From positions 1-64,000 of the forward strand of contig PHBE01000021.1 in NCBI GenBank assembly GCA_002841885.1: a stretch of DNA of 64,000 nt, written 5' to 3'. Source of the DNA: Deltaproteobacteria bacterium HGW-Deltaproteobacteria-18. Lineage in GTDB: Bacteria; Desulfobacterota; Desulfovibrionia; Desulfovibrionales; Desulfomicrobiaceae. The translations under genes and the position numbers were made by a program. Numbering within the stretch: position 1 is the stretch's first letter; the number at the start of each line of letters is the position of its first letter. Shown here one piece after another: positions 1-64,000 of the stretch. Below the pieces are notes generated by a model. That model was not told where the DNA came from. It did not search any database and saw only the letters and a list, made by a program, of their open reading frames with translations.

Positions 1-101
1 GTGAAGTCGAAGCCGAAAATCCCCAGGCCCTGCGCACGGATTCCCGGGGACAGCAGGGCCGGCCGCCCCGGAAGCGCCCGCCGCGCAAACGCCGCAGATG
101 A
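1..101 (+). CDS. 3' end of an upstream gene (partial), basic C-terminal tail
   Basis: Reading from base 3, an open frame runs to a TGA at 99-101 and encodes 32 residues ending in a strongly basic tail (RPPRKRPPRKRRR). The stop overlaps the uvrC ATG as ATGA, the usual sign of translational coupling, which is the main reason to believe this frame rather than the GTG-initiated frame at base 1. Arg/Lys/Pro-rich tails are common on RNA-binding proteins such as helicases, but too little is present to name a family. Confidence 0.5.
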   Translation, partial: EVEAENPQALRTDSRGQQGRPPRKRPPRKRRR

Positions 102-1915
102 TCTCCCGCGAAATCCTGCCGACTTTTCCCACCTGCCCGGGCGTGTATCTGATGAAGAACGCCGCGGGCAGAATCATTTATGTGGGCAAGGCCAAGCATC
201 TGCGCCGTCGCCTGGCATCCTACTTTCAGCCGGACCATCGCATGCCGCCCAAGGTGCGGATCATGATGCCAAGGGTTGAGACTATCGACTATCTGTGCAC
301 GGCCACGGAAAAGGAGGCGTTGCTGCTTGAGGCGAGCCTGATCAAGAAGCACCGTCCGAAATACAACATCGTCCTGCGCGACGACAAGGAGTACGTCCTT
401 TTCTGCCTGTCCAGGAATCATCCGTTTCCGGCCCTGCGTTTGACCCGCAAGGTGCTGCGCGACGGATCCGTCTTTTTCGGCCCTTTCACCTCTGCCCTTG
501 CCGCGCGCGAAACCAAACGGGTCATTGATCGCCTTTTCCCGTTGCGCAAATGCCGGGACACGGTCTTTGCAAACCGCACCCGGCCCTGCCTGCAGTACCA
601 CATCGGGCGTTGTCTCGGGCCGTGCTGCCTGCCCGTCTCCGAAGAGGACTACCGACAGGTCGTGCGCAGGGTCGAGCTTTTCCTGTCTGGAAAATCCGAC
701 GAACTGATGGCCGGGCTGCAAACCCAGATGATGACCCTGGCCGATGCCCTTGATTTCGAGGGCGCGGCCCGGCTTCGGGACAGCATCCGCGCCCTGCGTG
801 AAACCGTGGAGCGTCAGGCGGCAGTGCTCTCCGACGGGCGCGATCTGGATGTCATCGGCGTGCATGGCAACGAGAACGGCGCGGCTCTGGCCATAGTCTT
901 TGTGCGCCAGGGACGCATCATTGACGGCCAGAGCTTCTGGTTTCCGGATGCGTCGGTGGAGACGCCCGAAGACCAGACCCGTCTTACGGACTCGTTTTCC
1001 ATGCAGTACTACACGCCCGAGCGTTTCATTCCGTCCCGGATCATCACGGCTTTTGGCGCTCTGGACCCGGCCCTGGAAGACGCCCTGGCCGACATGCGCG
1101 GTGGCAGGGTGAGTTTGGCCAAGGCGCGCGGTGATCAGGAGCGGCGTCTGGTCGATATCGCCGCAACCAACGCCAAGGCCCAGGCGACCCGCACGCGGCG
1201 CACCACGACAACTCCGGCCGAGCTTGGACGTGCGCTTGGCATGGACGGGGTCGTGGAGCGGATCGAGTGCGTGGACGCCTCGCACATCCAGGGCGAAGGC
1301 ATGCGCGTGGGCATGGTCGTCTTTGTTGACGGCCGCGAGGAGAAGAGCGCCTACCGCACGTATTCCTTTCCGGAACTGGAGGGCACTGCCGATGATTACC
1401 TGGCCCTGGCCTCGTTTGTCGCCCGTCGTCTCAAGTCCGGCCCGCCCTGGCCGGACCTGCTCCTGATCGATGGCGGCAAGGGCCAGTTGAGTAGTGTGGA
1501 GCGAGCCATGGCCGACAACGGGGCGGTGGACATTCCTCTGGCCGCCATCGCCAAGGGCGAGAGCCGCCGGGCCGGGGAACTGGGCGACGTCATATTCCGC
1601 CCTGGCCGTAAAAACCCTCTGGCCATTCGTCCCGGCAGCCCGGAGATGCTGCTTTTGCAACATGTCCGAGACACCGCCCACCGCTACATCATCTCCCGTC
1701 TGCGCCGCCACAAGCGCGCCGCGCAACTCTCATCGGAGCTTGACAAGTTGTCGGGAGTCGGTCCCAAAACCGCCCGGCTCCTATGGGAGCATTTCGGTTC
1801 GGTCGAGGCCATGATCCGCGCCGAGGTCGAAGAGCTGGCGTCCTTGCCGGGCCTTGGCCCCAAAAAGGCTTCGACGCTGCACGCAAGCCTGAAGTCTTTG
1901 CTCAAAACAGATTAG
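98..1915 (+). CDS. uvrC: UvrABC excinuclease subunit C
   Basis: Nucleotide excision repair endonuclease that makes the incisions on both sides of a lesion after UvrA/UvrB recognition. The 605-residue length is normal. The N-terminus has the GIY-YIG nuclease core (PGVYLM, then IIYVGKAKHLRRRL, about residues 10-90). A UVR motif lies near residues 205-240 (LADALDFEGAARLRDSIRAL). The RNase H-like second nuclease follows (ECVDASHIQGEGMRVGMVVF, DLLLIDGGKGQL), and the end has tandem helix-hairpin-helix motifs (LSGVGPKTARLLWEHFGS, LASLPGLGPKKA). The ATG overlaps the stop of the upstream gene, so it is probably co-transcribed with it. No terminator is evident in the roughly 230 bp AT-richer gap that follows. 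Confidence 0.97.
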   Translation: MISREILPTFPTCPGVYLMKNAAGRIIYVGKAKHLRRRLASYFQPDHRMPPKVRIMMPRVETIDYLCTATEKEALLLEASLIKKHRPKYNIVLRDDKEYVLFCLSRNHPFPALRLTRKVLRDGSVFFGPFTSALAARETKRVIDRLFPLRKCRDTVFANRTRPCLQYHIGRCLGPCCLPVSEEDYRQVVRRVELFLSGKSDELMAGLQTQMMTLADALDFEGAARLRDSIRALRETVERQAAVLSDGRDLDVIGVHGNENGAALAIVFVRQGRIIDGQSFWFPDASVETPEDQTRLTDSFSMQYYTPERFIPSRIITAFGALDPALEDALADMRGGRVSLAKARGDQERRLVDIAATNAKAQATRTRRTTTTPAELGRALGMDGVVERIECVDASHIQGEGMRVGMVVFVDGREEKSAYRTYSFPELEGTADDYLALASFVARRLKSGPPWPDLLLIDGGKGQLSSVERAMADNGAVDIPLAAIAKGESRRAGELGDVIFRPGRKNPLAIRPGSPEMLLLQHVRDTAHRYIISRLRRHKRAAQLSSELDKLSGVGPKTARLLWEHFGSVEAMIRAEVEELASLPGLGPKKASTLHASLKSLLKTD

Positions 1916-2145
1916 GCTCCTTCTTTATAAAGCTCCCGCCTTTTACGCCTGAATTCCCATCCTTTCCTTTGCATTTTTTTCACAATATCAGTTTGTGTAT
2001 TGTTTTTTTCGGCATAATTCTGACGTTTTAAGTCCGATTTGTTTTGAACAATGAGTTCTTGGGTTGCCTGAATTGTATTTTATGGTACAAAATTGTCTGA
2101 AATGAATTTCTCCTTGTTTTCCACTTCAGTTTTTATGGAGGAACT

Positions 2146-3774
2146 ATGAATCAGACGTTATGGAAGGCAGTCCTTTGCGGTGCTCTTGCCTTTTGTCTCT
2201 GGCCCGTTGGATCTTGGGCCCAGCAGGAGGATGACAGCGAAGCGCCGGGCCGGGCGCTGGCGCGGCAGACCGTCAAGAATGACGCCCAGAAATGGATCAC
2301 CGCCGACCACTCTCAACATCCCATCTTGAAACAGGAATTCGCGAGTCCCGAGGATGTGACCAAGGCCTGCCTGACCTGCCACAATCAGGCCGCCATGCAG
2401 CTTCACAAAACCATTCACTGGACCTGGAAGGATCCGGCCGACCCCAGCGGTGATACGGGCAAGGGCGGAATTTCGGTCAACAATTTCTGCATCAGCGTGG
2501 GGTCCAACGAGCCTCGCTGCACTTCCTGTCATATCGGCTACGGGTGGAAGGATAAGAATTTCGATTTCAGCAAGGCCGAAACGGTGGACTGTCTCGTCTG
2601 CCACGAGCAGACCGGCACCTATAAAAAATTTCCGACCAAGGCCGGATATCCCGTCACCGAAGCGACCATGTTCGACGGCAAGACGGAGTTCCTGCCTCCG
2701 GATTACAACGCTGTGGCGCAGTCGGTGGGCCGGCCGGGTCGCGACAATTGCGGCACCTGCCATTTTTACGGAGGCGGCGGTGACGCGGTGAAGCACGGTG
2801 ATCTGGACTCGTCCATGGCCATGCCCAACAAACAGCTCGACGTGCACATGGGTACGGATGGTCAGAACTTCGACTGCAGCCGCTGCCATACCACCAATGC
2901 GCACAACATCGCCGGCCGTATCTATGCCACTCCGGCTTCCAAGGAACGCAAGAGTCTCCTGGAAGACGATCTGACACCCAAGATCATGTGCGAATCCTGC
3001 CACGGGGCCCAGCCGCACAAGACGAACCAGAAGGCCAATGACCACACCGACAAGGTCTCCTGTCAGGCCTGCCACATCCCGACGTATGCCCGCATCAACC
3101 CGACCAAGATGCATTGGGACTGGTCCGCGGCCGGGGACAAGAAACGGGAAGTGAAGAAGGACGAGTTCGGCAAGTCCGATTACGATCCCAAGAAAGGCTC
3201 CTTCATCTGGGGCAAGAACATGGTTCCGCGTTACGAATGGTTCAACGGTTCCATCCGGGGCACCACGGCCCGGGACGTGATCGATCCGTCCTCCACGGTG
3301 CGTGTTTCCTGGCCCATTGGCGACATCAGCGACCCCAATTCGCGCATCTTCCCTTTCAAGGTGCACACCGGCAAGACCCCTTACGACAAGGTCAACAAGA
3401 CCATGGTCATCCCCAAGCTCTTCGGCCCCAAGGGATCGGGCGCCTATTGGGCCGACTCCGACTGGAACAGGGCCATCGCAATCGGACAGGAATACAACGA
3501 ACTTCCCTACAGCGGCGAATATGATTTCGTGGATACGGAATACGTGTTTCCCATTACCCACATGGTCGCGCCCAAGGAACAGGCCGTGGCCTGTGTGGAA
3601 TGTCATGCCAAGGGCGGCAGGCTCGAACACCTCGAAGGCTTCTACATGCCTGGCCGCGATTCGGTGCAACTGCTGAACATGGGCGGTTGGGCCATGGTTG
3701 CGGCCTCGGCCCTGGGTGTCGTGCTGCACGGACTGGGGCGTTTCTTGAGCAGCGTCGGACGTCGCAAGGAGTAA
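2146..3774 (+). CDS. Octaheme tetrathionate reductase-family cytochrome c (OTR-like), membrane anchored
   Basis: A 542-residue multiheme cytochrome with a Sec signal peptide (about residues 1-25, cleavage likely after SWA) and exactly eight CxxCH sites: CLTCH, CTSCH, CLVCH, CGTCH, CSRCH, CESCH, CQACH and CVECH. The number, spacing and surrounding sequence match the octaheme tetrathionate reductase family, periplasmic enzymes that can reduce tetrathionate and, in vitro, nitrite and hydroxylamine. A hydrophobic C-terminal helix (about 507-530) followed by RRKE suggests the protein stays attached to the membrane. A good ribosome site (GGAGGAAC) precedes the ATG. The cytochrome b gene starts 4 bases after the stop, so electrons from quinol could reach the hemes through that subunit. 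The true substrate cannot be read from sequence. Confidence 0.9.
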   Translation: MNQTLWKAVLCGALAFCLWPVGSWAQQEDDSEAPGRALARQTVKNDAQKWITADHSQHPILKQEFASPEDVTKACLTCHNQAAMQLHKTIHWTWKDPADPSGDTGKGGISVNNFCISVGSNEPRCTSCHIGYGWKDKNFDFSKAETVDCLVCHEQTGTYKKFPTKAGYPVTEATMFDGKTEFLPPDYNAVAQSVGRPGRDNCGTCHFYGGGGDAVKHGDLDSSMAMPNKQLDVHMGTDGQNFDCSRCHTTNAHNIAGRIYATPASKERKSLLEDDLTPKIMCESCHGAQPHKTNQKANDHTDKVSCQACHIPTYARINPTKMHWDWSAAGDKKREVKKDEFGKSDYDPKKGSFIWGKNMVPRYEWFNGSIRGTTARDVIDPSSTVRVSWPIGDISDPNSRIFPFKVHTGKTPYDKVNKTMVIPKLFGPKGSGAYWADSDWNRAIAIGQEYNELPYSGEYDFVDTEYVFPITHMVAPKEQAVACVECHAKGGRLEHLEGFYMPGRDSVQLLNMGGWAMVAASALGVVLHGLGRFLSSVGRRKE

Positions 3775-3778
3775 TGAC

Positions 3779-4420
3779 ATGAGCACAAAAAAGAAAATCT
3801 ACCTGTACACGCGATTCGAGCGGTTCTGGCATTGGGTGCAGTCCCTGCTCATTTTCCTGCTCCTCTTGACCGGCTTCGAGGTTCATGGCGCCTTCACGCT
3901 CTTCGGTTTTCAGAAAGCGGTGGAGTACCACAACTACCTTGGCCTGACCTGGGTCATCCTCTTCATCTTCATCGTCTTCTGGGTCGTGACCACGGGTGAA
4001 TGGCGGCAGTACATCCCTACCACCAAGAAGCTCTTCGAGGTCATAGGCTACTATTCATCGGGCATTTTCAAAGGCCTTCCCCACCCGGTCAAGAAGTCCA
4101 AACAAGCCAAGCACAATCCCCTGCAGCGGCTGACCTACCTTGGCCTCACGGCGATCCTGCTGACGCTGCAGATGGGCACGGGCCTTCTCTACTGGCTCTA
4201 CAACGACTGGGCCATCTGGGACCTGACCTTCCTGGACCTGCGCCTGCTGGCGCTGATCCACCTGGCCTGTGCCTTCGCCATCCTGGCTTTCATCATAATC
4301 CACGTCTACATGACCACCACCGGGCACACCCTGACCAGCCACATCTCGGCCATGTTCAGCGGCTGGGAAGAAGTGGAAGATGGTGAAGTGGCGGACTGGG
4401 AAGTGCACGAAAAACGATAG
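3779..4420 (+). CDS. Cytochrome b561-type membrane subunit, partner of the octaheme cytochrome
   Basis: A 213-residue integral membrane protein with about four transmembrane helices and histidines placed as heme b ligands (FERFWHWVQSLL near residue 18, VEYHNYLGLTW, LALIHLACAF, FIIIHVYMTTTGH). This is the pattern of thiosulfate-reductase/formate-dehydrogenase type cytochrome b subunits, which oxidise menaquinol and pass electrons to a periplasmic partner. It begins 4 bases after the octaheme cytochrome stop, with AAGGAG as ribosome site inside the end of that gene. Together they look like a two-gene quinol-linked reductase. The C-terminal tail is acidic and cytoplasmic in the simplest topology. 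Confidence 0.88.
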   Translation: MSTKKKIYLYTRFERFWHWVQSLLIFLLLLTGFEVHGAFTLFGFQKAVEYHNYLGLTWVILFIFIVFWVVTTGEWRQYIPTTKKLFEVIGYYSSGIFKGLPHPVKKSKQAKHNPLQRLTYLGLTAILLTLQMGTGLLYWLYNDWAIWDLTFLDLRLLALIHLACAFAILAFIIIHVYMTTTGHTLTSHISAMFSGWEEVEDGEVADWEVHEKR

Positions 4421-4436
4421 AATTCTCCCTCCAAAC

Positions 4437-4484
4437 GCAAAACCGCGGTCTGCCTGGTGGCGGCCCGCGGTTTTGCTTTTTTTT
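4437..4484 (+). terminator. Rho-independent terminator after the octaheme cytochrome operon
   Basis: Perfect 12-bp arms (GCAAAACCGCGG at 4437-4448 and CCGCGGTTTTGC at 4465-4476) are separated by 16 bases and followed by eight T residues. It lies 16 bases after the cytochrome b stop. Confidence 0.93.
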
Positions 4485-4637
4485 GTTTTTGAAAAGTCAA
4501 CGATAGATAGCTTTACGTGCAATGAGCATACAAATTGCGAAAGCAGGAGTCGGGGCAGGGCGAGGAACTTTCTAGGCCCGATAGCGACGACCCGGCCCAT
4601 GTTTTGCTCCGGGACGTCGCTGCCGAGTAGGACAAAA

Positions 4638-5135
4638 TCAGATCATTCCCGTCTTCTTGAGTGCCGTGGCCGCGAACATGCCGCCTAATGCGCCGCCCGC
4701 GGCCTGGATCACGTTGGGCAGAATCTCCGCCACCGCGCCCTGCAGACCGATGTTGGGCATCATCACCTCGCCGATGAAGTACGCTCCGACCATGGCCAGT
4801 CCACCAAGGCCGAGCATGATGTAGCGAGCGACTCCGACCCTGCTTGCGGCCACGGCGGCCAGCGCGCCTTCCGCGCCCTTGGCGACGAGCGTCAGGGGGG
4901 CGAAGACCGCGAATCCGCCCAGAATGTCGGCCAGGGCCGAACCGATGCCGCACGCGGCCAGCGCCCATACCACTCCCTGTTTCGGATTCATGAAGCCAAG
5001 GACCAGTCCGCCGAAGACCACGGCCACATCTCCCACGTTGAAATACCCCCGGCTTGGCAGCGGGATGCGTACGAAGAGGGTGGTCAGACAGGTCAGGGCC
5101 ACGATGGACAGGGCGGCGATCTTGATATTTTTCAT
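4638..5135 (-). CDS. ECF transporter S component (substrate-binding membrane protein)
   Basis: A 165-residue, very hydrophobic protein with about five or six membrane segments. The pattern FVRIPLPSRGYFNVGD, GFMNPKQGVVWALAACGIGS followed by ALADILGG, and TLVAKGAEG is typical of the ECF S-component group first described for riboflavin (Pfam ECF-ribofla_trS). These proteins capture a vitamin or similar small molecule outside and need an ATPase/T-protein module to release it inside. It is the last gene of a four-gene minus-strand run (half-ATPase, half-ATPase, T-like, S) and overlaps the T-like gene by 4 bases. No riboswitch was recognised upstream of the operon, so the substrate is unknown. Confidence 0.8.
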   Translation of the reverse strand: MKNIKIAALSIVALTCLTTLFVRIPLPSRGYFNVGDVAVVFGGLVLGFMNPKQGVVWALAACGIGSALADILGGFAVFAPLTLVAKGAEGALAAVAASRVGVARYIMLGLGGLAMVGAYFIGEVMMPNIGLQGAVAEILPNVIQAAGGALGGMFAATALKKTGMI

Positions 5136-5728
5136 TTTTCTTTCCTCAGATGTAGTGTGCGGTGGTCAAACAGGGCCTGGGTCTTTTCGGCATGGCTGTA
5201 AATGCTGATGTAGGCGGCCACGATGACCGCGCAGAGCCGCTGGAACCTGGCTCCGCGGCGGCCTTCGAAATGCGGGGTCAGGTCCATGAAAAAGCGGTAA
5301 CGGTGTAGCAGCGGAGTACATTTTTCCATCACGGCCTTCAAGACGATGGCGTTGCGTCGCCCCCCCGCGCCGAGCGGAAGATGGACGAGATCGCGGAAGG
5401 TGATGGCTTCAAGGCCGAGCTTCACTGCCAGGAAGGAGTTGGGAAAGACCACGGCCTTTATGAGCGAATCATGAATCCAGTCGTTGCGACCAAGCAGCTC
5501 GGCCCACTGAAAAATCGCACCGAAAAGGGTCAGGGACAGCACAAAGGGCAGGATGAACCACACGGCCTGCATGGTTCCCCTAAGGCCATTCCTCCAGATG
5601 CTGACAGCCAGGAAAGCAAGCAGCAGCCCGGCCTGCAAATCCACCTGCTCATACCCGGCCCCGAAGACGAAAAACCGGAAATAGGTTCCGAGCAGACCGA
5701 AGATAACGAGCAGCTTCAACGTGGCCAT
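5132..5728 (-). CDS. ECF transporter T-like membrane protein (CbiQ/EcfT family, divergent)
   Basis: A 198-residue protein from the preferred start MATLKLL at 5728, which overlaps the end of the upstream half-ATPase by 13 bases; the longer frame to 5809 would run far into that gene. The N-terminal half has four hydrophobic helices. The middle contains EAITFRDLVHLPLG, which resembles the conserved EcfT segment before its coupling helices, and the end has a basic helix with GRRGARFQRL in place of the usual Ala-Arg-Gly motifs. In known ECF importers this subunit connects the ATPases to the S protein. Assignment rests on position between the ATPase halves and the S component as much as on sequence. 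Confidence 0.68.
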   Translation of the reverse strand: MATLKLLVIFGLLGTYFRFFVFGAGYEQVDLQAGLLLAFLAVSIWRNGLRGTMQAVWFILPFVLSLTLFGAIFQWAELLGRNDWIHDSLIKAVVFPNSFLAVKLGLEAITFRDLVHLPLGAGGRRNAIVLKAVMEKCTPLLHRYRFFMDLTPHFEGRRGARFQRLCAVIVAAYISIYSHAEKTQALFDHRTLHLRKEK

Positions 5729-6234
5729 AACTGTGTGAGCCTCAAGGTTACGTTCTTTCCCTGCTGTCGGTCGAAGACCAGTTCGAAGCCGTGGGGAAAT
5801 TCGGTGCATATCTCACGGCGCGGCAGATGCGAGACTTGTATGACCCAGCTGAACCCGGGCAGGTTCAGGGCCTGCATCTGCTCGTCGCTGACGTATTTGT
5901 CGAATTCATCGAGGATGATGATTTCCCGGCATCCGCTGGTCCTGACCCAGGCCACGGTCATGTCCGCCAGGGTTTCGGGGACATCGTGCCCGAGCAGCGC
6001 CAGGGTGGTGCGGATGGTGTTCTGCTGCAGGTCCATGTCCTGGGCCAGATAGAGCAGGCTGTGTTTCCTGCGCAGGTTCGGGATGAGGACATGCTCCAGA
6101 AAGGTGCTCTTGCCCGCGCCGTTGTCCCCGCTCAGATAAAGGCAGCTGTGCTGCGGCAATTCAAGAGGGCGGTCGAGGACGAAGTTCAGCCCTGCATGCG
6201 TGACAGGAAAGGTTTGTGCGGCGAGTTCAAGCAT
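5716..6234 (-). CDS. ABC-type ATPase half carrying Walker A/Q-loop/Walker B/H-switch but no signature motif
   Basis: A 172-residue ATP-binding protein. Visible motifs are Walker A GDNGAGKST (36-44), Q-loop Gln65 in LLYLAQDMDL, Walker B EIIILDE (104-110) and an H-switch His136 in VIQVSHL. The ABC signature LSGGQ is absent, and only about 40 residues separate the Q-loop from Walker B where a normal ABC domain has about twice that, so most of the helical subdomain is missing. It overlaps the upstream gene, which has the missing signature, by 8 bases and the downstream T-like gene by 13. The pair plausibly makes one composite ATP site of an ECF-type importer. A simple degraded gene is less likely because all four motifs present are intact. 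Confidence 0.75.
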   Translation of the reverse strand: MLELAAQTFPVTHAGLNFVLDRPLELPQHSCLYLSGDNGAGKSTFLEHVLIPNLRRKHSLLYLAQDMDLQQNTIRTTLALLGHDVPETLADMTVAWVRTSGCREIIILDEFDKYVSDEQMQALNLPGFSWVIQVSHLPRREICTEFPHGFELVFDRQQGKNVTLRLTQLWPR

Positions 6235-6628
6235 GGTCGGTCACGAGTTTGGGTCCTTTTTCCGTCAGGGATGAAAGCGAGGCGGCCGGAAGCAGGGCGG
6301 TGAATCTGTCCAGAAGCAGGTCTCGATTGCGGGGGGACAGGGTCTCGAGCACATGGACCAGAAGGATGGAAAGCTTTTCCTTGGGCAGCAGGTTCATGAG
6401 CAGCAGGCAGCAGATGATGCTCTGCTCACCCCCTGAATAGGACGAAAGCTTGCGGCCGTGTTCCAGCTCCAGGCCGAAGCGCGAGCACTCCCGGGCGATG
6501 GTGGAAAAAATTCCGTCGTCCGCTCCAAGAAGCAGGATTTCATCCTCAAGGGTGGTGCCTACGAAGAGATTGTGCGTGTCGATGACACAATAGTCGCGGC
6601 CATATTCCGCAAGGGTCGCGAAGCTCAT
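6227..6628 (-). CDS. ABC-type ATPase half carrying the signature motif but no Walker A
   Basis: A 133-residue protein that starts where the Q-loop strand of an ABC domain would be (VIDTHNLFVGTTLEDEILLL resembles the segment just after the Q-loop) and contains a clear signature SSYSGGEQ (62-69). The Walker B position reads SILLVHVLETLSPRNRD, so the Asp-Glu pair is replaced by Val-His and the D-loop by ETLS. No Walker A exists in the protein, nor in the roughly 70 bases before the divergent Nudix gene. It is the first gene of the ECF-like operon. The most economical reading is a non-catalytic partner that supplies the signature to the 172-residue half. A 5'-truncated gene is the alternative. 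Confidence 0.7.
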   Translation of the reverse strand: MSFATLAEYGRDYCVIDTHNLFVGTTLEDEILLLGADDGIFSTIARECSRFGLELEHGRKLSSYSGGEQSIICCLLLMNLLPKEKLSILLVHVLETLSPRNRDLLLDRFTALLPAASLSSLTEKGPKLVTDHA

Positions 6629-6699
6629 CGGCGCATCCCTGCTCGACTGGGGCTTGTTTTACTTGACTGGGGCTGGCGGTGGTGCAAAAGAGTTGTCCC

Positions 6700-7116
6700 A
6701 TGATAAAATACAGTATCGAATGCTGGCTTTACAACGATCTGGAAGACCGATTTCTGCTGCTGCGCTGCCCCGTTACCCATCGCCACGACGAATACTGGCA
6801 ACCCGTGACCGGAGGCCGAGGCCCCGACGAGCCCTGCACCGAGGCCTGTCTGCGTGAAGTTCTGGAGGAGACGGGCGTTGCGCTGACGGAGGAGCAGCTG
6901 GAGGTGGTCATCCCCGAGTTCTCCTTCTGCATTCCCGACGCGCGTATCGAGCTGCGCAAGCCCATCTATCTGGCGCGGGTAAGAACCGAGAAGGTGGTCC
7001 TCTCCGTGGAGCATATCGCGTATTACTGGTTTGACGCCCAGGATGTCGGTGCCCATCTGCACTGGGATTCCAACCGGGAATCGTTTCGCAAGGTTCTGGC
7101 CCACACCCGTTCCTAA
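6700..7116 (+). CDS. Nudix hydrolase (dATP/diadenosine-type pyrophosphohydrolase family)
   Basis: A 138-residue protein from MIKYSIECW; a GTG 21 bases upstream is in frame but has no better ribosome site. The Nudix box is perfect: G-x5-E-x7-REVLEETGV in the segment GGRGPDEPCTEACLREVLEE. The family cleaves nucleoside diphosphates linked to another group, typically for house-cleaning. The overall size and the RFLLLRCPVTHRHDEYWQP lead resemble NudB-like enzymes, but the substrate is not predictable. The gene is divergent from the ECF-like operon and convergent with the thioredoxin gene, whose stop codon overlaps its own. Confidence 0.85.
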   Translation: MIKYSIECWLYNDLEDRFLLLRCPVTHRHDEYWQPVTGGRGPDEPCTEACLREVLEETGVALTEEQLEVVIPEFSFCIPDARIELRKPIYLARVRTEKVVLSVEHIAYYWFDAQDVGAHLHWDSNRESFRKVLAHTRS

Positions 7117-7679
7117 TCGACCTTCGCTTTGGACAGGGCATCAAGATAGGCCACGATCTCCGGCGCATCCCACTGGGCCATGCCCGTATGCGCGAAGACC
7201 ACGCGGCCTTCGCGATTGAATATGTACGTCGTGGGCAAAGCCTCGGCATCCAGTTCCGGCGGCACGGACGAGGTAAATACGTACAGGGGCATGGTCAGGG
7301 ATTCAGCCAGAGGGTCCTTGCGCACTTCCGCTGCGGTTTCCTTGCTGATGCAGAGCACCCGGACCCTGTCATCGTCCTGAAAATTCTTCCACAGATTCTC
7401 CAGAAACGGCATCTCCGTCCGGCACGGCGGGCACCAGGTGGCCCACAGATTGATGACCACGACCTTGCCCTGCAGGTCTTCAAAGGCAACGCTTTTCCCT
7501 TCAAGATCGGCAAAAGTCCCGTGCAGGTCTCCAAGGAGGGTCATGCGCGGCAGGGTCGCGCCGTCATCGGCCGTGCTGACCCCGCTCACGAGCAGCAAGG
7601 CCGCTCCCGCCTCCAGTAGCAGCAACAGCAGGACCGAGCACAAAAATCCGGTAATTGGTTTGCTTGCGAGGCTATTCAT
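7113..7679 (-). CDS. TlpA/ResA-like thioredoxin, membrane anchored
   Basis: A 188-residue protein with an N-terminal hydrophobic helix (about residues 10-32) that anchors it or exports it, and a thioredoxin fold with active site WATWCPPCRTEMPF. The cis-Pro region is ALPTTYIFNREGRVV. Family members act as periplasmic thiol-disulfide reductants, often in cytochrome c maturation or disulfide repair, which fits the many CxxCH proteins encoded nearby. It reads the same way as the pseudouridine synthase gene just upstream (12-base gap), so the two are probably co-transcribed. Confidence 0.88.
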   Translation of the reverse strand: MNSLASKPITGFLCSVLLLLLLEAGAALLLVSGVSTADDGATLPRMTLLGDLHGTFADLEGKSVAFEDLQGKVVVINLWATWCPPCRTEMPFLENLWKNFQDDDRVRVLCISKETAAEVRKDPLAESLTMPLYVFTSSVPPELDAEALPTTYIFNREGRVVFAHTGMAQWDAPEIVAYLDALSKAKVD

Positions 7680-7691
7680 GTGTCTCCATGG

Positions 7692-8444
7692 TCAGTTCAG
7701 ACCAAGGCTTGATTTCAGGGTCTGGATTTCGGCCTCCGTCAAGGCACGCCATTTCCCGGGCTCAAGATTACCCAGGAACAACGGTCCCAATTCCACCCGG
7801 CGCAGGCGCAGGATGGTCAGCCCAAGGTCGCGGCACATGCGGCGGATCTGACGGTTCACGCCCTGGCGCAGGGTCATGCGCATGAGCGTTGCCCCATTGG
7901 CGTCCATCGTTGTCTCGACCTCCACCGGCGCCAGCCGTTCCCCTTCCTGCAGGCGCATGCCCTGCCGCATGATGCGTAGGGATTTCTCCGTCACCGCCTC
8001 GCGCACCAGCACTTCATATTTTTTAGGATGCTCGTAGCTTGGATGCGTCAGGCGCAGTGTGACCTCGCCGTCATTGGTCAGCAGCAGCAGACCTTCCGAC
8101 ATGTAATCAAGCCGTCCCACGGGAAAGAGTCGCTGTGTGCGAAGCTCTTCGGGCAGCAGATCCACGACGGTCTTGCGGCCCTGTGGGTCATTGACCGTGG
8201 TCACGGTGTGCACGGGCTTGTGCAGCATGATATAGGCGCAGGAGGCGTCCTGCTTGGCCGAGATCGGGGCGCCGTCAAGGAGCACCGTATCCTGGCCGGG
8301 TATGACCCTGGTCCCGGGCTCGCGCTGGATGAGTCCGTTCACGCAGACTCGTCCGCCCTGGATCAGGGCGTCTGCTCCGCGACGGGAGGCCATGCCGGCA
8401 TCGGCAAGAAATTTGTTCAAACGAATGGGGCTGTTTTCTGGCAT
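7692..8444 (-). CDS. Pseudouridine synthase, RsuA/RluB/E/F family
   Basis: A 250-residue enzyme from MPENSPIRLNKFL; a longer in-frame start at 8519 adds 25 residues unlike the family. The N-terminus is an S4 RNA-binding domain (IRLNKFLADAGMASRRGADA). The catalytic motif is GRLDYMSEGLLLLTNDG with the nucleophilic Asp, and NRQIRRMCRDLGL near the C-terminus is also typical. The size suggests an RluB-like enzyme acting on 23S rRNA, but RsuA-type activity on 16S rRNA cannot be excluded. It probably shares a transcript with the tlpA-like gene downstream. Confidence 0.9.
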   Translation of the reverse strand: MPENSPIRLNKFLADAGMASRRGADALIQGGRVCVNGLIQREPGTRVIPGQDTVLLDGAPISAKQDASCAYIMLHKPVHTVTTVNDPQGRKTVVDLLPEELRTQRLFPVGRLDYMSEGLLLLTNDGEVTLRLTHPSYEHPKKYEVLVREAVTEKSLRIMRQGMRLQEGERLAPVEVETTMDANGATLMRMTLRQGVNRQIRRMCRDLGLTILRLRRVELGPLFLGNLEPGKWRALTEAEIQTLKSSLGLN

Positions 8445-8541
8445 GGGCGAACAAATAGGAAGATCGTGGGAACAGAGCAAGCAAAAAGGCGCATTGGAGC
8501 TGAAAATCCAGGGCTCCATGAGGAACCCTGGTATCAGAGGG

Positions 8542-9297
8542 TCAGGGAACGGCCTCGAATCTGGCCAAGGGAGCCATGCGCGCCTTGTGCAGGAAAAGAG
8601 TTTTTCCGTTGCAGGCGAAATTGTCCGTCATGGCCAGCACATTGAAGAACTCCTGTTCCGTGTCCATGTCAGGACAGGCCATCATGGTGCTGGCCATGTT
8701 CGTGAATCGGATTCGCTTGCCGGCCTTGAGTTCGTAGGAGCCGCTGATACTGTTGCACCCCCCGAAACCCGAAATGCGCCCCGCCTGGGCATCGAGGAGT
8801 ATGAATGGAAAGCGCGTATTCTCTGCCACGGGTTTTCCAAAAAGTTCCACCAGTCTCCAGCGGGTGTCCAGAATGCATTTGCCCGTCAGGTCCAAAGGCA
8901 TGGCGGGCTGCTTGCGCAGCACGTAGCTCTCGGCCAGATCGCCGATGATGACCTGACCGGCCATGTCGAGGTGAAACAGGGCGTTTTCCCCAACCTTGTA
9001 GGCAGGGGACTTTTCATCGTCCAGGATAATGGCGGATCCGTCCGGACTCCAGGAAAACACGCCCTTCTGCTCAAAGGTCCCGTCCTTCCTCTCTTCGTAA
9101 CGTGTCACACGTACATAGGTCTGGTCCGGGTTCAAGGTCATGGTGGTGTGAATGCCGGGGCAGTCGGCGCAGGGCAGGATGCCGGCGTAAATTCCGGCCC
9201 AATCCAGCGAATCGCGGCTGGAATGCCCTTCTGGCGAATGCACGCAGCCCCACAGCGTCATGCAGACGGAAATCGCCACCAGGATCAGTTTATTCAT
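8542..9297 (-). CDS. NlpE-N/META-domain lipoprotein
   Basis: A 251-residue predicted outer-membrane lipoprotein: the signal ends with a lipobox-like LWGC and Cys18 would be the lipidated residue. Residues about 35-110 form an NlpE-like domain containing the CxxC of PCADCPG and repeated beta strands (TYVRVTRYEE). Residues about 140-250 form a META/HslJ domain (DTRWRLVELFGKPV, GFGGCNSISGSYEL, ASTMMACPDMDTEQEFF). In Escherichia coli NlpE relates to copper and envelope-stress sensing and HslJ to novobiocin resistance; the combined protein is usually annotated only by domain. Its ATG overlaps the carbonic anhydrase stop by one base, so both are one transcript. Confidence 0.85.
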   Translation of the reverse strand: MNKLILVAISVCMTLWGCVHSPEGHSSRDSLDWAGIYAGILPCADCPGIHTTMTLNPDQTYVRVTRYEERKDGTFEQKGVFSWSPDGSAIILDDEKSPAYKVGENALFHLDMAGQVIIGDLAESYVLRKQPAMPLDLTGKCILDTRWRLVELFGKPVAENTRFPFILLDAQAGRISGFGGCNSISGSYELKAGKRIRFTNMASTMMACPDMDTEQEFFNVLAMTDNFACNGKTLFLHKARMAPLARFEAVP

Positions 9298-9926
9298 TAC
9301 AGCGTTCCCTGTTGTTTTAGAAGCAGCGCCGCTTCAATGTCTTCTTTTTCCTGCTTGTCCGGGCCGCGCGTGATGCACAGATCGTGGATCAGGCCGTTGG
9401 ACACGGAATAGATCCAGCCATGCAGGTAGAGGTTGCGGCCACGCTGCCACGCCTTGCGAACGATGCTGTTCAGGGCCAGATTGCGGATCTGCAGCTTGAC
9501 GTTGAGTTCGCACATGTCATCGAGGTTCGGCCGCCCCTTGCGTTCCATCAGGTCGTGCACGTTTTCCAGCCAATGGGCCAAAAGGCCAGGGGTCTGATCC
9601 TTCATGACCGCGTCGATGCCTCCGCAGCCGTAATGACCGCAGACGATGATGTGCTTCACCTTGAGCACGTCGATGGCGTACTGCAGGACGCACATCAGGT
9701 TTATGTCGGTATTTATGACCTGGTTGGAGATGTTGCGGTGCACGAAGACTTCGCCGGGCATGACGCCTATGAGCTGGTCAGCGGGCACGCGGCTGTCGGA
9801 GCAGCCTATCCACAGGAACTTGGGCTTGTGCTGGTTTTCCAGCTTGCGGAAGAAGCCGGGAATGTTCTTTTCTACTTTCTGGGCCCATATCTTGTTGTTA
9901 TCAAGCAGTTTGCTGATTTCTTTCAT
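9297..9926 (-). CDS. can: Beta-class carbonic anhydrase
   Basis: Interconverts CO2 and bicarbonate. The 209-residue length is normal and the zinc ligands are visible: Cys42 and Asp44 in CSDSRVPADQ with Arg46, and His98 and Cys101 in GHYGCGG. The segment VMPGEVFVHRNISNQV is also diagnostic. The sequence is closest in style to the Can/YadF type. A bicarbonate supply is useful to autotrophic or acetate-assimilating anaerobes. The stop overlaps the start of the lipoprotein gene. Confidence 0.95.
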   Translation of the reverse strand: MKEISKLLDNNKIWAQKVEKNIPGFFRKLENQHKPKFLWIGCSDSRVPADQLIGVMPGEVFVHRNISNQVINTDINLMCVLQYAIDVLKVKHIIVCGHYGCGGIDAVMKDQTPGLLAHWLENVHDLMERKGRPNLDDMCELNVKLQIRNLALNSIVRKAWQRGRNLYLHGWIYSVSNGLIHDLCITRGPDKQEKEDIEAALLLKQQGTL

Positions 9927-10107
9927 TTTTCTTCCTGTCGAAGGGTTTGGGTGTCACATGTAAATATCCATTTAGGGTCAGACGCGCAACGTTTCGTCTC
10001 CGACCTGAAACATCTGCGGCCATGAGGCGGCCCCGATCAGGTAACGTGAGCTCGATCAAATATGGGGGCATCCCCGTTTCCAATGACCATTCCTCCCGAT
10101 CCCCTCC

Positions 10108-10145
10108 AAAAAAAAAAGCCTCCCCCGTGAAGGAGAGGCTTTTCT
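10108..10145 (-). terminator. Terminator after livK
   Basis: AAAAGCCTC at 10114-10122 pairs with GAGGCTTTT near 10135-10143 around a short loop, and the plus-strand A run at 10108-10117 gives the T tract for minus-strand transcription. It lies about 22 bases past the livK stop at 10167. The T residues on the other side could make it bidirectional. Confidence 0.85.
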
Positions 10146-10166
10146 GCTCTCATGGCGCAGGATCGA

Positions 10167-11318
10167 TCAATCCGCCAGAACGAACTTGCCGTCCTTGACC
10201 TGAACCATGACCATGGAGTCCACGTCCAGACCGTTGTGGTCTTCGGGGGTCAGGTTATAGATGCCCGAGATGCCTACGTAATTCTGCGTGCTCTCAATGG
10301 CCGCGCGCAGGGCTTCGGGTTCGGTGCCGGCCTTCTCGATGGCCTTGGCGATGAGCATGATGGCGTCCCAAGCGTAGCCTGAGTGGGTATTGATGGGGAA
10401 CTGCTTGTCATAGCCCTTCTCGATGTAGAGCTTGACGAATTCCTGGATTACGGCCTTCTGCGGGTCCGTGTCAGGCAGTTCGTCCACGACCATAAGCTTG
10501 GTGGCGGGCATGCGATTGCCTTCGCTCGCCGGGCCGGCCAGCTCTATGTACTTGGGATCGGGCAGGCCGTGGCACTGGAAGAGGGGCAGGTCGATGCCGA
10601 GCTGGGCCACGTTCTTGGCGCTGATGACGCCGGCCGGACCGGTGGTCCAGACGATGAGGGCCTGGGGACCTGCGTTCTTGGCCTTGGTCAGCTGTGCGGT
10701 CATGTCCGTGTCGCGGGCGCCGAAGGACTCCTTGATCAGCATTTCAATGCCGAAAGTCGGAGCCAGCTCTTCCATCCAGCGCAGGCCGTCCTTGCCGAAG
10801 CCGTCATCGGCCGAAAGCAGGGCGACCTTGGTCAGGCCCTTGTCTTTCAAATAGGTGAAAAGGCGCTCGACCGCGATCTTGGAGCGCTGGGGCGATTTGA
10901 AGATCCAATCAAAGGGGCCGAACTTGCCGCCCATGATGACCGGGTCTCCGCCGACGGTCATGACGACGGGGATCTTGGCGGAGTGGACAATTTTCTTCAC
11001 GTTCATGCCCGTGTCGGTCAGAGTCGGGCCGACCAGGGCCACGACCTTGTCCTTGAAGATGAACTTGGTGGCGATGTTGGCGGATTTTGCCGGATCGCCT
11101 TCGGTATCGGCGATGATCAGCTCGATCTTCCTGCCGCCGATCCCGCCTTCGGCGTTGATCTTGTCGACGAGCATCTCGGCGACAAGCTTGCTGGGAGTGC
11201 CGATGAAAGACGCCCGGCCCGACAGGTCGAAAAACGCGCCCAGCTTGATGGTGTCCTCGGCCAGAACCGGGGAAGCCAGCAGCATGAGACAGCTTAGAAA
11301 ACCGAAAATCTTGCGCAT
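10167..11318 (-). CDS. livK: Branched-chain-type ABC transporter periplasmic binding protein
   Basis: A 383-residue solute-binding protein of the LivK/type I fold, with a clear signal peptide (cleavage near VLA at about residue 21). IKLGAFFDLSGRASFIG, then VDKINAEGGIGGRKIELIIA and NIATKFIFKDKVVALVGP are characteristic. A strong ribosome site (GAGGAGAAA) precedes the ATG. It is the last gene of the liv operon, 114 bases after the ligase. Family members bind branched-chain or aromatic amino acids, amides, urea or aromatic acids. The phenylacetate-CoA ligase fused to the ATPase next door makes an aromatic substrate worth considering, but this is inference. Confidence 0.9.
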   Translation of the reverse strand: MRKIFGFLSCLMLLASPVLAEDTIKLGAFFDLSGRASFIGTPSKLVAEMLVDKINAEGGIGGRKIELIIADTEGDPAKSANIATKFIFKDKVVALVGPTLTDTGMNVKKIVHSAKIPVVMTVGGDPVIMGGKFGPFDWIFKSPQRSKIAVERLFTYLKDKGLTKVALLSADDGFGKDGLRWMEELAPTFGIEMLIKESFGARDTDMTAQLTKAKNAGPQALIVWTTGPAGVISAKNVAQLGIDLPLFQCHGLPDPKYIELAGPASEGNRMPATKLMVVDELPDTDPQKAVIQEFVKLYIEKGYDKQFPINTHSGYAWDAIMLIAKAIEKAGTEPEALRAAIESTQNYVGISGIYNLTPEDHNGLDVDSMVMVQVKDGKFVLAD

Positions 11319-11432
11319 GTCATTTTCTCCTCTTCAGATTGATTGATGCCGTGATGGCCCGGTCTTAACTGACTGCCTTGAAAATTCAAAAGTTGGCACA
11401 GCAGATCGCCGTTTTGGGGCGGCCTGTCAGAA

Positions 11433-13517
11433 TCAAACGATCTCGTCCTGAATCCGGCTGTCGAAAACCCGCTGGCTCTTGCGTTCCGAACGGGGCAGAC
11501 TGCCGTAGTCGACCAGCTCGAGGTCCACCGTGACCATGAGCTGCTTCTTTATCTGATGTCCAGCCTCATGCGCCAGTTCGGGGCTTCGGCCCGAAGGCAC
11601 GCCTTCGGCGCGTTCGATGACGAGGCGCAGATTGTCACGCCCTCCGTCGTCCCGGGTCAGGTGGATCTGATATTCCGAGCCAAGGCCGGGCACCGCCGAA
11701 AGGATGGTGTCAATGGAACTGGGGTAGATGTTCACGCCTCTGAACTTGATGGTGTCGTCGGAGCGGCCCTTGATGCGCGAATGCCTGGGCATGATGCTGC
11801 CGCAGGTGCAGGCATCGGGGATGATGCGCGTGATGTCGCGGGTGCGGTAGCGGATCAGCGGCGAACCCTCCTTGCACAGGGTGGTGATGACCATCTCTCC
11901 CCATTCGCCGTCGGGCAGCGGCTTTAGCGTCTGGGGATCGAGGATCTCCATCAGGTAGTAGTCGCTCCAGTAATGGATGCAGTCGTGATCGGAGCATTCG
12001 ATGCCCGCGCCCGGGCCGTAGAGTTCGGTCAGGCCGGTGATGTCGAAAAGTTCGGCCCCGCCGAAGAGCTCGGAGATCTTCTTGCGCATGGATCGGCTGG
12101 AGCGTTCGGAGCCGTAGATGATCTTTCTGACCGCGATCTTGTCCGCGATGCCGCGCTTGTGGATTTCTTCGGCCATGAGCAGTGCCATGGAGGCCGTGGA
12201 GCAGAAGACCGTGGACTGGAAATCGAGCAGGAACTGGATGTGCATGTCGATGTTGCCGGGCCCCACCGGCACGGCCATGGCGCCGACCTTCTCGCAGCCG
12301 AGCTGAAAGCCCATGCCCGCCGTCCAGACTCCGTAGCCCACGGCGATCTGAACCCGGTCCAGGGAATTGACGCCCGCGCTCTGGTAGCAGCGGGCGAACA
12401 TGTCGGTCCAGTCGTCGAGATCCTTTTGCGTGTAGCAGAGCACCTTGCGCTTGCCCGTGGTGCCGGAGCTGGCATGCACGCGTACCAGCTGCTCGAAGGG
12501 CACGCTCCTCAAGGGGAAGGGATAGCCGTCGCGCAGATCATCGGTGGTAGTGAAGGGCAGGCGCTGCAGGTCGTCCAGGCTCTGGATCGAATCGGGCGTG
12601 ATCCCGGCCGCCTCCAGCTTGGCGCGGTAGGCAGGGGAGCCTTCGAAGGCATGGCGTACCGTCCATTTGAGTCCTTGCAGCTGATGGGTCTTGAGTTCTT
12701 CCGTAGAGTTAAAGGAGGGCATGAAGTTTTTGTGCATGGGAGGTTTCTCCAAACGGATATTGGTCAGCCCGGCCGCACCAAGGCGGCTGGCGGAAGGGTT
12801 GTCGTGACTGGCCGCGCCCAGAAAGGCGGCGCGCAGGGACGGGTCCAGGAGCAGGTCGCGGCTCTGGCCCTGCTCGACGATGCGGCCCCCGGCCAGAAGA
12901 TAGGCCGTGTCCGAGGCGGACAGCGCGCGGGCGGCGTTCTGTTCGACGATGAAGATGGTCGTGCCGGCCCGGGCGAGCTGGTGGATAATGGAAAAGATTT
13001 CGTCCGTGATGAGAGGAGCCAGGCCCAGGCTGGGTTCGTCCAGAAGCAGCAGGCGGGGCGCCGCCATCAGCGCCCGGCCCATGGCCAGCATTTGCTGTTC
13101 GCCGCCGGACAGGGTTCCGGCCAGTTGCTGCCGTCGTTCCTTGAGCTTTGGAAAGCGGGTGAAGATCTCTTCCATGCGCCGGGTTTCCTCGGCCTTGGCC
13201 AGGCTCAAGGGGATCGCGCCGAGCTGCAGGTTCTCCAGCACCGAGAGCTGGGCGAACACCTCTCGCCCTTCGGGGGACAGGGCCAGTCCGTGGCGGACCA
13301 TGCGCGCGGGGCTTGAGCCGGTAACGGTCTTGCCGTCGAGGAGGATCTCTCCGCCGGTAGGCTTGACCAGGCCCATCACGCATTTGAGCAGGGTGCTCTT
13401 GCCCGCGCCGTTGGCCCCCACCAGAGCCACGGTCTGCCCGGCCGCGACCTCCATGTCGATTCCGAACAGGGCCTGGGCAGCTCCGTAATGCGCCGTCAGA
13501 TTTTTTATGGTCAGCAT
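11433..13517 (-). CDS. Fusion of LivF ATPase and phenylacetate-CoA ligase (PaaK)
   Basis: One 694-residue frame holds two complete proteins. Residues 1-235 are a LivF ATPase with Walker A GANGAGKST (34-42), signature LSGGEQQ (136-142), Walker B LLLLDE (156-161) and IVEQN, ending at FLGA where ordinary LivF proteins end. After a linker of about 25 residues, residues 261-694 match phenylacetate-CoA ligase over its full length: ASSGTTGKRKVLCYT (AMP-binding loop), TGLTELYGPGAGIE, and KGRSDDTIKFRGVNIYPSSI. The ligase Met261 (ATG at 12735-12737) has GGAG upstream, so separate internal initiation is possible. The gene overlaps livG by one base (TGATG). PaaK makes phenylacetyl-CoA from phenylacetate, ATP and CoA, and related enzymes accept other arylacetates. 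A lost stop codon or a sequence error could also create the fusion. Confidence 0.88.
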   Translation of the reverse strand: MLTIKNLTAHYGAAQALFGIDMEVAAGQTVALVGANGAGKSTLLKCVMGLVKPTGGEILLDGKTVTGSSPARMVRHGLALSPEGREVFAQLSVLENLQLGAIPLSLAKAEETRRMEEIFTRFPKLKERRQQLAGTLSGGEQQMLAMGRALMAAPRLLLLDEPSLGLAPLITDEIFSIIHQLARAGTTIFIVEQNAARALSASDTAYLLAGGRIVEQGQSRDLLLDPSLRAAFLGAASHDNPSASRLGAAGLTNIRLEKPPMHKNFMPSFNSTEELKTHQLQGLKWTVRHAFEGSPAYRAKLEAAGITPDSIQSLDDLQRLPFTTTDDLRDGYPFPLRSVPFEQLVRVHASSGTTGKRKVLCYTQKDLDDWTDMFARCYQSAGVNSLDRVQIAVGYGVWTAGMGFQLGCEKVGAMAVPVGPGNIDMHIQFLLDFQSTVFCSTASMALLMAEEIHKRGIADKIAVRKIIYGSERSSRSMRKKISELFGGAELFDITGLTELYGPGAGIECSDHDCIHYWSDYYLMEILDPQTLKPLPDGEWGEMVITTLCKEGSPLIRYRTRDITRIIPDACTCGSIMPRHSRIKGRSDDTIKFRGVNIYPSSIDTILSAVPGLGSEYQIHLTRDDGGRDNLRLVIERAEGVPSGRSPELAHEAGHQIKKQLMVTVDLELVDYGSLPRSERKSQRVFDSRIQDEIV

Positions 13518-14281
13518 CAGGCCGTGGCCTCCATTCTTCCAAGATAGGCTTCGAGCACCAGCGGGTTGCGGCGGACTTCGTCAGCCGTGCCCGTGGCGAT
13601 GCAGCAGCCGCTGTCCAGCACCACCACCAGATCCGCGATGTTCATGACCAGGTCCATGTCGTGTTCGACCAGTAAAATGGTGTGTCCTGCGCGGCGCAGG
13701 TTCTTGAGCTGATCGCCCACGGCCGCCGTTTCTTCTGCGTTGAGGCCGGCCACGGGCTCGTCGAGAAGGAGCAGTTTGGGCTTGCCGACAATGGCCCGCG
13801 CCAGCTCGACCCGTTTCTTGTCACCGTAGGCCAGCACTCCGGCGGGCCAGTTGGCCTTGTCGGCCAGTCCGAACTGATCCATTGCCTCAAGCGCCCGCAG
13901 CCGCAGCTGCCGCTCGCGATGCCGCAGATAGGGCAGGCGCAGCATGGCCATGAACATGGACTCGCCACCTTCGCAGGTCAGGCCGGTCAGCACGTTGTCC
14001 AGCACCGAGAGACGCGGGAAAAGACGCAGGTTCTGAAAAGTGCGGTGGATGCCGAGACGCGTGATGCGGTGGGCCGGCAGCCCCGCGATTTCCTGGTCCA
14101 TGAAGCGTATGGACCCGCTTGAGGGGGAGAGCACGCCGGTCATGCAGTTGATGAGCGTGCTCTTGCCTGCGCCGTTGGGGCCGATGAGGGCTGTCAGCTG
14201 TCCGGCGGGCACGCTGATGCAAACGTTCTGCAGTGCGGGCAGGCCTCCGAAAAATTTGCTCAGACCGTCAAGCCGCAGCAT
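13517..14281 (-). CDS. livG: Branched-chain-type ABC transporter ATP-binding protein LivG
   Basis: A 254-residue ATPase with Walker A GPNGAGKST, Walker B LLLLDEPVAGLN and the LivG-type H-loop LLVEHDMDLVM. The signature region is atypical: LAYGDKKRVELARA stands where LSGGQ is usual, a form LivG proteins are known for. It energises the importer with LivF. The start overlaps the end of livM by 14 bases and its stop overlaps the livF-paaK start, so all are translated from one message. Confidence 0.93.
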   Translation of the reverse strand: MLRLDGLSKFFGGLPALQNVCISVPAGQLTALIGPNGAGKSTLINCMTGVLSPSSGSIRFMDQEIAGLPAHRITRLGIHRTFQNLRLFPRLSVLDNVLTGLTCEGGESMFMAMLRLPYLRHRERQLRLRALEAMDQFGLADKANWPAGVLAYGDKKRVELARAIVGKPKLLLLDEPVAGLNAEETAAVGDQLKNLRRAGHTILLVEHDMDLVMNIADLVVVLDSGCCIATGTADEVRRNPLVLEAYLGRMEATA

Positions 14282-15266
14282 GGTCGCGCCTCCACAGGGC
14301 GAGCCGCACCCGGATCATGTCGGTCAGGCCCGTGATCAGGCCCTGCGGCAGAAACATGAGAACAAGCACCAGAATGCCTCCGTGCACGAAATCCTTGTAG
14401 GTGTCGAAGACCTCCATCCATTCCGGGAGCAAGGTCAGAAATGCCGCGCCGAAAACCGAACCCCAGATGGAGCCCATCCCGCCGACCACGACCATGATGA
14501 CCATGTCCGTCGAGGTGAAGATGCCAAAGGTGTCCGGGCTCACGTAGGAATAGCAGTGGGCGAAAAGGCTCCCGGCCAGGGATGCGAGCACGGCCGAAAG
14601 CACGAAGACCTTGACCTTGGCGGCGCGGGTATCGACGCCCAGGCTCGCTGCCGCCGTCTCGTCTCCGGCCAGGGCGGCCAGGCCCCGGCCTACGCCGCTG
14701 CGCACCAGATTGAGGCACAGCAGCAGGCAGGCCATGGTGAATCCCCACAACAGATAGTGCAGGCTGACCGGATCATCGAAGACCACGTCAGCCACGGACA
14801 GGCTGGGGATTCCCGCGAATCCGCTGGGGCCGCCCGTGACCTCGTCCCACTGCAGCAGGATGGTGTGCACGACGTAGTTCAGTCCAAGCGTGGCCATGGC
14901 CAGATAGTGGCCCGAGAGGCGCAGGACCGGGATGCCCACGCCCAGGGCGACCAGGCCCACCAGCACCGCGACCAGAAACATGGATGGCCAGGGGGGCAGC
15001 CCGTAGGTGACGGTGGCAATGGCCGAACCATAGGCGCCAAGGCCGAAAAAAGCGGCATGACCGAGTGAGATCTGTCCGGCATAGCCGATGAACAGGTTCA
15101 GGCCCAGGACCACGATGGCGTTGATGGCGATGAGATTTGTCAGGCCCAGGGTGTAGGGGTTGTCCTCGATGTAGGGGAAGAGGATCAGGGCCGCGGCCAT
15201 GAGGGATACGAAGATTCCTGTCCGGTGCAGGGAGAGGAAGTAGAGTAGGTTTTGTCTGCCGGTCAT
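14268..15266 (-). CDS. livM: Branched-chain-type ABC transporter permease LivM
   Basis: A 332-residue permease from MTGRQNLLYF at 15266, which has AAGGAC just upstream; the frame stays open to 15524 but the extra 86 residues are not membrane-like and cover an imperfect palindrome. About eight to ten membrane helices are visible, with NLFIGYAGQISLGHAAFFGL, the hallmark LivM motif, and the cytoplasmic coupling segment RSGVGRGLAALAGDETAAASLGVD, typical of the family. It pairs with LivH in the membrane. A 390-bp gap separates it from livH, unlike the overlapping genes downstream. Confidence 0.92.
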   Translation of the reverse strand: MTGRQNLLYFLSLHRTGIFVSLMAAALILFPYIEDNPYTLGLTNLIAINAIVVLGLNLFIGYAGQISLGHAAFFGLGAYGSAIATVTYGLPPWPSMFLVAVLVGLVALGVGIPVLRLSGHYLAMATLGLNYVVHTILLQWDEVTGGPSGFAGIPSLSVADVVFDDPVSLHYLLWGFTMACLLLCLNLVRSGVGRGLAALAGDETAAASLGVDTRAAKVKVFVLSAVLASLAGSLFAHCYSYVSPDTFGIFTSTDMVIMVVVGGMGSIWGSVFGAAFLTLLPEWMEVFDTYKDFVHGGILVLVLMFLPQGLITGLTDMIRVRLALWRRDHAAA

Positions 15267-15656
15267 GAGCGTCCTTGAAGAATGGTGTCGTCTGGGCCGG
15301 GAAAGTATAATCGATTTGGCCGGGGGTAAAGTGCGTAAATTAGTGTTTTGCCGTGAAGAAGTCGAGAACGGCAAGAGAGGGTGGCCGTCGTAGGGGCATG
15401 CCCCCGTGCCTGCCCATTTTCGATCTATGGCGTCGGCCTGGCGGGATGGGATCGTCGCTGGCCGAAACTCCTTCGCGGGCCTCGTAAGGCTTGGCCGTCG
15501 CGTGCAGGACGCGCGCATTGCCAAACTCGCCGGGCAACGGTCAAGCCAACGATGCCTGGCTCAGTCAAACAGTCGGCCATCAAAAATCCCATCCCGCCAA
15601 GCCTTGGTTGTGCGCTGTATGTAAAAGGAAAGCTTAAAATCAATCAGGGAAAAGTC
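15267..15656 (-). other. 390-bp non-coding gap between livH and livM
   Basis: No convincing gene is seen. Short frames exist on both strands but lack ribosome sites and protein-like composition. The stretch contains a 169-bp imperfect palindrome, annotated separately, and the livM ribosome site at its end. Confidence 0.6.
15435..15603. repeat. 169-bp imperfect palindrome with 31-nt inverted ends
   Basis: The outer 18 bases of each end match with one mismatch (core GGCGGGATGGGAT at 15440-15452 against its complement at 15586-15598). After an equal 6-base mismatched stretch, TGGCCGA at 15459-15465 pairs with 15573-15579, giving about 26 matches in 31. Weaker pairing continues inward. It could be a miniature transposable element, an extragenic repeat or an RNA hairpin that lowers expression of the downstream liv genes. 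No flanking duplication was recognised. Confidence 0.6.
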
Positions 15657-16529
15657 TCACTTGCCCAACAACCCCTTGGGGCGGACGAAGAGGACCAGCA
15701 GCAGGACCACGAAGGCGACAACATCCTTGTAGGCACTGGAAAGATATCCTGCGGACAGTGATTCCAGAAGTCCAAGGCCCAGGCCGCCAAGGATGGCTCC
15801 GGGGAATGAGCCGAAGCCGCCGAGGATGGCGGCGGCGAATCCCTTGAGGCCCAGCAGCACTCCTACATCGTAGTTGAGCGTGGTGATGGGCGTGACCAGC
15901 ACTCCGGCCAAGCCGCCCAGGGCTCCGGCGATGGCGTAGCTGGTCAGGCGGATGCGGCCCGATGCAATGCCGACTACGGCCGCTGCCGTGGGATTGGAGG
16001 CCACGGCGCGCATGCACAGGCCCAGCGAGGTCCGGTGAAAAAACCAGGTCAGGACAGCGATGGCAATCATGGTCAGGCCCAGGATCCACAAGGCCTGGGG
16101 CAAGACGCTCGCGCCCAGGATCTGGACCGGAACATCAGGGGTCAGCGGGGGGACCGCCATGCGGTTCTTGCCCCACACGATCTTGATGATTCCGCGCAGA
16201 ATGATGGACAGGCCCACGGTCAAAAAGATGAGCACCAGATGGTTGTCCGATCTTGCCGGGCGCAAGCCTACCCGCTCGACAATCATGGCCACCAGGGCCA
16301 CGAGGCAGACAGCCAGCACAAGCGCCGGGATGGTCGGCAGTCCCAGGGCGAAGAGCGCCGAGAACATGAACATTCCGCCCAGGGTAACGAAATCGACCTG
16401 GATGAAGTTGACGATGCCCATGGTGTTGCTGACCACGCAGAAGCCAAGGGCGATGAGCGCATAGATGGCACCGCCTGTCAGGCCGCTGAAAATAAACTGC
16501 AGGAGATCTGTGTACAAAATTGTTCCCAA
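15657..16529 (-). CDS. livH: Branched-chain-type ABC transporter permease LivH
   Basis: A 290-residue permease with about eight membrane helices. FIFSGLTGGAIYALIALGFC at the N-terminus and the cytoplasmic loop FHRTSLGLCMRAVASNPTAA are typical of LivH. It is the first gene of the minus-strand importer operon. The upstream 630 bp, shared with the divergent kinase gene at 17164, would hold its promoter. Confidence 0.92.
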   Translation of the reverse strand: MGTILYTDLLQFIFSGLTGGAIYALIALGFCVVSNTMGIVNFIQVDFVTLGGMFMFSALFALGLPTIPALVLAVCLVALVAMIVERVGLRPARSDNHLVLIFLTVGLSIILRGIIKIVWGKNRMAVPPLTPDVPVQILGASVLPQALWILGLTMIAIAVLTWFFHRTSLGLCMRAVASNPTAAAVVGIASGRIRLTSYAIAGALGGLAGVLVTPITTLNYDVGVLLGLKGFAAAILGGFGSFPGAILGGLGLGLLESLSAGYLSSAYKDVVAFVVLLLVLFVRPKGLLGK

Positions 16530-17163
16530 CTGCTTGAAATGTGGAGATCATGATACGTAGTCGAGAAGTCGCTGAATTTCAAGGATGGGGGTCTGCCCCT
16601 TTCTGCGCCATCTCGCCCGGTTTGATGAAAAAATTCTCACGGCGAATCGTGATCATGAGATATGCGACACGCAGGCACATGGTCTTGATCGCGATTCATG
16701 ACGAAAACAACATTCCGTATATTTTTGTCATACGTTTATTGTATGACATATTTTTTGGGCAAGCATCTGCATTGTCCGAGGAACCTGCAGTGGATTGTCT
16801 TGCCGCAACATTTATTTAACTTGCCAAAATAGTGCTCAAAAAAAACTCCTGGACAAATGTTTTGACTTCCGAAGCATCCTGGGAAAAAATGTCTTACGAA
16901 AAGACTTGTCTCCGAAAAATCGGTTATTTTGGAAATAGCAGGTGAGTGCTGGAATCAAGCTTTTGATTCGCGTTTGCCTGCCCCCCTGATGCAAGATCAA
17001 TCCCTGATAAGTGGGACAAAAATGCAACCGGCAGGTGCTTCCAAGATTATTCTCGTAATTCGAAATTATTTTTTACTCGAGGCATTTTTGAATCCATTCC
17101 CCACTTTTTGCCAGCATACCATGGAGCCTCTGATGGCAGTGTCGCTATTTTGCGGAGTCTTTC
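16530..17163. other. 634-bp intergenic region between livH and the first PAS kinase
   Basis: AT-rich for this genome and without a convincing gene; a 92-codon frame at 16541 has no ribosome site and no recognisable pattern. It should contain the divergent promoters for livH and for the kinase at 17164. It includes an 8-bp-arm palindrome at 16726-16748 (listed separately) and GGACAAATG near 16851, similar to half of the TTGTCGGACAA motif found at 34016. Confidence 0.6.
16726..16748. promoter_or_regulatory. Palindromic operator-like site TGTCATAC-N7-GTATGACA
   Basis: TGTCATAC at 16726-16733 is repeated in inverse as GTATGACA at 16741-16748 in an AT-rich setting, between the divergent livH and kinase genes. 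The shape suits a dimeric repressor such as a GntR-family protein, but no such regulator is encoded nearby. It is about 200 bases from the livH start. Confidence 0.4.
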
Positions 17164-20034
17164 ATGGCTTCTGATCAGACAGCAAGGCAGGCCTCGCAAC
17201 TTCATGGCTTAAAGGATGTGGATGACCTTCTGGTAAGCGCTCCCATCGGCGTGTTCTCTTCCACTCCCGGCGGTCGATATCTGTACGTAAACCCCGCCTG
17301 GGCCAGGATGTTCGGCTACGATTCGCTCGAGGATGTCCTGGCCTTCATCACCGACATCGCATCGCAGCTCTACGTGGATCCGGCCGAAAGGGAGGAGTTC
17401 AAGCGGCTGCTTGAGCTTCATGGCGAAGTGGTCAACTTCGAAAGCAGGTTCAAAAGGCGGGACGGCAGCATTGTCTGGGTGTCCAGGACCGCCAGGGCCG
17501 TGCGCGACGCCCATGGCAAAATTTCGCATTATCAAGGGTTCACCACGGACATCACCGCCCGCAAGCAGGCCGACGAGGCAATCTCCTCGGCCAACGCCAG
17601 ACTCGCGGCGCTCTGGAGCGTGTCCTCGCTTTCCGGCGTGGGCCTGAAGGGTATTTCCGATCACATCCTCGAATCCCTTACGCGCATGACCAGAAGCGAG
17701 CACGGGTTTTACGGCTTTGTCGATGAGTCCGCGCAGAGCATGACCCTGCATTCCTGGTCGGAGAACGCCATGCAGGACTGTTTTGTCCAGGACAGGCCGA
17801 TGTGCTTTTCGTTTGCGGCAGCCGGGATGTGGGGCGAGGCGGTGCGCAACCGGGTCCCGCTCATCATCAACGACTACGCGTCGGAACATCCCGCCAAAAA
17901 AGGGCTGCCCAGGGGCCACGTGCCTTTGAGCAGGCTTCTGGTGGTGCCCTTCTTTTCCCATGGCAAGATCACTGCCGTGGCCGCCGTGGCCAACCGCGAT
18001 GCGGATTACGGTCAGGACGACGTGGCGCAGATCAATGCCTTCTTGAACAGTATCCAGGCAGTCGTGGACCGGACGCAGACCGAAGAGGAATTGCGCAAGA
18101 GCAGAGTCCTGTTCAAGGCCGTCTTCGACACTTCCCTCGATGCCATCATGATTGCCGACGATGAAGGTCGGTACGTTGATGTGAATCCCGCCGCCTGCCG
18201 TCTCACGGGGCGTTCCCGGGAAGAGCTTTTGGAGCTGAGCGTTTTCGATCTGCCCGCGCATGAATCAGAATCGAGCATCAAAGAGTTGTGGCAGGGTTTC
18301 AAATCCAAGGAGGCCCGTCTTGCGCAGCATGTGATCAAGCGGAAAGACGGCGCGCATCTTACTGTCGAGTACAGCGCGGTGGCGAATTTCCTGCCTGGGT
18401 TGCACCTGTCGGTGATACGCGACATCTCGGACCAAAAGCGCTTCCAGGAATCGCTGCTGGAAAGCGAGGCCCGCTTCAAGGCCCTGCACAATGCCTCTTT
18501 TGGAGGCATAACAATTCATGACAAAGGGGTCATCCTAGATTGCAATCAGGGGCTGTCCGCCATTACCGGCTACCGCACTGACGAATTGATCGGCATGAAC
18601 GGTCTTGAGCTTATCGCCGAGAGATCAAGGGAAATGGTCATGGCGAAAATCCTGTCCGGGTACGAAAAAGCGTATGATGCGTTCGGCGTGCGCAAGAACG
18701 GTGAGGAATATCCTTTGCGCCTTGAAGCCAGAAACATCCCCTACAAGGGAAAGCTGGTCCGCAGCGTCGAATTCAGGGACGACACGGAACGCAAACACGC
18801 CGAGATGGAGTTGATCAAGGCCAGGGATGCCGCCGAAACCGCGAACAAGGCCAAATCGGAATTTCTGGCCAACATGAGTCACGAGATTCGCACACCGCTC
18901 AATGGCGTCATGGGCCTCATGCAGCTTTTGCAGACCACACGCCTGGACGAAGAGCAGCGCGAATTCGTCTCCATGGCCATCAAGTCCTCGGAGCGCCTGG
19001 CCCGGTTACTGACAGATCTGCTCGATATCTCGAAGATCGAGGCGGGCAAGATGGAGGTCGTTGAAGAGGACTTCAGCCTGCGCGAATTGTGTGATTCCGT
19101 GACCGAGCTTTTCGCCGTCAATGCCGTCGAAAAAACCGTCTCCCTTGAGTATGTCATCGATCCTGCGCTACCGTCTGTTCTCGTCGGCGGTGTGGCGAGG
19201 CTGCGCCAGATTCTCTTCAATCTGGTCGGCAACTCCCTGAAATTCACCGACAAGGGCCGGGTCCGACTGGAGATAGTCCCGCTTGCTCCCTTAAAGGATC
19301 ATGAGCAGCGACTTCTTTTTTCCGTTTACGACACGGGAATCGGAATTCCGGAGGGCAAACTCAAGGATCTGTTCAGGCCTTTCGCGCAGGTCGAGGGATC
19401 CTATACCCGCAAGTATCAGGGCGCCGGGCTGGGACTGGCCATCGTGCGCCGACTGGTCGAGCTCATGCGTGGGCATATTTACATGGAAAGCGTTCTTGGT
19501 GAGGGTACCGAGGTGCATGTGGTCCTGCCTTTCAAGTCCCTGGAGAGGGCTGCCCCCGCAAAGGTGCGCGCCGAGACGACCGTTAGAGCTGCAAAGGGGC
19601 TGCGCGTGCTGCTGGTTGAAGATGATTTTTCCAATCAGGTCACGACCCGCAAATTGCTGGAAAAGTCGGGCCATGCGGTGACGCTGGCCGAAAATGGCAT
19701 CCAGGCGCTGAACCTACTGCGCGAGGGAGATTTCGACATCGTCTTCATGGACATTCAGATGCCTGTCATGGGCGGTCTTGAGGCCACCCGGGCCATTCGT
19801 TGCGAACCTGATTTGGCCTTGCACCGGGATATTCCCATCATCGCCCTGACCGCCTATGCCATGGCCGGTGACAGGGAGAAGTTTCTTGATTCGGGCATGG
19901 ATGATTATCTCTCCAAACCGGTCAGCCGGGAGAATCTGGAGGAGATGCTTGAAAAGCATGCTTATCAGAACACTCCGCGATCCTTAGAAAAAATTTTGTG
20001 CTGCAATGCTTCCGGCTTTCTTGAAGCCCCTTGA
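17164..20034 (+). CDS. Cytoplasmic hybrid histidine kinase (PAS-GAF-PAS-PAS-HisKA-HATPase-REC)
   Basis: A 956-residue kinase without signal peptide or membrane helix. Order: PAS with PAC (about 18-140), GAF-like (150-305, [20 protein letters not shown]), PAS (310-425), PAS (430-545), dimerisation domain with His573 in [12 protein letters not shown], ATPase domain (about 680-795; N-box [11 protein letters not shown]-box [11 protein letters not shown]) and a C-terminal receiver with Asp863 in VFMDIQMP. It should sense a cytoplasmic signal and phosphorylate its own receiver before passing phosphate on; no HPt protein is encoded next to it apart from CheA. The same domain set recurs at 34420-46275, so it belongs to a duplicated family. 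Confidence 0.92.
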
Positions 20035-20059
20035 AATCCAGTCTTCACGAGGTCATTGA

Positions 20060-20158
20060 ATGCCCAGAAATTTTTCCCGCAAGCCGAAAAAGCCGGCAGC
20101 AGCCAATTCGCCATCTTCGCCGCCCCTGATCAAGCCTTCATTTCTTGGGAGTGAATGA
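20060..20158 (+). CDS. Possible 32-residue small protein, basic and Pro/Ser-rich
   Basis: A short frame between two kinase genes that starts MPRNFSRKPKK and ends at a TGA. It has no convincing ribosome site or known pattern. It may be only spacer DNA. Confidence 0.15.
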   Translation: MPRNFSRKPKKPAAANSPSSPPLIKPSFLGSE

Positions 20159-20184
20159 TAACCGCCAATCAGGACATGTAGGAT

Positions 20185-22215
20185 ATGACAGATACTTTTG
20201 AAGCCAAGAAAAGGATTTTGCGCGAGCAGGCCGAGGCTCGTCTGGCGAATTCAGTCGGCAACGTCGAAAATCTTTCCCTGGAAGAGATCAAGGCCCTGTT
20301 CCATGAGTATCAGGTGCACCAGATCGAGCTTGAGCTTCAGATAGAGGAATTGCGTGACACCCAGAAGCAGTTTGAACTCGCACGGGACCGCTTTGCACGT
20401 CTCTTCAATGACGCCCCGGTCGGATATCTGACCATCGACCAGAACGGGATCATCGTTCAGACCAACCAGACCTTTGCCGGAATGGTCGAGAGGGACTCGC
20501 GTCTGCTTGGCGGCAAGGCGCTGGTTGATTTCATAGCCACGGCGGACCGTTCGTCTTTTCTGGGGCGATTCAAGGCATTTTTCAAGAATCCCGAAGGCAA
20601 GCAATTGAGCTTTACCCTGCAGGGCAGCCATCGCCGGGTGCGCTGCGTGGGCAAAATCGAGAACCAGCGTCAGGAATCGGCCCAAAAGCGTCGCCTGCTT
20701 CTGATTCTGAGCGACATAACTGATCAGGACAGGGCGGAAAAGGCCTTGTTTGAGCGGGAGAGTTTCCTGACTTCCATTCTGGAAACTACCCAGGACGGAT
20801 TCTGGGTCATTGATGCAAATGGACGTTTGACCGATGTCAACGACGCCTACTGTCGCATGACGGGATATACGAAAGAGGAACTCAAAGGACTGAACATCAG
20901 CGACCTGGATGCAGCGGAAGATGGCGCCATGACCGGTGAGCGAATAGAGCGCATCGTCGAAAACGGTTCCGAACTTTTTGAAAGCAGACACCGCAGAAAG
21001 GACGGCAGTGTTTTCGATGTGGAAATCTCAGTGTCCTACCTCAGCCAGCACGGGGGCATGTTTGTCTGTTTCTGTCGCGCCATTTCCGACCGCAAATCAG
21101 CGGAATTGGCATGCCGCGAGAGCGAAATGCGCTATCGATTGCTTTCCGATCTGACCATGGAGGGAATCGTCATTCACAAAATGGGTGTCGTCGTGGATTT
21201 GAATGCCTCCCTGGTCAGAATTCTCGGCTATGAACCGCAGGAGATACTCGGTCGCAACATTCTGGAACTGCTTGTCCATGAAGAGGATCGGGACGTTGTT
21301 CGCGAGAATATCGTCAAGGAATACGCCAAGCCCTACGTAGTCAGATTTGTGAAGAAAAACGGCGAAGTCTTTTTTGTCGAGCTTGAGGCCCGGAATTTCG
21401 AGATCAACGGCGAAACCATGCGCGTGGCGTCAGTACGCGATATCACCGAGCGCAAAAAATCCGAAGAGGAGATAGGGCGGGTCAACGAGGAACTTCGAAA
21501 TGCACTCGCGGAAAAAGACAGATTTTTCTCCATCATTGCCCACGATCTCAAATCACCCATATCCGCTTTTCTTTCCCTGACCAAGGTTCTGGTCGAGGAT
21601 TTCGATGACTTGACCATGAAGGAAGTCAACAACTCGCTTAATGCGTTGTACAATAGTTCCGTGCGCGTTTTTGCGTTGCTTGAAAATCTTCTCGAATGGG
21701 CAAAATTGCAGCAGGGCATGCTGACATGTTCGCGTAGTCCTTTTCTTTTGAAGGAGCTCATAAAGTCGAGTGTTGATTTCAAGCATTCAGTTGCTGAACA
21801 AAAAAAAATCACCGTGCGTGATGACACCCCGGACGATCTTATTGCGGATATCGACCCGCCCATGATCGGCACCGTGCTCCGCAATCTTTTGTCCAATGCC
21901 CTGAAGTTTTCGAACCGGGGAGGAGAGGTGATTGTCACGGCCCGGCAAAGCGGGGACATGATCATCGTCGCGGTGAGTGATGACGGTGTGGGCATGGATC
22001 AAAGCACCCTGTCCACGCTGTTCTCCCTCGACAAAAAGATCTCGCGCCCCGGTACGGAGGGCGAGGCGAGCACGGGCCTTGGCCTCATTCTGTGCAAGGA
22101 ATTTGTCGTGAAGCACGGCGGCACAATCTGGGCTGAAAGCACCCCGGGAAAGGGCTCTACTTTTTATTTCACGCTCCCCGTCGCGGATAGAAGCGGCGGA
22201 TCATCGACCTGTTGA
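20185..22215 (+). CDS. Cytoplasmic histidine kinase with three PAS domains
   Basis: A 676-residue kinase. An N-terminal helical part (about 1-65, rich in Glu and Gln, coiled-coil-like: VHQIELELQIEELRDTQKQF) precedes PAS domains near 70-180, 195-310 and 315-435. The phosphoacceptor is His453 in IIAHDLKSPISAFL, a HisKA form different from the [12 protein letters not shown] type of the neighbouring hybrid kinases. The ATPase domain follows (LRNLLSNALKFSNRGGEV, GLGLILCKEFVVKHGG). There is no receiver; a receiver-like relic lies directly downstream at 22254. The output partner is unknown. It follows the first kinase by 150 bp. Confidence 0.9.
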   Translation: MTDTFEAKKRILREQAEARLANSVGNVENLSLEEIKALFHEYQVHQIELELQIEELRDTQKQFELARDRFARLFNDAPVGYLTIDQNGIIVQTNQTFAGMVERDSRLLGGKALVDFIATADRSSFLGRFKAFFKNPEGKQLSFTLQGSHRRVRCVGKIENQRQESAQKRRLLLILSDITDQDRAEKALFERESFLTSILETTQDGFWVIDANGRLTDVNDAYCRMTGYTKEELKGLNISDLDAAEDGAMTGERIERIVENGSELFESRHRRKDGSVFDVEISVSYLSQHGGMFVCFCRAISDRKSAELACRESEMRYRLLSDLTMEGIVIHKMGVVVDLNASLVRILGYEPQEILGRNILELLVHEEDRDVVRENIVKEYAKPYVVRFVKKNGEVFFVELEARNFEINGETMRVASVRDITERKKSEEEIGRVNEELRNALAEKDRFFSIIAHDLKSPISAFLSLTKVLVEDFDDLTMKEVNNSLNALYNSSVRVFALLENLLEWAKLQQGMLTCSRSPFLLKELIKSSVDFKHSVAEQKKITVRDDTPDDLIADIDPPMIGTVLRNLLSNALKFSNRGGEVIVTARQSGDMIIVAVSDDGVGMDQSTLSTLFSLDKKISRPGTEGEASTGLGLILCKEFVVKHGGTIWAESTPGKGSTFYFTLPVADRSGGSSTC

Positions 22216-22253
22216 CGGGATTTCTGTTTCGCCTTTTTCACCAAAGCTTGATC

Positions 22254-22385
22254 ATGTCTCATCCGCTCATGATGACCATTGACCAGCGAAAGGTGATGCA
22301 TAGGGCCGGGATGGACGATTTTCTTGCCAAACCCGCGAGCATGGTCGAACGTGAAAGAACACTTGTCAATTATTCGCGACCTTGA
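22254..22385 (+). pseudogene. Relic of a receiver (REC) domain C-terminus
   Basis: A 43-codon frame contains DQRKVMHRAGMDDFLAKPAS. This corresponds to the last alpha-beta part of a receiver domain, as in the neighbouring kinases ([19 protein letters not shown] in the protein at 17164), including the conserved Lys-Pro. The phosphoacceptor half of the domain is missing and no ribosome site is seen. It lies between two kinase genes, so a receiver was probably once attached to or encoded after the kinase at 20185 and has mostly been deleted. Confidence 0.6.
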
Positions 22386-22432
22386 AACATCCAGCGTAAT
22401 TTCGCGTCAACATTCCACACAAGCGGTCTTCA

Positions 22433-23584
22433 ATGAACAAAGAACGTCAAGCCCTGTGCGCTCCCGGCGAACGTTTGCCCCTTAGCGATATAGAGGCGCA
22501 GAACGCCCGCATCGGCAGTCATCTGGGTTCACAATATTTCAATTTCTTTCCTTTGCCGCTTCTGGTCTACAACTCCTGTCGCCAGATCGTCTTCAGCAAC
22601 AGCGCTTTCTATGATCTTCTGGGCACGAAGGATGTGAGTTCGTTTCTGGCCAGACGTCCTGGCGAGGCCATGGCCTGCATCTACTGCGAAACCGGAAAAA
22701 GCGGCTGCGGAACGTCCCAGCACTGCAGTGAGTGCGGTGCGATGCGGGCGATGCTTGAGGCCATGTCCACCAGGGAAAAGGCCGAGCGCGAATGCCAGCT
22801 GCTGTGCAAGGATAAGCACGGCGCCACCGTGGCCCGGGATTTGCGGGTTTTCGCGTCACCCTGGGAAACCGGGGAGGGAACATACTTCGTTCTGACTATT
22901 ATTGACATCAGCGATGAGAAACGGCGCCAGGCACTGGAGCGGATTTTCTTTCACGACATTTTGAATTCCGCCGGAGGGGCCAGAAACCTTGTCGACATCC
23001 TTCTGAACGAAGTCCCCGAGGACGCCCGGGAGATCGCGCACATGGCCCGGTCCTCACTCTTTGCCCTGGTCGACGAGATTCAGAAGCAGAAACAGCTCTT
23101 GTCCCTGGAGAGAAATGAATACGCGATCTCCAGGATCACGCTGCAGGGGCTTGAGATCGTTCAATCGTTGATCGGAGAATTTTCTCCCCATCCCAAGGCC
23201 CTCGACAAGCACATCCATCTTGACGCGGACAGCGTCAACGTGACCGTGTTTTCGGATTTTTCGCTTTTGCGCAGGATTCTGGTCAACATGCTCATCAATG
23301 CCCTGGAGGCCAGCCCTTCGGGGGGAATCGTAACCGCCGGCCTGCGTCGCGAAGAGGGCATGGCGGTGTTCCGGGTCTCGAATTCTGCCGTCATGTCCGA
23401 ATCGGTCAAACTTCAGGTCTTCAAGCGGTCTTTCTCGACCAAGGGGAGTGATCGGGGACTGGGAACGTATTCCATCAAATTGCTGACGGAGAATTATCTT
23501 GGCGGGGAGGGCGGGGTTTCATCGGAAGAAGGCAAAGGCACGACCTTCTGGGTAAAACTGCCTGCCCTGGATGACCAGCGCTGA
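22433..23584 (+). CDS. Small PAS histidine kinase with a cysteine-rich sensor domain
   Basis: A 383-residue cytoplasmic kinase. The PAS-like region (about 30-160) contains five closely spaced cysteines, C82, C85, C92, C98 and C101, in CIYCETGKSGCGTSQHCSEC, which could hold a metal or act as a redox switch. The phosphoacceptor is probably His174 in RIFFHDILNSAGGARNL, an unusual H-box. The ATPase domain has LVNMLINALEASPSGGI and SDRGLGTYSIKLL. No receiver domain is attached. It ends 12 bases from the convergent cheR gene. Confidence 0.85.
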   Translation: MNKERQALCAPGERLPLSDIEAQNARIGSHLGSQYFNFFPLPLLVYNSCRQIVFSNSAFYDLLGTKDVSSFLARRPGEAMACIYCETGKSGCGTSQHCSECGAMRAMLEAMSTREKAERECQLLCKDKHGATVARDLRVFASPWETGEGTYFVLTIIDISDEKRRQALERIFFHDILNSAGGARNLVDILLNEVPEDAREIAHMARSSLFALVDEIQKQKQLLSLERNEYAISRITLQGLEIVQSLIGEFSPHPKALDKHIHLDADSVNVTVFSDFSLLRRILVNMLINALEASPSGGIVTAGLRREEGMAVFRVSNSAVMSESVKLQVFKRSFSTKGSDRGLGTYSIKLLTENYLGGEGGVSSEEGKGTTFWVKLPALDDQR

Positions 23585-23595
23585 CACGAGGGCGG

Positions 23596-24441
23596 TCAGA
23601 TACGCATGTAGGTGGCCGGGGCCAGCTGCTTGAGCGGCAGGTCCGACCCGGCCAGACTCTCGGAATGGCCGATGAACAGATGTCCGCCCGGTTCGAGGTG
23701 GTTACAGAATTTCTGGACCAGCTCGTGCTGGGTCTTCTTGTCGAAATAGATCATGACGTTGCGGCAGAAGATCAGGTCCATTTTCTCGCGGAACTGGAAA
23801 TCATCCATGAAATTGAGCCGTCTGAAGCTGACCGTTTCGCGCAATTCCGGGATGATGCGCACGACCCGCTTGCTTCTGTCCTTGCTGCGCAGCAGATACT
23901 TGCGTCTGAACTCCACCGGGATGGTCCCGATTCTTTCATCCTCATATACGGCGCGTGCGGCTTTTCTCAGAATATCCGTGGATATGTCCGTGGCCACTAT
24001 GGTGAAACGCAGAGGGTTTATCCGTTCATGGTAGTCCATGAGCGTCATGGCCGTTGTGTATGGTTCCTCCCCCGAGGAACAGCCCGCGTTCCAGACGGCG
24101 AAGGTCTGGCCGGGGTGCTTTCTTTGCCACTGCGGCAGGATGTTCTGGGCCAAATATTCGAAATGCTTCGGTTCGCGGAAGAAGCTGGTCGTGTTGGTGG
24201 TCACCGCGTCGACCATCTGGGGCAACTCGACCTCAAGCCCTTTCAAAGTCTGTAGATAGTCAAGATACTCCCCGTAGGACCTTATGCTCAGTGTACGCAG
24301 CCGCCGCTGCAGGCGCGCCTGCAGCATGGTCTTCTTGGTTTGGGTGATCTTGATGCCCAGCTCCGAATAGATGAACTCGCTGAACTGCTTGAGTTCCTTG
24401 TCGGTCATGAGGGGAGCGGCCTGGCCGTTCGCGTCGTACAT
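23596..24441 (-). CDS. cheR: Chemotaxis protein glutamate methyltransferase CheR
   Basis: Transfers methyl groups from S-adenosylmethionine to glutamates of chemoreceptors. The 281 residues include the helical N-domain (about 12-75, FSEFIYSELGIKITQTKKTM) and the catalytic domain: NTTSFFREPKHFEYL, VWNAGCSSGEEPYTTAM (SAM loop), IVATDIS and FCRNVMIYFDKKTQ. It is the last gene of the chemosensory operon, 3 bases after cheA. A second, shorter CheR-like protein is encoded at 47967. Confidence 0.95.
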   Translation of the reverse strand: MYDANGQAAPLMTDKELKQFSEFIYSELGIKITQTKKTMLQARLQRRLRTLSIRSYGEYLDYLQTLKGLEVELPQMVDAVTTNTTSFFREPKHFEYLAQNILPQWQRKHPGQTFAVWNAGCSSGEEPYTTAMTLMDYHERINPLRFTIVATDISTDILRKAARAVYEDERIGTIPVEFRRKYLLRSKDRSKRVVRIIPELRETVSFRRLNFMDDFQFREKMDLIFCRNVMIYFDKKTQHELVQKFCNHLEPGGHLFIGHSESLAGSDLPLKQLAPATYMRI

Positions 24442-24444
24442 GGT

Positions 24445-26508
24445 TCAGGCCACGAGCGCAGCGATATCGAGGATGAGCGCCATGCTCCCGTCGCCCTTGA
24501 TGGTGGCTCCGGATATTCCGCGAACGTCCTGATAGACCTTGCCCAGGCTTTTGATGACGGTCTGGTGCTCGCCGATAACCCGGTCCACGACAATGCCGAC
24601 GCGTCGCCCCTGGGAGTTGCAGACCACGACCTGCTCGATCTCCGGAGTCTGTCCCGGGATTTCAAAACCGGCGCGCAGGCTGACATAGGGCACCATCTGG
24701 CCGCGCAGATTGATGAGATCGGCGCGGTTCCTGTCCTTGCGGATAAGCTCCACGCATTCCTCCACGGCGGACAGCGGCATGATGAAGTAGCTGTCCTCGA
24801 CCTGGACCTGCAAGCCGTCGATGATGGCCAGGGTCAGCGGGATGCGGACGGAAATCGTGGTGCCCTGTCCCGGGACGCTCTCCAGGGAGACACGGCCGCG
24901 CAGGGCGTCAATGTTGCGCTTGACCACGTCCATGCCCACGCCGCGCCCGGAGACGCTGGTGACCTTGTCGGCCGTGGAGAAGCCCGGCGCGAAGATGAGC
25001 ATGAGCGCATCCTTGTCCGACATGAGCGTGTCTGCGGCGATGATGCCTTTTTCCACGGCCTTGGCCCGAATACGTTCCGGGTTGATGCCCGCGCCGTCGT
25101 CGATGATGCGGATCAGCACCTCGCCTCCTGAGTGCTCGGCCGAAAGCTCTATCCGACCCTCCGGGCTCTTGCCCTGGGCCACGCGCTCCTCGGGACCTTC
25201 GATGCCGTGGTCGATGCTGTTTCTGAGCAGATGGACCAGCGGATCGTTCAGTCGCTCGATGACGGTCTTGTCAAGTTCGGTGTCCTCGCCGCGGGTTTCA
25301 AGCACGATACGTTTGCCGAGTTCCTGCGAGAGGTCGCGGACCAGGCGCTTGAAGCGGCTGAAGGTCGACCCGATGGGTAGCATGCGGATACCGAGCGTGT
25401 TGTCGCGCAACTCATCGGAGAGCCGCTCGATCTCTTCAGAGATGGCCTGCAGCCTTGCGTCGTTCTGCTCGCTGGCGAATTGGGTCAGCCTCGCTTGGGC
25501 CGTGACCAGTTCACCGACCAGGTCGACCAGGAAATCCAGTTTTTGTGCCGGAACGCGGATGCTCGAGGCCTGCTGGGTCTCGGCGCTTGCCGTCTGACGC
25601 AGGCGTTTGACTTCCTGCTGCTCGACCAAGGCTGCCTCGATCTGACTCGAGCTTACAAGCCCCGCCTCGGACAGAAGCTGCCCGATGGGCTTGCGTTCGA
25701 GGAGGATGCGTTCGAGGGCGTCCTTGGTAATGTCGTTCTTCTCGACCAGGATCTGGCCGATGAGCTTGTAGGATTCTTCGTCGATGCCCTGGCAGCTCCC
25801 GACCATCTGTATGGTCAGGTCGCTATCCTCTTCCACGAAAATGAACACGTCGCGGATATCATCCTCACTGCTGGCCGTTGTCAGGATGATGTCCCACCAG
25901 ACCAGGCAGTCTTCGGGATTAAGCTGGGGCAGGGCGGGAATGTCTTTCACATGCATGATGACGTGGTGTTCGCCCATCTCGCACAGTTCTTCCAGAAGGG
26001 AGGCCGGGTTGGTTCCGCTCATGAAAAGATTCTTGGGCGGGGCGAAACGGATGCGCCAGGTGTTCATGGATGAACCCGTGACGCAGGTCGGCGCTGCATC
26101 CTTGTCCACAGGGGCGGCTTCGGATTCCTTCCGGCTTGGAGTCAGCGCCTTGAGCCCCCGGATGACCTCTCCAGCCCTTTCGCCCAGCCCGTGTTCTTCG
26201 CCTTCGAGCATGGAAAGAATATGATCCCTGGCCAGCAAAGTCAGGTCAAGAAGCTCCTTGGACACCGAAATCTGGCCGTTGCGCGCCAGATCAAAAACCG
26301 TCTCGACCTCATGGGTGAAGGAGGCTATGTCCTCGAAGCCGAACATAGCTCCCGAGCCCTTGATGGTGTGCATGGCTCTGAAGACCCGGTTGATGACATC
26401 GTCATTGGCGGGATCTTCTTCGAGTTCAAGCAGGGATGTTTCCAACTCGCCCAATAATTCCAGGGCTTCTTCTTTAAATGCCTGACGGTTCAGTTCTTCT
26501 CTGGACAT
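24445..26508 (-). CDS. cheA: Chemotaxis histidine kinase CheA with an inserted tandem repeat
   Basis: A 687-residue kinase. The HPt domain has the phosphoacceptor His47 (FRAMHTIKGSGAMFGFE). Residues about 150-240 form a CheA-specific domain (WRIRFAPPKNLFMSGTNPAS). Residues 248-297 contain two similar 25-residue units (LIGQILVEKNDITKDALERI and PIGQLLSEAGLVSSSQIEAA) that recall the MshEN-type N-domain of type II secretion ATPases and are not part of standard CheA. Dimerisation (about 320-385), ATPase (NDPLVHLLRNSIDHGIE, GRGVGMDVVKRNI) and C-terminal CheW-like domains follow. It phosphorylates CheY and CheB in response to receptor state and sits between cheY and cheR in the operon. Confidence 0.95.
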   Translation of the reverse strand: MSREELNRQAFKEEALELLGELETSLLELEEDPANDDVINRVFRAMHTIKGSGAMFGFEDIASFTHEVETVFDLARNGQISVSKELLDLTLLARDHILSMLEGEEHGLGERAGEVIRGLKALTPSRKESEAAPVDKDAAPTCVTGSSMNTWRIRFAPPKNLFMSGTNPASLLEELCEMGEHHVIMHVKDIPALPQLNPEDCLVWWDIILTTASSEDDIRDVFIFVEEDSDLTIQMVGSCQGIDEESYKLIGQILVEKNDITKDALERILLERKPIGQLLSEAGLVSSSQIEAALVEQQEVKRLRQTASAETQQASSIRVPAQKLDFLVDLVGELVTAQARLTQFASEQNDARLQAISEEIERLSDELRDNTLGIRMLPIGSTFSRFKRLVRDLSQELGKRIVLETRGEDTELDKTVIERLNDPLVHLLRNSIDHGIEGPEERVAQGKSPEGRIELSAEHSGGEVLIRIIDDGAGINPERIRAKAVEKGIIAADTLMSDKDALMLIFAPGFSTADKVTSVSGRGVGMDVVKRNIDALRGRVSLESVPGQGTTISVRIPLTLAIIDGLQVQVEDSYFIMPLSAVEECVELIRKDRNRADLINLRGQMVPYVSLRAGFEIPGQTPEIEQVVVCNSQGRRVGIVVDRVIGEHQTVIKSLGKVYQDVRGISGATIKGDGSMALILDIAALVA

Positions 26509-26529
26509 TTTTGCTCCGAGGGTGGCGGG

Positions 26530-26892
26530 TTAGCGCAGCAGTTTCTTGGCAACCGCCAGGAGCTGATCCGGTTTGAAAGGTTTAACGATCCAACCGGTAG
26601 CTCCGGCCGCCTTGCCTTCCTCTTTCGTGGAAGCCTGGGATTCCGTGGTCAGCATGACGATGGGCACGAATTTGTACTGGGGGGTGGCGCGCACGGCGCG
26701 GATGAGTTCGATGCCGTTCATGTTGGGCATGTTCAGATCGGTCACGATCATGTCCACCGGTCCGGACAGCTTGCTGAGGGCATCCTTGCCGTCGCTGGCT
26801 TCGATGACCGCGTACCCTGCGTCCTTCAAGGTCAGGCTGACCATCTGACGGACGCTGGCCGAGTCATCAACCGTCATTATGGTTTTGCTCAT
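26530..26892 (-). CDS. cheY: CheY-type response regulator
   Basis: A 120-residue single receiver domain: acidic pocket in MTVDDSASVRQMVSLTL, phosphoacceptor Asp in MIVTDLNMPNMNGIELI, conserved Thr in IVMLTTESQ and Lys in GWIVKPFKPDQL. It is probably the diffusible output of the CheA encoded 22 bases downstream. Its start overlaps the STAS gene stop by 4 bases. Confidence 0.93.
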   Translation of the reverse strand: MSKTIMTVDDSASVRQMVSLTLKDAGYAVIEASDGKDALSKLSGPVDMIVTDLNMPNMNGIELIRAVRATPQYKFVPIVMLTTESQASTKEEGKAAGATGWIVKPFKPDQLLAVAKKLLR

Positions 26893-27206
26893 ATATTATC
26901 CTCTGTTCGATTCGTTATTTCTTTGATGAGACTGTCCGCTCCAAGACTTGCAGCATTTTCGAGCAGATGGGCGGGCAGTTGCTTGAAGCTGATTTTCTTG
27001 TCCTGGTCCTTCAGGAGGGAGCACAGGAGCTGGACAAAAGAAAGATCCGATTTTTCCGAATCATCCAGGTCAAGGGTGATGGCACTGGCCTGGGGCAGGC
27101 GGGCCAGCAGTTCGGCGTGGATTTCCCTGGAATTTTCGAGGGTAAGACTGCCGGAGAGTTTTATGACCGGATGTTCCGGGGGGCCCTGGACGGTGCATGA
27201 AAACAT
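26889..27206 (-). CDS. STAS-domain protein of the chemosensory operon
   Basis: A 105-residue STAS-like protein (VIKLSGSLTLENSREIHAEL, SAITLDLDDSEKSDLSFVQL). STAS proteins work as anti-anti-sigma factors or as protein-interaction modules, and small ones are often found in chemosensory gene clusters. The usual phosphorylatable serine is not obvious: the conserved position reads SEKSDLSFVQLL. It overlaps cheY by 4 bases, so both are translated together. A role linking the array to another output is possible but unproven. Confidence 0.75.
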   Translation of the reverse strand: MFSCTVQGPPEHPVIKLSGSLTLENSREIHAELLARLPQASAITLDLDDSEKSDLSFVQLLCSLLKDQDKKISFKQLPAHLLENAASLGADSLIKEITNRTEDNI

Positions 27207-27221
27207 GAAAGGCTCCTGGTT

Positions 27222-29198
27222 TTAGAAAAGTTCCACATTGTCGCCGAGATCATCTTCGGGCTCGGCCTTCTTCCCGGGAGCGTCCTTTGGCTGCGTGTTC
27301 GCATCCGCCTCGTCCTGCTGCCCGTCAAAAAGTTCAACATTGTCGTCGCCGAAAAGTTCCACGTTGTCATCTGCAAAGAGGTCGACATTGTCATCGCCGA
27401 AAAGTTCCACGTCATTGTCGCCGAACAGGTCCACCTCGCCATCGTCATGTGCGTCCCCATGGTGACCGAGCACGGACAGGTGGACCAGGCGTTCACTGTC
27501 CATGGTGTAGCGGGAGAGTTGTTCCCGCAATTTCTCGGGCTGTCTGGCCGTGTCGAGTGTGGCCGAAAAGGGGGTGAAGCTGTCCTTCAACACCGTGATT
27601 TCCTTTTCCAAACTCAATAACTGATCCGATACCAGTTCATGGAAGTGGATGGAAGAGGTCACGGCGCTGATTTGCGACACAAGTTGCGTTGCGAGCTCCG
27701 ACAGGTGCGAGATGTTTTTTCCAAGTTCGTCGTCAAGACCGCCCAGCTGGTCGAGCACTGTTTCAAAGCGGCCCTGGATGCCGTCCACCATCTCGGACAC
27801 ATCCGAGGTTCTGGCCAGCGTGGAGAGCCTGTCGGCCACGGTGGAAATCCGGTTCAGGATTTCGGCCACCGCGCCCGTGCGAGTACGGGCGTCCACGGAA
27901 AGGTTCTGGATTTCCATGGCGATGACCCCGAGAGTGCGCCCCAGATCTCCGGTGTGGGCGGCTTTGACCCGGGCGTTCAGCGCGATGAGTTCGATTTCGG
28001 CTCCGATGTCCTCGATGCCGTGCACGAAGGTGCTGACCGTGGAGATGGTTTCCGCCATGTGCGACATGGTTTTGGATGTCTCCGAGATGTGTCCGCTGGT
28101 GGTGCGCATGGCGTTCATGACATCGCTGATGTGATGCCGGATGGCGTCGAGAATGGACATTCCGCCTTTTCGGTCCGCATAGGCCACGGCAGTGATCTTG
28201 CCGTGCAGATCCTCTATGCCGTGCCCGATTGAGCGCAGATTGCCGATCAGTTCGTTCACGGCCCCGGAGAACATTTCCTGGGCCTGACGCAGCTGCGGAG
28301 CCTGGAGCTGCAATACGTCCCTGACCCAGGCTCCAAGGCCAAGATTCCCGTCATCCTCTGCGCGGGCGCCGATTTCCCGGACGGCCTGATCCAGAATTTC
28401 CTCGACGTGTTCAACCTGCTGGCGGGTGATGTCGTGGAATTGCACCGACGCGATGACCTGTCCCATGCTCTCGGTCACCTGGCGGGATCCTTTGGCCAAC
28501 TCCTGGACCAGGACTGCCGAGTGGTTGCGCATGTCCTCAAGTTCGGAAATCCCGGCAAAGAGCTCCGTGAACATTTCCTCGACGATCCGATTCTGCGATT
28601 CGAGCTGTTTTTTGCTGCGCTCGTTGGCCGATGCCACCTGGTTCATGAGCAGGTGCGAATGTTCGCTGATTTTTTCCGTGTGCTCGTCGATGATCTTGCC
28701 CAGCGCCCTGACATCGTCGGCCAGGGTGGTGAATCCGGCGCCGGCGCTGCCCAGGCGGGCGCTCTCGATGCGCGTGGTGATTTCGAGCACTTTCAAGGTC
28801 TGCACCATGTTGAAAAACTGGGCCATGGCCTGGTCCAGGCTGCGGATGAGCCCAAGCACCTCGGACATGCCCTGCTGCTGCTCCGTGGAGGAGACGGAGG
28901 AAAACACGGCCCTTGCCTCGTCAGCCCGGGTTTGCAGTTCGCCGATGGCTGCGTGCAGTGCGCCTTCGCCAACGGAAGACGCCATGGACGAGGCCGTGGC
29001 GGAAAATGTGTTGGCTTTTGAATTGATGCCGAAAATCGTGGCCCCGAGTCCGAGAAATTCCTCTTCCCTGTCTTTGATGACCCCGGCAAGGCGGGGCAGG
29101 AGGGCGGGCAGGCTGTTGGCGCATTCCTCCATAACAGACCCAAGTTCATGGAGAGGATACGCTTTTTCGTCTTCAGGCATGGACCGGTCCTTGTTCAT
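27222..29198 (-). CDS. Soluble MCP-like coiled-coil protein with a repeated acidic tail
   Basis: A 658-residue, mostly helical cytoplasmic protein without membrane helices. Two segments resemble degenerate chemoreceptor hairpin tips: LEITTRIESARLGSAGAGFT followed by TLADDVRALG (about residues 137-175) and IELIALNARVKAAHTGDLGR followed by VIAMEIQNLS (about 390-430). Two FHDI/FHEL segments (VQFHDITRQQVEHVEEIL, SIHFHELVSDQLLSLEK) occur at similar places in each half, so the protein looks like an internal duplication. The last 72 residues carry six V-[DE]-L-F units. It lies between cheW and the STAS gene and is probably an array component or scaffold. No known chemotaxis name fits securely. Confidence 0.7.
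   Translation of the reverse strand: MNKDRSMPEDEKAYPLHELGSVMEECANSLPALLPRLAGVIKDREEEFLGLGATIFGINSKANTFSATASSMASSVGEGALHAAIGELQTRADEARAVFSSVSSTEQQQGMSEVLGLIRSLDQAMAQFFNMVQTLKVLEITTRIESARLGSAGAGFTTLADDVRALGKIIDEHTEKISEHSHLLMNQVASANERSKKQLESQNRIVEEMFTELFAGISELEDMRNHSAVLVQELAKGSRQVTESMGQVIASVQFHDITRQQVEHVEEILDQAVREIGARAEDDGNLGLGAWVRDVLQLQAPQLRQAQEMFSGAVNELIGNLRSIGHGIEDLHGKITAVAYADRKGGMSILDAIRHHISDVMNAMRTTSGHISETSKTMSHMAETISTVSTFVHGIEDIGAEIELIALNARVKAAHTGDLGRTLGVIAMEIQNLSVDARTRTGAVAEILNRISTVADRLSTLARTSDVSEMVDGIQGRFETVLDQLGGLDDELGKNISHLSELATQLVSQISAVTSSIHFHELVSDQLLSLEKEITVLKDSFTPFSATLDTARQPEKLREQLSRYTMDSERLVHLSVLGHHGDAHDDGEVDLFGDNDVELFGDDNVDLFADDNVELFGDDNVELFDGQQDEADANTQPKDAPGKKAEPEDDLGDNVELF
27327..27440 (-). 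repeat. Five tandem 8-residue repeats, consensus GDDNVELF, in the MCP-like protein
   Basis: Residues 587-624 read as five consecutive units ending EVDLF, DVELF, NVDLF, NVELF and NVELF, and a sixth copy (GDNVELF) closes the protein at 27225-27245 after an unrelated 27-residue linker. The DNA units are near identical 24-mers, which suggests recent expansion by slippage or unequal crossing-over. Confidence 0.9.
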
Positions 29199-29241
29199 GA
29201 TGCGGGCCGGAGCTGGACTCCGGCCCGCGTTGTTTCTCGTT

Positions 29242-29727
29242 TTACGCTTCCATTTCTTCAGTGCTGCGCAGAACCTGCAATTCTTCGGGGGAGAAGACCT
29301 TGCCGATATCGAGGATCATGATGAACTCCTCGTTCTGCTTGCCCATGCCCCGAATGAAGTCCGCCCTGATGGACGTGCCCATGCGCGGCGGCGGGTTGAT
29401 CTGGTCGTTGGTCATCTCGAATACTTCGCGGACCGAATCAACTATCGCGCCCATGTAGCAGTTTTCGCCTTCAACTTCCACATCTACTATTATGATGCAC
29501 GTGTTTACCGTGTCCTGGGCCTTCGGCATGTCGAACTTGATGCGCAGATCGACCACGGGCACGGCATGGCCGCGCAGGTTGATGACCCCGCGCATGTAGG
29601 GCGGCGTCTTGGGGATGCGGGTCACGGACACGAGCTCGATGACCTCGCGCACGGAACCCGTCTCCAGGGCAAAGACCTCCTCGCCGAGACCGAAGGTCAG
29701 GTACTGCAGGGTAGTGTTGTCACTCAT
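29242..29727 (-). CDS. cheW: Chemotaxis coupling protein CheW
   Basis: A 161-residue CheW domain protein that links receptors to CheA. Typical segments are LTFGLGEEVFALETGSVREV, ITRIPKTPPYMRGVINLRGH and PVVDLRIKF. It lies between the MCP and the MCP-like gene, 19 bases after the MCP stop, in the chemosensory operon. Confidence 0.94.
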   Translation of the reverse strand: MSDNTTLQYLTFGLGEEVFALETGSVREVIELVSVTRIPKTPPYMRGVINLRGHAVPVVDLRIKFDMPKAQDTVNTCIIIVDVEVEGENCYMGAIVDSVREVFEMTNDQINPPPRMGTSIRADFIRGMGKQNEEFIMILDIGKVFSPEELQVLRSTEEMEA

Positions 29728-29746
29728 GAGTCACCTCGACCTTTGG

Positions 29747-31777
29747 TTAGAATCGTTCGAATTCATCGTCTTCATCATCACGCCCCATATCAAGGGCCAG
29801 TCCGCTGGCCGAGCCCTTGGAAGCCAGAGCTTTGGGAGCTGCCTTGCGAGCGGGCTGTGGCCGTCCGCGCTGAGCAGTCTGACGGGTGACGCGGGCCGCT
29901 GTTGCGCCCAGATGGAAGAAGGAGATGGAGGACTGCAGCTGTTCGGCCTGGCTGGACAGTTCCTCGGAGGTCGAGGCCATTTCCTCGGAAGCCGAGGCGT
30001 TCTGCTGGATGACCTGGTCAAGCTGCTGCAGGGCCTTGTTGATCTGTTCGGCACCGGCGTTCTGCTCGTTGGAGGCGGCGGAGATCTCCTGCACCAGTTC
30101 TGCCGTGCGCTGAATGTCCGGGACGAGCTTGGTCAGCATCTGACCGGCCTGGTCGGCCACACTCACGGTGGAGGAGGACAGCTCGCTGATCTCGGCCGCA
30201 GCCGTGCCGCTACGTTCTGCCAGCTTGCGCACTTCCGCCGCGACCACCGCGAAGCCCTTGCCGTGCTCGCCTGCGCGGGCAGCCTCGATGGCGGCGTTAA
30301 GAGCCAGCAGGTTGGTTTGACGGGCGATCTCTTCGACGATGGAGATCTTCTCGGCGATGTTCTTCATGGCACCCACGGCCTGAACCACGGCCTTGCCGCC
30401 GGCTTCGGCGTCCTGAGCGGCCTTGAGGGCGATCTTTTCGGTCTGGGAAGCGTTGTCGGCGTTCTGGCGGATGTTGGAACCCATCTCTTCCATGCTCGAC
30501 GAAACCTCTTCAACGGAGGCGGCCTGCTCGGTCGCGCCCTGGGAGAGCTGCTCGGCCGAGGCGCTCAGTTCCTCTGAACCCGAGGCCACGTTGTCGGAGG
30601 CCGACTGCACCTCGGTCACGATCTCGCGCAGTTTGGCTACCATTTCGCGCAGCGCCTGGGCCAGGATGCCCACTTCGTCCTTCTGTTCCACATCCAGTTT
30701 GGCGGTCAGGTCGCCCTGGGCCAGCTTGCGGGCGAATTCCACGCCCAACTGCACCGGGCCGGTGATGCCCTTGGTCAGGAAGATGGCGGTGAGGATGCCG
30801 ATGATGACGCCAACGCTCAGGCCCCCGATCATGACCGTGGAGGCCGAGTTCAGGTTGGTTACTGCCTGGTCCGCGATCTTTTGAGTACCTTCCATGCCCG
30901 CCACGGCCGTATCCTGAGCGACAGCGAGGACCTCCGTGCCGGTTTTCGTACGCATGGTGTTAAGCTCGGCAAGTTCTTTCCAGTGTTCGTTCAGACTGGT
31001 CATGGCCATCTTGTACTGTATGGCCGCATCTTTTGTGCCTGCGATCTGCCTGATGTTTGCTTCCAGCCTCGTGATCGCTTTGAGTTTGTCGAAAAATTCG
31101 TCCATTTTCGGGAAGTTTTTCAAGGCTTCATCTATAATTTTCGGGTCCCGGTTCGCCTGGGCGCGCCAGACCTTTATGCGGGTATCGTTTCCAAGGTCGA
31201 TTATGTCGTTGACCAGCGTGATCTTTTCGAGACGTTCGGTCAGTGCTTCGGGGCTGGCCCCTGCAGCGAGGTCACGCTTCATGGCCTCGTTCTGGCTATC
31301 GAGAAAATCCACGCAGTTCTTCATATAGGACGCCGCGCCCTGGTCCAGTGTCCTGCGGTCCGCATTCATCTCTTCGATCAGTTCAACGGTCTGGTCGGAC
31401 TGGGCTGCATATGAGGCGACCACTGCCTTGGCCTGCACCAACTGCTCTTTCAGTTTGACCAGAGAGGGATAGGCCTGAGAATGCTTTTCAGCATCGGCCA
31501 AAACACCCTGCACTGCGGCAAGCTGCTTGCGCCCCTCATCCAGGAAAGACTGCTGTTCCGTGAAGGCGTAGCCACGCCATGCGTACATGGTCAGCAGGGA
31601 GGAACGTTCCAACTCATTGGCGACGCCGACTTCAGGCACATACTCATGAGCCAGGCGGATGGAATCTCCCTCGACGGTTTTCATGTTGAACACGGCCAAT
31701 CCGCCCAAAGCACATGCGATAAGAATCAGAACTCCGAAACCTCCGCCGATCTTGATCCCCAACTTGATGTTTTTCAT
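29747..31777 (-). CDS. Methyl-accepting chemotaxis protein
   Basis: A 676-residue receptor from MKNIKLGIK at 31777, which has the strong ribosome site AAGGAGGGGGGA; the longer frame to 31879 adds residues that lack receptor features. TM1 is about 10-31, a helical periplasmic sensor domain follows (about 32-315), TM2 is about 316-334, and HAMP about 336-390. The signalling hairpin carries [20 protein letters not shown] at its tip. The C-terminus is acidic and ends [10 protein letters not shown], similar in kind to the V-[DE]-L-F end of the MCP-like protein and possibly a docking tail for CheR, CheB or CheD. It is the first gene of the chemosensory operon. Confidence 0.93.
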
Positions 31778-31934
31778 TCCCCCCTCCTTGTGAGTGAAAC
31801 GGCGAAAATTCGCCTGCAAGGCTGCACCACGCTCCGGGTGGATGGACTTGACGGGTCCTCGGCCGATGCCAAGCCGCAAGTCTCTTCCTACACGGATTTA
31901 TTGATCAAAAGCCAGAAAAAAGTGAAACCGGACC

Positions 31935-33893
31935 TCATTCTGAACCGCCCGTGAGCAGCTCAAGAGTTTTTCGGGCTTCGATATCCTCAACGAAAACATC
32001 ATAATGCAAAAGTTGGCCCCGAGCGTCCCGAATCACGCGGATGGTGCGCGAAGTCCATTTCGTGGACCCGTCGGCGCGGCGGATGCGGCATTCGAATCCA
32101 AAAATTTCGTCTTGCTCCTGGATCAACTGACCTAGCCGTTCCCAATCTTCGGTTGACTCGAAGAGTTCGGACGCCGAGCGCGCGGAGTTCATCAACTTGC
32201 CCGGTGACTCGTAGCCGTAGAGGCGGGCGTAGCTTGGGTTCATGGACATGAACCGGCCGCGGGCATCCAATGTGCACATGCCGACGGGCGCACCCTCGTA
32301 GATGGTGTGATACTTGTTCTCAATTTCGGCCAGCGCCTGCTGGATCTGTCTTTTGGAGGTGATGTCGCGCACAAAGACGATGACGCCGGTGACCTGGCCG
32401 CTTTGAGCGTCCTTGATGGGATATGCGTTGAATTCGATGGCGCGCGAGGCCGTCGAGGACATGATCTCGAGTATCTCGAACTCGTTGCGTCCTGTGCGCA
32501 GGGTTTTGACCGCCGGACAGCGGGAGCAGCACTCGCCCAGACGATGAAAGGCCTGATGGCACTTCCTGCCAACGACCGGCATTTCCTCGGCATACCAGCG
32601 TGTCATGGTCTGGTTGGCGTAGCGTACGGTCATGTCCGGGGCGATTACGCTGATCCCCTCCTCGATGCTGCCGAGCAGATTTTCGAGAAAGGCCTCGTTG
32701 GCAAGGATCTGCTCTTCGGCCGCCTTACGCTCGCTCATGTCGTAGTGCGTGCCGATAATGCGCATGGGTGTCCCGATGTTGCTCTTTTCCATGAGCTTGC
32801 CCCGGGAGTGGATCCATTTGTAGGAACCATCGCTGCAGCGCAGACGGTATTCGAAATCATAGAAATCCGTTTCCCCCCGAAAATGGGCCGAGAGCATGTT
32901 CAAGGCCGGCACTCGGTCTTCGGGGTGCAGCAGGGCTTCCCATTGCGTGATGGTCGGATCGAGGTCGCCATCCCTGTAGCCGAGCATCGTGTACCAGGTG
33001 GGCGAACATTGCAGCCTGCCGGAGGGGACATCGTAATCCCACACAGCTTCCTGGGCCCCCTCCAGGGCAAATTTCCAGCGCTGTTCGCTGGCCTCCAGGG
33101 CCTGCTTGGCATGCATCAGTTCCGTGACCTCGAACTGCATGTGCACGATCTGGGTCACGACGTCATGGGAGTCGAGCACCGGGGCGCTGCGTACCAGCCA
33201 GTGCTTGCCGTCCGGGGATCTGTAGGTCCCGTTTTGCACCGTGCGGGTCTTCATGGCCCGCCAGGCTGTGCTGAAAGCTCCCGATTCGGTTTCGTTTCGA
33301 TCAGTTCGAAGCGCTGCACCGGTGCTTTCCATGCCATGGTGATTCAGGAAATTAGCGGGGTTTTCGGTAACCGGGGAGTTTGACCACATAATGTGGAACT
33401 GGGAGTCCAGAAGGGTCACCGAGACATCCTGCAGATTTTCCAGGATGGTCCGCTGCACCCGCTGCTGTTCACGAAGTTGGGATTCAAGGACCTGGCGTTC
33501 GCGGATTTCGTCACGCAGCAGGCGGGTCAGCTCCTCGAGTTCATTTTTGCGCTGGTCCAGACGCAGAGGCACGACATCGGAAGCGTCTTTGCCCTGTCTT
33601 TCGAGGGCCTCGACGCTACTCAGGAAAAGCAGGGGATTTGAGCGGATGAGTCCGGTGATGCGGTCGGACAACTTGCCGGAAAGAGCCATGAGCAGGTCGG
33701 GGTCTTCTCCAAGGAGCCTGGCCAGGGCGTGGATGCGCTCTTCGGTCAGAGGCGCGTTTTCGCCTCGTTCCAGTTTGCTCAGGTAGGAATGATGAATGCC
33801 GATGCGCTTGGCCACACTGCGGATTGAATACCCCGAATGTTTGGCGGCGAGTGCTTTTCTGCGCTCGGTGAGATAACTTCCTAGTGCGCTCAT
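31935..33893 (-). CDS. XRE-family HTH protein with four PAS domains and no catalytic output
   Basis: A 652-residue protein. Residues about 5-70 are a Cro/CI-type helix-turn-helix (SIRSVAKRIGIHHSYLSKLE). A coiled coil at about 110-150 leads to PAS domains near 150-262, 270-395, 395-515 and 520-645, each ending in a PAC-like segment. The third PAS carries Cys445, Cys455, Cys456 and Cys459 (KCHQAFHRLGECCSRCPAV). No kinase, GGDEF, sigma-54 or other output domain is present, so DNA binding is the only visible output. It is probably a transcription regulator that reads a small-molecule or redox signal through PAS. Copies of a TTGTCGGACAA palindrome upstream of its start suggest autoregulation. Confidence 0.85.
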   Translation of the reverse strand: MSALGSYLTERRKALAAKHSGYSIRSVAKRIGIHHSYLSKLERGENAPLTEERIHALARLLGEDPDLLMALSGKLSDRITGLIRSNPLLFLSSVEALERQGKDASDVVPLRLDQRKNELEELTRLLRDEIRERQVLESQLREQQRVQRTILENLQDVSVTLLDSQFHIMWSNSPVTENPANFLNHHGMESTGAALRTDRNETESGAFSTAWRAMKTRTVQNGTYRSPDGKHWLVRSAPVLDSHDVVTQIVHMQFEVTELMHAKQALEASEQRWKFALEGAQEAVWDYDVPSGRLQCSPTWYTMLGYRDGDLDPTITQWEALLHPEDRVPALNMLSAHFRGETDFYDFEYRLRCSDGSYKWIHSRGKLMEKSNIGTPMRIIGTHYDMSERKAAEEQILANEAFLENLLGSIEEGISVIAPDMTVRYANQTMTRWYAEEMPVVGRKCHQAFHRLGECCSRCPAVKTLRTGRNEFEILEIMSSTASRAIEFNAYPIKDAQSGQVTGVIVFVRDITSKRQIQQALAEIENKYHTIYEGAPVGMCTLDARGRFMSMNPSYARLYGYESPGKLMNSARSASELFESTEDWERLGQLIQEQDEIFGFECRIRRADGSTKWTSRTIRVIRDARGQLLHYDVFVEDIEARKTLELLTGGSE

Positions 33894-34015
33894 GTGTCTA
33901 TGATATGGTAGTCAGTTTTTTTGAGGCAAGTATTTTTTTGTCGGACACGCATATTATTTTTCTGCTCTTGAATATGGAGGACTGCAACAAGAGTTAAAAT
34001 ATTTTGAGCGGGCTC

Positions 34016-34026
34016 TTGTCGGACAA
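34016..34026. promoter_or_regulatory. TTGTCGGACAA palindrome, candidate operator of the HTH-PAS regulator
   Basis: A symmetric 11-mer (TTGTC and GACAA around one base). Near copies are TTGTCGGACAC at 33938-33948, TATTCGGACAA at 34105-34115 and TTGTCTGGAAA at 34123-34133, all within 250 bases of the divergent HTH-PAS and kinase genes. Repetition of a symmetric site beside a DNA-binding regulator suggests that regulator binds here. Confidence 0.5.
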
Positions 34027-34139
34027 ATGATAAAATCTCATTCAACTTCCCGGTTTGGCAGGGGTGTGTGACCAAAGCCCCGGGCCTGCGCTGAATTGAT
34101 CTTTTATTCGGACAAGTTGGGATTGTCTGGAAATAAATG

Positions 34140-34169
34140 TTGACCGCAAATTCGTGGCTACTTCATACT
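34140..34169 (+). promoter_or_regulatory. Possible sigma-70 promoter for the hybrid-kinase operon
   Basis: TTGACC at 34140-34145 and CATACT at 34164-34169 are separated by 18 bases. The partial motif TTGTCTGGAAA ends 7 bases upstream of the -35 element, a place where an activator or repressor could act. The start codon of the kinase is 250 bases further on. Confidence 0.35.
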
Positions 34170-34419
34170 AGCCATGAGAGGTTCGGAATTTTCAGTTTGC
34201 ACGGCAGCAAGGACGGAATCATGGAACCGGATGACGCGCAGCCTGAATCACTCCGAACAGGCTCGAAATCCGTGCTCTTCGGATAGTCTAAAGGCATGTG
34301 TCCTTTTCTTTAAAGGGATGACTACTTTTTGCGGTGACGCCGGAGTATTGAAATTTGTTTGAAATCGTCCTTGCGCCAGACATTGACGTTATAAGGTATT
34401 CGACCAAGGAAACAGCCCA

Positions 34420-36537
34420 ATGACTAGACGACAGATTCCCTTTCTATGTTCAGCCATTGCCTTGATCGCAGTTCTTTTTTTCGGGCATTGCTATTTGAGC
34501 ATCCTTGTGGACAATATCCGGCAAAGCGACCGGCTGGCCCTGACCCACAGAATGTCGCAACAACTCAACGCCATTCAGACCGCACTCCGTAATGCCGAAT
34601 CACCGCTTTTTACCTTGGCCGACATCCTGACCGTCGGGCGCGGGAAATTCGACGAATTCGAAAAGTACGCCAATCACCTTTTGCACGAGAATCCTTTTGT
34701 CGGCGCCCTTTTTCTGGTCCCGGACGGCGTGGTCGCGACCGCCTATCCCCTGGCAGGCAACGAGGCCGCCATCGGTCACGATCTGCTCAAGGACCCTGAG
34801 CGCAAGACGGAGGTCCTCGAAGCCATAAACTCCAATCAGGTGGTTCTGGCCGGGCCGGTGAACATGCGTCAGGGCGGGGTCGGACTTTTCGCCCGCAAGC
34901 CTGTGTTCTGGAACGACAACGGAGAACGGCATTTCTGGGGAATGGTCGTGGCCCTGATCCACTGGGAAACCGTGCTTGAAACTTTTGACTTCAAGTCATT
35001 GGACGCGGATGGCTATTCCTACACTCTGAACCGCAAGCTGCAGACGGACAAGGACGAAACGCTCATTGTCCGATCCGAGGCAGACATTGTCGAAGAGCTT
35101 GCCCTGACACGATCCCTGCCCATTCCTGGAGGGGAGTGGCTACTGACTGTCTCGACCCGGGAAGACCATCTCTGGGGCGTGGCCCAGGGTGGATACTTTC
35201 TAGTCGCCATGCTCGGAGTGCTTGTCGCAGGGCTTATTTTCCATCTCTTGCGCGGGCGGGAGCGAATCCTGACCCAGGCCGAAGAGCTTGAACGCATGAA
35301 CGCAGAAATGGTGCGCGACATCGCCCGGCGTGAAAAGGCTGAGGCCGATCTGCTTCAGGCCAAGGATGCGGCTCTGGCCGCCACAATAGCCAAATCCCAG
35401 TTTCTGGCGACCATGAGCCATGAAATCCGCACGCCCATGAACGGGGTGCACGGGATGTTGCAATTGCTGGAAGGCACGGATCTGGACGCCGAACAAAAGG
35501 AATATGTCCAGATAGGCTCCTCCGCCCTGCAGAGTCTTCTGACCCTCATCAACGATATCCTGGATTTTTCCAAGATCGAGGCCGGCAAGCTCGACATTGC
35601 CCAGACTCCTTTTGCGCTTGATGAACTCTGCCGCTCAATTCCGGCCATTTTCAAGGAACAGAGCCTTGCCAAAAAACTTGATCTTTCCATCGTGATTGCT
35701 GCGGATGTTCCGCGCACGGTCGTGGGGGATCCGAGCCGCATCCGGCAGGTGCTGCTCAATGTTGTCGGCAACGCGGTCAAGTTCACGCACGAGGGCGCGG
35801 TTTCGATCAGGATCTCCGTAGCGACAAAAGACCTTCCCCCTGAAACGGCACGGCTTGATTTCGAGGTCACGGACACCGGAATCGGTATCAGTGCGGAGCA
35901 GTTGCCGGATCTTTTCCAGCCTTTCATCCAGGGCGGGCAGGGACTGGTCCGCACCAGTCAGGGCACCGGTCTTGGGCTTTCCATCATCAAGCGCCTGGTC
36001 CATCTCATGGGCGGCGATGTCGGGATCGAGAGTTCTCCGGGAGTCGGAACAACGGTCCGTTTTCACGTCCTGGTCAACCTTCCGTCGACGGAGCGGACCA
36101 AGACCGACAGTGCAGCCCGAAACGTCGGGCACGTGGTGCGGGAGCCAGGGCGGAACCTGAATATTCTGCTCGCCGAGGATGACGTGACGAACATGGCCAT
36201 GTTGACTCGCCTGCTGGAAAAGCTCGGCTGCGACGTCACTCCGGCCGGCAACGGCCTGGAAGCGCTGCATATTTTGGAAAAAGAGGAGATGGATCTTGTC
36301 CTCATGGACATTCAGATGCCCGTCATGGATGGGGTGGAGGCGACCCGGCGCATTCGGGAGGATCAGTCCCTTGGCCGCAAGGCCCGGATTCCGATCATCG
36401 CCGTGACCGCTTTCGCCATGACCGGGGACAGGGAACGCTTTCTTGATGCGGGCATGGATGACTACATTCCAAAACCCGTGAACTTGAACAGTCTGCTTGA
36501 AGCCATGGACAGAGTGGTGCAATTCGACAGGACATGA
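34420..36537 (+). CDS. Membrane hybrid histidine kinase with a CHASE-like periplasmic sensor
   Basis: A 705-residue kinase. TM1 is about 7-29; the periplasmic domain (about 30-265) resembles CHASE sensors (NPFVGALFLVPDGVVATAYP, AINSNQVVLAGPVNMRQGGV); TM2 is about 268-286. The HisKA has His334 ([12 protein letters not shown]), then the ATPase domain (VVGNAVKFTHEG, GTGLGLSIIKRL), then a receiver with Asp630 in LVLMDIQMP. There is no PAS domain between membrane and kinase, unlike its neighbours. The stop overlaps the next kinase start by 4 bases, so it opens a four-kinase operon. Confidence 0.92.
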   Translation: MTRRQIPFLCSAIALIAVLFFGHCYLSILVDNIRQSDRLALTHRMSQQLNAIQTALRNAESPLFTLADILTVGRGKFDEFEKYANHLLHENPFVGALFLVPDGVVATAYPLAGNEAAIGHDLLKDPERKTEVLEAINSNQVVLAGPVNMRQGGVGLFARKPVFWNDNGERHFWGMVVALIHWETVLETFDFKSLDADGYSYTLNRKLQTDKDETLIVRSEADIVEELALTRSLPIPGGEWLLTVSTREDHLWGVAQGGYFLVAMLGVLVAGLIFHLLRGRERILTQAEELERMNAEMVRDIARREKAEADLLQAKDAALAATIAKSQFLATMSHEIRTPMNGVHGMLQLLEGTDLDAEQKEYVQIGSSALQSLLTLINDILDFSKIEAGKLDIAQTPFALDELCRSIPAIFKEQSLAKKLDLSIVIAADVPRTVVGDPSRIRQVLLNVVGNAVKFTHEGAVSIRISVATKDLPPETARLDFEVTDTGIGISAEQLPDLFQPFIQGGQGLVRTSQGTGLGLSIIKRLVHLMGGDVGIESSPGVGTTVRFHVLVNLPSTERTKTDSAARNVGHVVREPGRNLNILLAEDDVTNMAMLTRLLEKLGCDVTPAGNGLEALHILEKEEMDLVLMDIQMPVMDGVEATRRIREDQSLGRKARIPIIAVTAFAMTGDRERFLDAGMDDYIPKPVNLNSLLEAMDRVVQFDRT

Positions 36538-39500
36538 TCGAAGCCATTGTGGGGGATTGGATGAATATTTCAAGATTGACCGACAACGTATTCACGCCGG
36601 TGCTGCGTTGCGTTGTGCGGCTCTTGCCGTCCCTCCTGCTGTTCTGCCTGCTTCCTCTCTGCGCCCGGGCGGAAGGGGAACGGGTGCTCTTTATCAGTTC
36701 CTATCATCCGGGTTTTCCGACTTTCTTCCAGCAGACCGATGGGCTACGCGCGGAACTGGTGCCGGCCGGCATCACGCTCGATGTCGAATTCATGGACACA
36801 AAGCGCTTTTCCGGAACCGGCTATGAGGCGCATTTTTTGGAGAACCTGCGTTTCAAGCTTGGAAAAGTTCCTGCCTACGACGCCTTCATCGTCGCCGATG
36901 ACGCGGCGCTGCAATTCGTCCTGGACAACCGCCAGGACCTGTTTGCCGGAAGGCCCGTGATTTTTTGCGGCGTCAACAATCAGGATCTGGCTCACTCCTT
37001 GAGCGGAACCCCCGACATGACCGGGGTCATTGAATCGATTTCAATGCGCGAGACCCTCGAAGCTTTGTGGCGCATGAAGCCCGGATTGAAAACGATCTAT
37101 GCGTTGGCAGACGGGGAGCCCGGTGGCCAGGGAGACCTGCGCACCTATTTGGCGCAACGTGAGTTTTTTCCCGGGAAAAGCCTTCGGGTGCTCGCACTTG
37201 ATGCAATGACCTGGAGCGGGCTTCAAGACAGGCTTTCCGCCCTGAATCAGGACGAGGCCGTGCTGCTGCTTTCCGCATACCGTGACCGGGATCTGGCGAC
37301 CAGGTCTTTTGAAGATGCCCTGGAATTCATCCTGAAGCACGCACGCGTACCGGTGGTGCATCTCTGGGAACATGGACTCGGGCAAGGAATCCTTGGCGGC
37401 AGGATCATCTCGCACACGGAGCAGGGGCGCATAGCGGGACGGTTGGCCCTGAAAATTCTGGCGGGAACGCCTGCCCATTCAATACCGGTGGTCGAGGGCA
37501 GCGAGGCTAACCGTTATGTCTTCGACCATGCGGTGCTGACCCGCTTCGGCATCGAGGAGTCCTTGCTGCCGCCGGGCAGTGAAATCCGGGGCAAGCCTTT
37601 CTCCATCCTTTCCCAATATGGCGCAGAGATTGGCATCGCGGCCGTGGCCCTGGCCGTGCAGATGGTACTGGTGGCGGCACTGATCAGCCGGATATTCCGT
37701 TTGCGTCGCGCCCAGGTCCGGATCAAGGACAGCGAAAAGCGCTACAGGGCGCTCTTCGACGCCAATGCCGATGGAATACTGGCCGCTGACATCATTACCC
37801 GGCGTTTTGTTTTCGCCAATCCTGCCGTGTGCCAGATGTTCGGCTACTCCGAGGAGGAATTTCGGGCGCTGAGGGTGGATGACATTCATCCGCAGGACAA
37901 GCTTGATGAGGTTCTCGGCAATTTCAGAGTTCAGGCCCTGGGGCAAAAAGGCACTGTGGAAGCGCTGCCCTGCCTGCGACGGGATGGGAGCCATTTTTTG
38001 GCCGATATCCGCAGCTTTCTGCTCGAAAACGATGGAATGTCCTGCGCCGTGGGCCTTTTCCGGGACGTGACCGAACGCAGCCAGATCCTTGATGCCCTGC
38101 GCCAGACCCAGGAACGCCTGTCCCTGGCCATTGCCGGCAGCAATGACGGCATCTGGGATTGGGACCGGGTTGACGATCAGGTCTATTTTTCCCCGCGCTG
38201 GAAGGAGATCATCGGTTACGAGGACCACGAGCTGCACAATGACCTGGAGGAATGGCGAAGCAGGATTCATCCCGAGGACAGGGAGCGGGTGCTGTCGGTG
38301 AACAACCAGTTCTTTGAAAGCGACGCGTCCCATTTCGTCGTTGAATACAGGCTGCGGCACAAGAACGGCACCTACCGCTGGATCATGGGCCGTGGCACCT
38401 GCCTGCGCGACAAGGACGGCGTGCCATGTCGCTTGGCCGGGTCGCACGCGGATATCACCGAACGCAAGGCCATGGAGCTCGAACTTGTGAACGTACGTGA
38501 CGCGGCCCTGGCCGCAAGCGTCGCCAAGAGCGCCTTTCTGGCCAACATGAGCCATGAGATCCGTACGCCGTTGAACGGGGTCATGGGCATGCTGCAACTC
38601 CTTGATTCTTCCTCCCTGAGCGGGGAACAGAAGAACTTCGTGCACATGGCCGATCTTTCGGGCCGACGTCTGACCGCGCTTCTGTCCGACATCCTGGACA
38701 TCTCCCGCATCGAAGCCGGCAAGCTCATGCTGACTGAACGCGATTTTGATCTTGAGGAAATGCGTGATTCCATCGTAACCCTCTTTTCAATCCCGGCGCG
38801 AAAAAATGGTGTAGAGCTCATTGTTGAGCTGGCTTCGGATCTTCCTTCGAGGTTGATCGGGGATGATCTGCGGCTGCGTCAGATCCTCTTCAATCTGGTC
38901 GGGAACGCGGTCAAATTCACCCGCGAGGGATTCGTGCGCACTCAGATCAGCATGCTGTCCAGACGGCCCGACAACGAATGCCTGCTTCTTTTTTCTGTCG
39001 AGGACAGCGGGGAAGGCATCAGCGACTCACTCTTGCCCGTTATTTTCGACCCTTTCGTACAGGGCGAGGGTTCCTATGTGCGTAGCCACCAGGGAGCGGG
39101 GCTTGGTCTGGCCATTGTCGGACGGCTCATGCACATGATGGGCGGATCGCTGGCCATCGACAGTTCGGACACTGGCACGACGATATGCTTTTCCCTGAGG
39201 TTCAAGGTCCCGGCGATCTCGGCCAAGACAACCGTCGAACACGAGCGGCCCGGTAAAAGCGGGTACAGGAAACTGCGCATTCTGATCGCCGAGGACGATC
39301 CGGTGAGCATGTTCGCAGCACAGCGGATTCTGGGCAAGGCGGGGCATGTTGTCACCCCGGCCTCGGACGGCGGACAGGCTCTTGAATTGCTCCGGGAGAT
39401 GGATTTTGACCTTGTCCTCATGGATGTGCAGATGCCGGTCCAGGACGGCATGGAGGTCACGGCAGCTATCCGCAGTGATCAGACCCTGGGGGAAAAATCA

Positions 39501-39719
39501 CGCATCCCCATAGTGGCCATGACCGCTTACGCCATGAGCGGCGACCGCGAAAAATTTCTTGCTGGCGGCATGGACGGCTATATTGCCAAACCGCTGGACA
39601 GTGCGACTCTTTATGAAATCATTTCCGATGTCGTTTTCCAAAAAAAAGGGCGCAACGCATTCGTGGATGACACTCTGACCGAAAACGACGCTTTGGAACC
39701 AAAGCCCGAGGATGCATGA
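36534..39719 (+). CDS. Membrane hybrid kinase with an ABC-substrate-binding-like sensor, two PAS domains and a receiver
   Basis: A 1061-residue kinase. A signal/TM segment (about 25-46) is followed by a periplasmic domain (about 47-360) of the type found in ABC_sub_bind proteins (RVLFISSYHPGFPTFFQQTD, GRPVIFCGVNNQDL). TM2 is about 370-390. Two PAS domains (about 405-520 and 525-645) precede HisKA His674 ([12 protein letters not shown]), the ATPase domain and a receiver with Asp964 (LVLMDVQMP). An inner start at 36561 (MNISRL) would give a more ordinary signal peptide; the ATGA overlap with the previous gene favours 36534. The sensor probably binds a small periplasmic ligand directly. The stop overlaps the next gene by 4 bases. 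Confidence 0.92.
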   Translation: MIEAIVGDWMNISRLTDNVFTPVLRCVVRLLPSLLLFCLLPLCARAEGERVLFISSYHPGFPTFFQQTDGLRAELVPAGITLDVEFMDTKRFSGTGYEAHFLENLRFKLGKVPAYDAFIVADDAALQFVLDNRQDLFAGRPVIFCGVNNQDLAHSLSGTPDMTGVIESISMRETLEALWRMKPGLKTIYALADGEPGGQGDLRTYLAQREFFPGKSLRVLALDAMTWSGLQDRLSALNQDEAVLLLSAYRDRDLATRSFEDALEFILKHARVPVVHLWEHGLGQGILGGRIISHTEQGRIAGRLALKILAGTPAHSIPVVEGSEANRYVFDHAVLTRFGIEESLLPPGSEIRGKPFSILSQYGAEIGIAAVALAVQMVLVAALISRIFRLRRAQVRIKDSEKRYRALFDANADGILAADIITRRFVFANPAVCQMFGYSEEEFRALRVDDIHPQDKLDEVLGNFRVQALGQKGTVEALPCLRRDGSHFLADIRSFLLENDGMSCAVGLFRDVTERSQILDALRQTQERLSLAIAGSNDGIWDWDRVDDQVYFSPRWKEIIGYEDHELHNDLEEWRSRIHPEDRERVLSVNNQFFESDASHFVVEYRLRHKNGTYRWIMGRGTCLRDKDGVPCRLAGSHADITERKAMELELVNVRDAALAASVAKSAFLANMSHEIRTPLNGVMGMLQLLDSSSLSGEQKNFVHMADLSGRRLTALLSDILDISRIEAGKLMLTERDFDLEEMRDSIVTLFSIPARKNGVELIVELASDLPSRLIGDDLRLRQILFNLVGNAVKFTREGFVRTQISMLSRRPDNECLLLFSVEDSGEGISDSLLPVIFDPFVQGEGSYVRSHQGAGLGLAIVGRLMHMMGGSLAIDSSDTGTTICFSLRFKVPAISAKTTVEHERPGKSGYRKLRILIAEDDPVSMFAAQRILGKAGHVVTPASDGGQALELLREMDFDLVLMDVQMPVQDGMEVTAAIRSDQTLGEKSRIPIVAMTAYAMSGDREKFLAGGMDGYIAKPLDSATLYEIISDVVFQKKGRNAFVDDTLTENDALEPKPEDA

Positions 39720-42700
39720 TGGTCGCAAAAGAAAACGATTCGCAAAACAGCTCCGAACCGGTTCAGGAGTCCGCAAAATTGCTGAGCGAGCTTGAATCGC
39801 TGCGCAGCCGGGTGGCCGAGCTGGAGGCCATGGCCCATGCGGCGGCGCAGGCCGAGGATACGCTTGCTCGTCAGGACGCCCTGATGCAGGCCATCCTCCG
39901 TAACCTGCCTTTTGATTTCTGGGCTCGGGATCTTGATGGCAGGATCATCATGCAAAGCGACGCTTCCGTAAATTTGTGGGGAGATCTGGCCGCGACCACG
40001 GTCAAGGAGGCGGATGTTCCGGATCAGATTCGGGACAAATGGAGGGACATCAATGCCCGGGCCTACGCAGGCGAGATAGTGCAGGGCGAAAAGGAATACG
40101 TCCTGCCCTCCGGCGAGACGCGTTTTTACCGCGACATTGTCGTCCCGGTCCGCATGGGAGATGAACTGCTCGGGATTCTGGGGACCAATGTGGACATCAC
40201 GGAGCAGGTCCAAAGCATCCGTGCCCTGCACGTCAGCCAGGCAAACCTGGCCTCGCTGCTCGATTCCATCGATGAATCCGCCGCGCTTTTGAAGCCGGAC
40301 GGCAGGGTCATAACAGCCAACAAGACCTTTGCCAAACGGGTCGGCAAGACGGTGGAACAATGTCTGGGTCGATCCATTTATGATTTCATTCCCCCAGAAG
40401 TCGCGCTTTCGCGCAAACGCATAGTCGAGGACTTGGTGCTCAACGCGCAGCCCCTGGTCTTCGAGGATGAACGGCAGGGGCTTTGGATGCGGCACAGCTT
40501 GAGCCCGGTGCTCGCAGCCGACGGTTCGGTGGCGGCAATTGCTACCTTCGCGGTGGACATAACCGAGCGCAAGAGGCGCGAGAATCTGCTCATCGCACGC
40601 CAGCGGATCGGCGAATTCGCCATCAATCATTCCCTGAACGATTTGCTGCGCATGGCTCTCGATGAGGCTGAGAGCCTGACCGGAAGCGCTATGAGTTTTC
40701 TGCATTTCCTGAACGAGGAACAGAGGATCCTGTCCATGCAGGCCTGGTCCACCAAAACCTTGCAGACAGGTTTTTCGGTCCTGCCGCAGAATTCGAATCT
40801 GGAAATTCCGAATTCCGGGATCTGGTCGGAGTGTCTGCGCACCCGTCGGCCCGTCATCCTGAATAGCGAGACCATGAGTGAGCGCAAAAAAGGCTTGCCC
40901 GACGGACATCCTCCCTTGATCCGCGTGGTGCTTTTGCCCATCTTGCGCGCCAAGAAAATCGTGGCCATTCTGGCACTGGCCAACAAGGAGACAAATTACA
41001 CCGATCAGGATGTGCAGATCCTCTCGGAACTTGGCAATCTGCTGTGGGAAATCCTGGAATACAAGCGCGCACAGGAAGAGCTGGCTAAAAGCGAGGCCCT
41101 GCTCAACATGCTCCAGCGTCTGAGCGGGATGGGCGGCTGGCTGTGGGATGTCCAACAAAAAACCATGCTCTGGACGCGGGAACTCTATCATCTCCACGGC
41201 CTGGTTCCCGGGCAGCTCGCCCCTGGATCATCCGAGCATATCGAGCTGAGCCTGTCCTGCTATGAACCTGATGACAGAGTCAGGATACTCGACGCTTTCG
41301 CCAGATGCGTTGACCATGGCGTTTCTTTTGATCTGGACGTCCCCTTCGTCTCGGTCAATGGAAAACAAATGCAAATCCGTACCAGGGCCGAGGCCATCCA
41401 GGAAGATGGCAAGGTGTCCAAGGTGCTCGGCATATTCGAAGATGTCACCGAGCGCAGAAGTCTCGAGCATCGTTACGAAACCCTCTTCCAGCACATGCTG
41501 GACGGGTTTGCACTGCACGAGATCATCTGCGACGCAGAAGGCCGCCCAGTGGACTACCGTTTTATTGAGGTCAATCCGGCCTTTGAACACCACACCGGCC
41601 TTTTGGCTCAGGACATCCGGGGCAAAACCGTACGGGAAGTCATGCCCGCCATCGAGCAGGTCTGGATAGACACCTACGGCCGGGTGGCTCTGACGGGCGA
41701 ACCGGCGCTGTTCGAGGAATACGCGGCAGCCCAGGACAAATTTTTCCATGTCACCGCATTTTGCCCGGCACCCATGCAATTCGCCTGCATTTTTTCGGAT
41801 GTCTCGGAGCGCAAGCGCAATGAGCAGGTCCTGCGTCAGGCCAAGGAAGCCGCCGAAGCCGCCAACGTGGCCAAATCGGAATTCCTGGCCAACATGAGCC
41901 ACGAAATCCGCACACCGCTGAACGGCATCGTGGGCATCCTGCAATTGCTTGAGTCCATGGAGCTTTCTGGAGATGTTAAAAAGTTTGTCGAGCTGGCCGG
42001 AACCTCGGCCGATCGCCTGAACGGTCTTCTGTCGGATATCCTGGATCTGGCCAGGATCGAATCCGGCAAACTGGTCATCAAGGCCGCGCCTTTTGATCCT
42101 GAGGAGCTGCGGGTATCAACTCTGGGACTTTTTGCCCCGACTTCCGGCAGCAAGGGGTTGCGGCTTGAGTTTATCCTGAGTCCGGATCTGCCCGACAAAC
42201 TGGTGGGCGATGAATCCAGGCTTCGGCAGGTGCTTTTCAATCTGGTGGGCAATTCCATCAAGTTCACCCAGACCGGTTTCGTGCGTGTCGATGTCAACCC
42301 TGTGCCGGGATGCTCGTCATCACAGATTCTTTTTTGCGTCAGTGATTCCGGACCAGGCATCCCCGACCATCAGCTGGACGGAATCTTCTCGGCTTTCGTG
42401 CAGGGCGAGAACTCCTACGTGCGCAACCATCAGGGTGCCGGCCTTGGACTGGCCATCGTCAAGCGTATAGTGGGCCTGATGGGCGGTTGCCTCTGCGTGG
42501 ACAGCTCGGAAAAAGGAACGGTCATGTGTTTCTCCATTGCCCTGCCTGCAGATCCCACTGCAAAGGCGAGCAGTGTTCCCCAGCCGGCTGTTTCAAAAGG
42601 TCTGGGCAGAGGATTGAACATTCTTCTTGTCGAGGACGATGCCGTGAGCATGTTCGCAGCCCGGAGCGTACTGGAAAAAGCCGGACACACGGTCACCGGG

Positions 42701-42985
42701 GTCGTCGATGGAAGCGAGGTCGTGCCGAGCCTGCGGGAAGCCGATTTCGATCTCATCCTCATGGATGTGCAGCTGCCGATCATGGACGGTTTGCAGGCCA
42801 CTGCCCAGGTACGAAAAGATGCTTCTCTCGGCGACAAATCGCGCATACCCATTGTTGCCATGACGGCCTATGCCATGAGCGGCGACCGGGAAAATTTTTT
42901 GGCAGCAGGAATGGACGACTATATAGCCAAGCCCGTCAGCGCGACCGAACTGCTTGCCATTTTGGACAGGCTTGGAGTTCATTAG
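39716..42985 (+). CDS. Cytoplasmic hybrid kinase with four PAS domains, a GAF domain and a receiver
   Basis: A 1089-residue kinase without membrane helices. An N-terminal coiled coil (about 8-45) is followed by PAS (55-165), PAS (168-285), GAF (295-445), PAS (450-565) and PAS (575-695), then HisKA His729 ([12 protein letters not shown]), ATPase ([32 protein letters not shown]) and a receiver with Asp1017 (LILMDVQLP). It overlaps the previous kinase by 4 bases. From HisKA onward it is closely similar to the kinase at 36534, including GDKSRIPIVAMTAYAMSGDR against GEKSRIPIVAMTAYAMSGDR, so the two are recent duplicates with exchanged sensor parts. Confidence 0.92.
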   Translation: MMVAKENDSQNSSEPVQESAKLLSELESLRSRVAELEAMAHAAAQAEDTLARQDALMQAILRNLPFDFWARDLDGRIIMQSDASVNLWGDLAATTVKEADVPDQIRDKWRDINARAYAGEIVQGEKEYVLPSGETRFYRDIVVPVRMGDELLGILGTNVDITEQVQSIRALHVSQANLASLLDSIDESAALLKPDGRVITANKTFAKRVGKTVEQCLGRSIYDFIPPEVALSRKRIVEDLVLNAQPLVFEDERQGLWMRHSLSPVLAADGSVAAIATFAVDITERKRRENLLIARQRIGEFAINHSLNDLLRMALDEAESLTGSAMSFLHFLNEEQRILSMQAWSTKTLQTGFSVLPQNSNLEIPNSGIWSECLRTRRPVILNSETMSERKKGLPDGHPPLIRVVLLPILRAKKIVAILALANKETNYTDQDVQILSELGNLLWEILEYKRAQEELAKSEALLNMLQRLSGMGGWLWDVQQKTMLWTRELYHLHGLVPGQLAPGSSEHIELSLSCYEPDDRVRILDAFARCVDHGVSFDLDVPFVSVNGKQMQIRTRAEAIQEDGKVSKVLGIFEDVTERRSLEHRYETLFQHMLDGFALHEIICDAEGRPVDYRFIEVNPAFEHHTGLLAQDIRGKTVREVMPAIEQVWIDTYGRVALTGEPALFEEYAAAQDKFFHVTAFCPAPMQFACIFSDVSERKRNEQVLRQAKEAAEAANVAKSEFLANMSHEIRTPLNGIVGILQLLESMELSGDVKKFVELAGTSADRLNGLLSDILDLARIESGKLVIKAAPFDPEELRVSTLGLFAPTSGSKGLRLEFILSPDLPDKLVGDESRLRQVLFNLVGNSIKFTQTGFVRVDVNPVPGCSSSQILFCVSDSGPGIPDHQLDGIFSAFVQGENSYVRNHQGAGLGLAIVKRIVGLMGGCLCVDSSEKGTVMCFSIALPADPTAKASSVPQPAVSKGLGRGLNILLVEDDAVSMFAARSVLEKAGHTVTGVVDGSEVVPSLREADFDLILMDVQLPIMDGLQATAQVRKDASLGDKSRIPIVAMTAYAMSGDRENFLAAGMDDYIAKPVSATELLAILDRLGVH

Positions 42986-43039
42986 GTGTTAAAACATGAG
43001 TCAACCCTGTCTTTTATCAATTTTGGAAATGATCCACCC

Positions 43040-46000
43040 ATGACCAGAACAATGAGCCTGAAAAATAACGCGGAGCTGCGTTTCGAGGACTTCTTCGACC
43101 TGCAGGAAGTCCAGAAGATTCAGGACAATTTTGCCCTGGCCACTGGCGTGGCAGCCCTCATAACCGCTCCCGATGGTCGTCCCCTGACCCGGCCGACCAA
43201 TTTTACGCGGCTATGCAGCGAGGTCATCCGTGCTTCCCGGACGGGACTTGAAAACTGCATGCGCTCCGACGCCTTCCTTGGAAGATACAATCCGGATGGC
43301 CCGAACATAAGTCGCTGCATGAGCGGCGGATTGTGGGACGCGGGCGTGAGCATCACCGTGGGTGGACGACATGTCGCCAACTGGCTCATCGGGCAGGTGC
43401 GCTCCAGCCTGGATGACGAGGACGCAATGCTCGGCTATGCGCGGACCATCGGGGTCGCCCCCCAGGAATACCGCGAGGCCATGGAACAGGTGCCCTTCAT
43501 GGAAGAAGGGCAATTCCGCCGTGTGGCCGAGGCCCTCTTTGTCATCGCCAACTCCCTGTCCGAAAAAGCCTACCAGCAGACCATGCTTCTGGAGGAAAAG
43601 AGGGAAAGGCAGAAGATGGACGACATGCGCAGGATGCTCATGGACCGAAGTCTGGACGCAATAGTCATCATTGACCAGAATCATCGCGTCATCGAAGCCA
43701 ACAAACGCTTTGCGGACATGCTCGGCTATTCACAGGCTGAGGTGCTGGATTTGCACACTTGGGACTTTGAAGCGAACATGACCGAAGCGATCGTGAAAGA
43801 GCTTTATCCCGATTTTTCGCAAATCAATTCGGTTTTCGAGTCCAGGCATCGCAGAAAAGACCGCTCGACCTTCGACGTGGAGGTGACCACGGCCGGAGCC
43901 AGTATCGACGGACGCTCCTGCGTACTGGCCTTCAGTCGGGACATCAGCGGACGCAAGGAGGCCGAACGGCAGTTGCGCCAGAGCGAGAAGCATTTCCGGG
44001 CGCTTTTCGAACTGAGCCGTGACGGGTACATTCTGACCGACCCGGATGGCCGCTTTCTGGACGCCAACAAGGCCTACTGCGACATGACGGGCTATTCGCT
44101 TCCGGAGCTGCGCGCCCTTGGCGATTTCTATGCCATCACCCCTGAAAAATGGCATGACTGGCAGAAGGACCAGATATGGACGAGGCTGTTCAAGTCCGGT
44201 GACACCGGGGTTTACCGGAAGGAGTACATCCACAGGGACGGACATGTGTTTCCGGTGGAGTTGCGTGATTTCGTGGTCCACGACGACCATGGCGTCGTCA
44301 AGTACGCATGGGGCATTGTGCGGGACATTTCCGAACGCGTGCAGACCGAGGAGCGGATGCACTCGCTGATGCAGATGGTCGAGCAGAGCCCGGCCTGCAT
44401 CGTCATGACCGATACGCAAGGAAGCATCGAATACGTCAATCCCAAATTCACGGAGCTTTCGGGATATTCCTTTGATGAAGTCCGGGGGCAAAATCCCCGC
44501 ATTCTCGGTTCGGGCTACAAATCACGCGAAGAGTACCAGGAACTCTGGAGCACGATCGAATCCGGACAGCAGTGGCGGGGCGAATTCCGCGCCACAAGGA
44601 CGGCAGCCTCTACTGGGAATCCGCCCTCATCGCGCCCATCCTCGACTCCGAAGGCCGGATCACCCACTATGTGGCCATCAAGGAGGACATCACCCAGCGC
44701 CGCCATGCGGAAGAGGAATTGCGCAAGCGCGACATCAACTTCAAGAAAATCGTGGACATCCTGCCGCAGCTGGTCTCCTATATCGACAAGGATCTTTGCT
44801 ATCGCTTCGTCAATGCAGCGTACGCCAGCTTTTTTTCGGACAAAAAATTCATCGGCCGTACCGTCCCGGAAGTCATCGGCGAAAAGGCCTTTGAGGCGAC
44901 ACGGGGGCATATTGATCAGGTTTTCCAGGGCAAGACCGTGCATTACGGAGCCACCCTGACGTATCCGGTCGTGGGTGAACGCTTTGTCGATGTCTACCTC
45001 ATCCCGTATTATTCGGACCATGGGATCGTAGGCGGCTATTACGCTATCCTGAACGACCTTACCCATCTGAAGAAAATCGAGGATTCCCTGCGCCGGGCCA
45101 AGGACGAGGCTGAGGCCGCCAACAAGCTCAAGTCCGAATTCCTGGCCAACATGAGCCATGAAATCCGCACGCCCCTGAACGGCATCCTCGGCATGCTGCA
45201 GCTCATGCAGAGCAGCAAACTGGACGAGACGCAGAGCCATTGTCTGCACACGGCCATCAAATCGTCCAAGCGTCTGACCCGGCTGTTGAGCGACATCCTC
45301 GACATTTCGAAAATCGAGGCCGACAAAATGGTTTTCCGCAAGCATGCCTTCGACATCAAGGATGTCGACAAGGCACTCACGGAATTGTTCGGGCAGGCGG
45401 TTAAGGAAAAAGGCGTTGCCTACGAGTTCAGGGGCGACCCCTGCCTGCCTAGCCAGGTCCTGGGTGACGAGGCGAGGCTGGTCCAGGTGCTTTTCAATCT
45501 GGTCGGCAACTCTCTGAAGTTCACCGACCAGGGCCGCGTCTGCGTAGAAGTCTCGGTCCTGCCGTTCACGGCCAAAGCTCCTCTTCGTCTGCTTTTTTCG
45601 GTCAGCGACACGGGGCTCGGCATGTCGCAGCAAACCCAGAAGGATATCTTCGAACCCTTCATCCAGAGCGACGGCTCCTACACCAGGAAGCATCAGGGAG
45701 TGGGGCTGGGGCTGACCATAGTGCGCAAGCTCGTACAGCGCATGGGCGGGAGCCTGTGCCTGGATTCAGCCTCCGGCCAGGGCACGGCTGTTTACGTTTC
45801 CCTGCCGTTCGAGCTGCCGCCCAGACGCTCCGGAGTGGAACGCGCCCGGTGCGGAAAGTGCGAGGGGGTTCCCGGTCTCAGGCTGCTCATGGTCGAGGAC
45901 GACGCGGTCAATCTGCTTTGCGGTCAGAAGCTTCTTGAAAAGGCGGGGTATGCGGTCACAACTGCCCGTGACGGTCAGGAAGCGCTTGAAGTGCTCATGA

Positions 46001-46275
46001 TCAAGGAGTTCGATCTGGTGCTGATGGACATCCAGATGCCTGTTCTCGACGGAATCCAGACTACCCGGGCCATCCGGCACGCCGCGTCCTTCGCGCACGT
46101 GTCGGACATCCCCATCATCGCCCTGACCGCTCATGCCATGGCCGGAGATCAGGAGAAATTCATGGCAGCCGAGATGGATGGTTATTTGAGCAAGCCTTTT
46201 GACCTTTGCAAAATCAACCTGGAGATAGCCAGAGTCATCTCCCTGCCGCGCAGGGGGGCATGGCGGACGGAGTGA
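43040..46275 (+). pseudogene. Frameshifted PocR-PAS hybrid histidine kinase
   Basis: Two overlapping frames make one protein. The first (stop 44959; start ATG 43040, or GTG 42986) has a PocR-type sensor (about residues 10-170, EDFFDLQEVQKIQDNFALAT, ISRCMSGGLWDAG) and PAS domains. Near 44590 it loses homology in the middle of a PAS domain: GQQWRGEFR is followed by unrelated residues. The expected continuation (HKDGSLYWESALIAPIL) sits in the next frame, which runs to 46275 with another PAS, HisKA ([12 protein letters not shown]), ATPase and receiver (LVLMDIQMP). Loss of one base near 44590 explains the break. Without it the protein would have about 1078 residues. A sequencing error is the main alternative. 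As given, the first product is a sensor without kinase. Confidence 0.8.
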
Positions 46276-46384
46276 GACACGGATTAGAGATAGTTGACCT
46301 TGACTTCGGTTCTTTTCAGCCGGATGCACTCGTGCTGAATAAGCCGACCCCGATGGATATACAGCAGAATACGGAGAGGTTTGA

Positions 46385-46780
46385 ATGCGAATACTGATAG
46401 TGGAAGATGATTTTGTCGGCCGCAAGGTGATGCACCAGTTACTGCTCGAATACGGAGAGTGCGATGTCGCTGTGGATGGAGTCGAGGCCGTCAAGGCTTT
46501 CGACTTGGCCTGGGCGGTGGAGCAGCCTTACGACGTCATGTTTCTGGATATCATGATGCCGAACATGAGTGGGCATGAGGCCCTGAAGATCATCAGGGAC
46601 AAGGAGAAGGAACGCGGCGTGACGCCCCAAAAAGAGGTGAGAGTCATCATGACCAGCGCGCTGGACGACGTGAAGAACGTGACCCAGTCCTTTTTCCAGG
46701 GCGGGGCGTCGGCCTATCTGGTCAAACCCATCGAACGGCGCAAGATTATCGAGGAACTGCGTAAACTGGGTCTGGTCTGA
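46385..46780 (+). CDS. Single-domain response regulator
   Basis: A 131-residue receiver: acidic pair in ILIVEDDFVGRKVM, phosphoacceptor Asp55 in VMFLDIMMPNMSGHEAL, Thr/Ser switch in VIMTSALDDV and Lys in AYLVKPIERRKI. A strong ribosome site (GGAGAGG) precedes the ATG. It follows the frameshifted kinase by 109 bases and may accept phosphate from the upstream hybrid kinases or from CheA. No output domain is attached. Members with this longer linker between Asp and switch residue (KEKERGVTPQKEVRVIM) are common in deltaproteobacteria. Confidence 0.9.
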   Translation: MRILIVEDDFVGRKVMHQLLLEYGECDVAVDGVEAVKAFDLAWAVEQPYDVMFLDIMMPNMSGHEALKIIRDKEKERGVTPQKEVRVIMTSALDDVKNVTQSFFQGGASAYLVKPIERRKIIEELRKLGLV

Positions 46781-46802
46781 TACGTTTGTGCCGGTCCGGT
46801 GT

Positions 46803-47873
46803 TCAGGATCGGCACAACTGCAAAACCAGGGGGGCAATCTGGGTCAGTGGCACTATCTTGTCCACCCCGCCCAGCTTGATGGCCTCGCCGGGCATGCCGA
46901 AGACGACACAGGAATGCTCGTCCTGAGCCACGGTTACGGCTCCGGCCTGATGCATTTCGAGCATGGCCTTGGCGCCGTCGTCGCCCATGCCCGTCATGAT
47001 CACTCCCACGGCGTTCTTGCCCGCATACCTTGCGGCCGAACGGAAAAGGACGTCCACTGAGGGGCGGTGCCGCGAGACCAGCGGCCCCTCCTTGACCTGT
47101 ACGTAGTATCTGGCGCCGCTGCGTTTGAGCAGCATATGCAGATTGCCCGGAGCGATGAGGGCCTGGCCGCGCAGCACGGTATCGTTGTCGGTGGCTTCCT
47201 TGACCACGATGTCGCACAGGGAGTTCAGGCGCTGGGCAAAGGCTGCCGTGAATTTCTCGGGCATGTGCTGGACGATGACGATGCCAGGGCAATCCACCGG
47301 CATGGACTGCAGCAGGGTCAACAGGGCCTCGGTTCCGCCTGTCGAGGCACCGACCACGACAACCTTCTCCGTGGTCTGGATCATCGCGTTGGACGCGGCT
47401 TTGGGCAGCATGGCGTCGGCCGTCAGTTTCTGGCTGATCTTCAGGGTCCGGGGCACGTATTTCTGCACCTTGGCCTTGGCTGCGGCCTTGACCTCGTCGC
47501 AGAGCATGATCCGTGATTCCTCCATGAACTGCTTTGTACCCACCTTGGGCTTCTGAATGATGGATACGGCCCCGTATTCCAGGGCTTTCATGGTTGTTTC
47601 GGCGTTTTTTTCGGTCAGGGTGGAGCAGATGATGGTCGGGATGGGATGCTGGGTCATGATCTTCTTGAGGAACGTGATCCCGTCCATGCGCGGCATCTCC
47701 ACATCCAGGGACAGGACGTCCGGCGTATGGTCGCGCATGATTTCGGCCGCCGCGAAAGGGTCTCCCGCCGCGCCGATGACCTCTATCTCCGGATCCGAAG
47801 CGTAGATGGAAGTGAGGGTCTGGCGGACCAGAGCCGAATCATCCACAATGAGGATGCGTATTTTATCTTTCAT
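46803..47873 (-). CDS. cheB: Chemotaxis protein-glutamate methylesterase CheB
   Basis: A 356-residue protein from [10 protein letters not shown] at 47873, which has AGGAG at a good distance; the frame stays open 27 bases further. The N-terminal receiver (Asp in [14 protein letters not shown]) regulates a C-terminal esterase with the catalytic serine in [13 protein letters not shown], the histidine in [11 protein letters not shown] and the aspartate in [13 protein letters not shown]. It removes methyl groups added by CheR and also deamidates receptors. It lies downstream of a CheR-like gene and opposite cheD rather than in the main che operon, so the adaptation genes form a second cluster. Confidence 0.95.
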
Positions 47874-47966
47874 GCATGCGGACTCCTGATTTACACACAA
47901 TAACGGGATTTTTTATCTATATACCGTTAAGATCAGAGAGTAAATCAGGAAATGAAAGCGCAGTGC

Positions 47967-48632
47967 CTAGACTGCTTGATAGAGTGCATGATCCAGATGA
48001 CGAAAACCCGGCATGCGCGGCATGCGCGCCCCCAGGACCAGAATGCCTCCCGGGGTCAGATATTGCCGCAGCCGTCCGGCCAGGGCCAGCGCCAGGGCAG
48101 GATGAAAATGATGCAGCACCTGACGGCAGACGATGACATCCATCGGCTCGCGCAGGGAGAAGGATTCGAAAATGTCCTGACACCTGAAATTGACCATTTC
48201 GCGCACCCCGGGCTTCAGGCGCACCAGATCCTTGCCGGAATCGCGACTGCGCAGGAAATAGCGCCTGGCCATAACGGGCGGGACGCTGCGGACGCTGGCT
48301 GAAGGATACACGCCGCGTTTGGCCTGGTCCAGGTTGGCGGGCAGGAAGTCCGTGGCCAGAATGGAGAATTCGAGCCCGGAGTGCTCCTTGGCCTCTTCCA
48401 GCAGGGTGATGCACAAGCTGTAGGCGTCGAGCCCGCGATCACATCCGGCCACGAGGAACGAGCAAAGCGGAGATGACCCGTGGCGATGATGATCGGCCAC
48501 GATTTCCGCCAGGAATTCAAACTGCCGGGCGTCGTGCAGAAAGCCGTGGTCCTTGCCCAATGCATCGACAAGATAAGGCAATTCCAGCCGCAGGCCTGAG
48601 CGAAAAGTGTTTTCTTCTGATGACATCTGCAT
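47967..48632 (-). CDS. Short CheR-like methyltransferase lacking the N-terminal domain
   Basis: A 221-residue protein related to the catalytic part of CheR. Comparable segments are FLVAGCDRGLDAYSLCITLL (SAM loop, GCSSGEEPYT in true CheR), ILATDFLPANLDQAKRGVY, RYFLRSRDSGKDLVRLKPGV, and DVIVCRQVLHHFHPALAL where CheR has FCRNVMIYFD. The helical N-domain that recognises receptors is missing, and the SAM loop lacks the Glu-Glu pair. It may methylate another target or be inactive. It is 93 bp upstream of cheB on the same strand and diverges from cheD with only 30 bp between the starts. Confidence 0.75.
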   Translation of the reverse strand: MQMSSEENTFRSGLRLELPYLVDALGKDHGFLHDARQFEFLAEIVADHHRHGSSPLCSFLVAGCDRGLDAYSLCITLLEEAKEHSGLEFSILATDFLPANLDQAKRGVYPSASVRSVPPVMARRYFLRSRDSGKDLVRLKPGVREMVNFRCQDIFESFSLREPMDVIVCRQVLHHFHPALALALAGRLRQYLTPGGILVLGARMPRMPGFRHLDHALYQAV

Positions 48633-48662
48633 GGAGAAAGGTTACTTTTACCTAGAACGTGG

Positions 48663-49262
48663 ATGATGTTTCAACTTACACCCAAGGTTTACAAGTCGGC
48701 AATGCAAAGAATCGCAAAAAACAGGATGATCATCCCGGAACAGGCCATCAACGGCCTCGAAGATTGCCGGGAACTTCCTCATGACTACCTTTTGGTGGGT
48801 CAGGGAGGGATCTACAGCAGCCCGACTTTGGTACAGACGGTGCTCGGTTCGTGCGTTTCCGTGACAATGTACTGCGCAAAATATCGCTGGGGCGGAATTT
48901 TTCACGCGTTGTTGCCGCGCATCGAAGATTTTTCAGGGAGCAGGGCAACCGGGGATCAGTATCGCTACGTCGATTCATCCATCTGGAGTCTGCTCCGGGA
49001 ATTCGCCAAATCGGGAATTTCAGCAAAAAGCCTCGAATGCAAGATTTTTGGCGGGGCCTCGCCGCTGCATCAGCACTGCGACACCTCCGCCGGAAACCGC
49101 AACGTCAAGGTCGCCATGGAAGTCCTGGCCGAGGAGGGCGTGACCGTCAGCGCCTCCAGCGTCGGCGGCAACGGCGGCCGCAAGCTTTTCTTCAGGACGG
49201 ATACTGGCTTGGTGCTGCAGAAACGCTTCATCGTCACCGCCTGCAAGGAATGCAAGAGTTGA
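48663..49262 (+). CDS. cheD: Chemoreceptor glutamine deamidase CheD
   Basis: A 199-residue CheD family protein. The catalytic Cys is in TVLGSCVSVTMYC, the His in GGIFHALLPRIEDF, and the conserved CKIFGGASPL segment and VGGNGGRKLFF near the end match the family. CheD deamidates glutamines of receptors and in some species binds CheC. An N-terminal extension of about 45 residues precedes the core. The gene diverges from the short CheR-like gene. A second ATG follows directly at 48666. Confidence 0.88.
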   Translation: MMFQLTPKVYKSAMQRIAKNRMIIPEQAINGLEDCRELPHDYLLVGQGGIYSSPTLVQTVLGSCVSVTMYCAKYRWGGIFHALLPRIEDFSGSRATGDQYRYVDSSIWSLLREFAKSGISAKSLECKIFGGASPLHQHCDTSAGNRNVKVAMEVLAEEGVTVSASSVGGNGGRKLFFRTDTGLVLQKRFIVTACKECKS

Positions 49263-49270
49263 TCGCGTAG

Positions 49271-49290
49271 GGGCAAAAAACATTTTGCCC
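49271..49290. terminator. Hairpin between the convergent cheD and glpK genes
   Basis: GGGCAAAA at 49271-49278 pairs with TTTTGCCC at 49283-49290 around a 4-base loop. There is no long T run, so termination strength is uncertain, but the position 9 bases after the cheD stop in a convergent gap fits. Confidence 0.5.
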
Positions 49291-49358
49291 TCCCCACGCG
49301 CCACCCACGCGCACCCGTGCGCCATTCCCAACGCCCCCCACACAGATCCCACAAAATC

Positions 49359-50870
49359 CTAGTCCACCCAGTCGAAGGTCCTGGTCACGGCCTTTTGCCA
49401 TCCCGCAAAGAGTTCTGCGCGCTTTTCTTCAGCCATGTCCGGGATCCAGCGTTTGTCCTCTTCCCAGTTGTTATAGAGTTCCTCGCGTCCGGACCAGAAG
49501 CCCGAGGCGATTCCCGCCGCGTAGGCCGCACCAAGACAGGTGGTCTCGGCCACTTTGGGGCGGATGACCGGAACGTTCAGGATGTCGGCCTGGAACTGCA
49601 TGAGCAGTTCGTTGTAGACCATGCCGCCGTCGGCCTTGAGCGTTTTCAACTCCACGCCGGAGTCCTTGTTCATGGCCAGGACGATGTCCTTGGCCTGGTA
49701 GGCGGTGGCCTCGAGCACGGCACGGGCGAAGTGGTTGCGGTTGATGTAACGGGTCAGGCCGACCATGACGCCGCGTGCGTCGGGTCGCCAGTAGGGGGCG
49801 TAGAGGCCGGAGAAGGCCGGGACAATGTACATGCCGCCCGTGTCTTCGACCTGTCTGGCCAGGGTCTCTATCTCCGGTGCCGAAGAGAACATCTGCAGGT
49901 TGTCGCGCAGCCACTGCACCAGCGCCCCGGCAATGGCGATGGACCCTTCCAGACAGTAGGATGGCTTGCGGCCGCTGAACTGGTAGGCCAGGGTGGTGAT
50001 GAGCCCATGCTTGGACTGGATGGGCTCGTGGCCCGTGTGCATGAGCAGAAAGCAGCCCGTGCCGTAGGTGTTCTTGGCTTCGCCGGGGGCAAAACAGGTC
50101 TGGCCCACCAGGGCGGCCTGCTGGTCGCCGACGGCTCCGCAGACCGGCACGCGCGCGCCGATGGGACCGTCCTCGCTGGTGGGGCCCCAGGTGTCGCTGT
50201 CCGATGACGGCACGATGCGCGGCAGACCCTGCAGCGGGATGTCCATGATCCTGAGGATTTCCTCGTCCCAGGCCAGGGTTTTGAGATCCATGAGCATGGT
50301 CCGGCTGGCGTTGGTCACGTCGGTCACGTGCGCGCCTCCCTTGGGACCGCCGGTCAGCCACCAGATGATCCAGGTCTCGATGGTGCCGAAGAGGGCGTTG
50401 CCTTTGCCTGCGGCGGCACGGGCCTCGGGTACGTTGTCCAGGATCCAGCGCATCTTGGGGCCTGAAAAATAGGTCGCAACCGGCAGCCCGGTCACGGCCC
50501 TGAAACGGTCCTGGCCGCCGTCGGCGATGAGCTGCTTGCAGATTTCGTGGGTACGGGTGCACTGCCAGACGATGGCGTTGTAGTAGGGTTTGCCGGTGAA
50601 GCGGTCCCAGACCACCGTGGTCTCGCGCTGGTTGGTGATGCCGATGGACGATAGCTCCGAGCCCTTGATCCCGGATTTTGCCAAGGCCCCCCGGATGACG
50701 TCCTGGGTGTTGTTCCAGATCTCCATGGGATCGTGTTCGACCCAGCCGGGCTTCGGATAGATCTGCTCGTGCTCCTTCTGGTCCATGCCGACGATACGGC
50801 CGCGTTCGTCAAAGATGATGAAGCGGCTGCTGGTGGTTCCCTGATCGACTGCGCCTACGTAGCGGGCCAT
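49359..50870 (-). CDS. glpK: Glycerol kinase
   Basis: Phosphorylates glycerol to sn-glycerol-3-phosphate with ATP. The 503 residues match the family length, with [20 protein letters not shown] at the N-terminus and [41 protein letters not shown] and [19 protein letters not shown] further on. A good ribosome site (AGGAGGAGAGC) precedes the ATG. It is the last gene of the minus-strand glp operon, so it feeds the G3P dehydrogenase encoded upstream, and it uses glycerol imported by the divergent glpSTPQUV system. Confidence 0.97.
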
Positions 50871-50924
50871 GTGCTCTCCTCCTGCTCTGGTGTTTCGTTC
50901 GTCCTACAGAATTTTCATGTGTTC

Positions 50925-51755
50925 TCAAACCACGAAGCGGGCCAGCAGGTCGCCGGGTTTGATGCCAAGCTCGTCCGGGTCAAGCCCCAGGGCCAGGCCC
51001 AGAATCCGGGAATAGAGGACGGCCGGGATGGTCTGGGGGCTTTTCCGGTTCTCGTTCCCGAACTGCAGCTGGCAATAGGTGCAGGCCGTGGCCAGCAAGT
51101 CCGCGCCGGCTGATTTCGCGTCGGCCATTTTTTTCGCCACAAGCAGATCCGCGATGGTCTCGTCACGGCCGCGAAGTGGATAGCCGCAGCACTCAAGGCG
51201 CAGATCCCAGGGTAGGGGAGAGGCGCCGGTGGCGGCAACCAGACGTTCGAAGATAGTCGGTGCCAGAGGATCGTCGAAATGGGTGATATTTTCGGGGCGC
51301 AGGGCATGGCAGCCGTAATGGCAGGCGACTTTCAGACCTGTGAGCGGGCGGCTCACGGCGCTCGTCACGCCGCCGGGATAGTCATCGAGAACCTGCAGAA
51401 AATGCCGGACCCGGACCTTTCCGGGAAAATCGAGCCCGTCTTCACGTAGCAAATCCTTCATGCGACACTTTAACTTTTCATCATTGTCGACCTGATGCCG
51501 TGCGTGCTGAAGATTGCCAAAGCAGCATTTGCAGGGCGTCATGAGCTCAAGGCCGAGACTTTGCGCCAGGGCCAGGTTGCGCAGGGCGGAATAGACCGAA
51601 GCGTCCCGGCTCTCGTGGCGCACGGGATAGCCGCAGCAGTTGAACTCGGGTTTGACCAGCTCAATTCCAAGGCGGGCACAGACGGCCTCAACGCTCTGGC
51701 CATGCATCGGCAGATGATGGGCGATCTTACAGCCCGGAAAGTAGGCGTATTTCAT
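50925..51755 (-). CDS. HdrB-like CCG-domain iron-sulfur protein of the G3P dehydrogenase operon
   Basis: A 276-residue protein from MKYAYFPGCK at 51755. It contains two CCG repeats: Cys9, Cys40-Cys41 and Cys75/Cys78, then Cys145/Cys149, Cys189-Cys190 and Cys225/Cys228. This is the arrangement of heterodisulfide reductase subunit B, where CCG motifs hold a non-cubane [4Fe-4S] cluster, and of the C-terminal half of GlpC. The start overlaps the stop of the HdrC/E-like gene (ATGA). It probably receives or passes electrons between GlpAB and the membrane subunit. Translating the longer frame to 52025 would put it inside the upstream gene. Confidence 0.85.
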   Translation of the reverse strand: MKYAYFPGCKIAHHLPMHGQSVEAVCARLGIELVKPEFNCCGYPVRHESRDASVYSALRNLALAQSLGLELMTPCKCCFGNLQHARHQVDNDEKLKCRMKDLLREDGLDFPGKVRVRHFLQVLDDYPGGVTSAVSRPLTGLKVACHYGCHALRPENITHFDDPLAPTIFERLVAATGASPLPWDLRLECCGYPLRGRDETIADLLVAKKMADAKSAGADLLATACTYCQLQFGNENRKSPQTIPAVLYSRILGLALGLDPDELGIKPGDLLARFVV

Positions 51756-53359
51756 GTCCGGCCCTCTTTTTTGCGCAGGGTTTCCGCGCCCAGTTGCCGC
51801 AGTTCGTACAGGATGTCGGCTACGGGGACGCCCTGGGGGCAGTGCTCCTGGCATTTGTAGCAGGTGGTGCAGCTCCAGACCATGCGGGCGCCAAGAGTCT
51901 GGGCTTTTAGGCCCATGCGCAGGAGGTTCATGATCTGCTGCGGAGCGAGGTCCAGATCCCTGGAGGGGTCTTCGCTGACCGCAACCACGGGACAGACGCC
52001 CGTGCAGGTTGTGCACTGTACGCAACCCCAGAATGATTCGGCCCGATCAGCAAGGCCTGCCCCCGTGCCGCCGACCCTGCCCAGATCCCTTGAGGCCAGC
52101 TCCTTGGCCCATTCTCCGGCAGTGCGCTTGCGCATCTCTCCGTCCACTCCGGCTCGGCCGGCCTCTGTCAGAGCCTTTTTCGAGGCAATCCACAGATCCT
52201 GAAGATCGATGCCGGCGGAGCAGACCTGCGTGCAGCGCAGGCATTCGGTGCAGATGTGGCTTCCTTCAACCAGCGTGGCGGTACGGATCGGCGAGAGCCT
52301 GTCGTCCAGATGACTGCACAGATCGGCCAGCTTGTCCATGGGCAGGATGTCCGGATTGCCAAGCACCCTGTGCGCGGGAGCCACGCTGCAGTGCAGGCTG
52401 CATTGCCCGCAGCGGGTGCAGGCGTCCAGGGCCAGTCCCCGGGCAAGAGGGCGTGGCGGCGTGCCTGCTTCGCTGTCCCGTGATCCGGCGCGCATGAGCA
52501 GATTGATGCCGGTCGCGGCCGGATGAAAGAATTTGCCCCAGGGCAGAAGGCCAAGGCCCAGAAAGGCCAGGCCGACATGCACATACCAGAACAAGTCGCG
52601 TCCCTGATCGGCAATATGCAGGGAGGCGGGCACCAGCGCGGTCATGGAGCGCGAAACGAAGGCCGATGACGTGGGGGAATGGCAACCGGCACAGCGGTCC
52701 TCGTGAAGCTGGGCGCCAAGTTCAAGCAATTCCGGGGCCGACGGAAGAAACTGGCTGAAGCGCACCCCGTTTTCCCTGGCCCAATAGGCCTTGAGGGAGA
52801 TCAGTTCCTCGGGCTCGGCCTCGACAAAATAATCGTCCGCCATGCGTTTGAAATCCCCGGCGGACATGATCTTGAACGATTCCAGAAAAAAGCCGGAGAG
52901 GAGCACGCCAAGGACCACGGCGAGAAGGGCCCAATCCTGCAGGTTGCTGAATTTTTTGAGCTTTGTGCAGCGATTCAGGAGCAAAATCGTCAAGCCGAGT
53001 ACGGAGATCAGGCCGAAAAGATTGCGCAGGAATTGCCAGGGATCGAGGGTTGGCTCGTACCCGGAAAAGAGGGGACGGGTCACGACCCCGTCCATGGCAT
53101 GCAGAACGATGAGAGGCACAAAGCCAAGGATCAGGAGCATGTGACCGGTCCAGCGCAAGGGACTCTGGCGCAGGGTGCGGCGCAAAAGGACAAGGTCTGC
53201 CATTCCGCCACGGAGCACGCCAAGCATGCCAGGGCGCGGCTTGCCTTGCTCCGGCCGTCCCATGGCGGCCCCGTGTCTGAACCATCCCCGCATCCGCCGA
53301 AGAGCGCCCATGAGGGCGCAGGCAAGGGCAAGGGCGAGACCGATGGAAAAAAAGTCCAT
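51752..53359 (-). CDS. HdrE/HdrC-like membrane iron-sulfur protein with a c-type heme motif
   Basis: A 535-residue protein. The N-terminal part (to about 280) has roughly five membrane helices with histidines fit for heme b (His73, His86, His261), as in HdrE/NarI-type cytochromes. Between helices, on what should be the periplasmic side, lies a single CAGCH (223-227), the attachment motif of heme c. The C-terminal part has four CxxCxxCxxxC cluster motifs (Cys314-324, 370-380, 446-456, 497-507), i.e. two ferredoxin-like pairs. With the CCG protein it occupies the place of GlpC. It probably carries electrons from glycerol-3-phosphate to menaquinone or to a periplasmic cytochrome. Confidence 0.85.
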   Translation of the reverse strand: MDFFSIGLALALACALMGALRRMRGWFRHGAAMGRPEQGKPRPGMLGVLRGGMADLVLLRRTLRQSPLRWTGHMLLILGFVPLIVLHAMDGVVTRPLFSGYEPTLDPWQFLRNLFGLISVLGLTILLLNRCTKLKKFSNLQDWALLAVVLGVLLSGFFLESFKIMSAGDFKRMADDYFVEAEPEELISLKAYWARENGVRFSQFLPSAPELLELGAQLHEDRCAGCHSPTSSAFVSRSMTALVPASLHIADQGRDLFWYVHVGLAFLGLGLLPWGKFFHPAATGINLLMRAGSRDSEAGTPPRPLARGLALDACTRCGQCSLHCSVAPAHRVLGNPDILPMDKLADLCSHLDDRLSPIRTATLVEGSHICTECLRCTQVCSAGIDLQDLWIASKKALTEAGRAGVDGEMRKRTAGEWAKELASRDLGRVGGTGAGLADRAESFWGCVQCTTCTGVCPVVAVSEDPSRDLDLAPQQIMNLLRMGLKAQTLGARMVWSCTTCYKCQEHCPQGVPVADILYELRQLGAETLRKKEGRT

Positions 53360-53380
53360 GCAGGCTCCCGTGGCTGGAAA

Positions 53381-54628
53381 TTACAAGGAGGATACCGCCT
53401 TGTAGGCGGTGGCGATGGCCAAACCGGCTCCGCACTTCATGCGCATCCAGTCCTGATGGGCCAGGATCGCTCCTGCGGCATGCAGGCGGGGATGAAAGAC
53501 CCGGCCCTGCGCATCCAATGGCCGCAAGTTTTGATCAGTCTCTATTCCGGCCTGATTGATCTCGTGTCCTTTCGGGTCGAAAAACTCGGGGCGATGCCAC
53601 AGGCTCCGGTTGTCTGGCTGGCAGACGGGCAGATCGAAGACCGACTCATGAATGCGGTGACGGTCCGCCCTCAAGCCTTTACCGAAGAAACGCCCACTGG
53701 CAAGAATCGCGTTGTGTGCGAAAAGTTCAACGGACGTCGAACCGCTTCCGGCGGTAAAATGAAATCCTTCGTCGGAACATGCAGCTTTCGTGATCATTTT
53801 CTGCGTATATGTGCGCACTCCGAGGGCCGGAAGGCCACGATCGCAGGCGGCGCGCAGCCGGGGACCGGCGATGGAAGGAGGCAGGGTGGGGATTTCAAAG
53901 ACCGGTCTGCCAAGCAGCTCTTCCATGTGCCGCAGCACGGCAACGGTGTCGGTCATGCCAAGAATGGCCGGAAAGCCTATGTATTGCGCGTCCGCAATGA
54001 GCGGTGCGACGGTCTGGGCCAGCTCCGACCGGCGTGCCGGGTCGGCCATGCTCCAGGCCATGTGTTCGGGATAGAGTTCACCGCTCATGCCGGGAAATTT
54101 TACCCGCGTCACGTTGAGAGCCGGCCAGGAATCTTTCCGCACCTGTGCGATCTGCTTTGCGCTCAGGCCTTTGAGCCCGTGAAAATCGACAATCAGCGTG
54201 GGCGCCTTCATTTCCCAGGCCTCGACCCCGTTCCAGGCCGTGCAGGGCAGCAGATAGGTTGGCTTCATGGTTCCGGCGGCGGTCAGGGTCAGGGTGTTCT
54301 TCCCGGCGCGGCCCCGATAGCAAAGCCCGTGTTCGCCAAGAAAAGTGGTGAAGTCCTCCAGTGCCCGGCAAATCTCCGCGTCGCTCACCCGGCAGTACGG
54401 GTGGTCCGGAAGATCACGGCGCAGTGCGGCCAGTGCGGCAAAGGGATCCTCCCAGACTTTTTGCTCTTCGGTGGGATGCACGGCCAAAAGATCGATGAAC
54501 CCGGTACTGAAGTCAATGCCGCCCGTGGCTCCTGTCTGGGCCACGGACAGTCCTCGTCTGGCGGCGAAAAGCGCTGCGGCCATCCCGGCAAAACCCGAGC
54601 CGATGACCATGACATCATACGTTTTCAT
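53381..54628 (-). CDS. glpB: Anaerobic glycerol-3-phosphate dehydrogenase subunit B
   Basis: A 415-residue flavoprotein from MKTYDVMVIGSG at 54628, overlapping the glpA stop as ATGA. The dinucleotide-binding fingerprint VMVIGSGFAGMAAALFAARR opens the protein, and STGFIDLLAVHP, SGELYPEHMAWSMADPARR and GAGLAIATAYKAV are typical of GlpB. It forms the soluble catalytic dimer with GlpA and transfers electrons toward the membrane iron-sulfur subunit encoded next. Confidence 0.93.
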   Translation of the reverse strand: MKTYDVMVIGSGFAGMAAALFAARRGLSVAQTGATGGIDFSTGFIDLLAVHPTEEQKVWEDPFAALAALRRDLPDHPYCRVSDAEICRALEDFTTFLGEHGLCYRGRAGKNTLTLTAAGTMKPTYLLPCTAWNGVEAWEMKAPTLIVDFHGLKGLSAKQIAQVRKDSWPALNVTRVKFPGMSGELYPEHMAWSMADPARRSELAQTVAPLIADAQYIGFPAILGMTDTVAVLRHMEELLGRPVFEIPTLPPSIAGPRLRAACDRGLPALGVRTYTQKMITKAACSDEGFHFTAGSGSTSVELFAHNAILASGRFFGKGLRADRHRIHESVFDLPVCQPDNRSLWHRPEFFDPKGHEINQAGIETDQNLRPLDAQGRVFHPRLHAAGAILAHQDWMRMKCGAGLAIATAYKAVSSL

Positions 54629-56244
54629 GACTGTTCCTTGAAGGCCGGGGCAGGGCATTTTTCGCTATCCTCGTCCCTGGTCGAAGGGGCGGGTCCGAAC
54701 TCCAGGTCCATGGCCCCGCAATGCAGGGCCTCCTGCAGGTCGGCCTGCATGAGTGGCACGCCCCAGAGTATCGGTGAAAAACCTCTCCAGCGGCGCTCGG
54801 TGAAGGTCTTGAGCTCCGCCAGCCCCTGGGTTCCGGTGGAGATTTCGCGGTCATAAAGATGGCCGGTTATGCGCGGTCCGCAAAAACCGCCCTGGCACGG
54901 ACCCTTGCCGACCCGGCTGCGCATGCCGATGGCCTTGAGCATGGAGCGGCCGCGCATGTCCTTGGCCTCGTCCACGATGGCATCGATGACGCTGCGCGAG
55001 ATCATCTCGCATTCGCACAATACGATGTCGTCTTCGGCGCGGCTCTCCACCCAGCTCTTTGGACCCCGCCCGGGCTCGGTCCATTTGCCCATGCTGGAAG
55101 GCGGCAATGGTTCCGTGCGGGTCCGGCAACGCGCAAAAACCCCTAGTTTCGCACAGGCCAGATCCGCCGCTTTTTCGGCCATGAGCCGATACGTGGTGAG
55201 CTTGCCGCCAGTGATGGTCATGAAATTTTCAACGCCCTCGCCTGCATGGTCGATGAGCGAGAAGCCCCGGCTGACCGCACGGTCATCACCGGCCGGACCC
55301 ATGGAGACAAGCGGCCGCACCCCGGCGTAGGCCCGGATGTAGCGGGTGCGGTCCAGGATGGGCAGCATGGCGCGGGCGTCGTCGATGATGCGGTCCGTTT
55401 CCGCCACGCTTGGCCTGCATCCATCGGGCGTGGGCACGCGGATGGAGGTGGTGCCGAGGATGGACACGGTCCCGCCGGGCACGAGGATGTCCGCGTCGGA
55501 AGGGGGGCGCAGCCGGTTGATGACCCGGGTGGCGATGCGGTCCTGGGTGATGATGAGGCTGCCCATGGAATAGAGGATGTTGATGTGCGCACCGGCCAGG
55601 GCCGCGATCCGTCCGGCCCAGGCCCCCGAGGCGTTGATCACCAGTTCGGCCTCGATCAGGACTTCGCCGCCGGTGGTTATGTCCCGGCATCGCACCAGGG
55701 TGACACGGTTGTCCGTCACTTCCATGGAGACGGCGGCGAGATTGCGGCGCATGGTGCAGCCCAGACTCAAGGCCTGGGAGATGTTGTCGAGGGAGAGCAT
55801 GAACGGATCCACCGCGCCGTCCTGCACCGCGAAGGCGGCGATGAGATTCTCCGACAGGGCGGGCTCCATGACACGGGCGGTACGCAGCTCAAGGCCCTGG
55901 CAGGGAATGCCGCTTTTGGCGCAGAGAGCCGGAAAATCGGAGGCATAGCGCTCGTTGTCTCCGCGCACGGCCACGAAAAGTCCGCCCGTGTCCTCGATGC
56001 ATTGCGGCGCAAGCCGACGCAGGATGTCGCCTTCCTCCCTGCATTCCACTGCGGCCTCGACATCGGAAGCCACATAGCGCGCGCCGCTGTGCAGCAGTCC
56101 GTGGTTTCCGCCGGACGCACCGGAATTGACGTCGTGCTGTTCGATCAGAAGAGCCTGCACGCCGCGCAGGGCCAGATCACGCAGCAATCCCGCGCCAGTG
56201 ACACCGGCGCCGATGATGAGAACCCGGGTTGTGAGAATGGTCAT
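54625..56244 (-). CDS. glpA: Anaerobic glycerol-3-phosphate dehydrogenase subunit A
   Basis: Oxidises sn-glycerol-3-phosphate to dihydroxyacetone phosphate. A 539-residue protein from MTILTTRVLIIGAG at 56244, with AAGGAC upstream; the frame open to 56358 includes promoter DNA. The FAD fingerprint is VLIIGAGVTGAGLLRDLALR. The C-terminus carries a BFD-like [2Fe-2S] site: Cys in VLCECEMISRS and in KGPCQGGFCGPRI. It is the first gene of the minus-strand operon glpA-glpB-HdrCE-like-HdrB-like-glpK and diverges from glpR. Confidence 0.95.
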   Translation of the reverse strand: MTILTTRVLIIGAGVTGAGLLRDLALRGVQALLIEQHDVNSGASGGNHGLLHSGARYVASDVEAAVECREEGDILRRLAPQCIEDTGGLFVAVRGDNERYASDFPALCAKSGIPCQGLELRTARVMEPALSENLIAAFAVQDGAVDPFMLSLDNISQALSLGCTMRRNLAAVSMEVTDNRVTLVRCRDITTGGEVLIEAELVINASGAWAGRIAALAGAHINILYSMGSLIITQDRIATRVINRLRPPSDADILVPGGTVSILGTTSIRVPTPDGCRPSVAETDRIIDDARAMLPILDRTRYIRAYAGVRPLVSMGPAGDDRAVSRGFSLIDHAGEGVENFMTITGGKLTTYRLMAEKAADLACAKLGVFARCRTRTEPLPPSSMGKWTEPGRGPKSWVESRAEDDIVLCECEMISRSVIDAIVDEAKDMRGRSMLKAIGMRSRVGKGPCQGGFCGPRITGHLYDREISTGTQGLAELKTFTERRWRGFSPILWGVPLMQADLQEALHCGAMDLEFGPAPSTRDEDSEKCPAPAFKEQS

Positions 56245-56470
56245 GAATGTCCTTGCAAAATCAAGAAAACCGAAAAGGAACGAAAGAACAATATGTTCCG
56301 TGCGCACGATCGCCTTGCAGCCCGAGACGGGTGAAATCATGCTGGCAATGAGAAACAAGCCATGTTAACAGCTTTCGCGGAGCATGCCGCCTTCTGGGGA
56401 GATTTTCTAGCATGAGCCGTTGCATTCTGCCAGATTTTTTTTCTTAAAACGACACTTCACGTAGTTTTTT

Positions 56471-56484
56471 TTTCGAAAACGAAA
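56471..56484. promoter_or_regulatory. Candidate GlpR operator overlapping the glpR translation start region
   Basis: TTTCG-AAAA-CGAAA is a perfect palindrome placed directly before the glpR ribosome site (AAGGAG at 56483-56488), in the 250-bp gap between the divergent glpA and glpR genes. DeoR-family repressors such as GlpR often bind TTCG/CGAA-containing repeats. Binding here would block glpR itself and could affect glpA. Confidence 0.45.
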
Positions 56485-56493
56485 GGAGAATTT

Positions 56494-57321
56494 ATGCATG
56501 ACGCTCCTGCCGGCAAAGCCGACGGTCAGGACACGGGAGCCAGGCACGTCACGGTCCGTCAACGCCATGCCGAAATGATCCGCATGGTCCGGGAGACGGG
56601 ATTCGCCACCATCCAGTCCCTGGCCGATCATTTCGGCATCACTCCCCAATCCGTACGCCGGGACATCAACACCCTGAACGCCAAGGGTCTCCTGCAACGC
56701 TATCACGGGGGGGCGGGGCCATGCCTGAGCACGGAAAACCTGGACTATCTGGACCGCAAGGTGCTCTGCCTGTCCGAAAAAAGAGTCATCGGGCAAATGG
56801 TGGCCCAGGCCATCCCCAACAAATCTTCGCTTTTCATCAACATCGGCACCACCACCGAAGAGGTGGCCAGGGCCCTGGGCGGACACAAGAATCTGCGGGT
56901 CATCACCAACAGCCTCAATGTCGCCTCCATCCTGACCGGAAACCCGGAGGTGGAGATCATCGTGGCCGGCGGCCTGATCCGTCATCACGACGGGGGCATC
57001 GTCGGTGAGGCGGCCATAGATTTCATCCGCCAGTTCAAGGTCGATTTCGGCATCATCGGCATCAGCGGCATCGACATGGACGGCACTCTGCTCGACTTCG
57101 ACTACCGGGAAGTGCGCGCCGCCAGAGCCATCATGGATAATTCCAGGCAGGTTTTCCTGGTCACCGACCACACCAAGTTCGGGCGCAACGCCATGGTGCG
57201 CCTGGGCAACATCGAGGAAATCGACGTCCTGTTCACGGACAAGACGCCGCCGGCAAGCGTTCTCGATCAGATGAAACGCGGGAACGTGAAACTGCACGTC
57301 GATGAAGGGCCGGAAAACTGA
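56494..57321 (+). CDS. glpR: DeoR-family glycerol-3-phosphate regulon repressor
   Basis: A 275-residue DeoR-family repressor. The N-terminal HTH is RQRHAEMIRMVRETGFATIQ with LADHFGITPQSVRRDINTLN (about 22-70), followed by LLQRYHGGA; the sugar-phosphate-binding C-domain has NKSSLFINIGTTTEEVARAL, ITNSLNVASIL and GISGIDMDGTLLDFDYREV. In the presence of glycerol-3-phosphate GlpR leaves DNA and the glp genes are expressed. It lies between the two glp gene sets it probably controls. Confidence 0.9.
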   Translation: MHDAPAGKADGQDTGARHVTVRQRHAEMIRMVRETGFATIQSLADHFGITPQSVRRDINTLNAKGLLQRYHGGAGPCLSTENLDYLDRKVLCLSEKRVIGQMVAQAIPNKSSLFINIGTTTEEVARALGGHKNLRVITNSLNVASILTGNPEVEIIVAGGLIRHHDGGIVGEAAIDFIRQFKVDFGIIGISGIDMDGTLLDFDYREVRAARAIMDNSRQVFLVTDHTKFGRNAMVRLGNIEEIDVLFTDKTPPASVLDQMKRGNVKLHVDEGPEN

Positions 57322-57358
57322 ACGTTTACGAACAAAATAGGTTGGCTGACCAATTTTC

Positions 57359-57376
57359 TTTTTCAGTTGAGAAAAA
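57359..57376. promoter_or_regulatory. Inverted repeat upstream of glpS, possible GlpR site
   Basis: TTTTTC and GAAAAA surround AGTTGA in the 138-bp gap before glpS. The region also has GTTTACGAACA near 57325. Similarity to the 56471 palindrome is limited to the TTTC/GAAA ends, so this is only a candidate. Confidence 0.25.
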
Positions 57377-57459
57377 AAAATTCGTCTGTTATGGGCTCTT
57401 GAACACGATCCGGCCCTCATCCAGAAACCGGACTTCATATCCTGCCACGGAGGAGCCGC

Positions 57460-58563
57460 ATGGGGCTTCAGCTTGATTCCATTGACAGAATTGTGGACGG
57501 CGAAATGCACCTCAAAGACATTTCGCTCAATTTCGAAACTGGCCAGCGCTATGTGCTGCTGGGCCGCACCCAGGCCGGCAAGACCTCACTCCTGCGCATC
57601 ATGGCCGGGCTTGACCGCCCGTCCAAAGGCAAGGTCCTGGCCGACGGCAAGGACGTGACCGGCGTGTCCGTGCGCCGTCGCAGCATTGCCATGGTCTATC
57701 AGCAGTTCATCAACTATCCATCCCAGACGATCTTCGAAAACATCGCCTCGCCCCTGCGCATCGCGGGGACGCCCAAGGCCGAGATCGAGCGGCGGGTCAT
57801 GGAGACAGCCCGGATGTTGCATCTGGACCCACTGCTTTCGCGACTGCCGGCCGAGCTTTCCGGCGGTCAGCAGCAGCGCACGGCCATTGCCCGGGCCCTG
57901 GTCAAGGAGGCCCAGCTTCTGCTCCTCGATGAACCCCTGGTCAATCTGGACTACAAGCTGCGCGAGGAACTGCGCGACGAGCTGCAACAGATCTTCGGCG
58001 AGCGCGAGTCCATCGTGGTCTACACCACTACCGAACCCACCGAGGCCCTCATGCTCGGCGGCAACATCATCATCATGCACGAGGGCAGGGTGCTGCAGAC
58101 CGGCCCCACGGCCGACGTGTACCATCACCCGGCCACGACGCAGGTCGCCGAAGTCTTCAGCGATCCGCCCATTAATTTCATCACCGCCGAGGTCGATGAG
58201 CACAAGGCGCATCTGCGCATCGGCATCGATCTGCCCCTGACCGGCCATCTGTGCGGCCTGCCACCGGGCGTCTACAAGTTCGGCATCCGTTCGCATCACT
58301 TCAACCTGAATCGCAAGACCAGTGAAGATGTGGAGATCCGTACCGTTGTCGAACTGGCCGAAATCAACGGCTCCGAAACCTTCGTGCATTTTCACTACCG
58401 CAACAGGTCTCTGGTCCTGCAGGAGCAGGGGGTGAGATCCTACAAGGTCGGGCAGGAGATTTCGGTCTTCGTGCGTCCTTGCGATGTCTACGTGTTCGGT
58501 GAGGACGACCGTCTGGTCAAGGCACCGGCATGTCCCGCCACTTGCGTCCAAAGCGCCAACTAA
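57460..58563 (+). CDS. glpS: Glycerol ABC transporter ATP-binding protein GlpS
   Basis: A 367-residue ATPase. Walker A is GRTQAGKT (35-42), signature LSGGQQQ (133-139) and Walker B LLLLDE (153-158). The H-switch position reads YTTTEPTEA, so the usual histidine is Thr191. A C-terminal regulatory OB-like (TOBE) domain follows. With GlpT it drives a carbohydrate-type importer; the gene order ATPase-ATPase-permease-permease-small membrane protein-binding protein matches the glpSTPQUV glycerol system described in Rhizobium leguminosarum. The start follows a GGAGGAGCCGC ribosome site. Confidence 0.88.
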   Translation: MGLQLDSIDRIVDGEMHLKDISLNFETGQRYVLLGRTQAGKTSLLRIMAGLDRPSKGKVLADGKDVTGVSVRRRSIAMVYQQFINYPSQTIFENIASPLRIAGTPKAEIERRVMETARMLHLDPLLSRLPAELSGGQQQRTAIARALVKEAQLLLLDEPLVNLDYKLREELRDELQQIFGERESIVVYTTTEPTEALMLGGNIIIMHEGRVLQTGPTADVYHHPATTQVAEVFSDPPINFITAEVDEHKAHLRIGIDLPLTGHLCGLPPGVYKFGIRSHHFNLNRKTSEDVEIRTVVELAEINGSETFVHFHYRNRSLVLQEQGVRSYKVGQEISVFVRPCDVYVFGEDDRLVKAPACPATCVQSAN

Positions 58564-58573
58564 AGGATTTTTC

Positions 58574-59653
58574 ATGGCCAAAATCGAACTTGAGAACATC
58601 GCCCACAGCTACCGGTCCAAACCCGCAAGCGATGACGATTTCGCACTCAAGAAAGTGCACACGGTCTGGGAAGACGGCGGCGCCTACGCGCTTCTGGGGT
58701 CCAGTGGCTGCGGCAAGACCACCATGCTCAACATCATCTCGGGCCTTCTGACCCCAAGTCAGGGCCGCGTGCTCTTCGACGGCCAGGATGTAACCAAGCT
58801 GCCGCCGGAAAAACGCAACATTGCGCAGGTTTTTCAGTTCCCGGTGCTCTACGACACCATGACGGTTTTCGACAATCTGGCCTTCCCGCTGCGCAACCGC
58901 AAGGTGGAGGAGGGCGAGGTGCGCTCGCGGGTGCATGAGATCGCGGAAATCCTGGACCTGAGTCCCTATCTCAACAAGCGCGCCAGCGGCCTGGCCGCGG
59001 ACGCCAAACAGAAGATTTCGCTGGGCCGGGGGCTGGTGCGCAAGGACGTGGCCGCCATTCTTTTTGACGAGCCACTGACCGTCATCGACCCGCACCTCAA
59101 ATGGCAGTTGCGCCGCAAGTTGAAGGAAATCCACCAGCAGTTCGGCCTGACCCTCATCTACGTGACCCACGATCAGACCGAGGCCATGACCTTCGCCGAC
59201 AAGATCGTCATCATGTACGACGGCGCGCTGCTGCAGATAGGTTCGCCGGATGAACTCTTCGAAGACCCGGCGCACACCTTTGTCGGGTATTTCATCGGCA
59301 GCCCGGGCATGAACCTCCTGCCGTGTAAGGTGGACGGGAACCAGGCCGTGCTCGATTGCGGCAGCATTCCACTTGATCCGGCCGTGGCCGCGAGGGCAGG
59401 GCAGGGCGAATTCAAGATTGGCATCCGTCCGCTGTACCTTGAGCTCTCGGACGAACCACGTGACGGAGCCGTGGCCGGACGCATCGTCTCCGTCGAGTTC
59501 GAAGGCAGCAGCCGCATCGTGACTGTGGAATCGGGTTCGGCCAAACTCAAGGTCAGGGTGCCCGAGGGACGTCCCATCCCGGCCGACAGCTGCTGGGTTT
59601 TCTTTCCGCCTCGGCGGACCAAGCTTTTTCGCGACCAGTTTCTGGTCAAGTAG
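58574..59653 (+). CDS. glpT: Glycerol ABC transporter ATP-binding protein GlpT (ATPase, not the antiporter)
   Basis: A 359-residue ATPase from MAKIELENIAH at 58574, 10 bases after glpS. Walker A GSSGCGKTT (42-50), Q-loop in VFQFP, Walker B AILFDE (161-166) and the H-switch His199 in YVTHDQTEA are normal. The signature is degenerate: LAADAKQ (140-146) replaces LSGGQ. A TOBE-like C-terminal region is present. Its defects complement those of GlpS, so the heterodimer should have one normal and one degenerate ATP site. The name follows the Rhizobium system and should not be confused with the E. coli GlpT antiporter. Confidence 0.87.
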   Translation: MAKIELENIAHSYRSKPASDDDFALKKVHTVWEDGGAYALLGSSGCGKTTMLNIISGLLTPSQGRVLFDGQDVTKLPPEKRNIAQVFQFPVLYDTMTVFDNLAFPLRNRKVEEGEVRSRVHEIAEILDLSPYLNKRASGLAADAKQKISLGRGLVRKDVAAILFDEPLTVIDPHLKWQLRRKLKEIHQQFGLTLIYVTHDQTEAMTFADKIVIMYDGALLQIGSPDELFEDPAHTFVGYFIGSPGMNLLPCKVDGNQAVLDCGSIPLDPAVAARAGQGEFKIGIRPLYLELSDEPRDGAVAGRIVSVEFEGSSRIVTVESGSAKLKVRVPEGRPIPADSCWVFFPPRRTKLFRDQFLVK

Positions 59654-59662
59654 GAGGTGGGC

Positions 59663-60528
59663 GTGGAAAAATGGGAGAACAACAGGGCCTGGTTTCTTAT
59701 CCTGCCCGTCTTTGTCATCGTGGCCTTCAGCGCCATCATCCCGCTTATGACCGTGGTCAACTACTCGGTCCAGGACATCCTGGGCCCGGGGCAAAGCATT
59801 TTTGTCGGCACGGAATGGTTTCGCGAGATGCTGACCAATTCCCGCCTGCATGATGCGCTCGTGAAGCAGCTCATCTTTTCCGGCCTGGTGCTCCTGATCG
59901 AGATTCCGCTCGGCATCGCCATCGCCCTGACCATGCCCCACAAGGGCTGGACCGCTTCGGCCTGTCTGGTGCTCCTGGCCTTGCCGCTGCTCATCCCCTG
60001 GAACGTCATCGGAACCATCTGGATCATTTTCACCCGGCCCGACATCGGCCTCTTCGGAGCGGCCATCAACAGCCTGGGCCTGGGTTTCGATCATACCGCC
60101 AACCCCCTGCATGCCTGGATCACGGTCATGCTCATGGAGGTCTGGCACTGGACGCCGCTGGTGGTCCTGCTGGCCTACGCGGGCCTGCGCTCCATCCCCG
60201 ACGCCTACTATCAGGCCGCCAAGATCGACGGAGCCAGCCGCTGGGCCGTGTTCCGCTACATCCAGCTCCCGAAGATGCGCGGAGTGCTGACCATCGCGGT
60301 GCTGCTCAGATTCATGGACAGCTTCCTCATCTATGCCGAGCCCTTCGTGCTGACCGGAGGAGGCCCCGGCAACGCCACGACCTTCCTGTCCATCTATCTG
60401 GTCAAGCTCTCTACGGCCATGGACCTTGGGCCCGCCGCGGCCTTCTCCATCATCTACTTCCTCATCGTCCTGCTGTTCTGCTGGCTTTTCTATCAGGCTC
60501 TGCAGGCCGTGGGCACGGGGGACAAGTC

Positions 60529-60532
<4 letters not shown>
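59663..60532 (+). CDS. glpP: Glycerol ABC transporter permease GlpP
   Basis: An inner-membrane permease of 289 residues with about six helices and the binding-protein-dependent transport motif ALRSIPDAYYQAAKIDGASR (EAA loop). The start is taken as GTG 59663, because AGGAGG at 59652-59657 lies 5 bases before it; the in-frame GTG at 59657 overlaps that ribosome site. It should pair with GlpQ as a heterodimeric channel. The stop overlaps the glpQ start by 4 bases. Confidence 0.88.
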
Positions 60533-61326
<794 letters not shown>

Positions 61327-61336
61327 GAGGGCTGCC

Positions 61337-61615
61337 ATGAATATCGCCTGGATGGCCTGGACGCCTGTCACGGCAGGTTTTTTCACGTTCATCGTGCTCA
61401 TGCTCATCTGCATGACCATCTGGCAGATCATCTCTCCGAGCATTGCCCGCCGGGGATTCCTGCCCATCGTCACCACCCGTGGAGACCGTCTGTTCATAAG
61501 CCTTCTGGGCAGCGCATACATCCATCTGGCCTGGCTTGGCCTGACGGATCTGGCTGTCTGGATCGCTACCATGATATCCGTTCTTTTTCTTGTCACCGTC
61601 ATGCGCTGGGGTTGA
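61337..61615 (+). CDS. glpU: Small membrane protein of the glycerol transporter (GlpU, DUF2160 type)
   Basis: A 92-residue protein from MNIAWMAWTPVT at 61337 with TAGGAGG as ribosome site; the frame extends upstream into glpQ but the extension is a shadow. Two or three hydrophobic helices (FFTFIVLMLICMTIW, LLGSAYIHLAWLGL, ATMISVLFLVTVM) and the motif RGFLPIVTTRGDRLFISLLG are characteristic of the small protein found in glpSTPQUV clusters. Its function is unknown; the position between permeases and binding protein suggests an accessory subunit. Confidence 0.82.
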   Translation: MNIAWMAWTPVTAGFFTFIVLMLICMTIWQIISPSIARRGFLPIVTTRGDRLFISLLGSAYIHLAWLGLTDLAVWIATMISVLFLVTVMRWG

Positions 61616-61697
61616 GATCAGGACACCGCGCGGTGCAGGGAGCGAGGCGGAAACGGCGTTTTGGGGTTTGTTGGAATAACCGCAAATGGAGGTCCGT

Positions 61698-63437
61698 ATG
61701 CAAGTTCGACGTGTTCTCTTAACCGGAATGCTCATCGTGGCATTCCTGGGCGTCACCACCCTTGGCTTTGCCGACGAGGCAGCCCAGAAGGCGGCGGCGA
61801 AAAAATGGATCGAAGAAGAGTTTCAGCCTTCGACGCTCAGCAAGGACGAGCAGATGAAGGAAATGGAATGGTTCATCAAGGCCGGCGCCCCGTTCAAGGG
61901 CATGGAGATCAAGGTCGTCTCCGAAACGATTCCCACTCATGAGTATGAGTCCAAGGTCATGGCCAAGGCTTTTTTTGACATTACCGGCATCAAGGTCACC
62001 CATGACCTGATCCAGGAAGGTGACGTCATCGAGAAGCTGCAGGTTCAGATGCAGTCCGGCGAGAACGTCTTCGACGGCTATGTCAACGACTCGGATCTCA
62101 TCGGCACCCACTTCCGCTACGGTGCAGTGGTCAACCTTACGGACTGGATGGCTGGCGAAGGCAAGGACGTGACCCTGCCGACCCTCGACATCGATGACTT
62201 CATGGGCAAATCCTTCACCACCGGTCCCGACGGCAAGCTCTATCAGTTGCCCGACCAGCAGTTCGCGAACCTGTACTGGTTCCGTTACGACTGGTTCCAG
62301 AAACCCGAGCTCAAAGAAAAGTTCAAGGCCAAATACGGCTATGAACTGGGCGTTCCGGTCAACTGGTCCGCCTACGAAGACATCGCCGAGTTCTTCACAA
62401 ATGACGTCAAGGAAATCGACGGCAAGGCCATTTACGGCCACATGGACTACGGCAAGAAGGCTCCCGATCTTGGCTGGCGTTTTACCGATGCATGGCTGAG
62501 CATGGCCGGCGCCGGTGACAAGGGCATCCCCAACGGCGTGCCCGTCGATGAATGGGGCATCCGCGTGGACGGTTGCCGTCCCGTCGGCGCCAGCGTCTCC
62601 CGTGGCGGCGCCGCCAACGGCCCGGCCGCCAAGTACGCCCTGCGCAAGTACATGGACTGGCTGCGTCTCTACGCACCTCCCGGCGCTCTCGGCATGGACT
62701 TCTATCAGTCCCTGCCAAGTCTGGCCAAAGGCAACGTGGCCCAGCAGATCTTCTGGTACACCGCCTTCACTGCCTCCATGGTCGAAAAGGGCACTCCCGT
62801 GGTCAACGACGACGGCACCCCGAAATGGCGCATGGCTCCTTCACCTCACGGTCCATACTGGGAAGAAGGCCAGAAGCTCGGTTATCAGGACTGCGGTTCC
62901 TGGACCCTGCTGAAGAGCACCCCTGTTGACCGCCGCAAGGCCGCTTGGCTCTTTGCCCAGTTCTGCGTGGCCAAGAGCACCTCGCTCAAGAAGGCTCATG
63001 TTGGCCTGAACCCGGTTCGTGACTCCGACATCCGCCACCAGTCCTTCACCGATCGCGCGCCCATGCTCGGCGGTCTGGTTGAATTCTACCGCAGCCCGGC
63101 CCGCGTGGCCTGGACGCCCACCGGCACCAACGTGCCCGATTACCCCAAGCTCGCCCAGCTGTGGTGGCAGAACATCGGTGAAGCCGTCTCCGGCGAAGTC
63201 ACCCCTGAAACCGCCATGGACAACCTGGCCGCCGAACAGGACAAGATTCTGGAACGCCTTGAGCGCGCCAACGTCCAGGGCGATTGCGGTCCTAAGATGA
63301 ACGAGCCCCGTGACGAGCAGTACTGGCTCGACCAGCCCGGCGCTCCCAAGCCCAAGCTCGAGAACGAAAAGCCCCAGGGCGAAACGGTCGACTACGACCA
63401 GCTGATCCAGGCCTGGAAGGCCGGAAAGGTCAAATAA
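61698..63437 (+). CDS. glpV: Glycerol ABC transporter periplasmic binding protein GlpV
   Basis: A 579-residue extracellular solute-binding protein. The start is ATG 61698, 5 bases after GGAGG at 61688-61692; the in-frame ATG at 61686 overlaps this site. A signal peptide (about 1-24, LGFADE) is followed by IKVVSETIPTHEYESK, DIDDFMGKSFTTGPDGKLYQ and KYGYELGVPVNWSAYEDIAE, all typical of carbohydrate-type binding proteins. It captures the substrate for GlpPQ. The gene is closed by a terminator. Confidence 0.88.
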   Translation: MQVRRVLLTGMLIVAFLGVTTLGFADEAAQKAAAKKWIEEEFQPSTLSKDEQMKEMEWFIKAGAPFKGMEIKVVSETIPTHEYESKVMAKAFFDITGIKVTHDLIQEGDVIEKLQVQMQSGENVFDGYVNDSDLIGTHFRYGAVVNLTDWMAGEGKDVTLPTLDIDDFMGKSFTTGPDGKLYQLPDQQFANLYWFRYDWFQKPELKEKFKAKYGYELGVPVNWSAYEDIAEFFTNDVKEIDGKAIYGHMDYGKKAPDLGWRFTDAWLSMAGAGDKGIPNGVPVDEWGIRVDGCRPVGASVSRGGAANGPAAKYALRKYMDWLRLYAPPGALGMDFYQSLPSLAKGNVAQQIFWYTAFTASMVEKGTPVVNDDGTPKWRMAPSPHGPYWEEGQKLGYQDCGSWTLLKSTPVDRRKAAWLFAQFCVAKSTSLKKAHVGLNPVRDSDIRHQSFTDRAPMLGGLVEFYRSPARVAWTPTGTNVPDYPKLAQLWWQNIGEAVSGEVTPETAMDNLAAEQDKILERLERANVQGDCGPKMNEPRDEQYWLDQPGAPKPKLENEKPQGETVDYDQLIQAWKAGKVK

Positions 63438-63461
63438 CCTCCTGGATACGGCAACATATGG

Positions 63462-63489
63462 GGGAGCGTCTTCGGATGCTCCCTTTTTT
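63462..63489 (+). terminator. Rho-independent terminator after glpV
   Basis: GGGAGCGTC and GATGCTCCC form a 9-bp stem (one G-T pair) with a TTCG loop, followed by six T residues at 63484-63489. It lies 24 bases after the glpV stop. Confidence 0.9.
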
Positions 63490-63568
63490 GTTGTCGGGGG
63501 CATGTCCAAGAGAGTATGTGAGCAAAGGCGGTGAAACACGCGATAAAATTTTGGCACAGGGGAAAAGC

Positions 63569-64000
63569 ATGACATATTCGGCCATTGTGGAGATTCTGGT
63601 CATCGGGAACGAGATTCTCATCGGCGACATCCAGGATACCAACACGAGCTGGCTTTGCAGGCTGATCAATTCCAGGGGAGGGCATGTGGCGCGCGGAACC
63701 ATGCTGCGCGACGAGGTGGACGAGATCGCCGCAGAGGTCAGGCGCGCTCTTGAACGGGGGGCGGACGTCATCTTCACTTCCGGGGGCCTCGGCCCCACGG
63801 CCGACGATCTGACCCTGGCCGCCGTGGCACAGGGTCTTGAACTGCCGCTGGAACTGCACCCCGAAGCCTTGCGCATGGTCAGGGAGCAGTACGACAGGTT
63901 TCATGCCCTTGGCATAATGGCCCAGGGCGGACTCAACCCGGGCCGCGAAAAAATGGCCTGGCTGCCCAAGGGGGGCTTGCCGCTCTTCAATCCGGGAGGG
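63569..64000 (+). CDS. CinA-family protein (competence/damage-inducible), 5' part
   Basis: The first 144 codons of a gene cut by the window end. VEILVIGNEILIGDIQDTNT, MLRDEVDEIAAEVRRAL and IFTSGGLGPTADDLTLAAVA are the MoCF_biosynth/CinA fold, shared by CinA and some molybdopterin enzymes; the length and GDIQDTNTSWLC favour CinA (NMN amidohydrolase or ADP-ribose pyrophosphatase activities in characterised members). AGGGGA precedes the ATG. It follows the glpV terminator, so it is a separate unit. Confidence 0.85.
   Translation, partial: MTYSAIVEILVIGNEILIGDIQDTNTSWLCRLINSRGGHVARGTMLRDEVDEIAAEVRRALERGADVIFTSGGLGPTADDLTLAAVAQGLELPLELHPEALRMVREQYDRFHALGIMAQGGLNPGREKMAWLPKGGLPLFNPGG

Follow-up and report, generated by a model that had tools for sequence, protein, structure and literature searches.

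Vectorial acylation, as typified by FadD/FATP-type uptake and by peroxisomal ABC transporters with their acyl-CoA synthetases, turns an acid into its CoA thioester on import and thereby traps it. ABC importers are usually seen as passing their substrate to free enzymes. Fusions of operon mates are common, and LivF-type and PaaK-type domains are both well known. The iorAB-linked ligases provide a close metabolic setting: the IOR-linked AMP-forming ligase of Bacteroides has been assayed as an arylacetate-CoA ligase, with a suggested biosynthetic role (PMC13285125), and a Geobacter iorAB-paaK operon is listed under tryptophan control (PMC2700814). According to work cited in PMC4162585, M. maripaludis uses aryl acids in making its aromatic amino acids.

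The window analysed here, a stretch of 64,000 nucleotides from Deltaproteobacteria bacterium HGW-Deltaproteobacteria-18 (contig PHBE01000021.1), carries a liv operon in which livF is joined in frame to the gene for a PaaK-family ligase (Table 1). Capture of an incoming acid as a CoA thioester is the idea that this locus, as we interpret it, has in common with the vectorial acylation systems; unlike livF::ligase, however, the latter pairs involve no LIV ATPase joined covalently to an aryl-CoA ligase. In the iorAB-paaK operons of Geobacter and Bacteroides an orthologous or related ligase adjoins iorAB, as it does in fused relatives of the present gene, but there the ligase is separate and joined to no LIV transporter, and the window operon is without iorAB. 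No description of a LIV ATPase fused to an aryl-CoA ligase was found in a literature search limited to open-access papers, and the best sequence matches to the fused protein among solved structures span one half, none of them both. As far as the searchable literature and solved structures go, the combination appears to be new.

Table 1. Features of the livF::ligase operon (positions in the window)
Feature	Position	Strand	Remarks
livK, periplasmic binding protein	10167..11318	minus	nearest solved relatives bind aromatic acids
livF::ligase, fused gene, 694 aa	11433..13517	minus	one open frame
PaaK-family AMP-forming ligase domain, residues 261-694	11433..12737	minus	Pfam, structure match, motifs
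ATG261, putative internal start	12735..12737	minus	equivalent Met is the start in solo relatives
Linker, residues 236-260	12738..12812	minus	absent from unfused LivF paralogs and outgroups; low model confidence
Conserved linker core, residues 240-259, NPSASRLGAAGLTNIRLEKP here	12741..12800	minus	identity 0.948; pN/pS 0.061 (residues 240-251)
GGAG, putative internal ribosome-binding site	12747..12750	minus	9 nt upstream of ATG261
LivF-type ATPase domain, residues 1-235	12813..13517	minus	Walker A, Q-loop, signature and Walker B intact; 1ji0 Z 28.1
livG, ATPase partner	13517..14281	minus	stop overlaps livF start (TGATG)
livM, permease, TTG-start ORF	14268..15524	minus	homologous part 14270-15232
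livH, permease	15657..16529	minus	domain match

The fused gene

The frame descends from an ATG at 13517 to 11433 through 694 codons with zero internal stops, which bears out the single open frame described in an earlier note made from the sequence alone. Both halves are complete, as that note had held: domain searches place PF00005 in the LivF half and PF00501 and PF14535 in the ligase half, and each half retains its catalytic motifs throughout 31 fused genes. The LivF portion ends near residue 235, the point at which its unfused paralogs in this genome stop too (...YLGG), and the ligase begins in frame at Met261, preceded by GGAG, after a linker of about 25 residues; these boundaries, too, agree with the original description. 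Its livHMGF-K context was recovered from gene order (livH-livM-livG-livF::ligase-livK) and domain matches.

A sequencing or assembly error that removed a stop could join two neighbouring genes in this way, and the junction does possess a ribosome-site-like GGAG and an ATG. No stop lies between residues 235 and 261, and the fusion is not peculiar to this assembly. Chance or assembly error is excluded because the same open fusion is found in 16 of the 19 genomes of the window's own and sister genera and in at least 16 elsewhere in the phylum; since independent assemblies, some of them single-contig genomes, supply no fewer than 31 intact fused genes, we give an artefact practically no credence. 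No plasmid record spans 80% of livF::ligase.

The ABC ATPase motifs of the LivF half are invariant or nearly so among the 31 fused genes. It shares Walker A, signature, Walker B and VEQN with LivF of the HAAT/LIV importer, as well as an operon with livH, livM, livG and livK, and is 48% identical to 1ji0; it differs from ordinary LivF in the C-terminal addition of a linker and a ligase. Against the NCBIfam LivF equivalog it scores 238.4 bits and does not reach the cut-off of 441 bits; judged by sequence, it is a LivF-like importer ATPase other than the E. coli-type equivalog.

The ligase half has the PaaK fold with AMP-binding and AMP-binding_C_2 domains, and its motifs SSGTTGK, GLTELYGPG, YRTRD and GRSDD, together with the C-terminal lysine K680, are conserved in the 31 genes. 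The closest structures are BT_0428 and PaaK1/PaaK2 (Z 45.6 for 4r1l and 44.4 for 2y4o), with which it shares the whole fold and the catalytic motifs, but to which it is only about 40% identical, and it forms part of a larger chain. The name phenylacetate-CoA ligase, given in the earlier note, proved too exact: the score against the NCBIfam PaaK equivalog is 403.5 bits, below the curated cut-off of 646.3, so that the substrate is one that we infer.

Operon partners

By sequence and by model, LivK is nearest to binding proteins solved with p-coumarate, phenylpyruvate (4dqd) and hydroxybenzoate, a likeness which, at an identity of approximately 22-27%, does not fix the ligand. The operon of Geothermobacter (L154), like that of other fused relatives, includes iorAB, the best family for which is indolepyruvate:ferredoxin oxidoreductase (alpha and beta), at scores slightly under the curated cut-offs; some unfused relatives also adjoin iorAB. 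These genes are absent from the window operon, and the window genome has no iorAB ortholog (best iorA matches 36% and 30%). Where relatives carry iorAB, the window has some 430 bases (15232-15657) that separate livH from the homologous part of livM, and no iorAB remnant was recognised in them; candidate matches were rejected as being at chance level (E 2.8 and 8.6).

Operons of the same gene order also exist in unfused form. Two further liv operons of the window genome itself (L004, G000:C2:248467-250591, and G000:C4:177622-179630) have a separate, distant PaaK-like ligase gene (37% and 32%) beside livF, so that LIV transporter and ligase are paired more than once.

The linker

The linker core (residues 240-259) is conserved as NPAASRLGAAGLTNIRLEKP. 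Across the 31 intact fused genes its mean modal identity is 0.948, versus 0.805 for LivF and 0.852 for the ligase, which puts it level with the Walker B/signature region and slightly under the best ligase stretches. Almost all of its codons occur in several synonymous forms among these genes, and within Desulfomicrobium and the sister genus residues 240-251 have a pN/pS of 0.061, compared with 0.269 for LivF and 0.154 for the ligase, the lowest among the segments compared. Low pN/pS with normal synonymous change means that selection acts on the peptide, as can be understood only if the joined protein is made; selection on the linker as part of that protein is thus well supported by the codon patterns.

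None of the unfused LivF paralogs encoded in the same genome has the linker, nor does the LivF of the outgroup operons examined or any other LivF protein examined, and the view of the linker as an ordinary LivF tail was rejected on that account. Junction searches of 348 and 395 genomes revealed no unfused LivF with the linker among the matches listed, although a short match to the tail alone could have scored under the thresholds. Both domains are recognisable in the predicted structure, in which residues 231-260 have pLDDT < 50, so neither a linker fold nor a contact between the domains can be claimed. A peptide that is conserved yet probably unstructured suggests a docking motif.

A putative internal start at Met261

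Synonymous variation within Desulfomicrobium and the sister genus drops over codons 252-258, which contain GGAGAAA: pS is 0.251 there versus about 0.53, and these codons rank second lowest among 677 codon windows. This drop over GGAG and up to ATG261 points to a putative ribosome-binding site for Met261, the start used by the solo relatives, and suggests that an extra, free ligase is made from it in these two genera; codon bias could be a contributor to the drop. The proposal in the earlier note that fusion and internal start might coexist gains support, in this branch, from linker selection together with the synonymous drop at GGAG.

In the remaining fused genes the same signal is weak (rank 97 of 640), and GGAG is altered in several members (codon 257 being GTG, GAA or GAC). 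Two have TTG at position 261, where translation could still begin, and in L169 the junction lacks ATG, GTG and TTG alike, yet the frame stays open there. The fusion is accordingly general, while the internal start belongs at most to one branch.

Distribution and origin

Within the window's genus (Desulfomicrobium-like) the whole fusion occurs in 13 of 16 genomes, its own included, at 83-98% identity, and in all three sister-genus genomes at 78%. Two of the other members (G006 and G011) have the ligase alone, behind an iron-sulfur protein gene and without an adjacent livF, which indicates that the ligase can work untethered; the last (G007), a genome 63% complete, has a fragment of the fusion (residues 463-694). 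Among the matches listed for the 348 genomes scanned in the order, only these two genera have the joined form. Geothermobacter hydrogeniphilus HR-1 shares this linker, as do several deltaproteobacterial assemblies, and 395 genomes drawn evenly from the phylum contained at least 16 further fused genomes, in families f12, f47, f65, f88 and f93. Including the window's own family (f1), the fusion is present in at least six families and at least 13 genera of Desulfobacterota.

Quick trees were built of LivF and ligase, without bootstrap and with long branches flagged. The fused LivF halves form one clade (SH-aLRT 99) whose neighbours are livF of unfused liv-ligase operons, which supports a single origin of the fused LivF. 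The ligase halves likewise form one clade (100), in which three solo ligases are included. Two of these are nested inside Desulfomicrobium and are best read as having lost the LivF half. The third (L183, 6345-11180; 71% identity) follows a uvrA-like gene, has an aminotransferase-like gene in its vicinity, and may have branched before the fusion or have lost its LivF half. With a support of 91, Geothermobacter and L156 join the window's genus in a group that leaves out the sister genus, although the two genera belong to one family; this is a hint of inter-family transfer.

Function of the fused protein

We judge it rather probable that livF::ligase encodes a bifunctional subunit of a LIV importer, whose LivF ATPase and linker-held aryl-CoA ligase couple the uptake of an arylacetate-like acid with its CoA activation. 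The LivF half would pair with LivG beneath LivH and LivM, and the conserved linker would keep the ligase half at the cytoplasmic face. LivK would bind an aromatic carboxylic acid (arylacetate-like) for import by LivHMFG, and the tethered ligase would make the CoA thioester at the exit, blocking back-leak of the acid. In relatives, the co-operonic IorAB would turn arylacetyl-CoA into arylpyruvate for aromatic amino acid salvage, or operate in the reverse direction; in Desulfomicrobium and the sister genus the Met261 start probably adds free ligase. The purpose is probably salvage into aromatic amino acids, or catabolism. Such coupling is plausible in that it fits the recurrent liv-ligase operons, the iorAB of relatives and the aromatic-acid-like LivK, and the near-unchanged linker suggests that uptake and activation are physically tied. 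More tentatively, NPAASRLGAAGLTNIRLEKP may dock the ligase on the transporter or sense substrate or CoA, the transport cycle being gated by, or handed to, CoA activation. The solo ligases of two Desulfomicrobium-clade genomes, the lack of an iorAB ortholog in the window genome, the ligase score under the PaaK equivalog cut-off and the loose LivK resemblance count against the coupled reading.

The fusion might instead do no more than fix stoichiometry and co-expression, the partners being translated together without physical cooperation and the linker serving as a passive tether. Operon mates fuse readily, same-order unfused operons exist and two relatives have the ligase alone, all of which speak for this; a mere tether should vary, however, whereas the present one exceeds both flanking domains in identity and has the lowest pN/pS, and we regard this explanation as unlikely. 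Strong invariance in a short, probably unstructured peptide would also be expected if the linker were a protease or docking site at which the chain is processed, so that separate LivF and ligase do the work or both forms coexist, and the internal start of Desulfomicrobium and the sister genus would give free ligase as well. Yet no known cleavage motif was recognised in the linker, and a stop codon, as in the outgroup operons, is a simpler route to separate proteins, which makes processing distinctly improbable.

The pathway could also run in the energy-yielding direction, with IorAB oxidising arylpyruvates to arylacetyl-CoA, the ligase freeing arylacetate and the transporter importing amino acids or arylpyruvates. 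The position of iorAB within the operon of relatives and the resemblance of LivK to the phenylpyruvate binder (4dqd) would agree with this. AMP-forming ligases, however, typically favour acyl-CoA synthesis (PMC13285125), and the fusion has been kept in the window genome despite the absent iorAB ortholog; we doubt that this direction applies.

Under the coupled reading, the transporter's own ATPase carries the would-be trapping enzyme, in at least 13 genera and through a strongly selected linker. If the linker is a working part, this would be vectorial acylation within one ABC subunit. With a single gene, metabolic coupling at an ABC importer becomes open to direct test, and the fusion offers a lead on aromatic acid uptake by sulfate- and metal-reducing bacteria. 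The Desulfomicrobium gene, moreover, seems to hold two signals, a fused frame and an internal translation start.

Variation among related loci

Three loci of family f12 (L158, L160 and L163) have unrelated genes inserted on one side of the fused gene or the other, separating it from livG or from livK, with fusion and linker kept. Frames of about 700 codons in family f33 were considered as independent fusions and rejected, being solo ligases beside iorAB with accidental upstream open frames; L170 was likewise rejected, since a stop intervenes and the upstream ATPase reads as LivG. In two unfused operons (L180, 3857-7260, and L189, 5057-8414) livF is separated from the orthologous ligase by a second PaaK-like gene, a distant one (31-34%). 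In L026 (1492-4248) a solo ligase ortholog lies behind a TRAP transporter large permease-like gene, again placing a transporter beside the ligase.
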